64,000 nucleotides of DNA from Betaproteobacteria bacterium (GTDB lineage Bacteria; Pseudomonadota; Gammaproteobacteria; Burkholderiales; Casimicrobiaceae): NCBI GenBank assembly GCA_005882995.1, contig VBCY01000158.1, forward strand, positions 1 through 64,000, read 5' to 3'. The notes beneath the pieces are model-generated. The model was not told the origin of the DNA and did not search any database. It saw only the letters and a list, made by a program, of their open reading frames with translations. This document shows, piece by piece, positions 1 through 64,000 of the stretch (within the stretch, counting starts at the first letter, position 1; every line of letters begins with the position of its first letter). The translations under genes were made by a program, and so were the position numbers.

Positions 1-1
1 A

Positions 2-472
2 GGACGAGTCGTCGCGGCACACCACAAGCTCGCATCAACGGAAAGGCGCATGGCCGCTGGGGATCGATCCAAAAAAGAAGACTGGCGGCGATATGACCGG
101 GAATTTCACCAGGCACTCATTTCTGCTTGCGGCTCGCAAGTTCTTCTCGACACGCATGCTGCGATCTATGACAAGTACCTGCGCTATCTCATGATCGCCG
201 CTGCTTTCCGCGGCGACGCTGCTGTCCGCGAACACAGCGAGCTGCTCGCGTTCGCGCTAAGCCGCGATTGGCAGTCGGCACAGGCTACGACCGCTACCCA
301 TATCAACGACTGCGTCGCACAAATGATTTCGCGAGGATTGGCTGTCGCGGGCACGGTCCGAGCATGCGGCCCTGCGCCTGAATCAGGGGCCCATCGATTA
401 TCAACACTTCGCAAGCGAAGGCCTACTGCCTTGCACGCTCACGCAAAAATGGAGGAAGTTCCGAATGAGTGA
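2..472 (+). CDS. GntR-family regulator, FCD domain (5' end off window)
   Basis: The reading frame is open to the left edge, so only the C-terminal part of the gene is present. The pattern with D-x-E-F-H-x-A-L-I near residue 33, followed by helices, is typical of the ligand-binding FCD domain of GntR/FadR-type repressors. The N-terminal winged helix would lie left of the window. The stop (TGA at 470-472) overlaps the start of the next gene by 8 bases, so this is probably the local regulator of the secreted hydrolase. The last ~40 residues are Arg/Ala-rich and look unlike an FCD domain, so the C-terminus may be extended by an old frame change. Ligand unknown. Confidence 0.72.
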   Translation, partial: GRVVAAHHKLASTERRMAAGDRSKKEDWRRYDREFHQALISACGSQVLLDTHAAIYDKYLRYLMIAAAFRGDAAVREHSELLAFALSRDWQSAQATTATHINDCVAQMISRGLAVAGTVRACGPAPESGAHRLSTLRKRRPTALHAHAKMEEVPNE

Positions 473-2324
473 TTGGTTCAAAGAATCACGCAGGACGTTG
501 CGCTTTATCTTCACGATTTGCGCCCTGCTGTGCAGCGGCGTTGCGTCGTTGGCACTGGCGATTGTTCCTACCCCGGTCGTTACCGGCCCATTGGCGTCGG
601 ACCAACGCGGGAGCGCGAGCCACAACTACACGTTCCTGGCAACCGATCTCGACCTGGCAAGCCGAGGCTTCATCGAAGAAGAGTTCTTTTACAGCGGCTC
701 CGCAAACGTATATGACACGCCCAATCCCTTCCCCATCGGCGCGGGGCTAGGCACGACGCCTACGGCCAACATCGTGAGCAGCGGTCATCCCTACAAGACA
801 CGAATGGTCGTTCGAAGGGCCGCCGATGCGCGTCGCTTCAACGGGACGGTAATCGTCGAGTGGACCAATGTCACCAGCGGTTATGACATAGAAGCGCTGT
901 GGTTCCGCATTCACGAGTTCATCCTGCGCGACGGGTACGCGTGGATCGGTATCTCGGCACAGGACAACGGTATCTCGGCTTCGCCCAATGGCCTCAAGTC
1001 TTGGAGCCCGGTCAGGTACGGCTCTCTTAACGTGACGGATTCAGGGACGGTGCCGGCGGATCTCTTGTCGTACGACATCTTTGCGCAGGGAATACAAGCA
1101 GCGCGCCGCGTTCCGGCTGTTCTAGCGGGATTGCCCATTCGGCATGTGATTGCCGCGGGCGTCTCGCAGTCCGCCGGTCGCCTCTCGGTATACGTCAACG
1201 CGGTTCATCCGCGCGATCCGATCATCGATGCGGCGCTGCTCTACGTCGGGGGAACCAGGGTCAGAGACGACCTCGGCATACCTGTCCTCAAGCTGCTCTC
1301 GGAGACCGAGCTCGCGGCGCCGCAGGTAAACGAGATTCCTTCTTTGCAACCGGACGCCGACAGGATCCGCGTCTGGGAAATGGCTGGCACATCGCACTCC
1401 GACTGGGCTTCGTTCGTTGTCCGCTATGCGCTTTTGCGAAGAGACTTGCCGGCGGTTCCGCTGTTCGATTCGTGCAATCTACCGAGCCGAAGTCGTATTC
1501 CTGACCGCTACGTGATCGCGGCAGCGATTGAAGCCATCGACGGGTGGATCGACGGCGTGCAGCCGCCGCATTCGCCATCGCTTGTATCGGGCTCTCCCTT
1601 GGCGGTGCATCGCGACGCCTTCGGAAATGCGTTGGGAGGCATTCGCCTGGCGCCGTTCGAAGTCGCCGTGGCACTGGATCAAGGTCCGAACAGCGGTCCG
1701 GGCACGTGCTTCCTCAATGGCGTCCACATTCCGTTCGAGACGGCGACGGTCGATTCACTGTATCCCAGCCATCAGGCATACGTGCAAGAGATCCGGCAAG
1801 TGACCGATCAAAACGTCGCCGACGGCTTTCTGCTCAAGGACGACGCCAAGGAATTGCTTGCCAATGCGAACAGTTCCACTATCGGGAATGGTTTGAGCTG
1901 CGGGCCATCGAGGCCGTTGTGCGCGAACTTCAAGCAGTTTCCTCTCAATCCCTCCACGTCGATTCTGCGCGATCACACGCAGTTCTATTACTTTGTCGGC
2001 GGCGAGGAGCTGTTGGCGACTGTGGACCAGGCAAACGAGTGGACCGCGAAAGGCTACAGCGCGGCTGAGCAGCCCGATGCCAAGAGTCAAAAGGAGGCCA
2101 AGAAGAGCTTTGCTCGCGCCATCGGATTCCTACAGGTTTACATCGACAAGGTGCAACAGATGGCAGCCCAGGGACGGACGGCACCGGAATCCGCGGCTCT
2201 CCTCGTTGACTTCGCCAATACCCTCATCGCCAAGCTCGAACCGATGACCTGGTCTCCGGGCGTTCCGTACCGGCCCGCTCGACTTTATAATGTTGCGGAT
2301 GATCCGCATTGTTATTGCCGATGA
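465..2324 (+). CDS. secreted alpha/beta hydrolase domain protein (Abhydrolase_10-like)
   Basis: A 619-residue protein with an N-terminal signal peptide (hydrophobic run about residues 12-32, Ala-rich cleavage region). The nucleophile elbow G-V-S-Q-S, with Ser about residue 234, is followed by S-A-G-R, as in the large alpha/beta-hydrolase domain family (PF20091). Family members are exported esterase-like proteins of unknown substrate. A C-terminal helical stretch (about residues 540-600) follows the catalytic core. The start overlaps the GntR-type gene upstream, suggesting one transcript and regulation by that protein. Its 3' end overlaps the next gene by about 26-35 bases. Family assignment is firm; substrate is not known. 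Confidence 0.85.
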   Translation: MSDWFKESRRTLRFIFTICALLCSGVASLALAIVPTPVVTGPLASDQRGSASHNYTFLATDLDLASRGFIEEEFFYSGSANVYDTPNPFPIGAGLGTTPTANIVSSGHPYKTRMVVRRAADARRFNGTVIVEWTNVTSGYDIEALWFRIHEFILRDGYAWIGISAQDNGISASPNGLKSWSPVRYGSLNVTDSGTVPADLLSYDIFAQGIQAARRVPAVLAGLPIRHVIAAGVSQSAGRLSVYVNAVHPRDPIIDAALLYVGGTRVRDDLGIPVLKLLSETELAAPQVNEIPSLQPDADRIRVWEMAGTSHSDWASFVVRYALLRRDLPAVPLFDSCNLPSRSRIPDRYVIAAAIEAIDGWIDGVQPPHSPSLVSGSPLAVHRDAFGNALGGIRLAPFEVAVALDQGPNSGPGTCFLNGVHIPFETATVDSLYPSHQAYVQEIRQVTDQNVADGFLLKDDAKELLANANSSTIGNGLSCGPSRPLCANFKQFPLNPSTSILRDHTQFYYFVGGEELLATVDQANEWTAKGYSAAEQPDAKSQKEAKKSFARAIGFLQVYIDKVQQMAAQGRTAPESAALLVDFANTLIAKLEPMTWSPGVPYRPARLYNVADDPHCYCR

Positions 2325-2997
2325 CCACACCATCGTGCGCGAGGGGCTCAAGCAGCTTCTCCAGAGTTCATCGGACCTGCAGGTCGCCGGCGAAGCCCGC
2401 GACGGCCACGAGGTTTTGCAACGGGTGCGCGACCTGGATTTCGACGTCCTCCTTCTGGACATGTCGATGCCAGGGAAGAGCGGCATGGACCTCATCAAGC
2501 AGGTAAAGACCGAAAAGCCGAAATTGCGTGTGCTGATCCTGAGCATGCACCAGGAACATCAGTACGCCGTGCGGGCCATCAAGGCCGGTGCTTCAGGGTA
2601 TCTCACCAAGGAGAGCGCACCGGCGCAGCTGGTCTCTGCCATCCAGAAGGTCGCATCGGGCGGCGCTTTCATTACTGCGGAAGTCGCCGAGCAACTCGCC
2701 CTCGGCGCGATGCCCCATGTCGAAGGCCCTCCCCACGCGTCGCTGTCGGACCGGGAATATCAGGTGTTCCAGCTTTTGGTCCTGGGAAAAGCAGTGTCGG
2801 AGATCGCCGAGAAGCTGAACCTCTCCGTCAAGACGGTGAGCACGCACAAGGCCAGACTCATGGAAAAGATGGGGATCGCGAATCAGGCGGAGCTCATCCG
2901 CTATGCCATCCGCCATCGACTCATTGATGAACTACCCCCGCAATCGGAAGGCTCCCACACTTCAATTGAGGCGGTGGCCGATGGTGCCGACCCATGA
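2299..2997 (+). CDS. NarL/FixJ-family response regulator
   Basis: An N-terminal receiver domain begins M-I-R-I-V-I-A-D-D-H. It has the acidic pair, the phosphoacceptor Asp in L-L-L-D-M-S-M-P-G (about residue 54) and the conserved Lys in Y-L-T-K-E-S. A C-terminal LuxR helix-turn-helix follows, with L-S-D-R-E-Y and the recognition region L-N-L-S-V-K-T-V-S-T-H-K. It should be a DNA-binding transcription factor. I chose the ATG at 2299 because it gives the usual receiver N-terminus; an ATG at 2290 is in the same frame. No histidine kinase is adjacent. The next gene is a receiver-only protein sharing a 4-base ATGA overlap, so the two are likely co-translated. Confidence 0.9.
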   Translation: MIRIVIADDHTIVREGLKQLLQSSSDLQVAGEARDGHEVLQRVRDLDFDVLLLDMSMPGKSGMDLIKQVKTEKPKLRVLILSMHQEHQYAVRAIKAGASGYLTKESAPAQLVSAIQKVASGGAFITAEVAEQLALGAMPHVEGPPHASLSDREYQVFQLLVLGKAVSEIAEKLNLSVKTVSTHKARLMEKMGIANQAELIRYAIRHRLIDELPPQSEGSHTSIEAVADGADP

Positions 2998-3401
2998 CGC
3001 GCTCGATACTGGGCCCCATGGAAACTGCAGGCCGCCCCAACGTCTTCGTCGTGGACGATTCGCCTTCGATCCGCGAGCGGCTGATCGAGATGCTCGTATC
3101 CGACGGGATCGATGTGGTCGGGGAGGCGGAGTCACCGGCTGACGCGATCTCAGGCATCCGCCGGCTGCAGCCCGATTGCGTCGTACTCGACCTGAAACTG
3201 AGAGATGGCTCGGGCATCGAAGTCCTGCGCGCGCTGCACCCGGATTTTCCCGAGATCACCTTCATCGTTCTGAGCAATCACGCCGACTTGCCCTACCGGC
3301 GCCGTTGCGCTGCAGCGGGCGCAGCGTTCTTTTTGGACAAGGCCACCGAGTTCGGAAAGATCACCGATCTCATTGCTGGCCTCGATCCAATGAAGTCATA
3401 A
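2994..3401 (+). CDS. single-domain response regulator (CheY-like)
   Basis: A 135-residue receiver with no output domain. It has the D-D-S acidic pair (residues 21-22), the phosphoacceptor Asp in V-V-L-D-L-K (residue 66), and a Lys in F-L-D-K-A. The start codon overlaps the preceding response regulator's stop (ATGA), which argues for translational coupling and a joint role, for example phosphate shuttling or competition for one sensor kinase. The kinase is not in this window. The FNR-type gene follows after 26 bases, so all three regulators may share a transcript. Domain call certain; partner unknown. Confidence 0.9.
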   Translation: MTRSILGPMETAGRPNVFVVDDSPSIRERLIEMLVSDGIDVVGEAESPADAISGIRRLQPDCVVLDLKLRDGSGIEVLRALHPDFPEITFIVLSNHADLPYRRRCAAAGAAFFLDKATEFGKITDLIAGLDPMKS

Positions 3402-3427
3402 CGTCGTTCGAACACAGAGAGGACGCA

Positions 3428-4216
3428 ATGGGAACCGTCGCCGCACTACAAACCGTCGGCAGCACTGGAGGGGTGTCTGCTCGAGCGTTCAAGCCTTTGC
3501 TGCGAGAAGTAAGCCGCAGCACGCCGACGTGCTCAGACTGCACGCTCAGAACGCACTGTGTTCCGGCCGGTCTCGAGCAAGATACGCTCGGCGCATTTGA
3601 TCGCCTCCGCGCATCACGGATGCGCATTAAAAGAGGAGACACGCTGTACCGGGCAACCGACCGCTTCACGGCTGTTTACGCGGTCCGCTCCGGCTCCTGC
3701 AAGACGCTGATTCTCAGCGAACAAGGTCACGAGCAGGTGACCGGTTATCACATGCCGGGTGAGGTCGTCGGACTCGATGGAATTGATAATGGGGTGCATG
3801 GCTGTCAGGTCGTCGCCCTGGAGGATACCGAAGTGTGCGCACTCCCGTTCGAAGCACTGGAGCGGCTCGCGCATGACAGCACCTCTTTCCAGCACAATAT
3901 GTATCGGCTGCTCTCGCGGGAGGTTGCTCGCGATCACAAGACTATGCTGCTGCTCGGCTCAATGCGAGCCGAACAGCGGCTGGCGGCGTTCCTGCTCGAC
4001 CTCGCCCGGCGCTATCAGGCGCTCGGGTATTCTTCGTGCGAATTCATTCTCAGGATGACGCGCGAGGAGATCGGCAGCTTCCTCGGCCTGAAGCTGGAAA
4101 CAGTGAGCCGGCTTTTCTCCCGCTTTCACCACGACGGGGTGATTCAGGTCCAGGGTCGAGTGGTGAAGCTGCTGGATCGCAACGCGTTGCAGCGGCTCGT
4201 AGGCGCCGAGCCGTAG
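3428..4216 (+). CDS. fnr: FNR/ANR-type oxygen-sensing transcription factor
   Basis: 262 residues. The N-terminal motif C-S-D-C-x5-C (Cys35, Cys38, Cys44) and a central Cys (Cys137, in E-V-C-A-L-P-F) match the four ligands of the oxygen-labile [4Fe-4S] cluster of E. coli FNR. A cNMP-type beta-roll follows, then a winged helix whose recognition helix has E-T-V-S-R, the residues that read TTGAT half-sites. The start at 3428 is chosen because AGAGAGGA lies just upstream and it gives the family's normal length; a longer frame to 3176 overlaps the response regulator and lacks support. Likely activates low-oxygen genes nearby; a matching box is present at 12180-12193. Confidence 0.94.
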   Translation: MGTVAALQTVGSTGGVSARAFKPLLREVSRSTPTCSDCTLRTHCVPAGLEQDTLGAFDRLRASRMRIKRGDTLYRATDRFTAVYAVRSGSCKTLILSEQGHEQVTGYHMPGEVVGLDGIDNGVHGCQVVALEDTEVCALPFEALERLAHDSTSFQHNMYRLLSREVARDHKTMLLLGSMRAEQRLAAFLLDLARRYQALGYSSCEFILRMTREEIGSFLGLKLETVSRLFSRFHHDGVIQVQGRVVKLLDRNALQRLVGAEP

Positions 4217-4344
4217 CGCTCGACACGGCTAACGCCGCGGTCCACACAAAAGCGCCGCCTGCGGCGGCTCTCGAATCGCGGTTACCGCCGTTTTCGCATT
4301 TCCTGCCGCCGCTCATACGGTTCTCGAGCACGCGGAGACGACGA

Positions 4345-4758
4345 ATGCCATGGGAACACTTTGCGCACGGCGCGGACATTGGCGTTCGCGGCATCGGCGC
4401 TTCGCTCAACGAATCGTTCGAGCAGGCTGCGCTCGCATTGACCGAGGTCATCTGCCCACTGGAAGGCATCGATGCGCGCGAAAGTGTGCAGATTCGCTGC
4501 GAGGCGCCGGACGCCGAAGTGCTGTTTACCGATTGGCTGAACGCGTTGATCTACGAAATGAGCACGCGCAACTTGCTGTTCAGTCGCTTCGCCGTGGACA
4601 TCCGTGATTACCGCCTCACCGCTACCGCGTGGGGCGAAGCGCTCGACCGCGAGCGGCATCATCCCACGGTCGAAGTCAAGGCGGCTACCTATACGGCCCT
4701 CCTGGTGACACAACGCGACGATGGCTCATGGATCGCGCAGTGCGTGGTCGATGTCTAA
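4345..4758 (+). CDS. archease, activator of RtcB
   Basis: 137 residues with the archease fold pattern: an N-terminal H-G-A-D-I-G-V-R-G segment corresponding to the family's H-x-A-D-x-G, a middle W-L-N-A-L-I-Y-E helix and a C-terminal acid-ended V-V-D-V. Archease speeds guanylylation and turnover of the RNA ligase RtcB. Here rtcB starts 24 bases downstream, giving direct contextual support. The ATG at 4345 is preceded by GGAGA. Longer upstream frames run through the FNR-like gene and are rejected. The spacing of about 130 bases from fnr leaves room for a separate promoter. Confidence 0.88.
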   Translation: MPWEHFAHGADIGVRGIGASLNESFEQAALALTEVICPLEGIDARESVQIRCEAPDAEVLFTDWLNALIYEMSTRNLLFSRFAVDIRDYRLTATAWGEALDRERHHPTVEVKAATYTALLVTQRDDGSWIAQCVVDV

Positions 4759-4782
4759 TCGACGCAGCGTGAAAATTTCATC

Positions 4783-6213
4783 ATGGATCCTGCTCGTTTT
4801 ATTCGCAGGTCAGACTACCAGTGGGAAGTGCCCCAGAGCGGCGCCATGCGCGTTCCCGGTCTTATCTACGCAGACGAGGGGCTGCTTCTGGACATGGATG
4901 ACAAGGTCTCCGAACAAGTCGCCAACGTTGCATCCCTGCCTGGCATTGTAAAAGCGTCTTTCGCCATGCCGGACGCACACTGGGGTTACGGTTTTCCTAT
5001 CGGTGGGGTCGCCGCCTTCGACCCGGACGCTGATGGTGTGGTATCCGCTGGAGGGGTCGGATTCGACATTTCCTGTGGCGTGCGAACATTGCTGACGGGC
5101 CTCGACATCAATCGGGTCCAACCGATCAAACGGCTTCTGGCAGACACGCTCTACGCGCGCATCCCGGCCGGATTGGGCAGCACAGGCGCAGTCCATCTGT
5201 CGGCCACCGAAATGGACGCGATGCTCGCCGGCGGTGCGCGCTGGGCCGTGGAACAAGGCTACGGTCGCGCGGAAGATCTGGAGCGCATCGAGGAGCACGG
5301 CAGCATGGCCGGCGCGGATCCGGGCGCCGTCTCAGATGCCGCCAAGCGACGCCAGCGCGACGAAATGGGAACTCTTGGCTCTGGAAACCATTATCTCGAG
5401 GTGCAACACGTCACCGCTGTTTATGACGCCGCAGTTGCACAAGGATTCGGCCTCGCCGTCGGTGACGTGGTGGTAAGTATCCATTGCGGATCGCGCGGAC
5501 TCGGCCACCAGATCGGGAGCGAGTTTCTGCGTGAAATGGCAATCGCCGCCGCCCAATCAGGGATCAGGCTCGCCGATCGCGAGCTCGCTTGCGCGCCGAT
5601 CCGATCGGAGGTCGGTCAGCGCTACCTTCACGCAATGCGTGCAGCGATCAATTGCGCGCTCGCCAATCGGCAGATTCTCACGCATCTCACACGTCAGGCT
5701 TTTCGTGAAGTCGTTGCGGGCGCCGAGCTCACTCTGCTCTACGACGTTTCGCACAACACCTGCAAGGTCGAGGAGCACAAGCTCGATGGCGGGCGACGCA
5801 AACTCTACGTGCATCGCAAGGGCGCAACGCGCGCGTTTCCACCCGGACATCCCGAGTTGCCTCATGCGCTTTACTCAACCGGGCAGCCCGTGCTCATCGG
5901 CGGCAGCATGGGTACCGCTTCCTACGTGCTCGCAGGAACGCATCGCGGCATGCGGGAAGCCTTTGGCTCGGCTTGTCACGGCGCAGGGCGCAGCATGAGC
6001 AGGAGCGCTGCCGGTAAACGCTGGACCGGCCGAAAAGTGATCGACGAGCTCGCTGGCCGCGGCATCCTGATTCGCAGCCCATCGCACCGCGGTGTCGCGG
6101 AGGAGGCGCCCGGCGCCTACAAGGACGTGTCCGCCGTCGTTGACGCTGCGGATCGGGCCGAGCTCGCCCGCAAGGTCGTCCGTCTTGAGCCGCTCGTCTG
6201 CATCAAGGGTTGA
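4783..6213 (+). CDS. rtcB: RtcB RNA-splicing ligase (3'-phosphate RNA ligase)
   Basis: 476 residues and full length for the family. Visible signatures are the metal-site Asp and Cys in F-D-I-S-C-G, G-S-G-N-H-Y with the metal His, I-H-C-G-S-R-G-L-G-H-Q, V-S-H-N-T, and the guanylylated His in C-H-G-A-G-R-S-M-S-R (residue 399). RtcB joins 2',3'-cyclic phosphate or 3'-phosphate RNA ends to 5'-OH ends using GTP and Mn2+. Bacterial homologues act in tRNA or rRNA repair after ribonuclease damage. Pairing with archease is typical of enhanced-turnover systems. Neither an RtcR sigma-54 activator nor RtcA is seen, so regulation must differ from the E. coli operon; the adjacent FNR gene is a candidate but this is unproven. 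Confidence 0.96.
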   Translation: MDPARFIRRSDYQWEVPQSGAMRVPGLIYADEGLLLDMDDKVSEQVANVASLPGIVKASFAMPDAHWGYGFPIGGVAAFDPDADGVVSAGGVGFDISCGVRTLLTGLDINRVQPIKRLLADTLYARIPAGLGSTGAVHLSATEMDAMLAGGARWAVEQGYGRAEDLERIEEHGSMAGADPGAVSDAAKRRQRDEMGTLGSGNHYLEVQHVTAVYDAAVAQGFGLAVGDVVVSIHCGSRGLGHQIGSEFLREMAIAAAQSGIRLADRELACAPIRSEVGQRYLHAMRAAINCALANRQILTHLTRQAFREVVAGAELTLLYDVSHNTCKVEEHKLDGGRRKLYVHRKGATRAFPPGHPELPHALYSTGQPVLIGGSMGTASYVLAGTHRGMREAFGSACHGAGRSMSRSAAGKRWTGRKVIDELAGRGILIRSPSHRGVAEEAPGAYKDVSAVVDAADRAELARKVVRLEPLVCIKG

Positions 6214-6225
6214 ATTGCCGGGCTC

Positions 6226-6630
6226 CTACCCGTCGATCAGCTTCAGCCATAGCTTTCTGCGGCGGGGCCCGTCGAACTCGCAGAAAAAAATGGATTGCCA
6301 GGTTCCAAGGACTGGCGCTGCATTCCTTACAAACACGGTTGCTGATGAACCGACGAGCGCGCTCTTGATATGGCTGTCGGCGTTGCCTTCCGGGTGGCTG
6401 TACGATGCCTGATGAGGCACAAGGCGCGAAAGCGTCTCCAGAAGGTCGCTGGCGACGGTCGGATCGGCACCCTCGTTGATGATCACCCCCGCAGTGGTGT
6501 GAGGGACGTAGATGTAGCACACGCCCTCTTTCACGCCGCTTTCGGCAATGAAAGTCGCGACCCGATCGTTCAACTTGATGAGCTGATTGCGTTCATGCGA
6601 TTCGATGGAGAGTTCTTTTACCTGCGCCAT
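6226..6630 (-). CDS. yjbQ: YjbQ/UPF0047 family protein
   Basis: 134 residues with the family motifs Y-V-P-H-T-T-A-G-V-I-I-N-E (residues about 41-53) and H-P-E-G-N-A-D-S-H-I-K, whose histidines form the presumed metal or ligand site. E. coli YjbQ has weak thiamine-phosphate synthase activity and overexpressed homologues can complement thiE mutants; the physiological role is unsettled. The gene converges on rtcB with 12 bases between stops. Members of this family occur near RNA-repair or phosphate-handling genes in other genomes, but no functional link can be claimed from the sequence alone. Confidence 0.9.
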   Translation of the reverse strand: MAQVKELSIESHERNQLIKLNDRVATFIAESGVKEGVCYIYVPHTTAGVIINEGADPTVASDLLETLSRLVPHQASYSHPEGNADSHIKSALVGSSATVFVRNAAPVLGTWQSIFFCEFDGPRRRKLWLKLIDG

Positions 6631-6738
6631 ATGCGTCCCTGTATCGCAACAGCTTCAGGCGGATGTGCCAGCGGTTCAGTCAAGCGCAAGGCGGTTGCCC
6701 CATTCTAAGGAGCAGCCGCGAGGCGACGGCGCATTCTG

Positions 6739-7017
6739 CTACCGATTAAGCAGCAGATGGTCGACTTCGGCCTCTGCCTGGAGCCAGTCATCGAGGTCAT
6801 ATCCCTCCGCGTAGCCGCGCTCCGTGTAGCGGCGATAGGCAGCTTCACTGATCATGCGGTGGCGGAGATCGGGGTCGATAGTGTCTTGCGAGCCTTCGGC
6901 AAATGGCTGGTCGGGCAGCTCCTCCGATTCGCTTTCCTGCTCAATGATCGGCACGCTGCGCGGGCGATGGGCGGACGGGGACTCCGCTTTTGCATTCCTC
7001 GTTGATCGGCTGGCCAT
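6739..7017 (-). CDS. DUF2934 domain protein
   Basis: 92 residues. The C-terminal half carries the DUF2934 signature I-S-E-A-A-Y-R-R-Y-T-E-R-G followed by D-D-W-L-Q-A-E-A-E-V-D. The N-terminal 45 residues are charged and probably disordered. An AAAGGAGGA-type ribosome binding site (as read on the minus strand) precedes the ATG at 7017. DUF2934 proteins are small, often stress-associated and of unknown biochemical function. The gene sits head-to-head with the universal stress protein gene, so the 7018-7276 interval may hold divergent promoters. Confidence 0.85.
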   Translation of the reverse strand: MASRSTRNAKAESPSAHRPRSVPIIEQESESEELPDQPFAEGSQDTIDPDLRHRMISEAAYRRYTERGYAEGYDLDDWLQAEAEVDHLLLNR

Positions 7018-7276
7018 GGTCGTCCTCCTTTCAACTGCCTCCCACCAAATTCATTCTGCACTCGCCTGTGGTCGGTGTTTTGACGTTGGTGAAGCTTCGA
7101 AGGTTTCAGAAACCGGCGAAACGCGTCAGGTTGCACCGAAAGCAAGCCGGGGCACTCCATACCTGCAATAGCGATACACTTGACCTCGCTTAACATTTGC
7201 CGCGTTACTGCTGGATAGAGTGCTTCTGACTCGCCAAGCACCCTTCCCGAATGGACAGCCAAGCCTTGGAGCCGAC

Positions 7277-8116
7277 ATGACCTACGGACACATCGTCGTT
7301 CACGTTGACGATAGCCAGCGATGCGCCGAGCGGCTTGGCGTCGCCGCGAAGCTTGCGTGCGCCTTTCACGCCGAATTGGTTGGCATGTACATCGTGCCTT
7401 CGCGGGAATTGTCACCATCTGTCGCGGCGCTGCTGCCGGCCGACGTTGTCGCGCGGCGTCTGGAAGAGACCGGTGCCGCACAGGCCAAAGCCGAAACGCT
7501 GTTCAGGCAGGTGGCCGGAGCTGCCGAGGTAGCCGCGATCGAGTGGCGCGCGCCCGCGGGAGCCCCGATCGACCAGGCCGTTGCGAACGCGCGCTGCACC
7601 GATCTCGTAGTGCTCGGCCAGCGCGATAGAGCGGATGACGATTTCGCTTTTGTCGAAGAGCTGACCCAGTCGGTCGTACTCTTCGCAGGTCGACCAGCGC
7701 TCATCGTTCCCTATGCCATGGCTTCCACAAGCTTCGCCGAGCGCATCCTGGTGGCATGGGATGGAGGGAGGGAAGCCTCTCGCGCTTTGGGTGACGCCTT
7801 GCCGCTGCTCGAATCGGCACGCCAGGTCACGGTGATGTCAATCCACGCGTCGAGCGGCGCGCGCGTGGCCGACCATGTTGCAACGGCTCGCCTGGCCGCG
7901 TATCTGCGCTCGCACGGCATCGAGCCGCAACTGGATCATTCCACCGTCGACGACACCGGAACCGGCGAATGGCTGCTGTCCCGCACCGCCGACTTGAGTA
8001 TCGATCTGATCGTCATGGGGGCTTACGCCCATACGCGCCTGCGCGAGCTGGTCCTTGGCGGAGTGACGCGAACGATGCTCGGCGCGATGACAGTCCCGGT
8101 GCTGATGGCGCACTGA
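7277..8116 (+). CDS. tandem universal stress protein (UspA family)
   Basis: 279 residues made of two Usp domains, about residues 1-145 and 150-279. The first begins Y-G-H-I-V-V-H-V-D and the second F-A-E-R-I-L-V-A-W-D-G. The second domain keeps a V-M-G-A-Y-x-H-x-R-L-R-E-L-V-L-G-G-V-T tail like the ATP-binding G-x2-G-x9-G-S/T motif. I chose the ATG at 7277 because TTGGAG lies nine bases upstream; the in-frame 7220 start adds residues unlike the family. Such tandem Usp proteins are commonly induced by stasis or anaerobiosis. Placement beside cbpA-cbpM and near fnr fits that theme. Confidence 0.9.
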   Translation: MTYGHIVVHVDDSQRCAERLGVAAKLACAFHAELVGMYIVPSRELSPSVAALLPADVVARRLEETGAAQAKAETLFRQVAGAAEVAAIEWRAPAGAPIDQAVANARCTDLVVLGQRDRADDDFAFVEELTQSVVLFAGRPALIVPYAMASTSFAERILVAWDGGREASRALGDALPLLESARQVTVMSIHASSGARVADHVATARLAAYLRSHGIEPQLDHSTVDDTGTGEWLLSRTADLSIDLIVMGAYAHTRLRELVLGGVTRTMLGAMTVPVLMAH

Positions 8117-8200
8117 AGTCACTACACTCGCCTCCCGAACGCTGATCGCCGACGCAAGGAGAGCGCAGGAACGGTAAAATGGGAACGCTGCTGGTCAAAA

Positions 8201-9136
8201 ATGAAATACAAGGACTACTACAGCATTCTCGGCGTTGATCGCAAGGCGAGCGCCGACGATATCAAGCGCGCGTATCGGAAGCTCGCTCGAAAGTACCATC
8301 CGGATGTTTCGAAAGAGCCCAACGCCGAGGAAAAATTCAAGGAAGTTGCGGAGTCCTACGAGACCCTGAAGGATCCGGAAAAGCGCGCCGCCTTCGACCA
8401 GCTCGGCAGCTTCCAGCCGGGACAGGATTTCCGCCCGCCACCGGACTGGTGGAAACAGTTCGCCGACACTCAGCCGACGTTCGAAGACATCGATCTCGCC
8501 GATCTCTTTGCCGGGCTATCCGGGCGGACGGGACGCCGGCAGCGCGCCAGGGCTGGTCCCATCCCGGGACAGGACTACGAAGTCCCCGTGCAGATCACGC
8601 TCGAGCAGGCCTATCACGGAGCGGAGTTCGAGCTCGATCTAAGCCTTCCCGAGTACGACGAGAGCGGCTTGCCACGACGCGTGCCGAAGCAGTTGAAGGT
8701 TCGCATTCCGCGCGGCGCAGTCGACGGTCAGAAGCTGCGCCTCCCCGGAAAAGGCGGCAAGGGGATGAACGGTGGGCGCGATGGCGACGTCTACCTCAAT
8801 ATCGTGCTTGCTCCGCATCCGCTATTCCGTGTCAGCGGCCATGACGTATACCTCGATCTTCCGCTCGCGCCGTGGGAAGCCGTGCTCGGGACCACGGTTC
8901 GCATTCCGACACCGGGCGGGCCCGTCGACATGAAGGTGCGCCCTGACACCGGAGCGGGACAGCAGTTGCGCCTCGCGGGCCGAGGTCTGCCAAAGCCGCA
9001 CGGAGGCGCCGGCGATCTTTTCGCCATCGCGCAGATTGTCGTGCCGAGCAGCGTAAGCGAACGCGAGCGCGAGCTGTTGCAGCAACTCGCCACTGCATCG
9101 ACGTTCAATCCGCGGCGAAGTCTGGAGGAAACATGA
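8201..9136 (+). CDS. cbpA: CbpA-like DnaJ co-chaperone / curved-DNA-binding protein
   Basis: 311 residues. The J domain spans residues 1-70 with the H-P-D loop at about 33-35 and [13 protein letters not shown] linker rich in Phe, Pro and Trp follows, then two C-terminal substrate-binding domains with V-R-I-P-R-G-A and L-R-L-x-G-K-G patterns. There is no zinc-finger cysteine cluster, which separates it from DnaJ and fits CbpA. It should stimulate DnaK ATPase and may bind curved DNA in stationary phase. The next gene, cbpM-like, starts in its stop codon (ATGA). Confidence 0.93.
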
Positions 9137-9462
9137 AAGTGGACATCGAATTGACCCAGGCTATCTGGATCGAGGACGCCGGAGCGATATCGCTCACTGA
9201 GCTCGCCGAACGCTCGGGGCTGGAGGAAGCGCGACTGCGTGACCTCGTGGATTATGGCGCGCTCGCACCCATCGATCCCTCCGCTGCCGCGTGGACCTTC
9301 AGCGCCGAATGCGTGGTCACCGCGAAAACGGCATGTCGGCTGCTCAACGATTTCGAGCTCGAGCCGCATGGACTGGTCGTTGTACTCACGCTGCTCGAAC
9401 GAATCCGCGCACTCGAGAACGAGCTGCGGCGGCTGCAGGCGCGAATGCCGCGAGTGCGATAG
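9133..9462 (+). CDS. cbpM: CbpM-like modulator of CbpA
   Basis: 109 residues. It begins with a MerR-like helical segment ([12 protein letters not shown], then [10 protein letters not shown]) and ends with a coiled helix rich in Leu, Glu and Arg, the layout of CbpM. CbpM binds the J domain of CbpA and blocks both co-chaperone and DNA-binding activities. The 4-base overlap with cbpA suggests coupled translation and stoichiometric control. It converges on the DHH phosphoesterase gene with 22 bases between stops. Confidence 0.88.
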
Positions 9463-9484
9463 GTGGGAAGACCAGCCGCGAAAC

Positions 9485-10441
9485 TCAGCAGAACATTTGC
9501 TCGAAGCGGCGTACGAAGTCCGCGAGCTGATCGGCGGGCAAGCAATTGATGCCGGCCGCAGCCATTCGACCGCCACCTGACGAGAATTGCCGGCACAAGG
9601 CGTCGGCGCCCGAAGCGCGCTTTCGCGGTGCGCGAACGCTTACCGTATAAGCACCCTGCCCGCTCGGTGCAACAACAGCATGAGCGCGATCCGGTGAAGC
9701 GTTGGCGAGTTCATTGGCGAGAGCACCCCTCACGCGGCGTGCCCAGGGAGCGTCGGGAAGAACGTAGATAGCCGCGCGCTCCGACATGACCGCCGGCGCG
9801 ATCGTTCTCGCCTGCGAGAGATCACTGCGTCTCGCTTCGCCAAGCTCGCCGAACACCGCTTCAGCATGGATGAAGCGGAAGGGATCGGTGTGGCGCCGCA
9901 GGCTCCGATACAGCGTCGACGGCGCGGCGATGAGATCGGCTTCGCTGTCGCCGTAGGCGTTGTAGGCGATATTCCTGCCGAGTTCTTTGAGTGCCGCGAC
10001 GCGGTCGCACGACAGCGACATCGACTTCGCCAAGTCGGTCGCCTGCTGATCGAGATCGTCACCGAAGGCGGCCACGATGGCCCACACGCGCTGGCTGCCT
10101 TTGAGATAACGATCGACCAGTATGCCGGTGCACACCCCTGGCGACGTATCGATGTGCGCTTCCAGCCCCGGATGTTCCGGCACTGCGCCTGCAAAGTGAT
10201 GATCGAAGTATTGGACCGTCACGCCGCGGTCAAGCAGCGAAAGCAACGCCGCGCGATTGGCGTCGACCGAGATGTCGAGGGCAGTCACTGCGTCGCCGCG
10301 CTGCGCTGGCACGCGATCCAGCAGCGCAACGTCGCGTTTGGCACCGGTCACCAGTACCGCTTCGATGGGCTTCGCGAGGCGAAGCTGCAGCAGCGAGCAG
10401 ATCCCGTCGGCGTCGCCATTGAACACGTCGAAACAGGTCAT
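9485..10441 (-). CDS. DHH-family phosphoesterase (DHH/DHHA1)
   Basis: 318 residues. Metal-binding motifs are present in order: F-N-G-D-A-D-G near the N-terminus, L-D-I-S-V-D, F-D-H-H-F-A-G at about 80-86 and F-G-D-D-L-D. The C-terminal region ends with S-S-G-G-G-R-x-A-A-G-I, the glycine-rich DHHA1 substrate site. This family includes oligoribonucleases, RecJ-like nucleases and cyclic-dinucleotide phosphodiesterases; the exact substrate cannot be read from the sequence. The ATG at 10441 is chosen because M-T-C-F-D-V-F-N-G-D-A-D-G gives a standard N-terminus; the longer frame to 10501 overlaps the kinase gene. It is the last gene of a leftward string. Confidence 0.87.
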   Translation of the reverse strand: MTCFDVFNGDADGICSLLQLRLAKPIEAVLVTGAKRDVALLDRVPAQRGDAVTALDISVDANRAALLSLLDRGVTVQYFDHHFAGAVPEHPGLEAHIDTSPGVCTGILVDRYLKGSQRVWAIVAAFGDDLDQQATDLAKSMSLSCDRVAALKELGRNIAYNAYGDSEADLIAAPSTLYRSLRRHTDPFRFIHAEAVFGELGEARRSDLSQARTIAPAVMSERAAIYVLPDAPWARRVRGALANELANASPDRAHAVVAPSGQGAYTVSVRAPRKRASGADALCRQFSSGGGRMAAAGINCLPADQLADFVRRFEQMFC

Positions 10442-10497
10442 GGCGATGAGCCTAGCAGATCCGCATCGGCTGCAGCGACCGTCGCCATCACGCTGGG

Positions 10498-12153
10498 TCA
10501 AGCCCGATCGTCGCGTCCCAATCTCTGCAGCACACCCTGCCAGTGTGCTGGCGAACGCGCTTCCGAAAGCGGCGCTTCGGCATCCCAGGCAACGACGTCG
10601 GCGAGCTCGTCGGACGCCAGCGGCTCCTGAGTGCGCAGTTGAAAGTCGAGCACAGCGAGGTTGGCGTCGGAGGCATCGTTTTCGGTCTTTCGCCGCTGCT
10701 CGATCCGTTTGCGCAAGATCGCCGCGTCGGCCTCCAAGCTGACAATAACGAACGGCACGCGGAACTCCGCTGCGAGCTTGCGAAACATGTCACGCTGCCA
10801 GCGCTTGAGGAACGCGGCGTCGATGATCGAGACGTAGCCCGCCCTCACTGCAGAACGTGCGAATGCGAGCACACCGCCGTACGTTCTTTCGGTCGCCTGC
10901 AGCGTATACAGACCCGCTTCGACTTCCGCCTCGTCGCGTTGGCTCGCATCGCCTGCAATGCGCTTGCGCTCGACGTCGGTGCGGACGCGCACCCCGCGAG
11001 TTATCTCGACAAGCGCCTGCGAGACAGTGGTCTTGCCGCAGCCGGAAAGGCCGTGGGTGATGATGATCGCCGGCTGAGGCGGCTCTGCATTGCGTCGGGC
11101 GAGCTTGACATAGCCGGCATATTCGTCGCGCGCGGAAGCCTTGGCGCCCGCTTCGCCGCATTGCGCTGCACGAAGTCTCGCGATCTTGGCCCGCACCAGC
11201 GCCCGATAAACGAGATAGAAGCGCAGCACGCTCAACCCGTCGTAATCACCGGTGATCTCAAGGTACGCGCTCAGGAAGCGGTAAGCGAAATCGGCACGGC
11301 CGCGGTCCTCCAGGTCCATCACTGTGAATGCGACTTCACTCATGACGTCGATCCAGCGCATCGCCTCACTGAATTCGATGCCATCAAAGATCACGGGTTT
11401 GCCGCCGATGAGCGCGATGTTGCCCAAGTGCAGGTCGCCGTGGCATTCGCGCACGAAGCCTTCCTGGCGACGGCGCAGCATTATCGTGGCGCGCGCTGCA
11501 TAATCGCGTTCGGTCCACGCTTCGAGGACGTCGAGGTCGGCGGAGCCTGCTGTGCAATCCAGCAAAGGACGGATCTGCGTGAAGTTCTGCCGGGCGATGC
11601 GAAGCACCTCGTCCGGCATGCCGAAGGAGGTGCCCAGCCGCACCACCCCGATCGTGCGATGAAAGACCGCCACGGCGCTCGCCAGCGCATCGATATCGGA
11701 GGCCTTGAGCTCGTCCCGGGCAAGCACTTCACTGGCCAACGCCTGCTGCGGAAATTCTCGCAGCTTCACTGCGTATTCCAACACCGGACCCTCGCCGCCT
11801 ATGAGCGGCGCTTCCAACTTTCCGGTGATGGGAACCACATCCAGATAGAGTGAGGGAGCAAGCCGACGATTGAGCCGGAGCTCCTCCTCGCAGTAAAAGC
11901 GCCGTGCAGGCAGTGTGGTGAAGTCCAGGAACCCCAGATTGACTGCCTTTTTGATCTTGTACGCGAACTCGCCGGTCAGAAGAACGTAGGAGATATGCGT
12001 TTCGAGCAGCTTGACTCGTGAGCGGTCAGCGACAAGGCCATGCTGCACCAGCGCCGTGACGAGTCGCTTCTGGGCAGCCGCGTCGAGGTCGCTTTTCGCG
12101 GTGTCCCCGCTGGGCCGGTGTCTTAAGCTGATTTCGATCATGCCGAGCGCCAT
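10498..12153 (-). CDS. bifunctional APH-like phosphotransferase / P-loop kinase
   Basis: 551 residues in two parts. Residues about 1-330 form an aminoglycoside-phosphotransferase-like domain with H-G-D-L-H-L-G-N (catalytic Asp and metal Asn) and I-F-D-G-I-E-F. Residues about 370-530 form a P-loop kinase with G-L-S-G-C-G-K-T-T and a late Arg-rich lid. This fusion is recurrent in proteobacteria but its small-molecule substrate is unknown; it is not evidence for antibiotic resistance. The gene lies between the hibernation factor and the DHH enzyme, and a near-consensus FNR box ends 27 bases before its start, suggesting low-oxygen activation of this gene pair. Confidence 0.88.
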   Translation of the reverse strand: MALGMIEISLRHRPSGDTAKSDLDAAAQKRLVTALVQHGLVADRSRVKLLETHISYVLLTGEFAYKIKKAVNLGFLDFTTLPARRFYCEEELRLNRRLAPSLYLDVVPITGKLEAPLIGGEGPVLEYAVKLREFPQQALASEVLARDELKASDIDALASAVAVFHRTIGVVRLGTSFGMPDEVLRIARQNFTQIRPLLDCTAGSADLDVLEAWTERDYAARATIMLRRRQEGFVRECHGDLHLGNIALIGGKPVIFDGIEFSEAMRWIDVMSEVAFTVMDLEDRGRADFAYRFLSAYLEITGDYDGLSVLRFYLVYRALVRAKIARLRAAQCGEAGAKASARDEYAGYVKLARRNAEPPQPAIIITHGLSGCGKTTVSQALVEITRGVRVRTDVERKRIAGDASQRDEAEVEAGLYTLQATERTYGGVLAFARSAVRAGYVSIIDAAFLKRWQRDMFRKLAAEFRVPFVIVSLEADAAILRKRIEQRRKTENDASDANLAVLDFQLRTQEPLASDELADVVAWDAEAPLSEARSPAHWQGVLQRLGRDDRA

Positions 12154-12179
12154 GATCGATCTTCAGCGAGCGCGCTGCG

Positions 12180-12193
12180 TTGATCGAGGTCAA
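12180..12193. promoter_or_regulatory. candidate FNR box
   Basis: TTGATcgagGTCAA matches the FNR/ANR consensus TTGAT-N4-ATCAA at 9 of 10 positions. It lies over the last codons of the hibernation-factor gene and 27 bases before the start of the APH/kinase gene on the minus strand. The window encodes an FNR with an intact DNA-reading helix. The short distance to the start codon would place a promoter very close to the start, or inside the box region, so repression or a leaderless mRNA is also possible. Confidence 0.5.
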
Positions 12194-12528
12194 GTGCGCG
12201 CTGAGTGGGCCTTTACCTCGCCCCTTTGGCGGCGTGCGGTCCCCTCGAGCTGGCGGGTGGCACCCGCGAAGGCCTCCTTGAGCGCGACATACACGTCCTC
12301 GTCGTCCTTGTGATTGACTACGAGCTCGTGCTGCGGAATGCGAAGATCGATGCGGACACTGAAGCGGCGCCCCTGCTGCTTGTGCCGTGCAATTTCCTCG
12401 ATGGTCACGTAGCAGCTCACGATGCGAGCATTGAAGTTCTCAAGTTTCGCAACTTCGTCGCGGATGCGCTCCTCGAGTGCAGGCGACTGCGGCATGTGTC
12501 GGACGGTGATGCGCAAGGGAACTTGCAT
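12190..12528 (-). CDS. short HPF/RaiA-family ribosome hibernation factor
   Basis: 112 residues with the beta-alpha-beta-beta-beta-alpha HPF pattern: V-P-L-R-I-T-V-R-H at the start, a helix A-L-E-E-R-I-R-D-E-V-A-K-L, and a final helix D-V-Y-V-A-L-K-E-A-F-A-G-A. Such proteins bind the 30S decoding site and inactivate 70S ribosomes during stress. It lacks the C-terminal dimerisation domain of long HPF. ATG at 12528 is chosen for its GGAGG site seven bases upstream. It is flanked by the BCAM0308-type gene upstream and the kinase downstream, apparently on one transcript. Confidence 0.87.
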   Translation of the reverse strand: MQVPLRITVRHMPQSPALEERIRDEVAKLENFNARIVSCYVTIEEIARHKQQGRRFSVRIDLRIPQHELVVNHKDDEDVYVALKEAFAGATRQLEGTARRQRGEVKAHSART

Positions 12529-12575
12529 TGTCGCCTCCGGTAGAGTCGCGCACGACGAGTCGCGGTACTCCCACT

Positions 12576-13115
12576 TCAACGCTCCCACGTGACATGCAGC
12601 GTATACTCGTCTTCGCCGTAGCGCGTTTCCAGCTTCCCATGATAGGCCCGTTCGAGCGCGTTTCCGATGCGCCGCGGCGTATGGATGTCGGTGGTCGTGA
12701 CCACAATCTCGTCGGGCGCTTCGTTCACGTCCATGATGCGGTTCATCGGGTGCTCGTCACGCTCCTGCCTTGCTTCGTGGCGCAGGAGTTGCAGGACTTC
12801 GTCGCGATGGCTTCCGAGAAACGCCCCCGAGAGGGTCACCACGCCGGCAGGCAGCCTGTCGCGGATGCGCCGGCATGCCGGGCAGCGCTCGCGATTGGCG
12901 TCCTCGGGCGGGCTCGCCCATTGCCAGCGACCTCGGTGGAAAACGGCTCCGCAACTCTCGCAAACCGTCGGTTCGGGATACTTGCCTCTCGCCTGATAGG
13001 GATCGTGACGCGGATCATCGAAGATACGGTCGCGATAGGAACTGCGCGTAGCGCCGCTGATCGGCGTATCGGGCGTCCTGATAGGGTTTCTGCGAGTCAC
13101 CTTGATTGATAACAC
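12576..13115 (-). CDS. BCAM0308-family protein with zinc ribbon
   Basis: About 179 residues. The N-terminal third is basic and followed by D-P-Y-Q-A-R-G-K-Y-P-E-P, then C-E-S-C and C-P-A-C about 30 residues apart, a four-cysteine zinc ribbon. The C-terminal ~60 residues form an alpha-beta domain (M-D-V-N-E-A-P-D-E-I-V-V-T-T-T). The family is named after Burkholderia BCAM0308, found in a low-oxygen-activated locus of B. cenocepacia; its function is unknown. The reading frame extends to 13400, but that upstream part overlaps the aldolase gene. I propose the GTG at 13115; another GTG at 13100 is possible. It heads the leftward stress string. Confidence 0.78.
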   Translation of the reverse strand: MLSIKVTRRNPIRTPDTPISGATRSSYRDRIFDDPRHDPYQARGKYPEPTVCESCGAVFHRGRWQWASPPEDANRERCPACRRIRDRLPAGVVTLSGAFLGSHRDEVLQLLRHEARQERDEHPMNRIMDVNEAPDEIVVTTTDIHTPRRIGNALERAYHGKLETRYGEDEYTLHVTWER

Positions 13116-13312
13116 CCCGGATACTAGCGAACGTCCGCCGCGGCCCGTGACGCTCGTACTGGTTCGAGTCGAGCACGCGCCCAGAAGTTCACCGGCTTGC
13201 CGCCACACGGGCCTGCATTGGCGCTTGCACCCATTTTCGGCGACGCCGATAGGCGGTAAGCTAACGGTTGAATCCCTCGCTCCGCCGCGGTCCAAATCCA
13301 AGGAGTCATTCA

Positions 13313-14338
13313 ATGCGCAACGAAGCTGAACTTCGGGCAACCATCGCCAAGATGGTTGAGCCGGGCAAGGGCGTGCTTGCCGCCGATGAAAGCATTCCAA
13401 CGATTACCAAGCGCTTCAAGGCGCTGAACATCGAGTCGACCGAGGAGACGCGGCGCGCCTACCGCACGCTGCTGTTCACGACCCGCGGCGCCGAGGAATA
13501 CTTAAGCGGCATTATTCTGTTCGAGGAGACGCTCACCCAGAAAGCCGACGACGGCACGCCCCTGCCCGAGCTGCTGATTCGACACGGCGTGATGCCGGGC
13601 ATCAAGGTCGACAAGGGAACCGTCCCACTTCCGGCGGCGCCCGGCGATCTGATCACCCAGGGGCTGGATGGCTTGGGCGAGAGACTCTTGCAATACAAGG
13701 CTCAAGGAGCGCGCTTTGCCAAGTGGCGGGAAGTCTACGGCGTCACCGATGTGAATCCGACGCCGCTCGGCGTCGCGGCCAACGCGGAAGTGCTGGCGCG
13801 TTACGCATCGATCTGCCAGGACGCCGGGATCGTTCCTATCGTCGAACCCGAAGTGCTTATCGACGGCGACCACACTATCGAGCGCTGCTACGAAGTGAGC
13901 GACGCGGTATTGCATGCGGTCTTCGATGCCCTGCACCGGCATCGGGTCATGCTCGAGGGCATGGTGCTCAAGCCGAGCATGGTGCTTCCCGGCAAAGATC
14001 GCCCCCCGAAGGCGAGTCCGCAAAAGGTTGCCGAGGCAACTCTACAGATATTGCGGCGCAACGTGCCTGCCGCCGTGCCATCGATCAACTTTTTATCCGG
14101 TGGGCAATCCCCTGACGAAGCGAGCGCCAATCTTAACGCGATGAATGTGATGTATCCCCATGCGCCGTGGGTCTTGTCGTTCTCGTACGCGCGCGCCCTG
14201 CAGGACCCGGCGATGCGTGCCTGGGCAGGACGCAAGGAAAATGTCGCCTTGGCGCAGGCCGCGTTCTATCGGCGCCTCAAGATGAACAGCCTGGCACGCA
14301 GCGGCAAGTGGAGCGAGGCAATGGAGCGGGCGGCCTAG
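13313..14338 (+). CDS. class I fructose-bisphosphate aldolase
   Basis: 341 residues and collinear with eukaryote-type class I aldolases: G-K-G-V-L-A-A-D-E-S (residues 18-27), A-K-W-R-E with the second lysine (137), V-E-P-E, and the Schiff-base lysine in G-M-V-L-K-P-S-M-V (Lys220). It catalyses reversible cleavage of fructose-1,6-bisphosphate in glycolysis and gluconeogenesis without metal. ATG at 13313 has AAGGAG eight bases upstream. It is divergent from the BCAM0308-type gene, with about 200 bases between starts that should contain both promoters. Confidence 0.95.
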   Translation: MRNEAELRATIAKMVEPGKGVLAADESIPTITKRFKALNIESTEETRRAYRTLLFTTRGAEEYLSGIILFEETLTQKADDGTPLPELLIRHGVMPGIKVDKGTVPLPAAPGDLITQGLDGLGERLLQYKAQGARFAKWREVYGVTDVNPTPLGVAANAEVLARYASICQDAGIVPIVEPEVLIDGDHTIERCYEVSDAVLHAVFDALHRHRVMLEGMVLKPSMVLPGKDRPPKASPQKVAEATLQILRRNVPAAVPSINFLSGGQSPDEASANLNAMNVMYPHAPWVLSFSYARALQDPAMRAWAGRKENVALAQAAFYRRLKMNSLARSGKWSEAMERAA

Positions 14339-14439
14339 CGAGTATATTCTCCGTCGCCGCGACCCACCCTCGTCTGCAGCTTCGCCTGCAGCGAATCCAC
14401 CTCATTGCTTGACTCATTGCCGCATCGCTACGCGGCTCG

Positions 14440-15636
14440 ATGACGCGAGCCATGCTTGCGCGTGAGCAGACGTATGTAGCGCGGCAGACGTGGGTCGCGA
14501 TCATGCTGCTGTGGCTCGCCGGCAATGGTTTGAGGCTCACAATCCTCGCCGTTCCGCCGGTGATCGCGATGATTCGCGATGAGTTCTCTCTCAGTGCGAC
14601 GGAAGTCGGTTTGCTGAGCAGCATCCCGCCCGCACTGTTCGCGGTGGCGGCGTTGGGAGGCTCACTGCTGGTGGCGCGTCTGGGCGTCAGAGGCGCGCTG
14701 GTCGGCGGACTGTTCATCGTGGCTCTGGGGTCGGCTCTGCGCGGCTTGAGCAGCGGGTACGCGGTTCTCTTCGCGACCACGATAATCATGTCGGTTGGCG
14801 TTGCCATCATGCAGCCGATCATGCCCACCACGGTGAGGCAATGGTTGCCGCATCGCATCGGTCTGGGCACCGCGATCTACACCAACGGCCTGCTCGTCGG
14901 AGAGATCTTCCCCACGCTTCTAACGATTCCCTTGGTACTGCCGCTGCTCGCAAACAGCTGGCGACTTTCACTGGTCTTCTGGTCGCTGCCGATCGCCATG
15001 ATCTCGGTCGCTGTCTATCTGTTTGCGCCGCGCGTACGCGAAAAGCACGGCGCGGCGCCGCGCAGCTGGATGCCCGATTGGCGCAACGGTCTCGTATGGC
15101 GGCTGGGAGCCTTGTTTTGCTGCATCAACGCCATCTACTTCAGCGCCAATGCCTTCATTCCCATCTATCTCACCAGCGCAGGCCGATCCGATTTGATCAC
15201 CGGTGCCTTGAGTGCGCTCAATTTCGGCCAGCTCCCCGCGTCGCTGCTGTTGCTGGTGACTGCCGGAAAACTGGAACGACGCGCGTGGCCGTACGTCGCT
15301 TCCGGTTTGTTGTCGCTCGTGTCGATTGCCGGCCTGGTGCTGATGGTCGGCCCCACGACGATCATCTGGGCAGCACTGCTCGGCTTCTCGGATTCGGCCG
15401 CGTTGATCGTCGGGCTCACGCTGCCCCCACTCCTTTGCCGCCCCGAAGACGTGGCGCGCACGTCGGCGGGAATGTTTACCATAAGCTATGGCGGCGCGGT
15501 TGCCATCGCCATCATCAGCGGCGCCGCGTGGGATATAAGCAGAACCCCGGCGCTGGCGTTTGTTCCCCTGGGCGCATGCGCGCTTGGCCTGGCCGCGGTG
15601 ACGCTGAGTCTTCGAGCAAAGAAGGAATTGGCTTGA
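14440..15636 (+). CDS. MFS transporter, CynX/NimT-like
   Basis: 398 residues with twelve predicted hydrophobic segments in two groups of six, separated by a charged loop (about residues 197-212). The first half has a G-x3-R-L-G-x-R motif-A-like loop (A-R-L-G-V-R-G). It resembles cyanate/nitroimidazole-type permeases (CynX/NimT), but substrate specificity cannot be read. ATG at 14440 is used; the in-frame ATG at 14452 is an alternative. No enzyme for cyanate or nitrate metabolism is adjacent. Confidence 0.85.
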   Translation: MTRAMLAREQTYVARQTWVAIMLLWLAGNGLRLTILAVPPVIAMIRDEFSLSATEVGLLSSIPPALFAVAALGGSLLVARLGVRGALVGGLFIVALGSALRGLSSGYAVLFATTIIMSVGVAIMQPIMPTTVRQWLPHRIGLGTAIYTNGLLVGEIFPTLLTIPLVLPLLANSWRLSLVFWSLPIAMISVAVYLFAPRVREKHGAAPRSWMPDWRNGLVWRLGALFCCINAIYFSANAFIPIYLTSAGRSDLITGALSALNFGQLPASLLLLVTAGKLERRAWPYVASGLLSLVSIAGLVLMVGPTTIIWAALLGFSDSAALIVGLTLPPLLCRPEDVARTSAGMFTISYGGAVAIAIISGAAWDISRTPALAFVPLGACALGLAAVTLSLRAKKELA

Positions 15637-15743
15637 GTCGGGACCCCTCGTATCGCCTCGACAATCAGGCGCTAGGTCACGCCGCGACGTAGACGTGCGG
15701 AGAGGCCCGGGTTTACTATCGACGAGCGCCTCGTCGAGCGCCC

Positions 15744-17602
15744 ATGCAACGCAAACTCACCGTTATTTTCTCCGCGGACGTGGTCGGTTACAGCACGCTC
15801 ATGGAGCGTGATGAAGCGGCTACGCTGGAACGGCTCAAAACAAACCGGAAGTCCATTTTCGATCCGTGCGTCGCAGCGCACGGGGGACGCATGGTCAAGC
15901 TGATGGGGGACGGTGCACTGGTCGAGTTCGGGAGCGTCGTTTCGGCGATCAACTGTGCTCACGAAATCCAGGAGGCGACCGAGACGGATCATAGCGCGCC
16001 GGAGACCGATCGCATCCGCTATCGCATCGGCATCACGCTGGGCGAAGTCATCGTCGAGGGTGAGGACATCTACGGCGACGGCGTGAACATGGCGGCTCGA
16101 CTGCAAACACTCGCTCCTCGCGGCGGAGTCGCGGTATCGCGCGCGGTGCGCGACCAGGTGCTGGGCAAGGTCGCGATCGACTTCGATGATCTGGGAGAGC
16201 ACAGCGTCAGGAACATCGAGCGCCCGATTCAGGTTTTCGCCATGCGGATGGCAACGACCAACACACCTCAATCGCCGTCAACGCAGCAAAAACCGCAACT
16301 CTCGATCTGCGTCCTGCCGTTTTCCAACATGAGGGGGACCCGGAGCAGGAATATTTCAGCGACGGCATCACCGAGGACATCATCACCGATCTCTCCAAGG
16401 TCTCTGCGCTGTGGGTCGCGGCTCGCAACACGGCTTTCACCTTCAAGGGCAAGCACGTCGATGCCGCACAGATCGCGAAGCAACTCAAGGTGAGCCATCT
16501 GCTGGAAGGCAGCGTGCGCAAGGCCGGCGGCCGCGTGCGGATCACCGCTCAGCTCATCGACGGCGCGACAGGAGGCCATGTCTGGGCCGAGCGCTACGAT
16601 CGCGACTTGAACGACATCTTCGCGCTGCAGGATGAGATCTCGCAGGCCATTGTGGCGGCCTTGAAACTCAAGCTGCTGCCCGAGGAGAAAAAGGCAATCG
16701 AGAAACGCGGTACGAACAATCTCGAGGCCTACAACCTATATCTGATGGCTCGGCAGTACAGCGTGACCGGCAATATCGGAGCCGCCCGCCGCAACGAAAT
16801 GATCATCCGCCTGTGCCGACGCGCCACCGAAATCGATCCTGAATACGCTCGGCCCTGGGCGCTGTTGGCCATCGCACAAATGAGCTTGCGGTTTCATCTG
16901 GGGCGTGAGGGAGACGACGGTCTGGCCGCCGCGGAACGCGCGCTATCCCTCGATGCGAATCTTCCCGAAGCGCATTCTGCGAAGGCTCGGGCGCTGACGC
17001 AAAACGGCCGCTTCGATGAGGCGCTGCGCGAAATCGAGATTGCCCTTCGCCTCGACCCCGAGTCCTACGAAGTCAACAGCGCTGCGGGGCGATGGCACTA
17101 CATCAGGCGCCGATTCGACGAGGCCATCCGCTACTACGAGAAGGCCGCGGCGCTCATGGAGACAGATTATCTCGCGGCTGGCTTGCTGGTGAGCTGCTAC
17201 AAGGCGACCGGAGATGCCGAGGGAGTGCGTCGAGCCGCCAAGCGTGCGCTGGCGCGCACCGAGAGAATCGTCGCACTCGAGCCCGACAATGGATCAGCGA
17301 TGAGCTATGCCGTCGGGGCGCTCGCCGCGCTGGGCGAGTCGGAGCGTGCCAAGGAGTGGGCCGAACGCGCGCTGCTGCTCGATCCCGACAACCTGAACTT
17401 GCGCTACAACTTTGCCTGCACGCTGGTGGTCGACCTGCACGAATTCGAAGCCGCGCTCGACTTGCTCGAACCGGCGTTCAAGCAATTGCGGATCGAGGCG
17501 GTGAATTGGGCGAAAACCGATCCCGATCTGGATCTCATACGCGGTCATCCTCGCTTCAGCGCAATGCTCCAGGCAGCGGAAGCCCGCTTGACGCGGGCCT
17601 GA
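15744..17602 (+). pseudogene. adenylate cyclase-TPR protein, broken by one frameshift
   Basis: The first frame (15744 to about 16335) encodes a class III cyclase catalytic domain: metal Asp12 in S-A-D-V-V-G-Y-S, K-L-M-G-D-G (Lys52 purine pocket, Asp56), and V-N-M-A-A-R-L with the transition-state Asn and Arg. Homology then continues as L-P-F-S-N-M in one frame and D-P-E-Q-E-Y-F-S-D-G in another. One missing base in the G run at 16333-16337 explains this. The second frame runs to 17602 and carries a conserved linker domain and several TPR units. As sequenced, the protein stops at 16493. A sequencing error in the homopolymer is possible; otherwise this is a recently broken cAMP-signalling gene. 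Confidence 0.8.
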
Positions 17603-17654
17603 GGCAGTCTGCTGCATAGACTTCGTCTCATCCCAGGACCCACGCTTTATGCAA

Positions 17655-18459
17655 CTGGCGATCCCGCTGTTGCGCCCATCTTCGCATCGGAAAGCGGGCG
17701 CTCGAGCTTCCCGCAGCCGACTGTCCGGTCATTCCTTCGCTCGCAGGTCGCAGCATCGTGCCCCACGACCATCGCAACTACTTTCTTTCGCAGAGTCCCG
17801 CCGCCGACGAATTGCGGCGCAACGCCGACGTGATTCTCGTAGTCGGCTCGCGCGTAGGCAACCTCGACGTGCCCTACGACAAGTACTGGGGCGCGCCGTC
17901 AGCTTCCAGCCTGATCCATGTCGACGTCGATCCGCGCCACATCGGTGTCTCGCGGCCGGTCGCTTTGGGTATCGTCGCCGACGCCAAAGCAAAGCTCGAA
18001 GGCTTGTGCGCCAGGCTTTCGAGCCGCGCGATCGCCAGCCGCGGCCGGCAAACTTGGTGACCCCTCGCGCGAGGTGGTCTGCGTAACGGGCGACGGGGCA
18101 GCCGGCTTCAACATCATGGAGTTGCAAAGCGCAGTGCGCGAAGGCGTGAAGCTCACCGTGGTCGTGCTCGCCGAGGGTCAGTGGTCGATGGAGATTCCCA
18201 ACCCTACCGCACGCTGGGGGAAGACTTTCGGCACCGCAATGGGCACGGTCGATTGGGCTCGAGTCGCCAAAGGCCTTGGCTGTCACGGCGAAACCGTGGA
18301 TTCCTGACCAAGCTGGCTCCCGCGCTCGAGCGGGCACGAGCGCATCGAGGGCCGTCGCTCGTCTGCGTACGTACCAGCGTCGAAGCCAATCTGTCGGTAC
18401 CGCCGGCGGTCTTGGGACGCTTCTTCGAAGTGTATTTCGGGTCGAGCCAGAACACCTGA
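17655..18459 (+). pseudogene. decayed thiamine-pyrophosphate enzyme (acetolactate synthase-like)
   Basis: Three collinear fragments in different frames. The first (to 18057) reads as the middle domain of a TPP enzyme: P-H-D-H-R-N, V-I-L-V-V-G-S-R-V-G, V-D-V-D-P. The second (about 18058-18307) is the TPP-binding domain: V-C-V-T-G-D-G-A-A-G-F-N. The third (about 18303-18459) is the C-terminal tail, L-V-C-V-R-T-S-V-E-A-N. The N-terminal domain is missing and the pieces are shorter than an intact enzyme, so deletion and frameshifts have both occurred. Closest in style to acetolactate synthase/benzoylformate decarboxylase-type proteins. Not functional. Confidence 0.75.
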
Positions 18460-18615
18460 TTGACTGATCGAGCGAGCATTCGAATCCGAATCGCTGAAGG
18501 CAGAGAACCATCCCCCAATGCGATGCTATTGACGTTGCCTGTGCATCGCGGTAGCTTCGTCGTCATTCCAAGCGACGGCGCATTTCAAACGTCTTTTCGC
18601 TGACCGTCGCGTTTG

Positions 18616-18641
18616 CTGAAAGGGTCATCCGGCCCTTTCAG
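18616..18641. repeat. 9-bp perfect inverted repeat upstream of aor operon
   Basis: CTGAAAGGG, an 8-base loop, then CCCTTTCAG, located 75 bases before the GTG start of aorA. No T-run follows, so it is not a standard terminator. It could be an operator or a 5' untranslated hairpin of the aor transcript. The surrounding 18460-18715 interval holds no gene, and I do not see a convincing sigma-54 or FNR site in it. Confidence 0.55.
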
Positions 18642-18715
18642 ATGGTTACAGGACAGATCGACTTCCTTCGCAACGCTCGATTCACGAACCGCCGTCAGGT
18701 ATCCCGGGAGGTAAT

Positions 18716-19189
18716 GTGCAAAAGTCGCTCTACATCAACGCAGACAAGTGTACCGGCTGTCTGCAATGCGAAATGGCGTGCAGCTACGAGAACTACGGAG
18801 TCTTCAATCCTGCCAAGTCGCGCATCAAGATTTTCGACTTCGATCACACGGGAAGAAAAGTTCCTTATACGTGCACCCAGTGCGACGAGGCATGGTGCCT
18901 GCATGCATGCCCGGTCGAAGCGATCAAGGTAGACGCCGCTACGGGAGCAAAGGTTGTGCTCGACGACGTGTGTGTCGGCTGCAAGGTATGCACCATCGCG
19001 TGTCCCTTCGGCACGATCAACTATGTGCAAGACACCGGCAAGGTTCAGAAATGCGACCTTTGCGGTGGCGACCCCGCCTGTGCGGCGGCCTGCCCAACGG
19101 GGGCGATTACGTATGTCGACGCCGATTGGACCGGGCTGGAACGCATGAAGCAATGGGCAGCCAAGGTCGACAATCAACCGCGCGCATAA
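18716..19189 (+). CDS. aorA: aldehyde oxidoreductase electron-transfer subunit, polyferredoxin
   Basis: 157 residues with sixteen cysteines arranged for four [4Fe-4S] clusters. It begins C-T-G-C-L-Q-C-E-M-A-C at residues 12-22; later groups are C-T-Q-C, C-V-G-C-K-V-C and C-D-L-C with matching C-P sites. The arrangement matches the small subunit of tungsten-dependent aldehyde oxidoreductases of the Aromatoleum type, which relays electrons between the W-subunit and the FAD subunit. A GTG start at 18716 is preceded by GGGAGG. aorB begins 12 bases downstream. Confidence 0.9.
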   Translation: MQKSLYINADKCTGCLQCEMACSYENYGVFNPAKSRIKIFDFDHTGRKVPYTCTQCDEAWCLHACPVEAIKVDAATGAKVVLDDVCVGCKVCTIACPFGTINYVQDTGKVQKCDLCGGDPACAAACPTGAITYVDADWTGLERMKQWAAKVDNQPRA

Positions 19190-19201
19190 GGGAGGACCAT
19201 C

Positions 19202-21049
19202 ATGGCCTGGGCAGGAAAAATTCTGCGTGTCGATCTCGGCAAGGGCACTTGCACCTCGGAACCCTTGAACATGAAATGGGCCCGCGACTACATCGGGCAG
19301 CGCGGCCTCGCGACCAAGTATTTCACCGAAGAGGTCGATCCGAAAGTCGATCCGCTTTCGCCCCAGAACAAGATCATATGGGCAACCGGACCGCTTACGG
19401 GGACGATGGCGTCGACGGGTGGGCGCTATTCGGTCATTACCAAAGGAGCACTCACCGGAGCAGTTGCCTGTTCGAACTCCGGTGGCTATTGGGGCGCCGA
19501 GCTCAAGATGGCGGGTTGGGACATGATCGTCTTCGAAGGCAAGTCACCGAAGCCGGTGTACTTGTATATCGAAAACGATAACGCGAAATTGCTCGACGCC
19601 GACTGGCTCTGGGGGAAATCGGTGTGGGATACCGAGCCGGCGATCAAAGCGAAGCATCAGGATCCTCAGATTCGCGTTAGCTGCATCGGCCGCGCCGCCG
19701 AAGCGGGCTGCTTGTACGCCGCTGTGATCAACGATCTGCACCGCGCTGCCGGGCGTTCGGGAGTCGGAACCGTGATGGGCAGCAAGAATCTCAAGGCGAT
19801 TGCCGTGCGTGGTACCAAGGGCGTGGGCAACATCCGCGATCCCAAGGGTTTCATGAAGGCGACCACGGAAGCGAAGAAGGTCCTGGCTGACAACGCGGTC
19901 ACCGGACAGGGGCTGCCGAAGTTCGGGACTCAGGTGCTGATGAACGTCATCAACGAAATCGGCGCGTTGCCCACCCGTAACCACCGCGATGTCCAGTTCG
20001 AAGGCGCCAAGGATATTTCCGCCGAAGCAATGCATCAGCCGCGCAAGACCGACGGCAAACCGAACCTGGTCACGAATCAGGCATGCTTCGGCTGCACGAT
20101 CGCGTGTGGTCGCATCTCCAAGATCGACGAAACGCACTACACGGTGCAAAACCGTCCCGAATACTGGGGTGCCTCCGGTGGACTGGAATACGAGGCGGCC
20201 TGGGCGCTGGGCGCAGCCAATGGCGTGAAGGATCTTGAAGCGTTGACCTACGCCAACTTCGTCTGCAACGAGGATGGCTTCGATCCGATCTCCTTCGGCG
20301 CCACGGTCGGCGCGGTCATGGAGCTCTACGAAATGGGCGTGCTCAAAAAGGAACAGTTGGGCATCGAAGCGCCATTCGGCTCGGCTAAAGCGCTCACCTA
20401 TTTCGCCGAGCTCACCGCCAAGGGCGAGGGGTTCGGCAAAGAGATCGGACTGGGCTCGAAGCGGCTGACCGCTAAATACGGGCATCCCGATCTGTCGATG
20501 AGCGTCAAGGGACAGGAATTTCCCGCCTATGACTCGCGCGGCATCCAAGGCATGGGACTCGCGTATGCCACCTCGAACCGGGGAGCCTGTCACTTGCGCG
20601 GCTACACGGTCGCTTCGGAGGTGCTCGGCATTCCGGTGAAGACCGACCCGCTGGTCACCGAGGGCAAGGCTGGGCTGGTGAAGGCGTTCCAGGATGCCAC
20701 CGCAGTCTTCGATTCGGCGGGCGTCTGTCTGTTCACCAGCTTCGCCTGGACGCTCGCCAACGTGCAGCCGCAGCTTGCCACGGCTTGTACCGACGAATTC
20801 ACCCTCGAGGAGCTGAATCTGATCGGCGAGCGCATCTGGAACATGGAGCGGGACTTCAACAACCGCGCCGGGTTCTCGAGCGAGGACGACACGCTGCCCA
20901 AGCGACTGCTCACCGAGCCTGCAAAGACAGGACCGGCCAAGGGGCTCACCAATGGCTTGGACAAGATGCTGCCTGAGTACTATCAACTCCGAGGCTGGGA
21001 CGAGAAGGGACATCTCAAGCCGGAGACCCGCGCCCGTTTGGGTTTGTGA
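19202..21049 (+). CDS. aorB: tungsten-dependent aldehyde:ferredoxin oxidoreductase catalytic subunit
   Basis: 615 residues, normal for the AOR family. The N-terminus A-G-K-I-L-R-V-D-L and the motif A-C-S-N-S-G-G-Y-W-G-A are typical. The [4Fe-4S] cysteines appear as C-F-G-C-T-I-A-C (Cys295, 298, 302) with a late Cys in A-G-V-C-L-F. The enzyme holds a bis-tungstopterin and oxidises aldehydes to acids; homologues can also reduce acids with hydrogen or low-potential donors. It lies between the ferredoxin subunit and the FAD subunit, as in the three-subunit enzyme of Aromatoleum. W versus Mo is inferred from family. Confidence 0.94.
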   Translation: MAWAGKILRVDLGKGTCTSEPLNMKWARDYIGQRGLATKYFTEEVDPKVDPLSPQNKIIWATGPLTGTMASTGGRYSVITKGALTGAVACSNSGGYWGAELKMAGWDMIVFEGKSPKPVYLYIENDNAKLLDADWLWGKSVWDTEPAIKAKHQDPQIRVSCIGRAAEAGCLYAAVINDLHRAAGRSGVGTVMGSKNLKAIAVRGTKGVGNIRDPKGFMKATTEAKKVLADNAVTGQGLPKFGTQVLMNVINEIGALPTRNHRDVQFEGAKDISAEAMHQPRKTDGKPNLVTNQACFGCTIACGRISKIDETHYTVQNRPEYWGASGGLEYEAAWALGAANGVKDLEALTYANFVCNEDGFDPISFGATVGAVMELYEMGVLKKEQLGIEAPFGSAKALTYFAELTAKGEGFGKEIGLGSKRLTAKYGHPDLSMSVKGQEFPAYDSRGIQGMGLAYATSNRGACHLRGYTVASEVLGIPVKTDPLVTEGKAGLVKAFQDATAVFDSAGVCLFTSFAWTLANVQPQLATACTDEFTLEELNLIGERIWNMERDFNNRAGFSSEDDTLPKRLLTEPAKTGPAKGLTNGLDKMLPEYYQLRGWDEKGHLKPETRARLGL

Positions 21050-21089
21050 GCCGGCGCCAAGCCGCCGCGTCGCTTAAGGCTGGAACACG

Positions 21090-21118
21090 GGCGGTCCCTG
21101 GCGGGCCGCCTCTTTTTC
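21090..21118 (+). terminator. intra-operon terminator-like hairpin between aorB and aorC
   Basis: GGCGGTCC, a 5-base loop, GGGCCGCC (8 pairs including one G-U), then TCTTTTTC. It ends just before the aorC start at 21135. It has the form of a Rho-independent terminator and may lower expression of the FAD, MoaD and downstream genes relative to aorAB. Confidence 0.6.
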
Positions 21119-21134
21119 TCGTGGAGAAACCTTC

Positions 21135-22397
21135 GTGAAACATGTCATTGTCGGCAACGGCCCTGCGGGCGTCATTGCCGCGGAAACAATTCGCAAGCAA
21201 CGTGCGAGCGACGACATCGTTGTCCTGGGCGACGAGCCCGAGCCGCCCTATTCGCGAATGGCGATTCCCTATCTCTTGACGCGCAAAATCGACGAGCAAG
21301 GGACCTATCTGCGCAAGGACCGCAATCATTTCGCGCAACAGCGCATCGAGTTGCGCACGGGAAAGGTAACTGCGGTTGATACAACGGCGCGCCATATTCA
21401 GCTCGCAGATGGGACGACGCTTTCGTTCGACCGCCTGCTGATCGCTGCGGGCGCGACGCCGACTCGCCCTCCCATCCCTGGCATGGACCTGCCGCGAGTG
21501 CATCCCTGCTGGACCCTCGCCGACGCGCGACGCATCATGGAGCTCGCGAGACCGCAGTCGCGCGTGCTGCAAATGGGCGCCGGGTTTATCGGGTGCATCA
21601 TCATGGAGGCGCTTGCGGCGCGCAAAGTGGAGCTCACGGTTGTCGAGATGGGCGATCGAATGGTGCCGCGCATGATGGGCGAAGGCGCCGGCGGAATGAT
21701 CCGACGCTGGGTCGAGCAAAAGGGCGTCGGCGTCTACACCTCGACGCGCGTCGAAGCCATTCACAGCGACGGGCCGCTTTCGGTTCGCTTATCCAACGGC
21801 AAGCATCTGTCGGCGGACCTGGTGATAGCCGCGACGGGCGTGCAGCCCAACATTGGCTTTCTTGCGGAGTCGGGCATCAACTGTCTGCAGGGCGTGCTGA
21901 CCGACGAGCGCATGCAGACTAACGTGGAGGGCATTTATGCGGCCGGCGATTGCGCCGAAGCCTTCGATGTGGTCTCCGGCAAAACCATCGTCAGCGCCAT
22001 TCAGCCCAACGCCGCCGACCAGGCGTACTGCGCCGCCATGAACATGGCCGGCAAACAGGCGCAACTGCGGGGCGTCACGCAGATCAACGTGCTCGATACG
22101 CTGGGGCTTGTTTCGACCTCTTTCGGTCGATGGGAGGGCGTGCCCGGTGGCCAGCACGCCGAAGTTTCGGACGATTCGAATTTCCGCTTCATCCGACTTG
22201 AATTCGATGGTGACGTGCTCGTCGGTTCAAACACCATCGGACACACCGAGCATGTCGGCATTCTACGGGGCCTCACGCAATCAGGCGTCAAGCTCGGCGC
22301 CTGGAAGGAGCATCTCCTGCGCGATCCGCTGCGCCTGCCCGAGGCCTACCTTGCCGCCGCCCAATCGCAGCATGCTTGGGGACTCGGCCGGGCCTGA
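21135..22397 (+). CDS. aorC: FAD-dependent NAD(P)H oxidoreductase, AOR gamma subunit
   Basis: 420 residues with two Rossmann motifs: V-G-N-G-P-A-G (FAD, residues 6-12) and M-G-A-G-F-I-G (NAD, about 153-159), plus the late FAD motif G-I-Y-A-A-G-D-C-A-E. It matches class I pyridine nucleotide-disulfide oxidoreductases without redox cysteines, as in the NAD-reducing subunit of Aromatoleum AOR. It would pass electrons from AorA to NAD+. GTG start at 21135 follows GTGGAGAAA. A terminator-like hairpin precedes it. Confidence 0.9.
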   Translation: MKHVIVGNGPAGVIAAETIRKQRASDDIVVLGDEPEPPYSRMAIPYLLTRKIDEQGTYLRKDRNHFAQQRIELRTGKVTAVDTTARHIQLADGTTLSFDRLLIAAGATPTRPPIPGMDLPRVHPCWTLADARRIMELARPQSRVLQMGAGFIGCIIMEALAARKVELTVVEMGDRMVPRMMGEGAGGMIRRWVEQKGVGVYTSTRVEAIHSDGPLSVRLSNGKHLSADLVIAATGVQPNIGFLAESGINCLQGVLTDERMQTNVEGIYAAGDCAEAFDVVSGKTIVSAIQPNAADQAYCAAMNMAGKQAQLRGVTQINVLDTLGLVSTSFGRWEGVPGGQHAEVSDDSNFRFIRLEFDGDVLVGSNTIGHTEHVGILRGLTQSGVKLGAWKEHLLRDPLRLPEAYLAAAQSQHAWGLGRA

Positions 22398-22418
22398 CAA
22401 CGACGTAGAGCTCGCGCC

Positions 22419-22685
22419 TTGGAAATCACGCTCAAGCTCTTCGCCACGCTCGGCGACTATCTTCCTGAGGAGCTCAATGGCAGGGTGCGCAAATACAACG
22501 AGCTTCAGATTGAAGTGGACGAAGCGTCGACCGTGCAGGCGGTTATCGAACAGTTTAATGTCCCGACTGCGCTCGCGCACCTGGTGCTGGTGAACGGCGT
22601 TTTCATCCCGCGCCATGCCCGCGCCAACTCTCGATTGCGGGTTGGCGACGAGCTGGCGGTGTGGCCTCCCATCGCGGGCGGCTAG
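22419..22685 (+). CDS. MoaD/ThiS-like sulfur carrier
   Basis: 88 residues with a beta-grasp pattern and the essential C-terminal Gly-Gly tail (P-P-I-A-G-G). Such a protein is adenylated and thiocarboxylated to donate sulfur to the pterin dithiolene. Its location in the aor operon suggests a dedicated factor for the tungstopterin cofactor. The proposed start is a TTG at 22419, 21 bases after aorC; there is no nearer ATG in frame, and translation may be coupled. Confidence 0.85.
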   Translation: MEITLKLFATLGDYLPEELNGRVRKYNELQIEVDEASTVQAVIEQFNVPTALAHLVLVNGVFIPRHARANSRLRVGDELAVWPPIAGG

Positions 22686-22687
22686 CA

Positions 22688-22981
22688 ATGTCTTCCGAGT
22701 TTCATCTGCGCCGCCAGATGAGCTGCACGCGCGGGGAGCTCATGTCGTGGCTTCCCGGCGCGACTCGCGGGGCACTGATCGAGATTGTCGGCAACAGGGG
22801 GACAATCACGATTGACGGTGGCAGCGTCGAGATAAGCTTCGAAGAAAAAATGCCGCGGCGCGTGGGCGCGATCGCGCTTCCTACGCTGGACGTCTGCTTT
22901 CGCTTCCACGGTCTCGACGAGCTGGCGCGCGAGAACTTTCTGCAATATTTCGACCTTTACACCCGGCGCGGCGGTGGCTGA
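22688..22981 (+). CDS. conserved small protein of the aor operon, unknown function
   Basis: 97 residues, starting 2 bases after the MoaD-like stop. Composition is mixed alpha/beta with no cysteines beyond two or three scattered ones, no signal peptide and no membrane segment. A central I-E-I-V-G-N-R-G-T-I-T-I-D-G-G beta-rich segment and an aromatic tail (F-L-Q-Y-F-D-L-Y) are visible. Tight linkage to aorABC and moaD suggests a maturation or assembly role, but I do not recognise a named domain. Confidence 0.65.
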   Translation: MSSEFHLRRQMSCTRGELMSWLPGATRGALIEIVGNRGTITIDGGSVEISFEEKMPRRVGAIALPTLDVCFRFHGLDELARENFLQYFDLYTRRGGG

Positions 22982-23244
22982 ACGCTCGCACGCCGATTGC
23001 ACGTTGGCGATTGCCATTGGAGTCGCGCAGAGACCGAAGGCGCGTTTGCCCTGCCACCAGCGCCACCGCTTGGTAATTGGAAGCCATGACGCGGAGAGTG
23101 ACGGGCAGGCGCAACTGAGGTTGCAATTTTCGTGTTTCGGCGTAGGCTCAATCTTGTAGTGCACGTGAATGAGAGAGGCGATTGCCCTGCGCGATGTCGA
23201 GCACCCCGACACCCGGATTCGACCATGGTCAGCGGACGCGATCC

Positions 23245-24225
23245 ATGGTTGCCCACTGCCTTTTTTGTAGCCATAGCAATCCGGCGCGAGCCAAGTATTG
23301 CAACGAATGTGGCTCGCCGCTGCACCTCAAGCCGTGCAAGGAATGCGACGCGATCAATAATGCCGCCGCGGAGGCTTGCTACAAATGCGGGGCGGCGGAT
23401 CCCGGGCTTACCACCCCCTACGCGGCCACGCTGACTCCTACAGTGGAAGGCCTGGCGGCGCTCACGCCCGTCGATGCCACTGTCGGGCGTGGACCCGTGT
23501 CGCGCGGCGACTCCGTCGCGCGCAACCCGGAGCGGCGATCGCCCTGGCTTCCCGCCGACACTGCCGCGGCAAAAACGCCGGATGTGAGCGACGCTGGCGT
23601 GACGACCCCGCTTTGGGTGGCTGATGAGCGCTCAGAAGTCCGGGAGAACCCGGACACGAGCCCTGACTCCGTGTCCGAGCATCGTGATCGCAGCGCCGGG
23701 CGGCGTCCAAGGCTCCGCATCGCAATCGCCTCAATGGCTATTGTGTTGCTGGGAGCGATCGCGCTCCCCGCGTACTATGCCTACCGAAACCCGGCGAAGC
23801 TCGCGGACTGGCTGAGCTCAGCACGGGCAATGGTAGGGCCCAGCGCCGACGAACATCCGGAACAATCCGCTTCCGAGACGAACGTTGCGCCCACGGCCGG
23901 CGGGTCGATCGCTAATGCAGGCACTGCGACCATCGCGGCTCCAGCGCCCCCGGAGCCGCAACCGTCGGCTGGTCCCGCGACCAACGCGGCGATGTTGCAA
24001 GCTCCCGCGGACAGCACACCGATGTCGGATGCGCCCGTCAATGGCGCTGCTTCGCCGTCGAATCCGCTCCATGGAGGGGTGACATCGCCCATACAAGTCT
24101 CAACGCGCGGCGAAACGATCTCTCAGAGCGTCGCGCCGCACGTCGAAAAAAAGTCTCCGAGCGCAAGCAAGAAGAAGTCGAAGAAAACGCAAGCTAAAAA
24201 GACGGCTGCTCCACCTGTGCAGTAG
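23245..24225 (+). CDS. zinc-ribbon membrane protein, paralogue 1
   Basis: About 326 residues. The N-terminus has two zinc ribbons: C-L-F-C-x12-C-N-E-C and C-K-E-C-x13-C-Y-K-C. A variable linker follows, then one membrane segment around residues 160-180 (I-A-S-M-A-I-V-L-L-G-A). A low-complexity Ala/Pro/Thr tail ends in a strongly basic run of Lys and Ser. A second protein with the same ribbon-linker-membrane-tail plan is encoded on the other strand at 26833-27768. The ATG at 23245 begins the ribbon directly; an in-frame ATG at 23182 is possible. Function unknown. Confidence 0.75.
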   Translation: MVAHCLFCSHSNPARAKYCNECGSPLHLKPCKECDAINNAAAEACYKCGAADPGLTTPYAATLTPTVEGLAALTPVDATVGRGPVSRGDSVARNPERRSPWLPADTAAAKTPDVSDAGVTTPLWVADERSEVRENPDTSPDSVSEHRDRSAGRRPRLRIAIASMAIVLLGAIALPAYYAYRNPAKLADWLSSARAMVGPSADEHPEQSASETNVAPTAGGSIANAGTATIAAPAPPEPQPSAGPATNAAMLQAPADSTPMSDAPVNGAASPSNPLHGGVTSPIQVSTRGETISQSVAPHVEKKSPSASKKKSKKTQAKKTAAPPVQ

Positions 24226-24251
24226 CAGATTGAACGAAGCCAACATTCCGG

Positions 24252-25163
24252 TCACTGCGCGTTGGCAACCCGCGAGCGTTCCAGGAGTCCCATGAGCGTT
24301 CGCGCATTTCTCTGCCCCTGATCTTCATAGTTGTTGTTGAGCACGACATGAACGCTTTTCGCGGCGATCGCCTCGATCTTCTTGCCCAGATCAGCAAGCT
24401 CTTCGTCGTTGTAATCGTAGTTGAATCGCTGCGCCGATGAGATCAATCCCTTTTTGTTCCAGGTCTCATGGTTACGCCCGTGCAGGCGAACGATCGCCAG
24501 TTCGGGATGGGTGACCTCCCATACACTCGGAATCGTGTTCGGCATTCCCTGCGGTTCGTCGACGATGACATTGACCAGCTTGCGTTCACGCTCGAAAGCC
24601 AGAGTTATGGGAGCGTGTTTCTCCGTAAACCAGGTCCTGTTGCGAAATTCCACGGCCAATTGGTAACCCGGTAGCTGCTGCAGGCACTCCTCGATGTGTT
24701 GGCGATTCTTCGGGTGAAAGGCGACCCACGGTGCGAACTGAAAATGAACCGCAGCCAGTTTCCGTGAACCCCCGAGCGGTTCAATCGCGCTGCGGAATTG
24801 GCGCCACATTTCATCGGTGATCTCGCGGGGAAGGTCCTTGTAATACACGTTCCTCGTGGCGATGGGTGCGAGCGCTTGAGCGATTTCCTTGGGCAGCGCC
24901 ACGACCGATGTCTGATGTCCGGTGAATAGGCGGAACGCCTTAATGTTGAAGGTAAAGTGCGGTGGCGTGCGTTCCGCCCAAAGCTGCGCGACTTCTGCCT
25001 TCGGCATGGCATAGTAGCTGCTGTCGATCTCGACCAACGGAAACTGGCTGGCGTAGTAGCGCAACCTCTCCTCCGGGCTGTTGCATTTCGGAGGATAAAA
25101 GCGTCCTGACGCGATCAAGGTCTTGTCCGTCCAGGACGCGGTGCCGACGAGGATGTTGCTCAT
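24252..25163 (-). CDS. DUF72 (YecE-like) family protein
   Basis: 303 residues with the family's TIM-barrel-like pattern. It opens I-L-V-G-T-A-S-W-T-D, then E-I-D-S-S-Y-Y-A-M-P, F-T-F-N-I-K-A-F, A-V-E-F-R-N-R-T-W and R-L-H-G-R-N. The family is widespread and biochemically uncharacterised, with a proposed nuclease or isomerase-like fold. The gene converges on the zinc-ribbon gene with 26 bases between stops. It overlaps no other call. Confidence 0.88.
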   Translation of the reverse strand: MSNILVGTASWTDKTLIASGRFYPPKCNSPEERLRYYASQFPLVEIDSSYYAMPKAEVAQLWAERTPPHFTFNIKAFRLFTGHQTSVVALPKEIAQALAPIATRNVYYKDLPREITDEMWRQFRSAIEPLGGSRKLAAVHFQFAPWVAFHPKNRQHIEECLQQLPGYQLAVEFRNRTWFTEKHAPITLAFERERKLVNVIVDEPQGMPNTIPSVWEVTHPELAIVRLHGRNHETWNKKGLISSAQRFNYDYNDEELADLGKKIEAIAAKSVHVVLNNNYEDQGQRNARTLMGLLERSRVANAQ

Positions 25164-25186
25164 CTAGGGATCATTAACGCGATGCG

Positions 25187-25417
25187 CTATCTTGAGCCGT
25201 AGCTCGACGATCCGAAGTTGCCGGTCTTGGTCTTTCCGCCCTGGGTGAACTTGTAAGGGTCGGTGAACATCACGGAGCAACCAAAGCAACCGTAGAACGA
25301 GGTTCGATACGCGGGTTGACGGTCGCGTTCGATAAGGATGCGATAAAAGCGCCGATGGCCGCACAGCGGACACTCGAACCCCGGATAATCGTGGCAACGT
25401 TCTTCCCCTATCCCCAT
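25187..25417 (-). CDS. small zinc-finger-like protein, unknown function
   Basis: 76 residues. C-P-L-C-G-H and C-F-G-C, 24 residues apart, form a likely four-cysteine zinc site. The remainder is short and polar with a Gly/Ser-rich C-terminus. The start at 25417 gives M-G-I-G-E-E; an in-frame ATG further upstream at 25421 is in a different frame and rejected. It may be co-transcribed with the DUF72 gene downstream (23-base gap). No known function. Confidence 0.6.
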   Translation of the reverse strand: MGIGEERCHDYPGFECPLCGHRRFYRILIERDRQPAYRTSFYGCFGCSVMFTDPYKFTQGGKTKTGNFGSSSYGSR

Positions 25418-25529
25418 GCAAGCGAGTCTATCGAACGTTCGTTCGATGCGTCAATCGGACGTTTCAGGAACTCGATAAACGCGCCTACCGTCCCAATATC
25501 ACGGAAACCAACTCTATTAGAGGAGTCCC

Positions 25530-26333
25530 ATGCGAAATGCGATCACCGTGCTGCTGACAGCAGCAGCGCTCGCTGCCGGATCGGCGCTGGCGCAGGAACC
25601 AACACTGAACGACGTATACCGGGCCGCCCAATCCGGCAACATGGCCCAGGCGCAACGCATGATGGACGATGTGCTGCGCGCTCATCCCAACAGCGCCAAG
25701 GCGCACTATGTCGAAGCCGAGCTGATGGCCAGACAAGGCCAGCTTTCCGCCGCCGCAACCGAACTCAATACCGCCGAGCGCCTGGAGCCGGGACTTCCCT
25801 TCGCCAAGCCCGAGGCCGTGCGCGAACTAAGGGCGCGCGTTTCGTCATCGGGTCGAGGATTGAGCCAGTCGTTTGCTCCCACAGGCACCCCATCGTCGGG
25901 CGGAGGCATCCCCTGGGGCCTCTTGCTCGTCGGCGCCGCAGTCATCGGGTTGGTCGCGCTTGGCATCCGTGCCATGAGCCGGCGTAATGCCGCACCGGTT
26001 CCGGGTGCGGGCATGCAGCCCTACAATCCGAACGCTCCGATGCCACCTGCAGGAACGCCGATGGCGGGTCCGGGCGGAAGCGGCATCGGCTCAGGACTCC
26101 TCGGTGGCTTGGCGACCGGCGCGGCGCTGGGTGCCGGAATGGTCGCCGGCGAAGCGTTGGCGCACCGCCTGGGCGGCGGACACCATGACGAAGTCGCTCC
26201 GTCGCACCCTGATGCAGAGCCTTCAGATATGGGCGGCAAAGACTTCGGCGTCGCCGACAATTCTTCCTGGGATGACGGCGGTGGATTCGGCGTTGGAGGC
26301 GGCGATGGCGGCGGCGGTGGGGACTGGACCTGA
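25530..26333 (+). CDS. exported TPR protein with membrane anchor and Gly-rich tail
   Basis: 267 residues. Signal peptide at residues 1-21 (cleavage after A-L-A-Q region). A short TPR-like helical block follows (about 25-85), then a linker, one membrane segment near 132-150 (W-G-L-L-L-V-G-A-A-V-I-G-L), a Pro/Gly segment, a Gly/Ala helix that may form a second hydrophobic hairpin, and a C-terminus of acidic residues and glycines ending G-D-W-T. GAGGAGT lies upstream of the ATG. Similar proteins are common in Burkholderiales; the role is unknown. Confidence 0.82.
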   Translation: MRNAITVLLTAAALAAGSALAQEPTLNDVYRAAQSGNMAQAQRMMDDVLRAHPNSAKAHYVEAELMARQGQLSAAATELNTAERLEPGLPFAKPEAVRELRARVSSSGRGLSQSFAPTGTPSSGGGIPWGLLLVGAAVIGLVALGIRAMSRRNAAPVPGAGMQPYNPNAPMPPAGTPMAGPGGSGIGSGLLGGLATGAALGAGMVAGEALAHRLGGGHHDEVAPSHPDAEPSDMGGKDFGVADNSSWDDGGGFGVGGGDGGGGGDWT

Positions 26334-26356
26334 ACCGGACCGCTACCCGGCGAACA

Positions 26357-26836
26357 CTAGCTACACAAGCCCAGGATTCGCTCCTGCATTTTGCACTGCG
26401 ACGGCGCGGCTTGCGCCTTGACATTCGTCTTGGCCACGACGCACGCCTTCAGTTCCTTGGCCGTGGGCGGGTAATAGAACCATCCACGGCCGAGACTCGG
26501 CAGCGACATCTCGGTCTCGCACCACTTGGGAGGTCCTTTTTCCTGCAGCACCGGGAAGTTCTGGCATAGCGACCTCGCGAATCGCGCCATGTAGTCCCTG
26601 GTGCCTCTCATGTTGTAGTCGTAAGGTGACCAGGTACGCCTTGACCGCCAGCGCGGGCAGATCCTCCGTCAGGAGATTGGGATAGCTGCTTGCGCGCACC
26701 ATTGCCGGGAAATAGGTCTTGAGTGCGGCTTTGCTGCCTGCCTGATCAGGCTTCGGCATTTCCCGCGGCAGCCTGATCGAGGAACGCCTGGTAGAAAGCC
26801 TGCTGCAAAAAGAGCAAGCAACAAAACCCGATTCAT
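26357..26836 (-). pseudogene. decayed small secreted protein gene
   Basis: Read leftward, the ATG at 26836 starts a clean signal peptide (M-N-R-V-L-L-L-A-L-F-A-A-G-F) and overlaps the stop of the zinc-ribbon gene as ATGA. Coding character then moves between frames: a middle piece contains K-T-Y-F-P-A-M-V-R-A and L-T-E-D-L-P-A-L-A-V-K-A-Y, and the last piece (26611 to 26357) contains R-D-Y-M-A-R-F-A-R-S-L-C and ends I-L-G-L-C-S. At least two frameshifts are needed. The last piece has four cysteines, fitting a secreted protein. No family recognised. Confidence 0.55.
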
Positions 26837-27768
26837 CGACGTTGGCCCTCGGTCCGGCGCTCGGTGCAAAGACCAAGCGCTGCAATCTGTGGCGTGCAGG
26901 CACGGCCGGCCGCGTCATGGTTTGGCTGCGTGTCGCTCCCGGTTGCGGGTTGCGGTGCGATGCTCGTTGGGTTTCCAGAACTTGGTGACGCGGGCGCCGC
27001 AGAGAAGTCGGCGGAGGTATCTCGAGGAGGAGCTGTCGTACCGGTCGGTCCCGCGGCGCCCCGCTCCGGCGCCGCAATGGCTTCTGCGGCTACGGTTGCC
27101 GCTATCTTGGCTGCGGGCACGGACACAGTTTCATTAGCCGCCTGAGCGGACGCGGCGACAGGTTGGTCCGCAGGGCCATCGTGATTTGTACGCGCGTCCT
27201 GCTCGGATTTCGCGGTCGCGTCGTCGCCATCGTCGGGATGGTGATAGGCAAGGTAGCTCGCCGTCGCCACACCCGCGACCAATAACATCGGCAGCGCCAC
27301 GCGCGTGACAAGAAAACGCCAGGAAATCCTGCGCGAGCGGGCGGGATGCTGACCGATGCGATTCGGCGAAGACAGAAGTGGCGTCACGCCTCGCCCGAGT
27401 GAGCGTTCGTGCGCGAAGAATTCAACCAGATTAGTGACGACTTGCGTTGCGTCCCGGTGCGGCGGCCGCTGGAAGGTATTCACCTCCTCTGCGGTGGCGC
27501 CCTGCACCGACTGCCTTTCAGGCTCGAAGCCAATGATGGGGACAAAGCCCGCGGCCGATTCGAGCTCTACGGACTCTGCCGGAACCTCGGTGCTCTTCGC
27601 TTCGACCGGAAGATCCGCACCGCACTTGTAGCAATTTAGAGCCGAGCGATCGTTCACCGCATCGCACTGCTGACACGGTTTAAGGTGCAACGGTGCAGCG
27701 CATTCGTTGCAGTATTTGGCGCCAATAGGGTTACTGTGCTGGCAGAAAATGCATTTGGAACTGGACAT
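26833..27768 (-). CDS. zinc-ribbon membrane protein, paralogue 2
   Basis: 311 residues. The N-terminus C-I-F-C-x12-C-N-E-C, then H-L-K-P-C-Q-Q-C and C-Y-K-C, is nearly the same as paralogue 1 at 23245-24225 (shared N-P-x-x-A-K-Y-C-N-E-C and P-L-H-L-K-P-C). One membrane segment lies near residues 150-170 and an Ala/Thr/Pro-rich tail follows, ending in C-T-P-Q-I-A-A-L-G-L-C. The tail thus differs from paralogue 1, which ends in lysines. ATG at 27768 starts the ribbon. Its stop overlaps the start of the decayed secreted gene. Function unknown. Confidence 0.75.
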   Translation of the reverse strand: MSSSKCIFCQHSNPIGAKYCNECAAPLHLKPCQQCDAVNDRSALNCYKCGADLPVEAKSTEVPAESVELESAAGFVPIIGFEPERQSVQGATAEEVNTFQRPPHRDATQVVTNLVEFFAHERSLGRGVTPLLSSPNRIGQHPARSRRISWRFLVTRVALPMLLVAGVATASYLAYHHPDDGDDATAKSEQDARTNHDGPADQPVAASAQAANETVSVPAAKIAATVAAEAIAAPERGAAGPTGTTAPPRDTSADFSAAPASPSSGNPTSIAPQPATGSDTQPNHDAAGRACTPQIAALGLCTERRTEGQRR

Positions 27769-28006
27769 GAGATGAAGCCGTAAAACTGCGAATTGCGGCG
27801 GAGAGGTTGCGCGCGAAATTAGCCGCGAAACGCAACAAGAGCTAATTCTATCAGCTGCACCAGCATGCGAACGAGATAAATCGTGCGGAGGCGTATGGGC
27901 TACAGTGATGGGGACAAACTCCTGCAGCTTTACGCGCCCTTGGCGCTCGGATAACCCCGACAAAGGTGTGGTTCTCCACTCCCGGGCCGTGAGGTGTCGT
28001 GCACAG

Positions 28007-29641
28007 CTAACTCCTTTTGTTCCGCCAGACGTTGATAAGCGATCGCAGCTTCTCCGAAGTGCGAAGCCGCTCGTCAGACACGGCGTCGAGGAAGTCGGCG
28101 AGCGCCTTGGACTTCGTCAGCATGTAGAACAGGATTGCAGTGACGCCTCCGGTCACGGCCGCCAGGACAAAGAATTGCAGGGCCAGAGGTATCTCGGCGA
28201 ATGCGAACAGGTTCATGCCAAAGAAACCGGTGACAACGCTGCCTATCATTCCGAAAACCGTGACCACCGTCAGCCGGACGACGGTGTTGGCCTGTCGTCG
28301 CAATGTATCGGTTTCGAGATACTGCGCCATGTCCTCGATTTCGTGGCGCACTTCGACGTACAGCGGATCCGTGCCGAGATAGGAGGACGTCATCCGGTAG
28401 ATCTCCTTCGCCTGCGGCTGATCGGACACCTCGTGGAACCAGTAGCGATGCGTGAATCGCAGAAAGATCTCCAGCAGTTGCCGGATGGTGCGCTTGAATC
28501 GGCGCACCGAATCGGGATCCTCGATCACAAGCTTGTTCAGCGCACTGACCATCCGGTCGGAGAGCATCAACAGCGTCGCTTTGTGGATGTGGGGAATCAG
28601 GAACAGCACGAAATACTGGTGACGAAACTGAGCGAGCAGACCCGCGTCGTGATCGACAAAGAATGGATCATTCGCATCGCCGATCATGACAAAGCCGTGC
28701 CCGCATGACATGAAACGGGTGCCTGGACGCCCGCTCCGCTCTTCGTTCCAGAATTGATCGTAGCAATAGCGGTCTTCGAAATTGCGCATGTAGCGCTCGG
28801 AATACGGCAGCACGCTCGATTCGCCCGGGCCGGTCACCAGCCCAAGCCGCACAAAATCCGCCCGGGTAAGAGCGCGCGCATCATCCATCGCGAGATAAGC
28901 CATCAACGGCATGCGGGCGTATTCGATCTGCCGGTAGCGGATCAGGCCTTTTTCCTCCGAGTAGTCCGGGACGAGCGGACGCAGGAGGCAAGTCCAGAGA
29001 CTCGAGAAAAAAGGCGCTCGATGCCGGTCTACGAATTCCAGGTATTTTTGCCGCTCCTCGTAGTCAGAGACCGCGAGCACGGAGCCGTCTGCGCCGAGCC
29101 ACTCCGCAAGAACGACACAATGCCCGCCTCTTCCGCCCTTCGCCCAATAGGTGGGATAAGCGCGGCCGAAGCGATACATCGCCTCCTCGGCCCGGGTCAA
29201 ACTCAAGTCGTCGGCGAAGATCTCGATGACCAGCAGGATAACGTCGATATCGTAGAGAAAGCACAGGTCGACATGGTCTACGTTGAACGTCTCGGGATCC
29301 GATGCCGGGCCCGGAAAGGTCATGCGAACCCGGGCGATGTCGCTGCGACGGAAGACTCGAAGAGGTGATTCGGCGCCGCGTGCAGTAGCGCCGCGACCGA
29401 GACCTTCACCGTAGAGAAAGCGCCGGACATAGGGCAGGAATGTCACGAACTCGCTGTAGTAGCGTTCCTGCAGGTTCTCCGACCTGCCGTCAAACTTGTC
29501 TTTGAGCTCTCGCCAGGAGTGCTCGTCCTGCGACGCCCGGAGAATGTCCCACGGTTCCTGAATCTGCGACTCTTCGCGGATCGGCATCACCTGCAAAGGC
29601 CAGATGAGCACCTGCCTGAAATGGCGAACGAGCTGCGGCAT
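28007..29641 (-). CDS. CorA-like membrane protein with long N-terminal domain
   Basis: 544 residues. A long cytoplasmic region is followed near the C-terminus by two membrane segments. The first ends in F-F-G-M-N-L-F, a CorA-type G-M-N signature. The stretch R-R-Q-A-N-T-V-V-R-L-T just before it is also typical. The N-terminal 400 residues are larger than in CorA proper and resemble uncharacterised CorA-superfamily members. ATG at 29641 has GAGGGGA upstream. It lies 149 bases downstream of the FAD-enzyme gene, so it may be the third gene of that operon. Substrate ion unknown. Confidence 0.8.
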   Translation of the reverse strand: MPQLVRHFRQVLIWPLQVMPIREESQIQEPWDILRASQDEHSWRELKDKFDGRSENLQERYYSEFVTFLPYVRRFLYGEGLGRGATARGAESPLRVFRRSDIARVRMTFPGPASDPETFNVDHVDLCFLYDIDVILLVIEIFADDLSLTRAEEAMYRFGRAYPTYWAKGGRGGHCVVLAEWLGADGSVLAVSDYEERQKYLEFVDRHRAPFFSSLWTCLLRPLVPDYSEEKGLIRYRQIEYARMPLMAYLAMDDARALTRADFVRLGLVTGPGESSVLPYSERYMRNFEDRYCYDQFWNEERSGRPGTRFMSCGHGFVMIGDANDPFFVDHDAGLLAQFRHQYFVLFLIPHIHKATLLMLSDRMVSALNKLVIEDPDSVRRFKRTIRQLLEIFLRFTHRYWFHEVSDQPQAKEIYRMTSSYLGTDPLYVEVRHEIEDMAQYLETDTLRRQANTVVRLTVVTVFGMIGSVVTGFFGMNLFAFAEIPLALQFFVLAAVTGGVTAILFYMLTKSKALADFLDAVSDERLRTSEKLRSLINVWRNKRS

Positions 29642-29790
29642 CGCATTCCCCTCGTTTAGCCTCGCACCGGCCTGGGTGTACGGTGATCGCCATGGTGGCC
29701 GGCGTTCGTTGCGGTCTGATCTTATCTCCGGCGGTGCGACGGCGCACGTCTGACCCCAAACTTGGTTTATGCGTTTTCGGGCAAGCTTCG

Positions 29791-31128
29791 CTACGCTCGC
29801 ATCACGCACTTCGCGTACAGATCGCCCAGCACACCGTTGGGATCGTACTTCCGCTTCAGTGCGTCATAGCTGCTTCGACTGTAGATCTCCCAGAACTCCT
29901 GCTCGGTGAAATATGAATCCGAGTAAAGCGACTTGATGCCGCCGAGCTCGCTCGCCTTGCGTTCGATCTTGCGATTGCAAAACCCATCCGGAAGTGGCTC
30001 GCGACTCGCGACCGCGTCCCAGAACCCGAAGTTGATGTAGATCGTGCCTTGAGTCAACGGATACAGCGGAAAGCGCGCGCCGGATTCGTCGGAGCGTATG
30101 GGACAGATCCATATGGGCAGTATGCCGACCTCGGCATGCAGAAACGAAAGAAACTCCGGCGCGTGCTCAATCGGGATGTCGATGTCCTGGATCACCGATT
30201 CCGTATGGACGCCGCGCAAGCGGTTCAAGGCACGGGTCACGCCCCACCGGGAATTCCAGCGCATGATGCGCTGATAGGTAATCGAATTGAGTCGCTCGCG
30301 GCCGAAGAGCCTGCGCAGAAGGGGATGCTGAGCGCCGATGTTTTTCGAGCACCAGAACCAATCGGTGTCCCAGCGCCATAGATAGTCGCGCGTGGTCAGA
30401 TAATCGGTCGGCCGCTTGCGAATGGATCGATAGTAGATGTTCTCAAAGGTGTAGTCGCTGGGGTAGGGAGCGACATCGGTAAAGCGTCCGCGAGAGAGAA
30501 AAATCTCGCCCGGCGCGAAGACCACGCCGTCGAGAAAATGGACGCCGCCCTCGGCGCACAAGCGGCCCACATCCGCGAAGCATGCCTGCGCAGTGGAATA
30601 GCGCACGTGATCGACGTGCACGAACTGCTTGACCGGCGTTGTTTTCGCCGTCAGCTTGAGCGCGTAGCCTAGCGTGCCGTAGGAATTGGGGAAACCGAAA
30701 AACAGGTCCCTGTGCTCGTTGTCCGCGTTGCAGCTGACGATGCGGCCATCGCCGGTAAGTACATCGATTTCGACGATAGCGTCGTGCACCAGCCCATGTC
30801 TGAACGAGGTCGCCTCGATGCCTACACCTGCATACGCGCCGCCCAGCGTGATCGATTTGAGCTGCGGCACGACCTGGGGCATCGTGCCGTGCGCGAGTGT
30901 CGCATCGGCGAGGTCGACGAAGGTCGTCATTCCCTCGGCTTCGACCAGACCGGCTGTCGCATCGACACGCAGAACCTGGTTGAAATGCTTGAGATCGACT
31001 CGCTCGCGTTCGCGCGGGGCGCGATCCCGAAAGAGGTTCGAAGTTTCCTTTGTCAACCCGAAGCCGACGCGCGGCGCGGCGGCCAGCTCGGCCAGCAGCC
31101 GGGCCTTCTTTTGTTCGTAACCGGTCAA
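29791..31128 (-). CDS. FAD-dependent reductase, BfaA/TmsA- and DHCR24-like
   Basis: 445 residues. The FAD_binding_4 fold is seen in V-G-F-G-L-T-K-E-T-S-N-L-F-R, L-K-S-I-T-L-G-G-A-Y-A-G-V-G-I-E and F-G-F-P-N-S-Y-G-T-L-G-Y. The rest resembles plant DWARF1/animal DHCR24 reductases. A TTG at 31128 overlaps the methyltransferase stop as TTGA, which decides the start; the frame upstream of it lies inside that gene. In actinobacteria and some proteobacteria, such an enzyme paired with a CFA-type methyltransferase makes 10-methyl fatty acids, reducing the methylene intermediate. That role is inferred here from pairing and family. Confidence 0.82.
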   Translation of the reverse strand: MTGYEQKKARLLAELAAAPRVGFGLTKETSNLFRDRAPRERERVDLKHFNQVLRVDATAGLVEAEGMTTFVDLADATLAHGTMPQVVPQLKSITLGGAYAGVGIEATSFRHGLVHDAIVEIDVLTGDGRIVSCNADNEHRDLFFGFPNSYGTLGYALKLTAKTTPVKQFVHVDHVRYSTAQACFADVGRLCAEGGVHFLDGVVFAPGEIFLSRGRFTDVAPYPSDYTFENIYYRSIRKRPTDYLTTRDYLWRWDTDWFWCSKNIGAQHPLLRRLFGRERLNSITYQRIMRWNSRWGVTRALNRLRGVHTESVIQDIDIPIEHAPEFLSFLHAEVGILPIWICPIRSDESGARFPLYPLTQGTIYINFGFWDAVASREPLPDGFCNRKIERKASELGGIKSLYSDSYFTEQEFWEIYSRSSYDALKRKYDPNGVLGDLYAKCVMRA

Positions 31129-32468
31129 GCTTCGCCGCGGTAGAGAAAGGCGCGGCTCATCGGGTAGCCGCTGCTGATGTTGCCTTTGCTCACCAGGACC
31201 TGGAAGAGATGCGTGCGACCGTTCTTGGCGCGAAACATCTCGGCGCACGCCCAGAGATACGTGCGCCATTTGCGCCGGAAGCTTTCATCGAAGCGGGCAG
31301 GATCGAGCGCGTGGATCACATCCCAGTTGGCGTCGAAGCGCTCGCCCCACGCGTCGAGTGTGAGCGCGTAGTGCCGGCGCAGGTTCTCGACATCGAGCAC
31401 TTCCAGCCCGGAACGCTCCATAGCGTCGATGGCCTCCGCGAGGCTCGGGATCCAACCGCCGGGGAAGATGTGTTTGCGGATATAGAACTCGGTCTGGAAG
31501 CTGCCGACGTGACCGATGAAATGGATGACGCCGAGCCCGCCCGGCTTCAAGGTTTCGGCGTGCGCACGGACTACCTCTGCGAGCTTGTCGCGACCCGCAT
31601 GCTCGAGGGTGCCGATGGAGAGCATTTTGTCGTACTTGCCCGGAATCTCGCGGAAGTCGCACTCGATCACCTTGAGCTTGTCGCCAAGATCGCGTCGCGC
31701 AAGCTCGGCACGAAGCTCGTGCACCTGCTCGGTCGTGGTATTGATGCCCGTGCCCAGTGCGCCGTACTTGTGCCACGCGTGGAATAGCAGTCCTCCCCAA
31801 CCGCATCCCACGTCGACAAAGGTCTCGCCTGCCTTGAGCTGCACCTTGCGGCAGACGTGATCCATTTTGTTCTTCTGCGCCTGCTCGATGGTCTTCGTTC
31901 CTTCCTTCCAGTAGGCGCAGGTGTACATCATGCCGACTCGATCCAGCCAGAGCTTGTAGAAAGGCTCGCCAAGTCCGTAGTGGTAGCGCGCGTTGGCTTT
32001 CGCCTGCGCGATCGATCGGTTGGAAAAGCGGAACTCGTGCCACCGATTGCGAATGCCGACCAGCGCATTCGGGTCGTCGTCGAAGGCTGCTTCGAATGCC
32101 GCGCGCGCGGCGAGCTGCAGATTGCCTTCGATGTCGACGCTGCCGTCGAAATAAGATTCGAGCAGCCCGATGTGCCCGAAGAGCGCCACGCGGCGCTCGG
32201 CGCCCGCGGTGTTGAAGCGAAGCGTGAATGCCGGCTCGAGGTAAGGACGATTGCGGTACGTCGAGCCATTGGCGAAAACGACCGCGAACGAAAGCTCCGT
32301 GGCGTTTCCGATAGCTGCGAGCCGCCGGCCGACCATTCCGCCGGGCGCGGTCGGCTCGCTATCAGACCTCTGGTAAGGCGGTGCGAGCAGGCCGCCCATG
32401 TGATTGAGCCGGCCCGCTTCGGCACGATCTCGCTGCTGTTGTCTCTGTCGCTGGGACGTCATTGCCAT
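31125..32468 (-). CDS. CFA-type fatty acid methyltransferase (BfaB/TmsB-like)
   Basis: 447 residues. A long N-terminal lipid-binding region is followed by a class I SAM fold with V-D-V-G-C-G-W-G-G-L, I-E-C-D-F-R-E and M-L-S-I-G-T-L-E-H-A-G, matching cyclopropane fatty acyl phospholipid synthase. It should transfer a methylene or methyl group from SAM to a cis double bond in membrane phospholipids. The downstream FAD reductase starts within its stop codon. This gene order is that of 10-methyl fatty acid operons rather than a lone cfa gene, though plain cyclopropanation cannot be excluded. Confidence 0.86.
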   Translation of the reverse strand: MAMTSQRQRQQQRDRAEAGRLNHMGGLLAPPYQRSDSEPTAPGGMVGRRLAAIGNATELSFAVVFANGSTYRNRPYLEPAFTLRFNTAGAERRVALFGHIGLLESYFDGSVDIEGNLQLAARAAFEAAFDDDPNALVGIRNRWHEFRFSNRSIAQAKANARYHYGLGEPFYKLWLDRVGMMYTCAYWKEGTKTIEQAQKNKMDHVCRKVQLKAGETFVDVGCGWGGLLFHAWHKYGALGTGINTTTEQVHELRAELARRDLGDKLKVIECDFREIPGKYDKMLSIGTLEHAGRDKLAEVVRAHAETLKPGGLGVIHFIGHVGSFQTEFYIRKHIFPGGWIPSLAEAIDAMERSGLEVLDVENLRRHYALTLDAWGERFDANWDVIHALDPARFDESFRRKWRTYLWACAEMFRAKNGRTHLFQVLVSKGNISSGYPMSRAFLYRGEA

Positions 32469-32860
32469 TTTTGCATTTTTGTTTTGCTTAGGGGTGACGA
32501 CGCCGTGCTCGCCGATGAATCAGGGTTGCCCTTCCCTTGGCGGACCCAATATATCGCACAGACACTGCCTCAAGTCGAGGGTTCCGGCTCAAGGAGTCGG
32601 GCTGAAGACTCCCGTGCAGAAGCTGCAAAAGCCCCAATCACCGGGGAGCGCCGCGTCGTATCGACGCCCTTCTGTGCCACGGCGCCGTCGCGGAAGATCG
32701 ACGATATGTCCGTTCCGATACTTGCTTTACGCGTATAAAGCTGGGCGCTGTGGACAACAGTGGGAATTGCCGGTGGATGTTCCGTGCACAGTATGGAATC
32801 GGGGCCCTACCGGGCTGATTTCCGAGGGCTTTTCAACGGCTCTTTCTGTGCACTAAAAAG
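32469..32860. other. non-coding interval between methyltransferase gene and nrd promoter
   Basis: About 390 bases between divergent genes. The base composition is lower in GC than the flanking genes. It must contain the promoter of the leftward fatty acid genes. I see no open frame with coding character and no RNA gene. A short GTGC-GCAC dyad at about 32847-32862 is the only small structure noticed. Confidence 0.5.
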
Positions 32861-32863
32861 CAC

Positions 32864-32892
32864 TTGCATCGCCGCTTGCGAGCTACTATGAT
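32864..32892 (+). promoter_or_regulatory. sigma-70 promoter of nrdA
   Basis: A -35 element TTGCAT at 32864-32869 and a -10 element TATGAT at 32887-32892 are separated by exactly 17 bases. The -10 sits inside the upstream NrdR box, the usual arrangement for NrdR repression. The nrdA start is about 200 bases downstream, leaving a long 5' leader. Confidence 0.72.
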
Positions 32893-32929
32893 TAGTTCTG
32901 ATTCAGCGCTTGAACACAAGATATAGTGG
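32883..32929. promoter_or_regulatory. paired NrdR boxes
   Basis: Box 2 at 32914-32929 (ACACAAGATATAGTGG) matches 14 of 16 positions of the NrdR consensus acaCwATATATwGtgt. Box 1 at 32883-32898 is weaker (about 10 of 16). Their starts are exactly 31 bases apart, the spacing expected for cooperative NrdR binding on one helix face. This supports ATP/dATP-dependent repression of nrdA by NrdR, which is not encoded in this window. Confidence 0.72.
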
Positions 32930-33097
32930 GTTTTGATTCATAAGGGATTTCCGGGAGCCATGCCGGAACGCCTCGGGAGAGCTTTCTTTTCTCCGAGGCC
33001 GGCAGTCCGGAAATCGCGCCGAGTATGGAATTGCGCAAAGCAGCCGCTCGGCGCGGATAGCGACCAAGAACATAAGATTTTGTCAGGAGAGCAAACC

Positions 33098-36000
33098 ATG
33101 CAACTTAACAGCCCCGCCCCCATTCCGTCCCCGGCAACACCGCAAAACATGATGGCGGGCGAGGCGGGAGCGCCCTTGTCGGCGAACACCGATCCCCGCC
33201 TCGCGCAATACAAGGTGATCCGCCGCAATGGCGCCGTGGTCGGTTTCGAGCCCTCGAAGATCGCGATCGCCGTCACCAAGGCGTTCCTTGCCGTCAACGG
33301 CGGCCAGAGCGCTGCGTCGGCGCGCGTGCGTGAGCTTACCGCGCGTCTCACCGACGCGGTAGTCGCCGCGCTGATGCGGCGCAAACCCGAGGGTGGTGCG
33401 ATCCACATCGAGGAGATCCAGGACCAGGTCGAACTTGCGCTGATGCGCGGTGGCGAGCATGAAGTCGCGCGCGCGTACGTGCTCTACCGCGAAAAGCGAG
33501 CGCAGGAGCGCGCGTTGGAGAAGCAGAAGAACGCCAAGGGCGATAGCGCAGCGATCAATGTCGTCGACAACGGCGTCAAGCGGCCGCTCGATCTCGGGCG
33601 GCTCACCGAACTGGTCAAGGCCTCGTGCGAGGGCCTGCCCGATGTCGACCCCGAGCGCATTCTCAAGGCGACGCTCAAGGACTTGTACGAGGGCGTGGCG
33701 ATGGAGGAAGTTCGCAAGTGCAGCGTGCTCGCCGCGCGCACGCTGATCGAAAAGGATCCGGCGTACAGCTTTGTCACCGCGCGCCTGCTGCTCGACGCGC
33801 TGCGTTTCGAGGCGCTGGGCGAAGAAGCCACGCAAGCCGACATGGCGACCCGGTACGCGGAGTACTTCCCGCGCTTCGTCAAGCACGGCATCAAGATCGG
33901 GCTCCTGAACGAGACGCTGGCGCAGTATGACTTGAAGGTTCTGGGCGCAGCGCTCGTATCGCAGCGCGACCTGCAGTTCGGCTACCTCGGTCTGCAGACA
34001 CTCTACGATCGCTACTTCCTGGTCGACCAGTACGTCGGCGGACGCCGCTTCGAGCTACCGCAGGCATTCTTCATGCGCGTCGCGATGGGCCTGGCACTGA
34101 ACGAAGTCGAGCGCGAGGCGCGCGCGATCGAGTTCTACAACGTGCTTTCGACCTTCGACTTCATGTCGAGCACGCCTACCCTGTTCAACTCCGGCACGCA
34201 TCGTTCGCAGCTTTCGTCGTGCTACCTCACCACGGTTGCCGACGACCTCGACGGCATCTATGAAGCGATCAAGGAAAATGCGCTTCTGTCCAAGTTCGCC
34301 GGCGGCCTGGGCAACGACTGGACCAACGTGCGCGCACTTGGCAGCCATATCAAGGGCACCAACGGTCGCTCGCAAGGCGTCGTGCCGTTCCTGAAAGTGG
34401 TGAACGACACCGCGGTCGCAGTGAACCAGTGCTTTGCGCCGGAGACGCCGGTCTATACCGCGCGGGGCGTGCAACCGATCCGCGAAGTGCGCGTCGGCGA
34501 TCTGGTGCTGGGCAAGAGCGGAACCTACCGAGAGGTACTGGGCAAGCACGTCTACAACCAGCGCGGGCCGATGATGGAGATCGATATCAAGCATGCGCTG
34601 GAAACGCTCGAAGTCACCGACGGACATCCGTTCTGGGCAATCCGCGGCGTGCCCCGCGAGCAATCGGTCGAGCGCTCGCTCGATTGGCTCACCAGAGGCA
34701 AGGTCAAGGCGGAGTGGATCGAAGCAGGCAAGCTGGCGGTGGGTGATTACGTGGGCTTCACGATTCCCACCGAAGTCGTCGCGGTCGACGGCCTGACCGA
34801 GGATGATGCACAGCTCTACGGCATCCTGCTCGGCGACGGCCATCTGTCGAAGAACGGCCTGCAGTGGGGTGTGTCCGGCAATCCGGCCCGCGACGAGCAT
34901 CTCGAGTTCGGGTTCCACCTACGGGCAAGTGCACTGGGCCTCGGGTCGGGGCGTGGTCCGCGATGCGACAACCGGCCGCATCGCCGGCCCGGGCCCGGCG
35001 ACCCTGCCCTTCGTCTACGACGATCTGTACGACGACAGGCACCGCAAGCGCATCGCACCGCGACTTGCGCATCTTCCGAAGCCGCTCACGCTGGCGATGA
35101 TCCGCGGCCTGCTGGAAACGGACGGCGGAGTGTCCCGCGGCAAGGAGATCTATTTCACGTCGACGTCGCACCCGCTGGCCGAAGGATTGCGCTACCAGCT
35201 CTTGCGGCTGGGCGTGCCGACTAGCGGTCAGCGCCGCATGCGCACTAATGGGCATCGGGCGCGCCGCGGGGATGGCTCCGAGACGACATTCAGCGGCACG
35301 ACCGACGCCTACGATCTGCGCATCCCCGCGGTGCCAGAGATCGCCGCGCTGGTGAGTTGCAAGCCCATCGGCAAACGCAACTGGGTCACTCACGGCGGCA
35401 CGATATTCTCCCGCGTGCGCTCCATCGAACCGATGGTGATGCGCCCGATCGTGGTCGATCTCGAGGTCGATGCCGACGAGTCGTACATGACGGCGTCCGG
35501 ACTCGCGCACAACGGAGGCAAACGTAAGGGTGCGGTCTGCTCGTATCTCGAGACCTGGCATCTCGACATCGAGGAATTCCTCGAGCTGCGCAAGAACACC
35601 GGCGACGATCGCCGTCGCACTCACGACATGAACACAGCCAATTGGATTCCCGACCTGTTCATGAAGCGGGTGATGGAAGGCGGTGACTGGACGCTGTTCT
35701 CGCCATCGGACGTGCCCGATCTGCACGACAGATGGGGTCGCAGGTTCGAGGAAGCGTATACACGCTACGAGGAGCAGGCGGCGCGCGGGGAACTGAAGCT
35801 GTTCAAGAAGATCCCCGCAGTGCAACTCTGGCGCAAGATGCTTTCCATGCTTTTCGAAACCGGACATCCGTGGATCACCTTCAAGGACGCGTGCAATGTG
35901 CGCTCGCCGCAGTCGCACGTCGGCACCGTGCACAGCTCCAACCTGTGCACCGAGATCACGCTCAATACCAGCGACAGCGAGATCGCGGTGTGCAACCTGG

Positions 36001-37136
36001 GCTCGGTCAATCTGCTCAATCACATGAAGCGCATCGGCAAGGGCGACGACGCGGTGTGGGAGCTCGATCACGACAAGTTGAAGTGCACCATCACGACCGC
36101 AATGCGCATGCTCGACAACGTGATCGACATCAACTATTACGCTGTGGCGAAGGCGCGCAACTCCAATTTGAAGCACCGGCCGGTGGGCCTCGGCATCATG
36201 GGCTTCCAGGATTGCCTGCACCTGTTGCACACCCCGTACGCCTCCGACGATGCGATGGAGTTCGCGGATCTGTCGATGGAGGCCGTGTGCTACTACGCGT
36301 ATTGGGCATCGACCGAGCTAGGCGAGGAGCGCGGCCGCTACAGCACGTTCAAGGGCAGCCTGTGGGATCGCGGCATCATGCCGCAGGATTCGCTCAAGCT
36401 GCTCGCCGAGGAGCGTGGCGGCTATGTCGAGATAGACGACTCGACGGCGATGGATTGGGACGCGCTGCGCGCGCGCATCGGGCAGTACGGGATGCGCAAC
36501 TCCAATTGCATCGCCATCGCACCGACGGCGACCATTTCCAACATCGTGGGCGTGGGCGCATCGATTGAGCCCGAGTATCAGAATATCTACGTCAAGTCGA
36601 ACCTGTCGGGCGAGTTCACGGTGGTCAACGAGCACCTGGTGGCGGAGTTGAAGAGGCTCAGCCTCTGGGACGAGGTCATGGTTTCGGACTTGAAATATTT
36701 CGATGGCTCGCTCGCCAAGATCGACCGTGTGCCTGCGCCGTTGCGCAACCTCTATGCGACCGCGTTCGAGGTCGATGCGAAGTGGATCGTCGAAGCCGGC
36801 GCTCGCCGCCAGAAGTGGATCGATCAGGCGCAGTCGCTCAACATCTACATGGCCGGCGCGTCCGGCAAGAAGCTCGATGAGACCTACAAGCTTGCCTGGG
36901 TGCGAGGCTTGAAGACGACCTATTACCTGCGCACGCTGGCAGCGACTTCGGCTGAGAAATCCACCGGCCAGGGCGGCGAGCTGAACTCGGTGCCGACTTC
37001 GGCTGCGACGGGTGGCGGCGGAAGCGTCGCCAAAGCGGCGACGACGCGCGCAAGCGCGGCAACGCACACGGTGCAGGAACCCGAGCCGCCCAAATTCTGC
37101 TCGATTGACAGTCCCGATTGCGAGTCCTGCCAGTAG
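33098..37136 (+). CDS. nrdA: ribonucleotide reductase large subunit NrdA, interrupted by an intein
   Basis: Class I NrdA split by an in-frame protein insert. The N-terminal part is 444 residues: ATP-cone near 30-120, then the barrel with S-S-C-Y-L. The C-terminal part, 35514-37136, is 540 residues: N-L-C-T-E and C-N-L-G-S-V-N-L catalytic and redox cysteines, and the tail C-E-S-C-Q. The exteins join as A-V-N-Q / G-G-K-R-K-G-A, matching uninterrupted NrdA. Start at 33098 has AGGAGA. The insert contains a one-base frameshift at about 34910-34912, so as sequenced translation ends at 35224 and no C-terminal half is made from this start. This may be a sequencing error or a real defect. Confidence 0.9.
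34430..35513 (+). other. intein with LAGLIDADG endonuclease, +1 Gly, one-base frameshift
   Basis: 1084 bases, which is 361 codons plus one base. Begins with Cys1 (C-F-A-P-E-T-P-V-Y). Block B has T-D-G-H. A LAGLIDADG endonuclease follows with [10 protein letters not shown] and [10 protein letters not shown]. It ends [10 protein letters not shown], then L-A-H-N. Cys1, block B Thr/His and the terminal His-Asn are present. The next residue is Gly, not the Cys/Ser/Thr needed for standard branched-intermediate splicing. The frame changes inside the endonuclease; deleting one G of the GGG at 34910-34912 restores a smooth [11 protein letters not shown]. Confidence 0.88.
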
Positions 37137-37176
37137 CGCTGAATTTATTCGGCCGTGGGATCTCAAACAGTGACCT

Positions 37177-37821
37177 ATGTCTTCAAGGGTGAAGATCCGG
37201 CCCACGGGCACCAGCGTCTTGATCGTGACCGACATGCAGAACTGCTTCGTTCCCGGCGGGACGCTTCCTGTGGCACAGGGAGACGAGATCGTGCCGCTCG
37301 TCAACGATGTCGCGCGCCGCTTCGAGAACGTGATCCTGACCCAGGATTGGCATCCGCCGGGTCATGCATCGTTTGCGTCGTCGCATGCGGAGAAAAGACC
37401 GTTCGAGACCAAGCAGCTCGCGTACGGCGAGCAGGTGCTCTGGCCCGATCACGCGATACAGGGCACGCGCGACGCCGAGTTGCACCCCGATCTCGACGTC
37501 CCTCACGCCCAGCTCGTGATCCGCAAGGGTTATCACCAGGGAATCGACAGCTACTCGGTCTTCTACGAGGCGGATCGCAAGACCTCAACCGGGCTGAGCG
37601 GTTACCTCAAGCACCGCGGGATCGACAAGGTGTTCCTGTGCGGGCTGGCGACGGATTACTGCGTCTTCTGGTCGGCGGTCGACGCGCGGCGGGAAGGCTT
37701 CGAGACGCACGTGATCGAGGACGCCTGCCGGGCGATCGACCTTCAGGGCTCGCTCGCGAAAGCGTGGGACGACATGACCAAGGCAGGTGTGAAGAGGATT
37801 CGATCGAACGACATTGAATAA
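37177..37821 (+). CDS. pncA: nicotinamidase / pyrazinamidase
   Basis: 214 residues with the cysteine-hydrolase triad Asp19 (V-T-D-M-Q-N-C-F), Lys117 (V-I-R-K-G) and Cys162 (A-T-D-Y-C-V). Metal ligands are in T-Q-D-W-H-P-P-G-H. It hydrolyses nicotinamide to nicotinate for the NAD salvage route. The gene follows nrdA after 40 bases and is followed by DUF2442 and nrdB, so a metabolic gene sits inside the nrd cluster. The ATG at 37177 is used. Enzyme call is firm. Confidence 0.93.
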   Translation: MSSRVKIRPTGTSVLIVTDMQNCFVPGGTLPVAQGDEIVPLVNDVARRFENVILTQDWHPPGHASFASSHAEKRPFETKQLAYGEQVLWPDHAIQGTRDAELHPDLDVPHAQLVIRKGYHQGIDSYSVFYEADRKTSTGLSGYLKHRGIDKVFLCGLATDYCVFWSAVDARREGFETHVIEDACRAIDLQGSLAKAWDDMTKAGVKRIRSNDIE

Positions 37822-37959
37822 TGAATACCGGCGCGACCCCAGACAGGAACTGGTTGCTTGGTTTAGCAAAGAACGCCGGGCGTTAGCGACGCGGAACCGC
37901 GTCATCGGAGGTGGAGCAGGAGCAGCAGGCGTTTCTGGCAACCAAAGGAGGCCCGGTAG

Positions 37960-38223
37960 ATGGCCCAGTACGAGCATGTCCCATGTCATGTGGTGGATGC
38001 GCGATATCTAGGTGACTACAAGGTGTGGTTGGAATTCAACGACGGCAAAAAAGGCGTGGTCGATCTCGCCGACGAGCTCTACGGCGAAGAATTCGAGGCG
38101 CTGCGAGACAAGAATCGGTTTGCGGATTTCACGCTGGATTACGGGCTCGCGACCATCGCGTGGTCCAACGGCGTTGATTTCGCGCCCGACTATCTTTACG
38201 AAAGGCTGCATCCGGTGCACTGA
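37960..38223 (+). CDS. DUF2442 protein, solitary copy
   Basis: 87 residues. It shows the DUF2442 pattern: [27 protein letters not shown], and an ending A-P-D-Y-L-Y-E-R-L. An AAAGGAGG site lies upstream of ATG 37960. DUF2442 proteins are small and often paired with DUF4160; here none is adjacent, whereas a second DUF2442 at 39816 is. Function unknown; a toxin-antitoxin or DNA-binding role has been suggested only by association. Confidence 0.82.
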
Positions 38224-38357
38224 GAAGTTGTCTTGATTCGGTAGCACTCCTCAAGAGAGTGGCGCCTCCGAGGTCCGGAAAGGGAAAGAAGTCCCCGTCC
38301 GGCGAATCGGTGCCGGTGCGGGGACAAGAGGATAGCTGGACAGGAAACGAGGCAAGT

Positions 38358-39557
38358 ATGCTGACATTCGAAGACGATTTCGTGACGCCCCCGGCGCAGC
38401 CGCGCGTTGCGCCGGGATCGCCCGAGGCGATGTTCGCGCACGCAGTTGGCAACATCGCGGGCGGCATTTTGTCACCTCAATTATCCAATGAGCCCGTGCA
38501 TGATCTCGGTGCCGAGGCGCAGGCCCTTGCCAACGGCTTCCGCCGCGTGCGCGCCGAGGACAAGCGCGTTATCAACGCGCAGTCCGACGTCAACCAGCTC
38601 GTTCCGTTCAAGTACAAGTGGGCCTGGGAAAAGTATCTCTCCGCGTGCGCCAATAACTGGATGCCGCAAGAGATCAACATGCAGCGCGATATCGAGCTGT
38701 GGAAGAACCCCAACGGCCTGACCGATGACGAGCGGCTGATCGTCAAGCGCAACCTGGGCTTCTTCGTCACCGCAGACTCGCTCGCGGCCAACAACATCGT
38801 GCTGGGGACCTACCGCCACATCACCGCGCCCGAGTGCCGCCAGTACCTGCTGCGCCAGGCGTTCGAGGAAGCGATCCACACCCACGCCTATCAGTACATC
38901 GTCGAGAGCCTTGGCCTCAACGAGTCGGAGATCTTCAACGCCTATCACGAGATCAAGTCGATCCGCGACAAGGACGAGTTCCTGATCCCGTTCATCGATA
39001 CGCTCACCAACCCGACGTTCAAGACCGGGACCATGGAGGCCGACCAGAAGCTCCTGAAGAGTCTAATCGTGTTCGCCTGCATCATGGAGGGGTTGTTCTT
39101 CTACGTGGGCTTCGTGCAGATTCTGGCGATGGGCCGGCAGAACAAGATGACCGGATCATCCGAGCAGTACCAGTACATCCTGCGGGACGAGAGCATGCAC
39201 TGCAGCTTCGGCATCGACCTCATCAACACCATCAAGATGGAGAACCCGCACCTTTGGACGCCGGAGTTCCGCGAGGAAATCCGCGAGCTGATGAAAAAGG
39301 GCGTCGAGCTGGAATACGCCTATGCCGAGGACACCATGCCGCGCGGCGTCCTGGGATTGAATGCTCCGATGTTCAAGGAATACCTGCGGTTCATCGCCAA
39401 CCGCCGCTGCCAGCAGATCGGCGTCGATGCGCTGTTCGACAAGGCCGACAACCCGTTCCCGTGGATGGCGGAGATGATCGATCTGAAGAAGGAGAAGAAT
39501 TTCTTCGAGACGAGAGTGATTGAATATCAGACGGGCGGGGCTCTCTCTTGGGATTGA
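38358..39557 (+). CDS. nrdB: ribonucleotide reductase small subunit NrdB (class Ia)
   Basis: 399 residues. Ferritin-like helices carry the di-iron ligands; [10 protein letters not shown] contains Glu171, His174 and the radical Tyr178, matching E. coli Glu115-His118-Tyr122. A later [11 protein letters not shown] helix has the remaining ligands. The C-terminal tail ([14 protein letters not shown]) is the segment that docks on NrdA. ATG at 38358 follows GAGG; the in-frame 38259 start gives a charged extension not seen in the family. Its last codons recur in a diverged form at 40126-40197. Confidence 0.93.
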
Positions 39558-39598
39558 AGGCGTCGAGACGAAAAGGCTGCATCTAGCTCGGTCAACGG

Positions 39599-40091
<493 letters not shown>

Positions 40092-40101
40092 TGCATCGCA
40101 G

Positions 40102-40197
40102 CAGTCGAGCCCGAACGATGAAAAGTACGAGAGCTTGAAAAAGGAGAAGAGCTTCTTCGAAACACGGGTGATTGAGTATCAGAGGGTGAGGAGTTAA
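40102..40197 (+). pseudogene. second, diverged copy of nrdB 3' end
   Basis: The frame ending at the TAA 40195-40197 reads [20 protein letters not shown], almost the NrdB C-terminus ([16 protein letters not shown]). Over about 46 bases there are roughly eight differences, mostly at third codon positions. That pattern suggests the fragment came from another functional nrdB. Upstream of about 40126 the similarity is lost. It marks the far side of the DUF4160/DUF2442 insert. Confidence 0.72.
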
Positions 40198-40318
40198 GTT
40201 GGCATTGATTAGGGAAGGCGAAGCGAACCGAGGAACCGGGGGCAAAATGCCCCGTTTTTCTTCTCCGTTCCCGCTATTCACACAGGAGCGATTCGACGGT
40301 CTACCTCTGCCCCTATAC

Positions 40319-40989
40319 ATGAATGCAAACATTGAGGCGAGATACAAGAGCAAAGCTCAACAGGCGCGCGTCGAAAGCGAAGCTTGGATTGCGCAGAACG
40401 GTTTCTGTCCGGGTTGCGGTGATATTCTGACCCAGACGCCGAACAATACCCGGGGCGCTGGATTTTCTATGCCGCGGGTGCGATGCTCCCTTCGAGCTAA
40501 AGAGTACTGGCCGAAGGTTTGGGAGCATAGTGCCCGATGGTGCTTACGAAGCGATGGTCGGTGCGATTCGCGCCGGTCGCGGCCCCAATCTTTTCCTCCT
40601 TGGATATTCGCTTCCATTCACCGCCATCACTTCGGTATTGCTTCCTAAGCACTTCTTGGTTGAACCCATCGTTATCCGGCGTCGACCGTTGAGCGCAGGA
40701 GCACATCGGGCGGGTTGGGTCGAATGCAATCTGGATTTGAAGCTGCTGCCAAGGTCTGCCTTCGTGCAATACGTCATCGACGGGAATCATCGAGCCCAAG
40801 CCTGTTGTCATGGAATCGTGGGCAGCTTCCCGAACAATCGCAGACGTTTCCTACGAACCGTTGCTCGCAACTTTGTTCCCCGGGAATAATAACATTCGAC
40901 CGAAGCTTCGTCAGCAGCTTCAGCAACTGCGCGATCTCGGCCAAATTTCCTTCTTGGGCAAAGGCAGGTACGCGCGGCTCGCCACCTGA
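40319..40989 (+). pseudogene. DpnI-family restriction endonuclease, two frameshifts
   Basis: Three collinear frames match DpnI. Frame one, from ATG 40319: A-R-Y-K-S-K-A-Q-Q-A-R, then F-C-P-G-C-G and P-N-N-T. Frame two, from about 40455: L-D-F-L-C-R-G-C, F-E-L-K-S, D-G-A-Y-E-A-M, R-R-P-L-S-A-G-A-H-R-A-G-W. This includes the catalytic Asp...Glu-x-Lys and the zinc cysteines. Frame three, from about 40785: I-I-E-P-K, and the winged-helix tail N-N-N-I-R-P-K-L-R-Q-Q-L-Q-Q-L-R-D. Each break is one extra base (near 40451-40460 and 40780-40786). DpnI cuts methylated GATC. No methylase or second gene is beside it. Nearly complete, so recently inactivated or mis-sequenced. Confidence 0.82.
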
Positions 40990-41027
40990 GGGGGTTGGTT
41001 CAAGTACTACGGACCGAAAGGATTCAA

Positions 41028-41219
41028 ATGCAACTGCCCAAGATCGTCGTCGAGGTTGGTGGCGGACTCGTTACAAATGTTTATGCGGACTCCGCCGTCG
41101 AGATAGTGATCGTTGACTGGGATAACATTGAGGCAGGAGACGATTCTCCCCATCGCCTGCGATTCTCAGACGGTACGGCGGTCGACGAATTCATGATCGC
41201 TGACAATCAGGTTGCTTGA
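41028..41219 (+). CDS. small conserved protein of unknown function
   Basis: 63 residues beginning M-Q-L-P-K-I-V-V-E-V-G-G-G-L-V-T-N-V-Y-A-D and continuing V-D-W-D-N-I-E-A-G-D. AAAGGA lies eight bases upstream of ATG 41028. Acidic, no cysteines, no membrane segment. Short proteins with this opening occur singly in proteobacterial accessory regions. No function is recognised. It sits directly after the broken DpnI gene. Confidence 0.6.
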   Translation: MQLPKIVVEVGGGLVTNVYADSAVEIVIVDWDNIEAGDDSPHRLRFSDGTAVDEFMIADNQVA

Positions 41220-41270
41220 CTCGAAAGCCGTCGCTGCAGCGAGACTGGGATGATCCTCCTCCTCTTCAAA

Positions 41271-41465
41271 AGCCCGCGTCTTCGACGGCACCAACGCCGA
41301 GTGCGCCGAGGGCATGTACTTGCGCGTCTCCGACGGGCTGATCCCGCCGACCTGCTGGTGATCGACGGCGATCCGCTGAAGAACATTGCATTTCTCGCAG
41401 CGGATGGAGAGCATCTGAGGATGATCGTAAGAGGCGCCGCGATCGTGAAGGACGAGCTGCGCTAA
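41271..41465 (+). pseudogene. amidohydrolase remnant with its middle deleted
   Basis: From about 41271 to 41340 one frame reads A-R-V-F-D-G-T-N-A-E-C-A-E-G-M, the N-terminal beta-sandwich of imidazolonepropionase-like amidohydrolases. From about 41338 the next frame reads A-D-P-A-D-L-L-V-I-D-G-D-P-L, the C-terminal strand of the same family, and ends at 41465. The whole metal-binding barrel (about 300 residues) is missing, so the two ends have been joined by deletion. Confidence 0.72.
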
Positions 41466-41480
41466 CGGCGAGAACTCCAC

Positions 41481-42665
41481 CTACCGATGCGCCCCCTTGG
41501 ACCTCCGCAGCGCTTCGATTTCAGTCAGTAGCTCGGACAGCGGCAGGACTTCGATTCCTCGGTCCAGCGGATATCGCTTAGTTCCCGGATTGACCACGTA
41601 GACCTTGTGCAAGGCGAGGTCGTGGATCGCCACGCGCATCGATTTGGTGACTGTCGGCGCATCCGCGTACTTCACCTCGACGCCATAACGTCTGCCTCCG
41701 ATCGTCAGCAACAGATCGATCTCCGCGCCGGCCTGCGTGGCCCAGAAGTAAGCGTTGCGCTCGCCCGCGGCCAGGATCGCCTGCTCGAGGACGAACCCCT
41801 CCCAGGATGAACCGAGCTTCGGATGTCCTTCAAGCGCCACGAAGTTGGCCAATCCCAGCAGCGTATGCACGATGCCGCTGTCGCGGATGAAGACTTTCGG
41901 CGAACGGACCTGGCGCTTCCCGATATTCGCGAACCACGGCTGCAGTTGACGGACCATGAACGCTCCAGTGAGGATGTCCAGATGGCGCTTGACCGTCGTG
42001 TGAGCTTCGCCGAGAGATCGGCCGACCTCGGACGCGTTCCAGACCTGCCCGTGGTAGTGGGCCAGCATCATCCACAGGCGGCGCAGGGCCGTCGAAGGAA
42101 TCTGCACGCCGAGCTGGGCAACGTCGCGCTCGAGAAACGTGCGGATGAAGTCCTCCCGCCAGCTCATGCTCTCGCTGTCGTTGCGGGCCAGGAAGGAGCG
42201 CGGAAAACCGCCCCGCAGCCAGAGCTTGCGCAGCGCTGCAATTCCAGCCTCGCGCAGATCGAAGCCCCCCATTTCGACGAAGCCGACCCGGCCCGCGAGC
42301 GTTTCCGAACTGTGTCGCATGAGCTCGGGTGACGCGCTCCCCAGCACGAGGAATCGCGCGAGTGTCTGCGGGCGATCCGCGAGCACTCGTAGCACGGGAA
42401 ATAGCGCCGGCTGGCGCTGGATTTCGTCGACGACCACCAGTCCGCGCAGGGGTGTAAGAGCTGTCATCGGCTCGGCGAGTCGCGAGGCACTGACTGGGTC
42501 CTCGAGATCGAAGTATTCGGCGCGTGACGAGCCGACCAGCGTATGGACGAGCGTCGTCTTGCCGCATTGCCGCGGACCGAGCAAGGCTACGATCGGATTG
42601 GCGCGGAGTGCCGCCCGAACGCTCGCAAGCAAACCGGTGCGGTGGATATGCTTGGCGATAGTCAT
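41481..42665 (-). CDS. AAA_14 / DUF4143 ATPase
   Basis: 394 residues. The Walker A is G-P-R-Q-C-G-K-T-T (residues 30-38) and the Walker B is L-V-V-V-D-E-I-Q. The C-terminal DUF4143 part has a restriction-endonuclease-like core: S-S-W-E-G-F-V-L-E, then G-A-E-I-D-L-L and Y-G-V-E-V-K-Y. Such proteins are common, mobile and uncharacterised; a nuclease-ATPase role in accessory defence or DNA metabolism is plausible. It converges on the amidohydrolase remnant, and closes the islet after nrdB. Confidence 0.87.
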   Translation of the reverse strand: MTIAKHIHRTGLLASVRAALRANPIVALLGPRQCGKTTLVHTLVGSSRAEYFDLEDPVSASRLAEPMTALTPLRGLVVVDEIQRQPALFPVLRVLADRPQTLARFLVLGSASPELMRHSSETLAGRVGFVEMGGFDLREAGIAALRKLWLRGGFPRSFLARNDSESMSWREDFIRTFLERDVAQLGVQIPSTALRRLWMMLAHYHGQVWNASEVGRSLGEAHTTVKRHLDILTGAFMVRQLQPWFANIGKRQVRSPKVFIRDSGIVHTLLGLANFVALEGHPKLGSSWEGFVLEQAILAAGERNAYFWATQAGAEIDLLLTIGGRRYGVEVKYADAPTVTKSMRVAIHDLALHKVYVVNPGTKRYPLDRGIEVLPLSELLTEIEALRRSKGAHR

Positions 42666-42845
42666 TGAATTTTGAACAAAGGCCGCTCAAAATGCAAGCT
42701 TGGTCCCGGGCGACGCGGCCCGGCTCATTTCTGTCAACTAACAACCACGAGTCTGCCATCGTCGCCGCGTCGCTGCTAAGATCGCCCAAATTGGAATGTC
42801 GAAAGCCCGTCGGCAGATGAACGACGGCTTACAGAGGAGGTTCGG

Positions 42846-44240
42846 ATGTCCATTCGATACGCACCTGCAATCGTCGCTTCCGCCGTGTCTTTGATGGTCG
42901 CTCTCGCGGGAGCGCAACAAACGCAAACTCCGGCCACGGCGCCCCAACCTGCGCCCGCCCCCGCGGCTGCCCCCGCGCCCGCTCAAGTGCCATTTTCGCC
43001 TGCTTCGACTCCGGAACAGGAGCAGCTTCGCCTCGTCCCTGTCAAGGGACACGGCGGCAAAGTCCATCTCCTCCCGGCGACGATGGAAACGACGCAATGG
43101 GGCTGGTTCAACAACGCCCAGCCCCCGGTTCTGCACGTCAACTCGGGCGACACCATCGTCTTCGAGACCATGATGCATTCGCACAATCAGGTCGTGCCGG
43201 GTACCACCATCGAGCAGATCAAGAAGCTGAGGACCGATTTCCCCGGTCGCGGTCCGCACACCTTGACCGGCCCCGTCTACATCGAAGGCGCGGAGCCGGG
43301 GGATGTCCTCAAGGTGCGCATCAACAAGATCGTGCCGCGCGCATACGGCACTAACTTCAACGTGCCCGGAATGTTCGGCGAGTTTCCGAGCAAGTTCCCC
43401 GACGGACAAGTGAAGTACTTCTATCTCGACCTCGAGCGCAAGATCGCCGAGTTCGCTCCCGGGATCGAGATTCCGTTGCGCCCGTTCCCGGGCACTCTAG
43501 GCGTCGCGCGCGCCGAGCCTGGCCAATACAGCTCCGTTCCACCCGGACGCTACGCGGGGAATCTGGACATCCGCGACGAAACGGAAGGCAGCACGCTCTA
43601 TGTCCCGGTGTTCGTCAAGGGCGCTCTGCTATGGACGGGCGATTCGCACGCCGCGCAAGGCAACGGCGAGATCAACTTGACCGCGCTCGAAACCGCGTAC
43701 AAGGAAATGAGCGTGACAGTCGAGGTCGTCAAGAACATGAAGCTCGAGTGGCCGCGCATCGAAATCAACGATGCCTGGATCACGGTGGGCATCGACAAGG
43801 ATCTCAACGTGGCACTCGACATCCTCAAGGCGGAGACGACGAATTTCCTGATGGAGCAGCGCAAGATCGACAAGGCTGCAGCGGAGAAGGCGATGATGGC
43901 CTCGTGGGACTGCCGCGTGAGTCAGGTCGTCGACGTGAACAAGGGTCTGCATTGCTTCAGCGCGAAGAATCCGAAAGGGCAGCGCAAGATCGAAGCGCTG
44001 CCCGAAGCGGAAAACAAGGCTTATCTTGTGACGGTGGGCAAGGACGCCGATCTCAACAAGGCAATGGACGATGCGTCTTGGGCGATGATCGAGCTGTTGC
44101 AGAATCAGAAGAACTTAAGCCGCCTCGATGCCTACGGTCTCGCCAGCATGGTGATGGACTGCCGGCTTGCAACGCCTGATGGAGCGCAGAAGGCCGTGTA
44201 CTGTCTCGTGCCGAAGAGCACCTGGGTCGCGCAGAGATAA
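42846..44240 (+). CDS. exported acetamidase/formamidase-like protein
   Basis: 464 residues. A signal peptide (residues about 1-23) is followed by an Ala/Pro-rich linker to residue 55, then an acetamidase/formamidase fold with H-V-N-S-G-D-T, T-M-M-H-S-H-N-Q and V-Y-I-E-G-A-E-P-G-D. The residues D-S-H-A-A-Q-G-N-G-E are conserved in the family. An additional C-terminal ~120 residues with several cysteines is unusual. ATG 42846 follows AGAGGAGG. The metal-binding protein gene starts 4 bases after its stop, so all three genes to 46481 appear to form one operon. Confidence 0.85.
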   Translation: MSIRYAPAIVASAVSLMVALAGAQQTQTPATAPQPAPAPAAAPAPAQVPFSPASTPEQEQLRLVPVKGHGGKVHLLPATMETTQWGWFNNAQPPVLHVNSGDTIVFETMMHSHNQVVPGTTIEQIKKLRTDFPGRGPHTLTGPVYIEGAEPGDVLKVRINKIVPRAYGTNFNVPGMFGEFPSKFPDGQVKYFYLDLERKIAEFAPGIEIPLRPFPGTLGVARAEPGQYSSVPPGRYAGNLDIRDETEGSTLYVPVFVKGALLWTGDSHAAQGNGEINLTALETAYKEMSVTVEVVKNMKLEWPRIEINDAWITVGIDKDLNVALDILKAETTNFLMEQRKIDKAAAEKAMMASWDCRVSQVVDVNKGLHCFSAKNPKGQRKIEALPEAENKAYLVTVGKDADLNKAMDDASWAMIELLQNQKNLSRLDAYGLASMVMDCRLATPDGAQKAVYCLVPKSTWVAQR

Positions 44241-44244
44241 GCGA

Positions 44245-45168
44245 ATGCGGGCCGGACTTTTCGGCCTGGTGCTGGCGGCGATGGTGGCAGTCGTGGCCGC
44301 CGCTCCGGCGCTCGCCGTCGTGCGCGTAGTCGCCACCACGACGGACATGGCGGCTCTCGTTGCGGCGGTGGGCGGCGATCTGGTCTCAGTGGAAACACTG
44401 ATACCGCCCGCGACCGATCCCGAAGCCTTCGAGCCGCGTCCCGGCGATCTCGACCGCGTGCGCCATGCCAACCTGCTGGTCCGCGTCGGTCTCGGCTACG
44501 ATTTCTGGTTGGACCCCTTGATCCATCGGGTCGGCGACAAGCGGCTCATGCGCGGAGGAACAGCTTACCTGGATGCTTCAGCTGGCGTACCGCTTCTCGA
44601 AATACGCGGGCAGAGCGTGGTGAGCGAAGGAGGTCATGCACACGGCGTGGCCAACCCACACTACTGGCTCGACCCGGAAAACGCGGCCATCGTTACCGCC
44701 GGGATTGTCGAAGCGCTCGCCCGCTTCGCCCCGGCGGAGCGCGATCGATTCGTGGCGAATCGCGAACGCTTCCTGGCTCAGCTCGACGCGCGCCTTCAGC
44801 GGTGGCGCGAATCGCTCGCCCCTTTCGCGGGAGTTAAGTTCATCGCCTACCACAACTCGTGGCCTTACTTCGCGCGCCGCTTTCGGCTCGATGTCATCGA
44901 CTTCGTCGAGCCCAGGCCCGGAGTAGCGCCCAGCCCGGCGCATCTTGCTCATCTGATCGCGCAGGGACGAAAGGCGCAAGTGCGCGCCATCGTGCACGAA
45001 CCGTACGAGCCGGACGACCAGTCGCGCCTGCTGGCGGAAAAGCTGGGCGTTCCGTTCGTGAGGCTCGCCACTTCCGTCGGCAGCCTGCCACATACCGAAG
45101 ACTATTTCGCTCTGTTCGAGTTTAATGCGGCGATGCTTGCGCGAGTGCTGGGCACACCAAGACAGTGA
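44245..45168 (+). CDS. metal-binding protein of an ABC transporter (ZnuA-like)
   Basis: 307 residues with signal peptide (1-24) and the cluster A-1/A-9 solute-binding fold: V-V-A-T-T-T-D-M-A-A-L, N-P-H-Y-W-L-D-P-E-N, and A-Y-H-N-S-W-P-Y-F. A short His segment G-G-H-A-H-G lies just before N-P-H-Y, fitting Zn2+ or Mn2+ binding. The start at 44245 gives the signal peptide. The permease gene starts in its stop codon (GTGA). The metal cannot be decided from sequence. Confidence 0.88.
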   Translation: MRAGLFGLVLAAMVAVVAAAPALAVVRVVATTTDMAALVAAVGGDLVSVETLIPPATDPEAFEPRPGDLDRVRHANLLVRVGLGYDFWLDPLIHRVGDKRLMRGGTAYLDASAGVPLLEIRGQSVVSEGGHAHGVANPHYWLDPENAAIVTAGIVEALARFAPAERDRFVANRERFLAQLDARLQRWRESLAPFAGVKFIAYHNSWPYFARRFRLDVIDFVEPRPGVAPSPAHLAHLIAQGRKAQVRAIVHEPYEPDDQSRLLAEKLGVPFVRLATSVGSLPHTEDYFALFEFNAAMLARVLGTPRQ

Positions 45169-46481
45169 GCACCATGGAAGACGCGCTTTCGCTGCTTCTG
45201 CTTCCCTTCGCGGCGTCGGTCGCCTTCGTCCTCATTCATGCCTACTTCGGCGTCCACGTGTTGCGTCGGAATATCGTCTTTGCCGACTTGGCACTCGCGC
45301 AACTCTCGGCGCTGGGCGCCACCGTCGCCTTCGCCGGTGGATACGCCCCCACGAGCCCGGCTGGGTTTGGCTATGCGCTGCTGTTCACCGCCGTGGGCGC
45401 GGCGCTGCTCACGTTCTCTCGCGGTGTCGCGCGCTTCGTGAGCCGGGAAGCTTTCGTGGGGATTCTGTACGTGGTGGCGACCGCGGCCACTGTCCTCGTC
45501 ATCGACCGCTCGCCGCAGGGAGCGGAGCACGTCAAGAGGATTCTCATCGGCAGCATTCTCACGGTGGGGACTGCGGATGTCGCGAAGTTCATTGCGCTGT
45601 ACGCCGCGATCGGCGCGCTACACTGGTTTCTGCGCCGCCCGCTGCTTGCCATCTCGAGCGAATCGCAGCCGCAGGGACGCACGACGCTTGCCATCCAAGT
45701 CTGGGATTTTGTCTTCTTCCTGTCCTTTGGCGTCGTGGTGACCAGCTCCGTCACGACGGCGGGCGTGTTGCTCGTCTTCAGTTTCCTTATCGTGCCCGCG
45801 GTGATCGGCACGATCTTTTCGCGCAAGGTGCATGTCGTGCTCGTAATCGCTTGGGGCGCCGGAATTCTCGCCAGCGTCGCCGGCTTCGCCGGGTCCTATG
45901 TTCTCGATCTGCCGACAGGTGCGACCATGGTCGCGGCGTTCGCAATGGTTCTCGTGCTTGCCGGCCTCGCCAAGGCGCTGATATTCGTCGAGGCTGCGCG
46001 GCGATCCGCGAATCGGCGCATCGCCGGCCGAATCGTGATCGCATCCACGCTCATCCTCATCCTCGCATCGAGCCTGTGGCTGATCATCAACCCTGCCGCC
46101 GATCAGCCGCTGGTGGCGGCCTTCGAAGCTGCGACGGGTCTCGGCCCCGCACATTTTCTCAAGGCGAGCGATCGCGACATCTACGAGAGTGCGGGACGCG
46201 ACATGCTGCGCTTCCAGGGCGAAGTGGACCGACTCAACGCCAGGGAGAAGGCGGCGCGCTATGAGGGAGCGCCCCTGGCTGACGACGAGATTCGACGCAT
46301 CGCGTCATACCAGCAAAGCTTCAACGAGATGACGCGCGGCGAGCAGTACGTTCAGGATGTGTTGCGAGGCAAGGCACGAGAGCGTGAACGTTGGGCCGTC
46401 GGCTTGCCCGCGGCCATCATCGCGACGGTGGGGCTCGGACTTATGTGGGGTCAGAGACGACTTTCGGAACGACGCAGGTGA
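45165..46481 (+). CDS. metal ABC permease with C-terminal extension
   Basis: 438 residues. About eight membrane segments (residues ~8-290) match ZnuB/MntB-type permeases, with F-A-D-L-A-L-A-Q-L-S-A-L-G-A and T-S-S-V-T-T-A-G-V-L-L-V-F. A further ~145 residues follow: one more membrane segment, a soluble helical part with charged residues, and a last hydrophobic segment near 416-430. This extension is not usual. GTG at 45165 overlaps the upstream stop. No ATPase subunit gene is next to it; an unlinked one is needed. Confidence 0.86.
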   Translation: MSTMEDALSLLLLPFAASVAFVLIHAYFGVHVLRRNIVFADLALAQLSALGATVAFAGGYAPTSPAGFGYALLFTAVGAALLTFSRGVARFVSREAFVGILYVVATAATVLVIDRSPQGAEHVKRILIGSILTVGTADVAKFIALYAAIGALHWFLRRPLLAISSESQPQGRTTLAIQVWDFVFFLSFGVVVTSSVTTAGVLLVFSFLIVPAVIGTIFSRKVHVVLVIAWGAGILASVAGFAGSYVLDLPTGATMVAAFAMVLVLAGLAKALIFVEAARRSANRRIAGRIVIASTLILILASSLWLIINPAADQPLVAAFEAATGLGPAHFLKASDRDIYESAGRDMLRFQGEVDRLNAREKAARYEGAPLADDEIRRIASYQQSFNEMTRGEQYVQDVLRGKARERERWAVGLPAAIIATVGLGLMWGQRRLSERRR

Positions 46482-46536
46482 CCCAACTCAGGCCGGCGCG
46501 CAGGTCATCTTCCAAAAAGTCGTCTCTGACCCTACA
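46444..46536. repeat. REP-like inverted repeat pair
   Basis: Left arm 46444-46464 and right arm 46516-46536 are reverse complements at 20 of 21 positions (core GGTCAGAGACGACTTT / AAAGTCGTCTCTGACC), with 51 bases between. The left arm lies in the last codons of the permease gene. The core resembles the GGTCAGAG(T/A)CGAC-type REP sequences that are scattered in proteobacterial genomes near RAYT transposases; no RAYT gene is in this window. Confidence 0.7.
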
Positions 46537-46642
46537 TCACCGGCTCCTGCATTCCATCCCCGCCGACGCACATCATGTCTAGTTATGCTGGAGCTTGGCT
46601 GCCCCCTCCGTTAATCTGGCGCCGAGACAAAAGAGCGACCGG

Positions 46643-47602
46643 ATGGCATCCCGAGTGAATTCCGACCAAACAAGCCCTGGCGGCGACAAGTCTGCGGAGC
46701 GCGACAAGCACGAGCCAAAGCGGCCGTCCGAAACCAGACAGGCGCTGCGTGACATCGGCCGGCTGATCGTCGAGCTGTGGTGGCGTTTTTTCGATTGGCT
46801 CGCGGTGGTGTCGTGGAAGACGCTGCTGATCGTCTACGGCCTGGGGCTGCTTCTGGCGGGGATGCTGAACCGGCCCAACCCCTTTGTCTTGTTCATTGTC
46901 GTGTCCTCTATCGTCAAGGTCGTCGCCGGAGGCAAACGGCGCGCGGAACTGACTGCTCGCCAGGCCACCCAACGGGCTGAGACCGAGCAGCTCGAGCGCA
47001 CGGTGCTGGAAGCGCGTATGGAGGCACTGCAGGCTCAGATCGAACCGCACTTCCTGTTCAATACGCTGGCCAGCATCGACCAGCTCATCCAGACCGATCC
47101 GCCGCGCGCCTCGAGGATGCAGCAGAGCCTCATCCGCTATTTGCGCTCGGCGATGCCGCAGATGCGCGAGGCGGGCCGTCCATCACTGGGCCAGCAGATC
47201 AACCTGTGCAGTGCATACCTGGAAATCATGGCGATGCGCATGGAACAACGCCTCGAGACCGTCGTCAACGTGGCAGAGGGTTTGAAATCCGCGGTTTTCC
47301 CGTCGATGATGTTGCAGACACTCGTGGAGAACGCCATCAAACACGGCCTCGAACCCAAGGCGGGGGGTGGCAGGCTGGAGATCAACGCCGAGATCGTCAA
47401 TGGTCAACTCGCGGTGCACGTACTGGACAATGGCGCGGGCTTCATGCCGAAAACCGACGAAGGCGTGGGACTGGCCAATGTCCGCGAGCGACTCAAGGCC
47501 TTGTACAAGGGACGAGCCGAGCTGATCATCAGTGTGCCGCCCGGAGGCGGCACCCGCGCTACGATCAAAGTACCGTACGAGATTGCCCCTGCCGCCGCTT
47601 GA
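46643..47602 (+). CDS. LytS-type sensor histidine kinase
   Basis: 319 residues. A charged N-terminus, two membrane segments (about 60-75 and 80-95), then the His_kinase box Q-I-E-P-H-F-L-F-N-T (His136) and an ATPase domain with L-V-E-N-A-I-K-H-G, L-D-N-G-A-G-F and G-V-G-L-A-N-V-R-E-R-L. No periplasmic sensor domain, so the signal may be sensed in the membrane. An ATG at 46643 is used; the in-frame TTG at 46595 is an alternative. The LytTR regulator follows after 16 bases. Confidence 0.9.
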   Translation: MASRVNSDQTSPGGDKSAERDKHEPKRPSETRQALRDIGRLIVELWWRFFDWLAVVSWKTLLIVYGLGLLLAGMLNRPNPFVLFIVVSSIVKVVAGGKRRAELTARQATQRAETEQLERTVLEARMEALQAQIEPHFLFNTLASIDQLIQTDPPRASRMQQSLIRYLRSAMPQMREAGRPSLGQQINLCSAYLEIMAMRMEQRLETVVNVAEGLKSAVFPSMMLQTLVENAIKHGLEPKAGGGRLEINAEIVNGQLAVHVLDNGAGFMPKTDEGVGLANVRERLKALYKGRAELIISVPPGGGTRATIKVPYEIAPAAA

Positions 47603-47618
47603 TCCGACGAGTGATCGC

Positions 47619-48305
47619 ATGCACGCCAAACCCGTCCCCACCGCTGTCGTCGTCGATGATGAACGCCTGATGCGCGAGCAGATTGCCGGCCGCCTGAAGG
47701 AAGCGTGGCCCGAATTGCAGATCGTGGGTGAGGCCGGCAATGGCCGCGAGGCGATCATCATGGTGCACAGCCTCGAACCGGATATCGTCTTTCTCGATAT
47801 CAACATGCCCGAGATGGACGGTATCAAGGCTGCACAAGCGCTCGCCGGAAAGGCGCATCTGGTCTTCGTCACCGCCTACGACCAATATGCCATCGATGCC
47901 TTCAACCATGGCGCGATCGATTACTTGCTCAAGCCCGTGGAGGCGGAGCGCGTCGCGCTCACCTGCAGGCGCCTGCGCGAGCGGCTGCAGGCAAAGCCTG
48001 ATCCGATGAACGATTTGCTGGAGCAACTTTCGCAACGACTCGGCAGCTTCTTCCGCGCCGAGGATAAATACACTCGTGTGCAAACCGAGACCTTCGAGGC
48101 GTTGATCCGCAAGCCGATCAAGGAGCTGATCGACGAGCTCGATCCGAACGAGTTCTGGCAAATTCATCGCGCCACTGTAGTTCGCGTCGATGCGGTCGCG
48201 CAGGTCAGTCGCAACTTTCGTGGCAAGCAGATCGTGCATCTGAAGGGCAGCGACCAAAAACTCGAAGTCAGCCGCACCTTCAGTCATCTGTTCAAGCAGA
48301 TGTAG
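47619..48305 (+). CDS. LytTR-family response regulator
   Basis: 228 residues. Receiver with acidic D-D-E, phosphoacceptor Asp60 in I-V-F-L-D-I-N-M-P and Lys in Y-L-L-K-P-V. C-terminal LytTR DNA-binding domain with W-Q-I-H-R-A-T-V-V-R and S-R-T-F-S-H-L. Partner of the kinase just upstream. Targets unknown; AlgR/LytR-like regulators often control surface or metabolic genes. ATG at 47619. Confidence 0.92.
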   Translation: MHAKPVPTAVVVDDERLMREQIAGRLKEAWPELQIVGEAGNGREAIIMVHSLEPDIVFLDINMPEMDGIKAAQALAGKAHLVFVTAYDQYAIDAFNHGAIDYLLKPVEAERVALTCRRLRERLQAKPDPMNDLLEQLSQRLGSFFRAEDKYTRVQTETFEALIRKPIKELIDELDPNEFWQIHRATVVRVDAVAQVSRNFRGKQIVHLKGSDQKLEVSRTFSHLFKQM

Positions 48306-48309
48306 ATGA

Positions 48310-48334
48310 GGCCGTGTCGCGCCAGGACACGGCC
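48310..48334. terminator. strong GC hairpin between convergent genes
   Basis: GGCCGTGTC, a 7-base loop, GACACGGCC: nine perfect pairs right after the LytTR stop and before the SDR stop on the other strand. There is no T-run on either side, so termination would need Rho or the hairpin could be mainly an mRNA 3' stabiliser. Confidence 0.45.
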
Positions 48335-48351
48335 CCCCGTTCTGCAGTGGT

Positions 48352-49101
48352 CTACCGAAAGCCGCCGGACGCCGTAATCCTCTCGCCCGTCAGCCACCGG
48401 GCGTTGTCGGAGGCCAGGAACACGGCGACTTTCGCGATGTCCTCCGGTTGCCCGAAACGTCCCAGCGGGGTTTCGGCTACGATCTGCTTTTCGAAGTCGC
48501 TGCCGATGATCCCTGCGCTGTGGACGCCTTCGGTTTCCACGCCGCCCGGCGCGATGGTATTGACACGGATCTTCCGCGCTCCCAGCTCCTTGCCGAGCAC
48601 GCGTGAGATCGAGTCGACGGCGCCTTTGGTCGCTGAATAGATCACCGAGTTGGGCGGTGCGCTCTCGCTGGCGACCGAACTGATGTTGATCACACTGCCG
48701 CCGTCGGGGCCGAAGTGCTTCAGCGCTTCCTGGATGGTCAGGATCGACCCGAGGACATTGGTGTTGAATTCGCGGTGGAATTCTTCTTCGGTGACATTCT
48801 CGAGGGGCGCAAACGCGTAGATGCCGGCGTTGTTCACGAGCACGTCCGGTGCGCCGAAGGCCTTCTTCGTCTCCGCAAAAAGCCGCCGTACGTCGCCCGC
48901 CTTCGAGACGTCGCCCTGGACTGCGATCGCCTTGCCACCTTTGCCGGTGATTTCCGCGACCACGCGTTGTGCTCCCTCCTTGCTGGAGGCATAGTTCACC
49001 ACCACTGCAGCACCCGCCGCGCCCAGGCTTTTCGCAATCGCCGCGCCGATACCCTTCGACGCGCCCGTGACGACAGCCACCTTGCCAGTCAGTTCACTCA
49101 T
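48352..49101 (-). CDS. short-chain dehydrogenase/reductase (SDR)
   Basis: 249 residues. Classical SDR with T-G-A-S-K-G-I-G at residues 13-20, N-N-A-G-I, catalytic Ser in I-S-S-V and Y-S-A-T-K. The C-terminus D-N-A-R-W-L-T-G-E-x-I-T-A-S-G-G is typical of FabG-like oxidoreductases. Cofactor probably NADP(H). An ArsR-type regulator gene lies upstream on the same strand (93-base gap from its stop), so it may control this gene. Substrate unknown. Confidence 0.9.
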   Translation of the reverse strand: MSELTGKVAVVTGASKGIGAAIAKSLGAAGAAVVVNYASSKEGAQRVVAEITGKGGKAIAVQGDVSKAGDVRRLFAETKKAFGAPDVLVNNAGIYAFAPLENVTEEEFHREFNTNVLGSILTIQEALKHFGPDGGSVINISSVASESAPPNSVIYSATKGAVDSISRVLGKELGARKIRVNTIAPGGVETEGVHSAGIIGSDFEKQIVAETPLGRFGQPEDIAKVAVFLASDNARWLTGERITASGGFR

Positions 49102-49194
49102 TTTCGACTCTCCTGTCGGTTACGTCATCCATTTGACGCTTAGACAAGTATCGAAGCGACAAAGCTGAACTTCAAGGGCTGTATCGTTATAAGC

Positions 49195-49488
49195 TTAGAT
49201 CTTGGAGAGACGCTCCAGGTAGGCGCGCAGGACATCGCGGCGTAGCGCCATGTTCATGAACTTGCCCTCTCGGACAATCTCCAGCAGCCCGGCCGTTTCC
49301 AGCTCCTTGATGTGATGCGAGAGCGTGGCCGCGCTCACGTCGTGGGCCTTCTGCAGCTTGCTGCAGGGAAGAGGCTCCTCGCTGGCGCCGATCTGCTTGA
49401 GGATCTGATAGCGGCGCGGCTCGGCCAGCGCGCGGGCAATCCGTGCAAACTGCCGATCCGTCAGGCGAGTGTTCGTGGGAGCAGCCAT
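49195..49488 (-). CDS. ArsR-type winged-helix regulator
   Basis: 97 residues with the winged-helix pattern [30 protein letters not shown] and wing [10 protein letters not shown]. The alpha3 C-x-C metal site of ArsR is absent, so it is not an arsenic sensor of that kind. It precedes the SDR gene on the same strand, its likely target. Confidence 0.88.
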
Positions 49489-49691
49489 AATTTCCTATTG
49501 CAACCAGCCCGCCGGCAACTGTCCGCGGCCGCGACAGGAAGGTCGGAACCCGCACATCATCGCCGCGGTGTGTAGTATGTACGCAAAGCAGGGAGCTGGT
49601 GCGTTTTCGCGGCCCGGGCAGTGGCGGTTGTACGCCGCGAGCGTCTGACCTCATACTGCGTTGTCTGCACTTAGCTCGACGAAGGATAGCG

Positions 49692-50087
49692 ATGCCCCGC
49701 AGCATTCTCGACGAAGCGCACATTCATCCCGCGATCAGGGCGAAGATCGCCGGCCACCACGAGGATCTCATCCGTGAAGTACAAGCGGCGGTCGCCGCCA
49801 ACGACGTGGTCGTAGTCGGCATGAAGCAGAACCCTAATCCCAGGAAGGCGCGCAAGGCGCTCGACGCGGCAGGGATCGCGTACAAATACCTGGAATACGG
49901 CAGCTACCTCGGCCCTTGGCGGCGGCGCAACGCGCTCAAGCTGTGGACGGGATGGCCAACCTTCCCGATGATCTTCGTGAAGGGCATCTTCGTGGGCGGT
50001 GCGTCCGATGTGAAGCGGCTGATCGACAACGGCGAACTCAACTCGCTGCTTCGCGGGAAGCGCCCGAAGAACACAAGCCGGCGCTGA
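49692..50087 (+). CDS. glutaredoxin-like protein without active-site cysteine
   Basis: 131 residues with a monothiol-glutaredoxin-like core: V-V-V-V-G-M-K-Q-N-P-N-P-R-K-A-R, then W-P-T-F-P-M-I-F-V-K-G-I-F-V-G-G-A-S-D. The position of the C-G-F-S site holds N-P-N-P, and the protein has no cysteine there. The glutathione-binding W-P-T-F-P and G-G motifs remain. It therefore cannot do cysteine redox chemistry; a binding or scaffold role is possible. AAGGA precedes the ATG at 49692. Confidence 0.82.
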   Translation: MPRSILDEAHIHPAIRAKIAGHHEDLIREVQAAVAANDVVVVGMKQNPNPRKARKALDAAGIAYKYLEYGSYLGPWRRRNALKLWTGWPTFPMIFVKGIFVGGASDVKRLIDNGELNSLLRGKRPKNTSRR

Positions 50088-50174
50088 AATCGCGCAACCC
50101 TTCGGCGCAATAACTGCAAAGCTTCGCGGCTGGCTTAGCTGAAAGCGCCGATCAGCCTTCGTGACCGGGCTCGA

Positions 50175-51464
50175 TCAGTGGAGCCTTGACGGTGGCCTCA
50201 TTGCGGAGGCCGTTGCACTCTGTTCGATGCCTTGGCGAAGCGAGCGAAGGCTTTCATCGAACGCAGCCCCGATCGCAGTCAACGTGCCGGTGCACATGTC
50301 CATCCAGTCGGAAACAAGGCGCATGGGGTCGAGCGAGGTCTGCGCGACCTGCTTGGGTCTTTGCTCATCCGATGATGCTGTCTCCGGGCTGCGTAGACCG
50401 CATCGTTCAAGCGAGTCCCGGGCTGCGAGGTGGAACGGCAAACGGGTGTTCAAGGTGTGCGTCGCCCATGGAACGAAAGCCGCCGCCTGCGGCAGTGTCG
50501 AGTTCATCAAGCCGAAAGTGTCAAGCATCCCCATGAACTGCCACGTCGCAGAGAGCGACGCGGGCAGTTGCACCAGCGCGCCCAGTGTCGTCACCGTGAG
50601 CTTCGAGCAAAGCGTGTCCGCCTGTTGCAGTGTCAGATTGTCGAGCGCGGTTGCGATGGACAGGTTGCCCTTGCTGTGCCCCACCATCTTCGCGACCGGA
50701 GATCCCGGAAGCGACAACAGCAGGCCCAGGCACTCGGTTTCCGGCAGGCCGCGCACGTAAGCCACGAGCCGACGCGGGTCACCGTTCGGTTGCGTGTCGG
50801 CGCTAATCCTGCGCAGCGCAGGCGTCAGCGGGGCAAACCATGTATCGATGATCTGCCGCAACTGGTTGGATCGGTGCAAGACGAACCAGCCGACTAAGCC
50901 CTCCGCCAAAGCATCGGCGAGCCCGTATCCGGAAACGATGCCAATTACAGGTCGATCCAGAGCATCGGCTACGTTGGCGGCGAGCGCCGCGGTGCCCAGC
51001 GCGGAGCTGCCGACGCCGGCGATGGCCACCACCTCCAGGCTCTTCGCGTCCGCTGACGCAAGGAACTTCTCGACCTGCTCGAAATGCTTGACCTCGCGCT
51101 TGTCGCCATTTCCGGGATGCACGACAAGAATCGAGCCGTCGGGATCAGACCATTTCAGTAGAGCACGTCGCGTCGCAGCGGGGATCGTATGGATGTCGTA
51201 GAACAGCAGATCGAGCACGTTGTTTCCGGCCCGCAACATGCGCACCGGCATGCGCAGGAACAGCCGTTCGAGCACAGCGAGACCGGAAAAATCGAACCCC
51301 AGGCGAGCATAAGAGCCAGCGTCGTCCGCTTCGACCCGGGTCGGCAGACTCGCGCGTCCCACAAGGTGCGAGCTGCGCCCGTCTGATCGCGCGCTCGATA
51401 AGCGCTTGGAGCGTGATGACGAGGTCCGGTGTGCGAGCGGTTTCGTGCGCGAGAGGCTTTCCAT
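50175..51464 (-). CDS. alpha/beta hydrolase-like protein, unknown function
   Basis: 429 residues. A nucleophile elbow G-H-S-K-G is visible near residue 265, with hydrophobic strands before it (A-I-A-G-V-G-S-S and V-I-G-I-V-S-G-Y-G). The basic N-terminal ~45 residues have no signal peptide. ATG at 51464 is chosen for the AGGGGA upstream; an in-frame TTG at 51482 is possible. It diverges from the metallo-beta-lactamase gene. The fold is likely, the substrate is not known. Confidence 0.7.
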   Translation of the reverse strand: MESLSRTKPLAHRTSSSRSKRLSSARSDGRSSHLVGRASLPTRVEADDAGSYARLGFDFSGLAVLERLFLRMPVRMLRAGNNVLDLLFYDIHTIPAATRRALLKWSDPDGSILVVHPGNGDKREVKHFEQVEKFLASADAKSLEVVAIAGVGSSALGTAALAANVADALDRPVIGIVSGYGLADALAEGLVGWFVLHRSNQLRQIIDTWFAPLTPALRRISADTQPNGDPRRLVAYVRGLPETECLGLLLSLPGSPVAKMVGHSKGNLSIATALDNLTLQQADTLCSKLTVTTLGALVQLPASLSATWQFMGMLDTFGLMNSTLPQAAAFVPWATHTLNTRLPFHLAARDSLERCGLRSPETASSDEQRPKQVAQTSLDPMRLVSDWMDMCTGTLTAIGAAFDESLRSLRQGIEQSATASAMRPPSRLH

Positions 51465-51703
51465 GGGTCCCCTACTGGCCAAGCCGGCCGTGTGCGGATA
51501 AAAATGCTGCCGTCAAACTACCGGGCGCTGCCGCCCTTCGCAAGGTGAATATTCCCTCTCGTCGTGATCGCCTGCACTTCGCGAAAACCGTATCGAGGGA
51601 CTTACCCGCGTCCTCGCATCCGACCACCTGCTCTGTCGCCAAGCACGAACGCTGTATCATGACGCAGATGATTCACGCCGTAGTCGGCCGTCACGGAGAA
51701 GTC

Positions 51704-52735
51704 ATGCATCCCGCCCACGCATACTCGATCATTTTTGTTGCCCTAACTACGGCATGCTCGGTCGCTCTCGCGCAGAACGTGAAGATTACCCCGCTGGGCT
51801 CCCACGCCGGCGAGCTATGCAGTCGCGATCGCGCCACGATTTTCGAGGATCCCACTGGAGTTCGCATTCTCTACGACGCCGGACAATCGGTTTTGGGCGC
51901 CGACGATCCGCGGCTCGGGAGGATCGACGTCGTCATCCTGAGCCATGCGCACGGCGATCACCTCGGCGACATGAAGATGAAAGCGCTCGACGCGGGCGCG
52001 TGCGACAACCCTCAAGTGGTTTCGGCGGCACCGAATTCGACCACTGCCGAGATCGCCGCGGCGAAGAATTCCGCGATAATCATGGTCGTGCCGCTGGCGA
52101 ATTTCGTCGGGCGCAAGATCGAGACGATTCGCGGAAAGCCAACGGCGGCCTGCGGTTCGCCGGACGCCGAAGTCGCCGTGCCGTCCACTGCCCCGTGCCT
52201 CGCCACCGTACAGACCGGCGGCACCCGCGTAGTCCGGGCCTCGGGCGCCTCCAAAGCTGTCGAAGTCACGACCGTGCCCGCTGCCCACGATAGCACTGTG
52301 CCGGTCGCGCTGCTGAGCGAGGCGGAACGCAAAGAGTTAGAGCCCGACAACGTGAGCCTCACGCTCGGGCCGCCGAGCGGATACGTCATCCATTTCACCA
52401 ACGGCCTTACCGCATATTTGAGCGGCGACACGGGAATTCACGCCGACATGCAAACTGTCGTGCACGATTTCTACAAGGCGAATCTGATGGAGCTCAACTT
52501 CGGACAGAGCGCGCTCACGCCCGAGGCGGCCGCTTACGTCGCCAACACGCTGGTGCAGCCGGCTTCGGTGATCATCAACCATGTCAACGAAGGCGCTACC
52601 AGCGGCGGCAAGCTTCGTCCGACGTCGCGCACCGCAGCATTCATCGCGCTGGTGAAAGGGCGACCGGTTTACCCCGCGTTGAGCGGCAAAACCATGGAGT
52701 TCGACGGCGCCGGCAAGTGCGCCGCCGGCTGCTAG
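51704..52735 (+). CDS. exported metallo-beta-lactamase-fold hydrolase
   Basis: 343 residues. Signal peptide at 1-23 (cleavage after A-L-A-Q). The metal motif H-A-H-G-D-H-L-G-D is at residues 81-89, with a later S-G-D-T-G and H-V-N-E-G. MBL-fold enzyme of the UlaG/YcbL-like type rather than a beta-lactamase proper. ATG at 51704 has GGAGAAG upstream; the upstream frame to 51413 lacks coding character. The region 51465-51703 between the two divergent genes holds no other feature that I can support. Confidence 0.85.
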   Translation: MHPAHAYSIIFVALTTACSVALAQNVKITPLGSHAGELCSRDRATIFEDPTGVRILYDAGQSVLGADDPRLGRIDVVILSHAHGDHLGDMKMKALDAGACDNPQVVSAAPNSTTAEIAAAKNSAIIMVVPLANFVGRKIETIRGKPTAACGSPDAEVAVPSTAPCLATVQTGGTRVVRASGASKAVEVTTVPAAHDSTVPVALLSEAERKELEPDNVSLTLGPPSGYVIHFTNGLTAYLSGDTGIHADMQTVVHDFYKANLMELNFGQSALTPEAAAYVANTLVQPASVIINHVNEGATSGGKLRPTSRTAAFIALVKGRPVYPALSGKTMEFDGAGKCAAGC

Positions 52736-52759
52736 AGCGCAATCCGGAGAGCCTGCGTC

Positions 52760-53161
52760 ATGAAAGTCACCGGCCAATGCCATTGCGGCGCGATCGCCTA
52801 CGAAGCCGAGGTCGACCCGGCTGGGGTCCAAGCATGCCACTGCACCGATTGCCAGCGCCTTTCAGGATCACCGTATCGCGCCTCGGTCGGTGCGCCGAGA
52901 GACTCGTTCCGGTTGCTCAAGGGTACGCCGAAAATCTACGTTAAGACGGCGGACAGCGGGAACAAGCGCGCGCAAGGATTTTGCGCTGATTGCGGATCGC
53001 CGATCTATTCATCGAAGATCAGCGATCCACCAATGTACTCGCTGCGCGTCGGTTGTCTCGATCAGCGCGCGCAGCTGCCGCCCATGAAGCAGATCTGGTG
53101 CCGGTCATCGCTCGATTGGGCGATGAACCTGGAGAGCGTCCCGAAGGTCGAGCGTCAATAA
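52760..53161 (+). CDS. GFA-family (glutathione-dependent formaldehyde-activating-like) protein
   Basis: 133 residues with the zinc-binding set C-H-C-G-A-I (7-9), C-H-C-T-D-C-Q (26-31) and C-A-D-C-G-S (about 75). This is a Gfa/CENP-V zinc fold. It probably binds glutathione conjugates; the enzyme activity of these homologues is often not shown. GGAGAG lies upstream of ATG 52760. Confidence 0.9.
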   Translation: MKVTGQCHCGAIAYEAEVDPAGVQACHCTDCQRLSGSPYRASVGAPRDSFRLLKGTPKIYVKTADSGNKRAQGFCADCGSPIYSSKISDPPMYSLRVGCLDQRAQLPPMKQIWCRSSLDWAMNLESVPKVERQ

Positions 53162-53233
53162 CGTGGGGCAAGGCAACGCTTCACAGGACTGCAGTAGGAT
53201 TCGAACCTATTCACGCTTGCATCCCTGCTGCGC

Positions 53234-53989
53234 ATGAAAATCGCAACCTGGAACGTCAACGGCATCCGCGCGCGCGAAGCGCAACTCTGCGAGTGGATAG
53301 AGCGAGACCGCCCCGACGTGGTGTGTCTTCAGGAGATCAAGGCGCGGCCCGACCAGGTGCCGGATCGCTGCAAGCTCTCCGACTACCACGTTTTCTGGCA
53401 CGGCGGCGGCGGTTATTCCGGCGTGTCACTCCACCTTAAGCGCGAACTGCTGGAGGTTCCCGACTTCAGCCATCCACATTTCGACATCGAGACGCGCATC
53501 GTGCAGGTGGCGCTGGGGAATCTAGTGCTTGCCTCGGTCTACGTTCCCAATGGCGGCAAGGACTATGCCGCCAAGATTCGATTCATGACGGATCTCGTTG
53601 CATGGGCGAAGCTACTGCATGACCAGGGCCGGGAGTTGGTGCTCTGCGGCGACATCAACATCGCGCGTGCCGACATCGATGTCCATCCGAGAGAGCGCAA
53701 GGCCGACGTTATCGGCCAGCTCAAGGAGGAACGTGACCTGTTCGAGGCTTTACTCGGCGAGAATCTGGTCGATGTCACGCGCGCCAAGGATCCGGACAAT
53801 GAGCGCCTGTTCACCTGGTGGCCGCCTTGGCGGAACATGCGCCAGCGCAACATCGGCTGGCGCATCGACTACATCCTCGCGTCGCGCGCGATCGCGGACG
53901 GAGCCACCCGCTGCACGGTTCTCACCGACGTCGGCACCAGCGACCATGCGCCCATCTTGATGGACATCGCGTGGCAAGCGGCAGCTTGA
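53234..53989 (+). CDS. xth: exodeoxyribonuclease III
   Basis: 251 residues, full length. Motifs of the EEP family: T-W-N-V-N-G-I-R, L-Q-E-I-K (catalytic Glu34), Y-V-P-N-G, C-G-D-I-N-I-A (Asp/Asn pair) and T-S-D-H-A-P-I at the C-terminus. It cleaves AP sites and removes 3'-blocking groups in base-excision repair. It converges with the aldo/keto reductase gene with 4 bases between stops. Confidence 0.94.
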   Translation: MKIATWNVNGIRAREAQLCEWIERDRPDVVCLQEIKARPDQVPDRCKLSDYHVFWHGGGGYSGVSLHLKRELLEVPDFSHPHFDIETRIVQVALGNLVLASVYVPNGGKDYAAKIRFMTDLVAWAKLLHDQGRELVLCGDINIARADIDVHPRERKADVIGQLKEERDLFEALLGENLVDVTRAKDPDNERLFTWWPPWRNMRQRNIGWRIDYILASRAIADGATRCTVLTDVGTSDHAPILMDIAWQAAA

Positions 53990-53993
53990 GCTT

Positions 53994-54941
53994 TTACTGG
54001 CTTGCGCTCTCCAGCGCCGCCAACGCCTGCGCATCGAGCCGGATCTCCGCCGCGCGCAAAATTTCCTGTAGCTGATCCGGGTTGGTTGCGCTCGCAATTG
54101 GCGCGGTAACGCCTGGTCGCGTCATCAGCCAGGCGAGCGAGACTTGCGCCGGCGTCGCGTTCAGGCGGCGCGCGACTTCGCCGAGTGCGTCCAGGATCTC
54201 CATTCCGTGAGGGTTCAGGTACTTCTTCATGCCGGGCCCGCGTGCGCTCTTGCCGAGATCCGCTTCGGAGCGATATTTGCCGGTGAGGAATCCAGCCGCA
54301 AGCGAAAAATACGTGATGACACCGAGGTTCTCGCGCACGCACAACGCCTGCAGCTCGCCTTCGAAGCTCGCGCGCTCGCAGAGGTTGTAATGCGGTTGCA
54401 ACGTCGCGTAGCGCGGCAATCCATGTGCCTTGCTCGCGTGCAGTGCCTGCTGTAGACGCGCGGCCGTCAAATTCGACGCGCCGATCGCGTTGATCTTGCC
54501 CTGGCCCAGCAATTGGTCGAACTCAGCCAGCGTCTCGTCGAGTGGCGTGTTCTCGTCATCCCAGTGCGACTGGTAGAGGTCGATACAGTCGATCTGCAAA
54601 CGACGGAGCGACGCCTCGACCGCCTGCAGGATGTAATCACTGCGCAGGATCTTGTGTCCATGCCCCATGTCGGAGCCCACTTTGGTCGCGATGACGACGT
54701 CGTCGTGCCGTCCTCGCTTTGCGATCCAGCGTCCGATGACCGTTTCCGATTCGCCACCCTGGTGTCCAGTGACCCACCGCGAATACGAGTCCGCCGTGTC
54801 GATCAGGTTGAAGCCGGCGCCGACGAAGGCGTCGAGCAGCCGGAACGACATCGCCTCGTCCGCCGTCCAGCCGAACACATTGCCGCCCAAGGCGAGCGGC
54901 GCGACCTCGAATCCGGTATTACCGAGCTTGCGTCGATTCAT
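53994..54941 (-). CDS. aldo/keto reductase
   Basis: 315 residues, TIM-barrel NADPH-dependent reductase. Catalytic tetrad: Asp and Tyr in D-T-A-D-S-Y, Lys in A-T-K-V, His in Q-S-H-W-D. Starts M-N-R-R-K-L-G-N-T-G. Related to YajO/Tas-type members. Substrate not known. Confidence 0.92.
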   Translation of the reverse strand: MNRRKLGNTGFEVAPLALGGNVFGWTADEAMSFRLLDAFVGAGFNLIDTADSYSRWVTGHQGGESETVIGRWIAKRGRHDDVVIATKVGSDMGHGHKILRSDYILQAVEASLRRLQIDCIDLYQSHWDDENTPLDETLAEFDQLLGQGKINAIGASNLTAARLQQALHASKAHGLPRYATLQPHYNLCERASFEGELQALCVRENLGVITYFSLAAGFLTGKYRSEADLGKSARGPGMKKYLNPHGMEILDALGEVARRLNATPAQVSLAWLMTRPGVTAPIASATNPDQLQEILRAAEIRLDAQALAALESASQ

Positions 54942-55154
54942 GCCGAGAAGATGGGGACCAGCCTCACAAGCTTACACCCGTGCCTTGCCGGATCGCCCCA
55001 CGAGAGGTGGGACGATGCCACACCCGAAATAGGCAAGATTTTCCTTGTAACGGATACAAAATCCACTATGCTTGTCGTATGCAAATAGCGGTGTGATTCG
55101 AACCACCCGCCGACAGCAAATCGACAGCAAGTGACGGAAGCACAGCACTGGAAG
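54942..55154. other. non-coding interval upstream of the aldo/keto reductase
   Basis: No supported gene. A TTGTAacggaTACAA dyad occurs at about 55034-55048. A T-arm-like stretch (GTGATTCGAACCAC) at about 55096-55109 is noted but does not belong to a complete tRNA. Confidence 0.4.
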
Positions 55155-55183
55155 AAGGTCCGGCCATGGGTCGGACCTTTTTG
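55155..55183 (+). terminator. Rho-independent terminator, isolated
   Basis: AAGGTCCG, a 9-base loop, CGGACCTT (8 pairs) followed by a T-run. It is a textbook terminator on the plus strand, but no plus-strand gene ends immediately upstream (xth ends at 53989 with a minus-strand gene between). It may be the leftover end of a lost gene or small RNA. Confidence 0.72.
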
Positions 55184-55564
55184 TAATCGGCGAGGCTCGA
55201 TCGGGATAAAGGTGCCGTCGAGTCCGACACAGAATCGTCGTGGCGAGGGCGGTTTTATTCCTGGGACAAAACCAGGGTAGCGAGGGGGTGGTTGATGATT
55301 TCGGCTTGGTGGCTTTTGGTGTCGTTTTGTGGAGGCGGGTGCGCCGGAATACTGGTCGCGGCATTGATGCGGATGTCGGGAGGCTTGCCCGACCCGTCTC
55401 TGCAGATTCCGGACCTCAACGGCCAGCCTTGGTAGTTCGGCGGGCGTAGTATTGGGTGTCCGCGGTTAGAGGTCGCCAGCCGGTCGCGGTTGTGCGAGGG
55501 TGGTGTGTCCCCCACGAACCCGGCAATTTCCGCCCAAGCCTGCTCGCTGGAGCTCTTCTCCCCT
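55184..55564. other. interval without a supported gene
   Basis: About 380 bases with more T/G-rich composition than the neighbours. A minus-strand frame is open over much of it (to 55638), but it has no recognisable motif, no ribosome binding site and overlaps the end of the following oxidoreductase gene. I see no RNA gene. It may be residual DNA from a lost gene. Confidence 0.4.
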
Positions 55565-56524
55565 TCAGTCCAATCGCACGACCTGCTTGCCACGACCGTG
55601 CCCGGTCGCCATGGCGCGAAAGGCGTCCCCCACTTCATTCATCGAGATGGTGCGCACATGTGCGTGCATGACCCCCTTTCGCGCGAGGTCCAGTAAGCGG
55701 CGCCATATCGGCGGCCCGTTCTTGAGGATGACCGGAATCGCTCGCTGCCGTGAGGTGAGCCGAGCGACAACCGCACTCATCGCAGCAGAGATTGCCGAAG
55801 CAGTGTCGGCGCCCGTGTTGATGTAACAGCCCGATCCCGTGAGAACCCGCTTCGCGTTGCTGAAGGACGAGGCACATGGGGTGTCGAACACGACGTCGAA
55901 ACGGTCCTCGCGCTGGGTGAAGTCGTCGCGGGTGTAATCGACGACCTCGTCAGCGCCGAGTTGGCGCACGAATTCCACGTTGGTCGCGCTGCAGACTGCG
56001 ACGACATGGCCGCCCCGATGCTTCGCGATCTGAACGGCGAAATGACCGACACCTCCTGCAGCCCCGATAACGAGAACGCGTTGGCCTGCGGCCAGATGAG
56101 CATGGTCGCTAAGGGCCTGCAGGGCTGTCCCACCCGCCAGGGGAAGAGCCGCTGCTTGAATATCGTCGATTTCCCTTGGCAGCGACACCAGCCGTTCATA
56201 AGCGACGACGATGTATTCGGAGCAGGCGCCATCGCGCCCGAAAGGAAGCAGTGAGCCCATGACCCGCTCTCCGACGTGTCGCTCAGTCGCCCCTCCGCCC
56301 AAGCCGACAATGGTGCCGGCGAAGTCGCAAGCAACTCCCCGTGGCGGCCCACGAAACAGTGGGACGAAGCGCAGACGGCCCTCAAGGATTTTCCAATCGA
56401 CAGGATTGAGCCCTGCGGCGGCTAGGCGAACCTTGGCATAACCCGCTGCAGGCGAAAGCTCTTGCAACTCGTCGATCTCGAGTACATCGGGCGAGCCGTA
56501 GCGGTGATAGCGCAGCGCGCGCAT
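55565..56524 (-). CDS. zinc-independent MDR-family NAD(P)H oxidoreductase
   Basis: 319 residues. Medium-chain dehydrogenase/quinone-oxidoreductase-like: R-Y-H-R-Y-G-S-P-D-V-L at the start, G-L-N-P-V-D-W-K, A-C-D-F-A-G-T-I-V, and the Rossmann motif V-I-G-A-A-G-G-V-G-H-F-A-V-Q. The zinc ligands of alcohol dehydrogenase are missing. ATG at 56524. Probably NADPH-dependent. It lies downstream of a crystallin-like gene and its terminator, so is likely transcribed separately. Confidence 0.9.
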   Translation of the reverse strand: MRALRYHRYGSPDVLEIDELQELSPAAGYAKVRLAAAGLNPVDWKILEGRLRFVPLFRGPPRGVACDFAGTIVGLGGGATERHVGERVMGSLLPFGRDGACSEYIVVAYERLVSLPREIDDIQAAALPLAGGTALQALSDHAHLAAGQRVLVIGAAGGVGHFAVQIAKHRGGHVVAVCSATNVEFVRQLGADEVVDYTRDDFTQREDRFDVVFDTPCASSFSNAKRVLTGSGCYINTGADTASAISAAMSAVVARLTSRQRAIPVILKNGPPIWRRLLDLARKGVMHAHVRTISMNEVGDAFRAMATGHGRGKQVVRLD

Positions 56525-56532
56525 GGGCGATT

Positions 56533-57306
56533 CTAGCAAGGTTGCGGGGACGCGAAAGCGGCGCTTTCGTCGTGTTCAAAAAAAGCGGCCCCGCAGGGCC
56601 GCTCCTCCTCGCCTACGTCAGCGAATGACATTTGCGCGTGATACTCGGTGCCTTGGAATTCATAGGTCACGTCGAAAGAGCTGGTGCCTCCCGGAACCGT
56701 TGCGCACCGCTCAACGTATGGCGTGCTCTGTGGCTTGCCAGCCAAGAGATCGCCCGTGCCGTTAAGCAGCACCCCTGGAAGCTCCAAGGGACCAACCTGC
56801 TGGCGTTCCATCCAGCAACGCTGTTCTGTTGCACTTCCGATCGGATGCACGGACGTTACGCGCGCCTGGTAGATCTGATCCCCAGGGTTCACGTAGGTTG
56901 TTGCCGGTGCCTGCGCCACGGTTATCGCCGGTGCTGGCGCCACCGTAACTGTCGGCGACACGACCGCCGCCGGGGCTTGGTACTCAACGCGAGCTTCGCC
57001 TACCGGACGAACGGACGAGATTCCTCGCCTCATTTCCATCGACGCAAGCGACGGGTAGTTACCCTGCTGCAGAATTACGCACCGCCCTTGGAAACCGGGC
57101 TTGGAGCACGCTTCCCAACGGCCGCTAGCAACGTTCGCCGAAGTGGCGAGATCATCGAACTGATACATGCTCAGGTCCGAGATTGGTCCGTTGGCCGTCA
57201 GGTACCGCCCGAGATAGCCTTCACCTTCGTAAAACGTAACTTGTGCACCTGCCTGGGTCGCCAACGCAACCCCGGCGACTCCCAGCAACGTTTTCAAGCC
57301 AACCAT
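56533..57306 (-). CDS. secreted beta/gamma-crystallin-like protein, copy 1, with run-on C-terminus
   Basis: 257 residues. Signal peptide 1-22, then one crystallin-like domain: V-T-F-Y-E-G-E-G-Y-L-G-R, then C-x-G-R-C-V-I-L and Y-P-S-L-A-S-M. A Pro/Ala/Val linker and a C-terminal domain (C-W-M-E-R-Q-Q, C-A-T-V-P, V-T-Y-E-F-Q-G) follow. Copies 2 and 3 have a glycine-zipper between these; this copy does not. The last ~25 residues are read through a terminator hairpin, probably because the stop was lost by a frame change at about 56620. GGAGG before ATG 57306. Confidence 0.8.
   Translation of the reverse strand: MVGLKTLLGVAGVALATQAGAQVTFYEGEGYLGRYLTANGPISDLSMYQFDDLATSANVASGRWEACSKPGFQGRCVILQQGNYPSLASMEMRRGISSVRPVGEARVEYQAPAAVVSPTVTVAPAPAITVAQAPATTYVNPGDQIYQARVTSVHPIGSATEQRCWMERQQVGPLELPGVLLNGTGDLLAGKPQSTPYVERCATVPGGTSSFDVTYEFQGTEYHAQMSFADVGEEERPCGAAFFEHDESAAFASPQPC
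56578..56603 (-). terminator. Rho-independent terminator inside the copy 1 reading frame
   Basis: On the minus strand AGCGGCCC, loop of 4, GGGCCGCT, then a run of seven T. It lies before the annotated stop of copy 1 (56533-56535) so part of that frame is downstream of the transcript end. Confidence 0.82.
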
Positions 57307-57470
57307 AATCAACCTCCGAATTTCGTTGCCTCCCACGACAAAATACTAACGCGCGAGACTTGGTAAGGATGTCGGCGCAGCTCGCTAGATTTGTAAGATA
57401 TACACCGACGTTGCGTTACGCTATAGACAGACCTGTAGCACACGCGATCGTCCAGAACCCGGAGAACTTC

Positions 57471-58445
57471 GTGAAGATGATGCCGATGTCCGTTGCACTC
57501 TTGATCGCTCTCGCGCTTCTCTTCGCGCCAGCCGTAGACGCGCAACCGTGGCCGGCTAAACCCGTGAAGATCATCGCAGTGTTTCCTCCAGGGGGCTCGG
57601 TCGACCAGGTGGCGCGTGCGCTGGCGCAACAGATGTCGCTGCAAACCGGCCAATCATTCGTCGTCGACAACCGTGGAGGCGCGTCCGGTTCCATCGGCAC
57701 GGCCGCAGTCGCCAAGGCCGAACCTGATGGCTACACACTTGGCGTCGTTTTCGACACCCACGCGGTGAATCCATCGCTGATTCCGAATCTCCCCTTCGAT
57801 ACGCTCAAGGATCTGACGCCGCTGATGCTGGTCGGTACGGGTGCAATGGCGCTGGTCGCCAACGTCGCTCAACCGTACAAGTCGTTCAAAGACGTCGTCG
57901 CCGCAGCGAAGGCCAAGCCCGGTACCGTCGCCTACGGGACGATTGGCGCCGGCAGTCTCGGGCATCTGACCATGGCCCAGCTCGGCAATCAGCTCGGGGT
58001 GGAGTTCAACCATGTGCCATACCGCGGCGGTGGTCCGCTGATGAACGACGCCATCGGCAACCAGGTACCGCTCGCAATCGGTTCGGTGTTCCTGGTGAGC
58101 CCGCACGTTACCTCAGGACGTCTGCGCGCGATTGCCGTGACTTCGCTCAAACCCGATCCGAGTCTTCCCGGCGCCGAGCCGATCGCCGCGCAAGGCGTCC
58201 CGGGTTTCGAGGCCTACACTTGGTGGGGCGTGTTCGGTCCCGGCAACATACCCGCGCCGCTTGCGAAGCGCATCTATGATGAGCTGACGACAGCGATCAA
58301 CGCGCCGGCAGTGCGGGAAAAGCTGGTCGCGCAGGGCATCGAAGTGAGCGGTGCACCGGGCAGCGAGCTCGATGCGCTGGTGCGCAAGGAGATGGCCCGA
58401 TGGGCGAAGGTCATCAAGGACAACAACATCAAGTCGGGCGACTAA
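57471..58445 (+). CDS. Bug/TctC-family solute-binding protein
   Basis: 324 residues. Signal peptide (1-25, ending V-D-A-Q), then W-P-A-K-P-V-K-I-I-A-V-F-P-P-G-G-S-V-D and G-G-A-S-G-S-I-G, the Bug signatures. These capture carboxylates for tripartite TctABC transporters; no tctA/tctB is adjacent, as is common in Burkholderiales. A GTG at 57471 with GGAG at good distance is preferred; ATG at 57477 is possible. Confidence 0.9.
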   Translation: MKMMPMSVALLIALALLFAPAVDAQPWPAKPVKIIAVFPPGGSVDQVARALAQQMSLQTGQSFVVDNRGGASGSIGTAAVAKAEPDGYTLGVVFDTHAVNPSLIPNLPFDTLKDLTPLMLVGTGAMALVANVAQPYKSFKDVVAAAKAKPGTVAYGTIGAGSLGHLTMAQLGNQLGVEFNHVPYRGGGPLMNDAIGNQVPLAIGSVFLVSPHVTSGRLRAIAVTSLKPDPSLPGAEPIAAQGVPGFEAYTWWGVFGPGNIPAPLAKRIYDELTTAINAPAVREKLVAQGIEVSGAPGSELDALVRKEMARWAKVIKDNNIKSGD

Positions 58446-58481
58446 GGAACCTGTGAATAAGCCCCGCGTGGTCGCGACGGA

Positions 58482-58689
58482 GGCTTTCCGGGAGGAGATG
58501 CGCGAAGCAAGGCGATGCCAATAGCAGGCGCTATTGGCAAGCCGAGCGACAAAGCAGGTCGCCCGGAAAGCCCCGTCCCATCCGGGTTTCGGCGCAATGG
58601 CCTCATCTGCTTTGTTGCGCAGCTTGCGAATAGTACGAACTATTCGCTGCGCCGCGACGCCTCGCATCTGAAACCATTGCGCCAGAAAC
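58482..58689. repeat. paired inverted cruciform elements
   Basis: Two units in opposite orientation. Unit 1 (58482-58572): ends GGCTTTCCGGG / CCCGGAAAGCC, 11 perfect pairs, with an inner hairpin GCCAATAGC-4-GCTATTGGC at 58517-58538. Unit 2 (58586-58689): ends GTTTCGGCGCAATGG / CCATTGCGCCagaaac with one bulge, with an inner hairpin GCGAATAGT-4-ACTATTCGC at 58626-58647. Parts of unit 1 (58537-58557) and unit 2 (58607-58627) are reverse complements at 18 of 21 bases. No gene inside. Nature unknown; resembles a bacterial MITE or REP doublet. Confidence 0.75.
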
Positions 58690-58712
58690 GCGACTCATGT
58701 GGGACTTCTGGA

Positions 58713-58730
58713 TTCCCGCTTGCGCGGGAA
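58713..58730. repeat. short palindromic repeat TTCCCGC-TTGC-GCGGGAA
   Basis: Seven perfect pairs around a 4-base loop within TGGATTCCCGC...GCGGGAATGACG, a type of intergenic palindrome that is dispersed in many betaproteobacterial genomes. Lies 24 bases after the paired inverted element. Confidence 0.6.
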
Positions 58731-58772
58731 TGACGAAGCAGCGCGTCCTCTAGGTACCAACCTCCGGAGACC

Positions 58773-59789
58773 TTAATTCATCGAGGTCGCGCCGGGAAAC
58801 GCCCTGCGGTAGAGCTCCCTATCGATGTACTTCAATGGGTCGTTCAAGTCCCGCTTGGGCTGTCCGTACTTGGAGCGCAACCCGAGCACGACCTTGAAAC
58901 CTTCGACGTCGATCTTGAGATCCCGAGACAACCCGCGCCGTTTGTCGACGAACATCTCATAGGTCTTCTTTGCCAACGCCGGCGTCATGTCACGGTCGTT
59001 GGCCACCAGAAGCGCTTCACAAACATCGCGGTTCTGCGGGTCGTATATCCAATCGATCGCCTCGCGCTCGGCCCGCATGAAACCGATCACCGCCGCTTCG
59101 TTGTCCTTGATCCATCCTCGCATGCCAAATGCGGAGCGTCCCTGATATGCGCCCAGTAGATCGGTCGCGTTGCCAAGCCGGGTGAATCCCTTCGATTCAG
59201 CCTGCAGGTCGAACGGAGAGGAGAGCAGCGTGGCGCTGAATTTGCGATCGAGCAATCCAGCGTAACGCAGGTTGGTGCCGCCGGAGCGAACGTACTTGAC
59301 GTCCGAGTCCTTCATTCCGGCTTTTTCCACCATTTCGCGCAGCACAAAGGCGAAGCCGGTGGTCAGTGCATCGACCCCGAGATCCTTTCCGCGCAAGTCG
59401 CCGATGCTTTTCACCTCAGGCAGCGCGACCAGGTTGAGATTCGCGTCGTCGAAGCCGAGGAATGCCACCAGGTCGGGTTGCACCTTGAGAGGCGCTTCGC
59501 CCTGCCCCTCCTGGTAGGCGACGAGATTGTCGATGGCGCTGGTCGTGATGTCGAAGCGACCTTCAACCAGCCCGGTAATGAGATAGACCGAATTTGGGGT
59601 ATAGCGCAGATTGACATCGACGCCATGCTTGGTGAAAAAGCCTTGGCGCTGCGCGACGAATGTCGGCAGGTTGAAGCCGCCGGCAAAAGTGACGAGGTTG
59701 ATGGTCCGTAGCGACGGCGTCGCCTGTGGTTGGGCAATCGCGCCACCGAATGCGAGCGACAGAGTCAGGACTAGGACAACGCGGATCAT
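58773..59789 (-). CDS. ABC-type nitrate/sulfonate-like solute-binding protein
   Basis: 338 residues. Signal peptide (1-20), then the NMT1/TauA-like fold: F-A-G-G-F-N-L-P-T-F-V-A-Q-R-Q-G-F-F, G-R-F-D-I-T-T-S-A-I-D, L-R-G-K-D-L-G-V-D. No permease or ATPase is adjacent, so it is an orphan binding protein. ATG 59789 begins the signal peptide directly; the longer frame to 59828 adds a polar leader. Confidence 0.87.
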   Translation of the reverse strand: MIRVVLVLTLSLAFGGAIAQPQATPSLRTINLVTFAGGFNLPTFVAQRQGFFTKHGVDVNLRYTPNSVYLITGLVEGRFDITTSAIDNLVAYQEGQGEAPLKVQPDLVAFLGFDDANLNLVALPEVKSIGDLRGKDLGVDALTTGFAFVLREMVEKAGMKDSDVKYVRSGGTNLRYAGLLDRKFSATLLSSPFDLQAESKGFTRLGNATDLLGAYQGRSAFGMRGWIKDNEAAVIGFMRAEREAIDWIYDPQNRDVCEALLVANDRDMTPALAKKTYEMFVDKRRGLSRDLKIDVEGFKVVLGLRSKYGQPKRDLNDPLKYIDRELYRRAFPGATSMN

Positions 59790-59863
59790 TCGAGCTTCTT
59801 CGAGCCGGCGGTGATGCGACGCGGTCACAGCGATATCGAAGTCGAGGGCTGCCGATGTCGATC

Positions 59864-60658
59864 TTATACCCTCGGCTCGCCGCGGCTGTTAACCGGGATG
59901 GTCGGGCCCGGCGCGAAACCCAACTGCGCGCGGTGTGTCGCACCGCGGAAGACGTAGGTGACGTCGTAGTACGCGGGCTGAGCCGAACCCGGCACCGCGG
60001 CGCAGCGCTGCACGTTCTGCGTGTAGGTTTGCGCGCCACGATTGACGTTCGCGCCGACGGCGGCGCCGCCGACGGCGCCGATCGCAGTCGCGACATCGTT
60101 GCCACGCCCGCTGCCGATCTGGTGGCCGAGCACGCCGCCGATCACGCCGCCAATGATCGCCCCGGGAACATTCGGCTGGTTCTGGCTCACTACCTGCTGT
60201 TGCTCCACCCAACAGCGTTGCTCGGGCGGTCCGACGACTGCCCGAACTGCCACGACATCCGCGGTGTACAGTGTCTCCCCATAGTGCGGATAGTAGGAAT
60301 ACGCAGGAGCGGCCGGTGGCGGCGGCGCATATCCATATTGCGGCGGACCGCGAAGCGGACGAACCGACGAGATCTTGTTGTTCATGCCGAAAGAGCCCAG
60401 CGAAGGATACTGACCTGGCCGCAATGTGACGCATCGTCCGCGGAAGTACGCATCCTCACAGACTTCCCATTGCCCGCGCTCCACAACCGCCGAGGAAGCC
60501 CGATCGTTGAAGCCAAAATCCTCCAGGCTTGTGATCGGACCATTGGCGGTAAAGACGCGCCCACGTAAGCCCTCGTGCTCGTAGAAAATGACCTGGGCCG
60601 ATGCTTGTCCGGCAAGTAGCATCACTACGAAAGTGAGCGACGTAATTGGCGTTTTCAT
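59864..60658 (-). CDS. secreted beta/gamma-crystallin-like protein, copy 2
   Basis: 264 residues. Signal peptide 1-21, crystallin-like domain (I-F-Y-E-H-E-G-L-R-G-R, C-V-T-L-R-P-G-Q-Y-P-S-L), Pro/Tyr-rich linker, then a glycine-zipper block of about 40 residues (G-A-I-I-G-G-V-I-G-G-V-L-G-H-Q) and a C-terminal W-V-E-Q-Q-Q ... C-A-A-V domain. Ends V-N-S-R-G-E-P-R-V. ATG 60658 has AAGGGGGT upstream. The glycine-zipper resembles outer membrane 17-kDa antigen-type segments, suggesting surface association. Confidence 0.82.
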   Translation of the reverse strand: MKTPITSLTFVVMLLAGQASAQVIFYEHEGLRGRVFTANGPITSLEDFGFNDRASSAVVERGQWEVCEDAYFRGRCVTLRPGQYPSLGSFGMNNKISSVRPLRGPPQYGYAPPPPAAPAYSYYPHYGETLYTADVVAVRAVVGPPEQRCWVEQQQVVSQNQPNVPGAIIGGVIGGVLGHQIGSGRGNDVATAIGAVGGAAVGANVNRGAQTYTQNVQRCAAVPGSAQPAYYDVTYVFRGATHRAQLGFAPGPTIPVNSRGEPRV

Positions 60659-60883
60659 AAGGACCCCCTTCAACGTGCAGCGGACTGCGCCTCCATGATG
60701 CTCCACCGCGATGCCGTTTGCGAAATACAAGGAGCCGGCGCCAGCGGCGGAGGCCTCTAAGCTCGCGTCCTTGACTGCTAGCCTGCTAACTGCATCAACG
60801 GCCAAGCACCTCACTTGGTGGACGGCCAAAGCTGGAATGCCGATGCATCCCTTTGTTTCCGCTCGCTCCTAAGAGCGTAATCC

Positions 60884-62437
60884 GTGGCTGGTCCGACGTT
60901 GCTCGCTGATCTGGTCGATACCTCCGAGGCGGTCGCCAAGGACGCTTCGCGACGCAGCAAGATCAGCCACCTGGCGGACCTGCTTCGAAGGCTGTCGCCG
61001 GAAGAGGTGGAAATCGGCGTCTGCTATCTCGCGGGCATTATCCGGCAGGGCCGAAGTGGCATCGGCTGGGCAACGATCCGCGACGCCCAACCCGGGACTA
61101 ACGCGCAAAGCGGCGCATTGACGCTCATCGAGGTCGACGCGGCGCTCGCACAAATCGCACGAACCGCGGGGTCGGGATCCATTGCGGAGCGCACGCGTCT
61201 TTTATCGCAGCTCTTTGTGCGAGCGACTCCTCGTGAACAGGAATTTCTCTCGCGACTCATCATCGGCGAATTGCGGCAAGGTGCGCTGGAAGGTCTGATG
61301 ATCGAGGCCGTTGCCGCCGCTTCTTCTTTGCCGGCGGAAGCGGTGCGCCGGGCGGCGATGATTGCCGGCGGCGTCGCGGCGGTTGCGGTCAGCGCGCTGA
61401 CGGAGGGATCGGTAGGGCTGGATCGATACTCGATCACTTTGTTCCAACCGCTCGCTCCGATGCTGGCTCAACCTGCCGACGACATTGCTGCAGCGCTTGC
61501 GCAGATCCCGATGGCGGCTCTGGAATGGAAACTCGACGGAGCGCGGGTGCAGGTACACAAGAAAGCCGACGACGTAAGGATCTACTCCCGCACCGGCAAC
61601 GATGTAACAGCTGCGGCGCCCGAAATCGTGTCAGCGATCCGCGTTCTGGATGCCGAGACGCTGATTCTCGATGGCGAAGCCATCGCACTCAAAGCCAACG
61701 GCGCGGCTTACCCTTTCCAGGACACCATGCGTCGATTCGGACGCGTGCTGGACATCGATGCGATGCGCCAAAGCATGCCTCTGTCGGTGTTCTTCTTCGA
61801 CCTTCTGCGCCGCGATCAGCAGGACCTCATCGCTTTGCCATCGGTCGCGCGCTTCCAGGCGATGACCGTGGCGCTACCCTCTCAATTGCTGATGCCGCGG
61901 CTGGTCACCAGCGATGTCGCTGCGGCACAGGCTTTCTACGACGACGCGCTGGAACGAGGCCACGAAGGCGTGATGGTCAAGTCGCTGGACGCGCCCTATG
62001 CTCCGGGCGCACGCAGCGCTCTGTGGCTCAAGGTGAAGCGCAGTCACACGCTCGATCTCGTGGTGCTTGCTGCAGAATGGGGGCACGGCCGTCGTCGCGG
62101 CTGGCTTTCCAATCTGCACCTGGGCGCAATGGATACGGCAAGCGGACAGTTCGTCATGCTGGGCAAGACCTTCAAGGGAATGACCGACGTGATGCTGACC
62201 TGGCAGACCGAAGAGTTGCTCAAGCGCGAGGTCGGGCGCGACCAATGGACCGTACGCGTGCGCCCCGAGCTGGTCGTCGAAATCACTTTCAACGATCTGC
62301 AGGCGAGTCCTCGTTATCCGGGTGGCCTGGCGTTACGCTTCGCGCGCGTCAAAGGCTATCGTCCGGATAAGAAGCCGGAAGATGCCGACACCATGGAAAC
62401 GGTGCGCTCCATCTATGCGAGCCAAGCGCAATCGTAG
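60884..62437 (+). CDS. ATP-dependent DNA ligase, archaeal/LigB-type
   Basis: 517 residues. N-terminal DNA-binding domain (to about 200), adenylation domain with the lysine motif E-W-K-L-D-G-A-R (Lys216), I-L-D-G-E-A, and E-G-V-M-V-K-S, and a C-terminal OB domain with W-L-K-V-K-R. The layout is that of archaeal ATP-ligases rather than of bacterial LigD or LigB of E. coli. It is an additional ligase to the usual NAD ligase. Start GTG at 60884. No repair partner is adjacent. Confidence 0.9.
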   Translation: MAGPTLLADLVDTSEAVAKDASRRSKISHLADLLRRLSPEEVEIGVCYLAGIIRQGRSGIGWATIRDAQPGTNAQSGALTLIEVDAALAQIARTAGSGSIAERTRLLSQLFVRATPREQEFLSRLIIGELRQGALEGLMIEAVAAASSLPAEAVRRAAMIAGGVAAVAVSALTEGSVGLDRYSITLFQPLAPMLAQPADDIAAALAQIPMAALEWKLDGARVQVHKKADDVRIYSRTGNDVTAAAPEIVSAIRVLDAETLILDGEAIALKANGAAYPFQDTMRRFGRVLDIDAMRQSMPLSVFFFDLLRRDQQDLIALPSVARFQAMTVALPSQLLMPRLVTSDVAAAQAFYDDALERGHEGVMVKSLDAPYAPGARSALWLKVKRSHTLDLVVLAAEWGHGRRRGWLSNLHLGAMDTASGQFVMLGKTFKGMTDVMLTWQTEELLKREVGRDQWTVRVRPELVVEITFNDLQASPRYPGGLALRFARVKGYRPDKKPEDADTMETVRSIYASQAQS

Positions 62438-62488
62438 GCGCCAACGAGTGGACAGCATCGTTCACCGGGATGCATTGGCGCACGATAA

Positions 62489-62523
62489 AAAGGCAGCTGC
62501 GCTTGTCAACGCAGCTGCCTTTG
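62489..62523. terminator. bidirectional Rho-independent terminator
   Basis: AAAGGCAGCTGCG, loop of 8, CGCAGCTGCCTTT: 13 perfect pairs, with T-rich tracts on both outer sides (TTTGTTTG on plus, TTTTATCG on minus). It lies between the convergent ligase gene and crystallin copy 3, serving both. Confidence 0.9.
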
Positions 62524-62568
62524 TTTGATCGGCTACCGGAACCGACTGAGCTTGTCTACGCAACCATC

Positions 62569-63363
62569 TTAGGCGCGCGGCTCGCCGTTCTCATTGACGG
62601 TGATCCTCGGTCCTGGAGGCGAGCTCATTTGAACATGGTGCCAGGATCCGCGAAATTCATAGGCAACGTCCCAGTACGCCGGCTGTGAAGAACTCGGCAC
62701 GGACGCGCAACGCTGCACGTCTCGATCATAAACCTCACCGCCCCCTCGGTTGACATTGGCGCCGATTGCCGCGCCGGCCACGGCACCGCCAGCCGTTGCG
62801 GCATCATTGCCGCGACCGCTGCCGATCTGGTGTCCCAGGATACCGCCGATCACACCGCCCACGATCGCACCCGGAACGTTGGGACCACCCCCAGATTGAA
62901 CCTGTTCGCGTTCAACCCAGCACCGTTGCTCAGGTGGACCAACTACTGCACGTACCGATGCCACGGGGACTTCATACAGCCGCTCACCTTCGCGCCGCTC
63001 GTAGCCATAGGCTACCGGCCCCGGAGGAGGAGCTGCTCCATAAGAATCACCGCCGATCGGCCGGATCGAGGAAATCCGATTGTTCATGCCCAACCGGTCG
63101 AGAGACCAGTACTCGCCGGGACGAAGCTCGGTGCATCTTCCCTTGAAATACGCATCTTCGCAAACCAGCCAGCGGCCTCGTTCGACGATGGCGGACGACG
63201 CCCGATCGTTGAAGTCTGTCCTGTCGAGATTCGGCACTGGCCCGTTGACGCTAAAAGTGTGGCCGCGGAAACCGTCGCGCTCATAGAGCGTCACCTGAGC
63301 CGCAGCACTCGCAGCTATGGCGATGCTGGTCACACCGACAAGAGCCTTCAAAATACTTCGCAT
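62569..63363 (-). CDS. secreted beta/gamma-crystallin-like protein, copy 3
   Basis: 264 residues. Signal peptide 1-22; crystallin domain with T-L-Y-E-R-D-G-F-R-G-H and C-T-E-L-R-P-G-E-Y-W-S-L; Pro/Gly linker; glycine-zipper G-A-I-V-G-G-V-I-G-G-I-L-G-H-Q; C-terminal W-V-E-R-E-Q domain ending N-E-N-G-E-P-R-A. Very close to copy 2 in domain order and length. AGGAGG before ATG 63363. The two are probably duplicates; copy 1 is more distant. Confidence 0.86.
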   Translation of the reverse strand: MRSILKALVGVTSIAIAASAAAQVTLYERDGFRGHTFSVNGPVPNLDRTDFNDRASSAIVERGRWLVCEDAYFKGRCTELRPGEYWSLDRLGMNNRISSIRPIGGDSYGAAPPPGPVAYGYERREGERLYEVPVASVRAVVGPPEQRCWVEREQVQSGGGPNVPGAIVGGVIGGILGHQIGSGRGNDAATAGGAVAGAAIGANVNRGGGEVYDRDVQRCASVPSSSQPAYWDVAYEFRGSWHHVQMSSPPGPRITVNENGEPRA

Positions 63364-63475
63364 GGGTTACCTCCTGTTCTACGCCGCGAAAGCGACAAGA
63401 CATGCTAACGCGCGAGCGTTTTGCACGTTGTCAGCAGGGGGCGGAAAAATGCGTAGGACGGGAACCGACAATGAA

Positions 63476-63513
63476 TTGACGGTGTATGCGTTTCTTGACG
63501 GTGTGTGCGTTTC
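63476..63513. repeat. two tandem 19-bp repeats
   Basis: TTGACGGTGTATGCGTTTC repeated once with a single change (TTGACGGTGTGTGCGTTTC), directly adjacent, in the gap between copy 3 and the DUF3750 gene. Each unit begins TTGAC, as in a -35 hexamer. Could be a regulator site or chance duplication. Confidence 0.7.
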
Positions 63514-63530
63514 GCAGCGCAGCGAGATGG

Positions 63531-64000
63531 TTAGCGCTCGGGGACTCTCCCGATACCAGGCAACTTGAGAGCCGGTCGACGCAAATCGAACCCCACCACC
63601 AGTCCGAGCACATTCAATTCGATGCCCTCGTGACGCGCCGCGGTCGCCCCGATGAGACCGAGCAACGAAAATTGATAACCGGTCCCACTGGGCGCGCGTG
63701 CAAAAAGATCGCCGATCGGGAGATAGTCCTTACCGATGGCGATGGAAGGCAACGTCAATTCAAGCTCCGGAATTTCGCGAGCGATGTAGGCGACAAAGGT
63801 ATTGCTGTTGGGGCCGGGCCAGACGCTATAGCTCAGTGCATGGGGATAGGACGCGATGGCGGCCTCGAGTTTCGCGATCGCCGCTTCCGCATCGGCGCCA
63901 CGACAATCACTGAGCAGCATCGGTCGGGCACCGTACCACTCTGCATCGGGAGCATGCGCGCTGGACACCGAAATCACCGGTTGCCCGGTGCGTGCGAACC
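63531..64000 (-). CDS. DUF3750 family protein (5' end off window)
   Basis: The frame is open to the right edge, reading F-A-R-T-G-Q-P-V-I-S-V-S-S-A-H-A-P at the edge, so the true start is outside. Visible motifs S-V-W-P-G-P-N-S-N-T-F and A-I-G-K-D-Y-L-P match DUF3750, an exported/membrane-associated family of unknown role, often with an upstream signal sequence. The C-terminus (G-L-V-V-G-F-D-L-R-R-P-A-L-K-L-P-G) is complete, ending at 63531. Confidence 0.82.
   Translation of the reverse strand, partial: FARTGQPVISVSSAHAPDAEWYGARPMLLSDCRGADAEAAIAKLEAAIASYPHALSYSVWPGPNSNTFVAYIAREIPELELTLPSIAIGKDYLPIGDLFARAPSGTGYQFSLLGLIGATAARHEGIELNVLGLVVGFDLRRPALKLPGIGRVPER

Follow-up and report, generated by a model that had tools for sequence, protein, structure and literature searches.

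A MITE with IS5-like ends and a structured two-unit interior that recurs between unrelated ends

In the usual view, a MITE consists of IS ends around disposable filling, and families are mostly defined by ends that match one IS. REP and BIME sequences are intergenic and built of opposed asymmetric hairpins, and we know of none with 20-25-bp terminal repeats or YTAR duplications. According to the cited sections of two papers, IS-derived MITEs (e.g., RUP, with the ends of IS630-Spn1) are shorter than 500 bp, lack a transposase and carry inverted repeats that match those of an IS (PMC10969869, PMC2229807). The section cited from the second describes the Caulobacter CIR as a ~110-bp, partly MITE-like sequence with GANTC at a terminal loop, in which two long inverted repeats form two arms and a linker; Correia/NEMIS (105-155 bp) and ERIC (127 bp) appear there as mobile repeats that are structured, lie close to genes and have been suggested to act at the RNA level, with no convergent two-unit core among the features described (PMC2229807).

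The element reported here resembles IS-derived MITEs, as far as those sources describe them, in being shorter than 500 bp, intergenic, stably folded and devoid of a transposase, with IS-type ends and a short target duplication. It shares its two-arm layout with CIR, although its family is ~270 bp long with clear ends and duplications as against the ~110 bp given in the part of the source cited, and with Correia/NEMIS and ERIC its character as a structured mobile repeat near genes. Unlike the usual MITEs, it belongs to a set in which one interior architecture lies under ~23 end types across the phylum. Our main reading, to which we assign a probability of about 0.9, is that it is a MITE with IS5-family ends and a conserved two-unit module common to those ~23 end types. 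A description of a convergent two-unit module was not found in the literature outside most subscription journals and bioRxiv.

The window, a stretch of 64,000 nucleotides from contig VBCY01000158.1, contains the element at 58446-58707, and this feature is, about as certainly as sequence can make it, a MITE. It starts directly after the TAA stop codon (58443-58445) of a TctC-family gene (PF03401), which is part of the CTAA insertion target (a YTAR sequence at 58442-58445, no strand assigned). The left terminal inverted repeat, GGAACCTGTGAATAAGCCCC, occupies 58446-58465 on the forward strand and is followed by unit 1 (arm Q, forward, 58490-58564), a 35-nt spacer (58565-58599, no strand assigned) that was delimited by sequence and pair geometry and contains the central mini-hairpin GTCCC-ATCC-GGGTT, and unit 2 (arm P, reverse, 58600-58675). 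The outer arm and a remnant of the right end (..GGGACTT) lie at 58676-58707 on the reverse strand. Comparison with full copies indicated that the right end is short by the terminal 13 bp (GTTCAGAGGTTCC) that other copies possess; the right-hand duplicate of the target is also missing from the window copy. A TctC gene and an NMT1-like gene converge on the copy from either side, and G006 has the same gene end at this locus without the element. Adjoining the shortened right end, and outside the element, is a REP-like palindromic repeat (TGGATTCCCGCTTGCGCGGGAATGACG, 58708-58737, no strand assigned) that stands where the last 13 bp of the window copy would be; matches of 25-30 nt to it are many, and occur in at least five of six other same-genus genomes.

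Two opposed units had been predicted at 58482-58689, an interval that takes in the interior of the element and misses its ends. Both units are present: a covariance model, R1, matches them on opposite strands with 79.0 bits (E = 2.4e-21) for unit 1 and 80.3 bits (E = 9.6e-22) for unit 2, scores that are not independent because R1 was built partly from the window element's own family. Folded alone, 58470-58700 forms two long branched hairpins at -127.8 kcal/mol, compared with -85.8 +/- 4.9 kcal/mol for 200 shuffles, none of which equalled the native fold (z = -8.5). The 9-bp stem and four-base loop described for both units is exact for the apical hairpin of unit 2 (58626-58647, loop ACGA) and one pair short for that of unit 1 (58516-58539, 10 bp, loop AGGC), and the proposed partial reverse complementarity of the units is real, at 74% over 47 nt between 58511-58557 and 58607-58653.

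To find copies, we searched the genome from which the window comes (639 contigs, 5.29 Mb). The window element, a member of the ~275-bp family A, has 46 matches there, and nine of these, counting the window copy, extend over the full length at 92-100% identity. Both terminal repeats (GGAACCTCTGAAYAAG and relatives) are kept in 14 copies, nine with an exact 4-bp YTAR duplication, three with non-identical YTAR sequences on both sides and two with neither. For a second family, B, there are 20 matches with 93-100% identity that cover at least 211 of 276 nt, and one more at 80%. Its ends, CTAG-GAGCCTGTCGGGCTT, are IS1182-like and unrelated to those of family A, yet the two-unit architecture is identical, and the families share 72-79% identity in a part of the interior, the matches ending before the element ends. 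Both ends are present in 18 family B copies, with CTAG on both sides in eight of them. An empty site was established for one copy, that on contig C69: G003 and G005, two genomes of the same genus, have the flanking genes directly side by side, and the copy is also absent from same-genus G002, where the intergenic stretch differs. Further copies and flanking target-site duplications, which the original prediction had proposed to look for, were both found. Its suggestion of a "MITE doublet" holds as regards the MITE, given the inverted repeats, YTAR duplications, many copies and empty site, but both units lie inside one element, and two MITEs are not involved. Nor is the interior the decayed remains of a transposase gene.

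The ends of family A share 14 of 16 and 16 of 19 bases with those of the nearest ISs, which are IS5-family elements of same-genus and same-family genomes. IS5-family elements are present in G006 (ends GGAARCTCTGCAYAAG beside CTAG/CTAA) and G007 (end GGCAACACTGAACAAGTCC), and both transposases score above the NCBIfam IS5 cut-off. Searches of the window's own genome with PF05598, PF01609 and end patterns detected no IS with family A ends; an IS1182-family transposase is encoded there, with ends (CAGCCTGTCGGACTTA beside CTAG) that agree with those of family B at 14 of 16 bases. Two of the ~23 end types have been matched, with some mismatched bases, to real transposases. In G007, a complete genome, the end type GGGCSTGTTNACNC occurs almost solely in small elements, as pairs ~270 bp apart, and no IS partner for it was found in that genome; complete genome G057 yielded no match to DDE_Tnp_1 despite three two-ended elements (among L077, L083, L088 and L092). 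Partners are therefore often absent from the genomes that carry the elements. We infer that IS5 and IS1182 enzymes provide mobility in trans: an IS5-family transposase encoded elsewhere would recognise the ends and insert the MITE at YTAR sites. The core stays while the ends, and presumably the transposases too, are exchanged.

R1 was derived from the consensus of 12 units of diverse elements, in which 15 of 21 pairs show double changes. Applied to 40 and then to 47 loci, it gave 74 and 69 unit matches; these 87 loci were chosen among R1 hits, 40 by hand, and are not a random sample. Inverted repeats agreeing at 18 or more of 25 positions bracket 68 of the 87 loci, compared with 2 of 388 control positions, and the model is blind to the ends. 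The terminal inverted repeats measure 20-25 bp and the lengths of the bracketed elements peak at 266-276 bp. Greedy clustering sorted the ends of the 68 loci into 23 clusters at 70% identity and 34 at 78%; shuffled ends reached 72% identity at most in 2000 comparisons. (Single-linkage clustering chained 55 of the 68 into one group and was dropped in favour of the greedy procedure.) Within a single complete genome, G077, the ends are of three or more clearly distinct kinds (L158, L211 and L212/L213), which fall into four greedy clusters.

Beneath this diversity of ends the geometry is uniform. The 87 loci contain 54 convergent pairs of units and no divergent or same-direction pair, with a spacer of 31-38 nt in 40 of the 54; at the 33 loci without a pair within 150 nt, the cause is nearly always that one unit alone exceeded the threshold. 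The centre of the spacer is a mini-hairpin, AACCC-loop-GGG, whose loop is UNCG in 15 and the complement CGNAG in another 15 of 43 oriented elements (11 others could not be oriented). A conserved interior module, common to elements with unrelated ends, is well supported; it consists of two convergent ~75-nt structured units and a short central hairpin.

The model also matches well beyond the window's genome. At E <= 1e-6 it has a match in 51 of 150 genomes sampled within the order and in 33 of 249 sampled within the phylum. Of these 33, seven belong to the same order, six to the same class but other orders, and 20 to other classes; looser cut-offs give 67 of 150 (E <= 0.01) and 50 of 249 (E <= 0.001). 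The stricter value was adopted because a weak match in the window, at 53862-53938 (E = 0.001), looks like chance: it lies within a long coding frame, which we take to be exonuclease-like. Copy numbers per genome are lower bounds, as scoring was limited to 32 candidates per genome in the order survey and 19 in the phylum survey. Among the carriers with names are strain GR16-43, Halomonas sp. PA16-9 and Variovorax paradoxus, and DNA similarity adds Azotobacter chroococcum and a plasmid of Pseudomonas aeruginosa. No element came to light in phages, or in plasmids when these were searched with two of the queries. A single structural model thus finds copies with unrelated ends across Proteobacteria.

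Covariation within the units, another feature that the original prediction had singled out for checking, lies far above both shuffled and slid structures. In the first set of units, double changes occur in 21 of 21 pairs, pairing stands at 88.7% versus 65.9% after shuffling, and the covariation score is 0.509 versus 0.148, with none of 500 shuffles as high and slid structures at 0.03-0.10. The second set, with 69 matches that make 67 distinct rows, has double changes in 20 of 21 pairs and a score of 0.725 versus 0.182. The alignments of both sets were fitted to R1 and lean towards its structure. The sequence is clearly not the single-copy stretch without compensatory changes that the original prediction had set down as its own refutation. 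The units also have conserved foot and internal-loop sequences, and the internal loop between the outer and inner helices exists in two coupled states, CGAA/GACAAAG and AGGC/AACGMCG: CGAA accompanies GACAAAG 17 times and AACGMCG never. These unpaired columns are as conserved as those of the inner helix (means of 0.83 and 0.80 bits).

Location relative to genes is biased. Of 30 copies (those of 33 candidates with sufficiently long flanks), 21 have the end of a long frame no more than 40 nt away, compared with 35 of 97 YTAR controls taken from the window and 13 of 23 CTAG controls, and gene ends lie on both sides of 8 of 30 copies, compared with 2 of 97 and 2 of 23. For family B the values are 13 of 16 and, for both sides, 6 of 16, an excess over the CTAG controls that is less clear. 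A frame of at least 300 codons runs across the joined flanks of 2 of 29 copies (from 32 candidates), as opposed to 39 of 100 YTAR controls and 269 of 500 random sites. The target motif itself accounts for part of the placement at stop codons: YTAR sites often coincide with stop codons, and the majority of surviving copies are therefore found where genes end. The bias exceeds what the motif provides, and survivorship accounts for it as well as function would.

These observations can be read in other ways. Long inverted repeats are corrected by template switching, and an ordinary IS5-derived MITE with a functionless interior could owe its paired changes to that process and its similarity across genomes to descent and horizontal spread. 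A TTGGCAAATGAGGCC-type insert that recurs in unit 2 at L013, L019, L080, L085 and L090 looks like such an event, its ATGAGGCC part being complementary to the opposite GGCCTCAT arm, and in elements of G007 (e.g., L161, L209 and L210) the ends vary between copies and largely match within one copy. Repair of this kind would yield perfect palindromes, however, yet conserved unpaired internal loops persist in two coupled states, and a neutral interior should decay faster than the ends, whereas here unrelated ends share an interior; we therefore regard this explanation as conceivable but unlikely. The persistence of the coupled loop suggests recognition by a protein over mere palindrome repair. A folded RNA was the third option of the original prediction. 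A gene for a structured RNA, or an element for RNA processing at 3' ends, spread by transposases and kept because the RNA regulates neighbouring transcripts in the manner suggested for Correia/NEMIS and ERIC, would account for the strong covariation in both unit sets, for the excess at gene ends and for the frequent UNCG loops or their complement. Rfam 15 gave no match in window positions 57000-60000 at E <= 1 or in 10 related loci at gathering scores, and a scan of 58300-58900 revealed no promoter or terminator pattern. G-T pairs, read from P to Q, outnumber A-C pairs by 100 to 28, but the excess sits in a few columns that R1 fits badly (arm P pair 1 and arm Q pairs 14-15); once these are removed, P has 33:11 and Q 17:12, and the two arms give no single strand. 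An RNA of this sort seems improbable to us, with perhaps one chance in several.

Two further explanations are much harder to sustain. The original prediction had called the sequence "BIME-like," which is apt for the layout of two opposed hairpins. If the resemblance went deeper, each hairpin would be recognised by a REP-associated tyrosine transposase and the opposed pair would be mobile together, as the asymmetric hairpins with their conserved foot and internal-loop sequences and the REP-like repeat beside the window copy might suggest. REP and BIME sequences are short palindromic units with a GTAG-type foot and a tyrosine transposase partner, and DDE-type ends and duplications are not among their features; the present elements have 20-25-bp inverted-repeat ends, YTAR or CTAG duplications, units of ~75 nt and a spacing of 31-38 nt in most pairs, making a BIME identity very improbable. 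The position of the window copy between the converging TctC and NMT1-like genes would suit a bidirectional intrinsic terminator, but 58300-58900 contains no G+C stem with a T-run, the element is mobile, and gene ends flank both sides of family members in 8 of 30 cases only, so that we give this idea hardly any credence.

Returning to a MITE with a conserved module, the filling here is conserved and the ends are swapped, which suggests that the interior, and not the ends, does something worth keeping, and that it carries a selectable function. The module may belong to a phylum-wide, end-swapping superfamily, passed among elements with unrelated transposases because a host or replication factor recognises it and thereby aids persistence or movement; we would put the odds of this a little short of even. 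As to what the module does, the reading that we favour, though with low confidence, is an orientation-independent folded structure, formed at the RNA level or by extrusion of the DNA, to which a host or transposition factor would bind. Since the units converge, either strand reads unit, hairpin, unit, and the structure does not depend on the direction of insertion, as would suit such a folded signal.

Several copies depart from the standard form. L011, L012 and L013 are family A composites of 419-434 bp with a nested insert of ~145 bp in the loop of hairpin 1, and such a composite probably moves as one unit, since L012 carries its own CTAA duplication. Internally deleted copies with exact TTAG duplications are found at L063 (1624-1682, 59 bp), L014 (938-1103, 166 bp), which retains unit 2 only, and L016 (1501-1706, 206 bp). 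A partial copy at L015 (~1501-1660) has a near-identical ~24-bp gene-start sequence on either side, as if a long duplication had accompanied the event.
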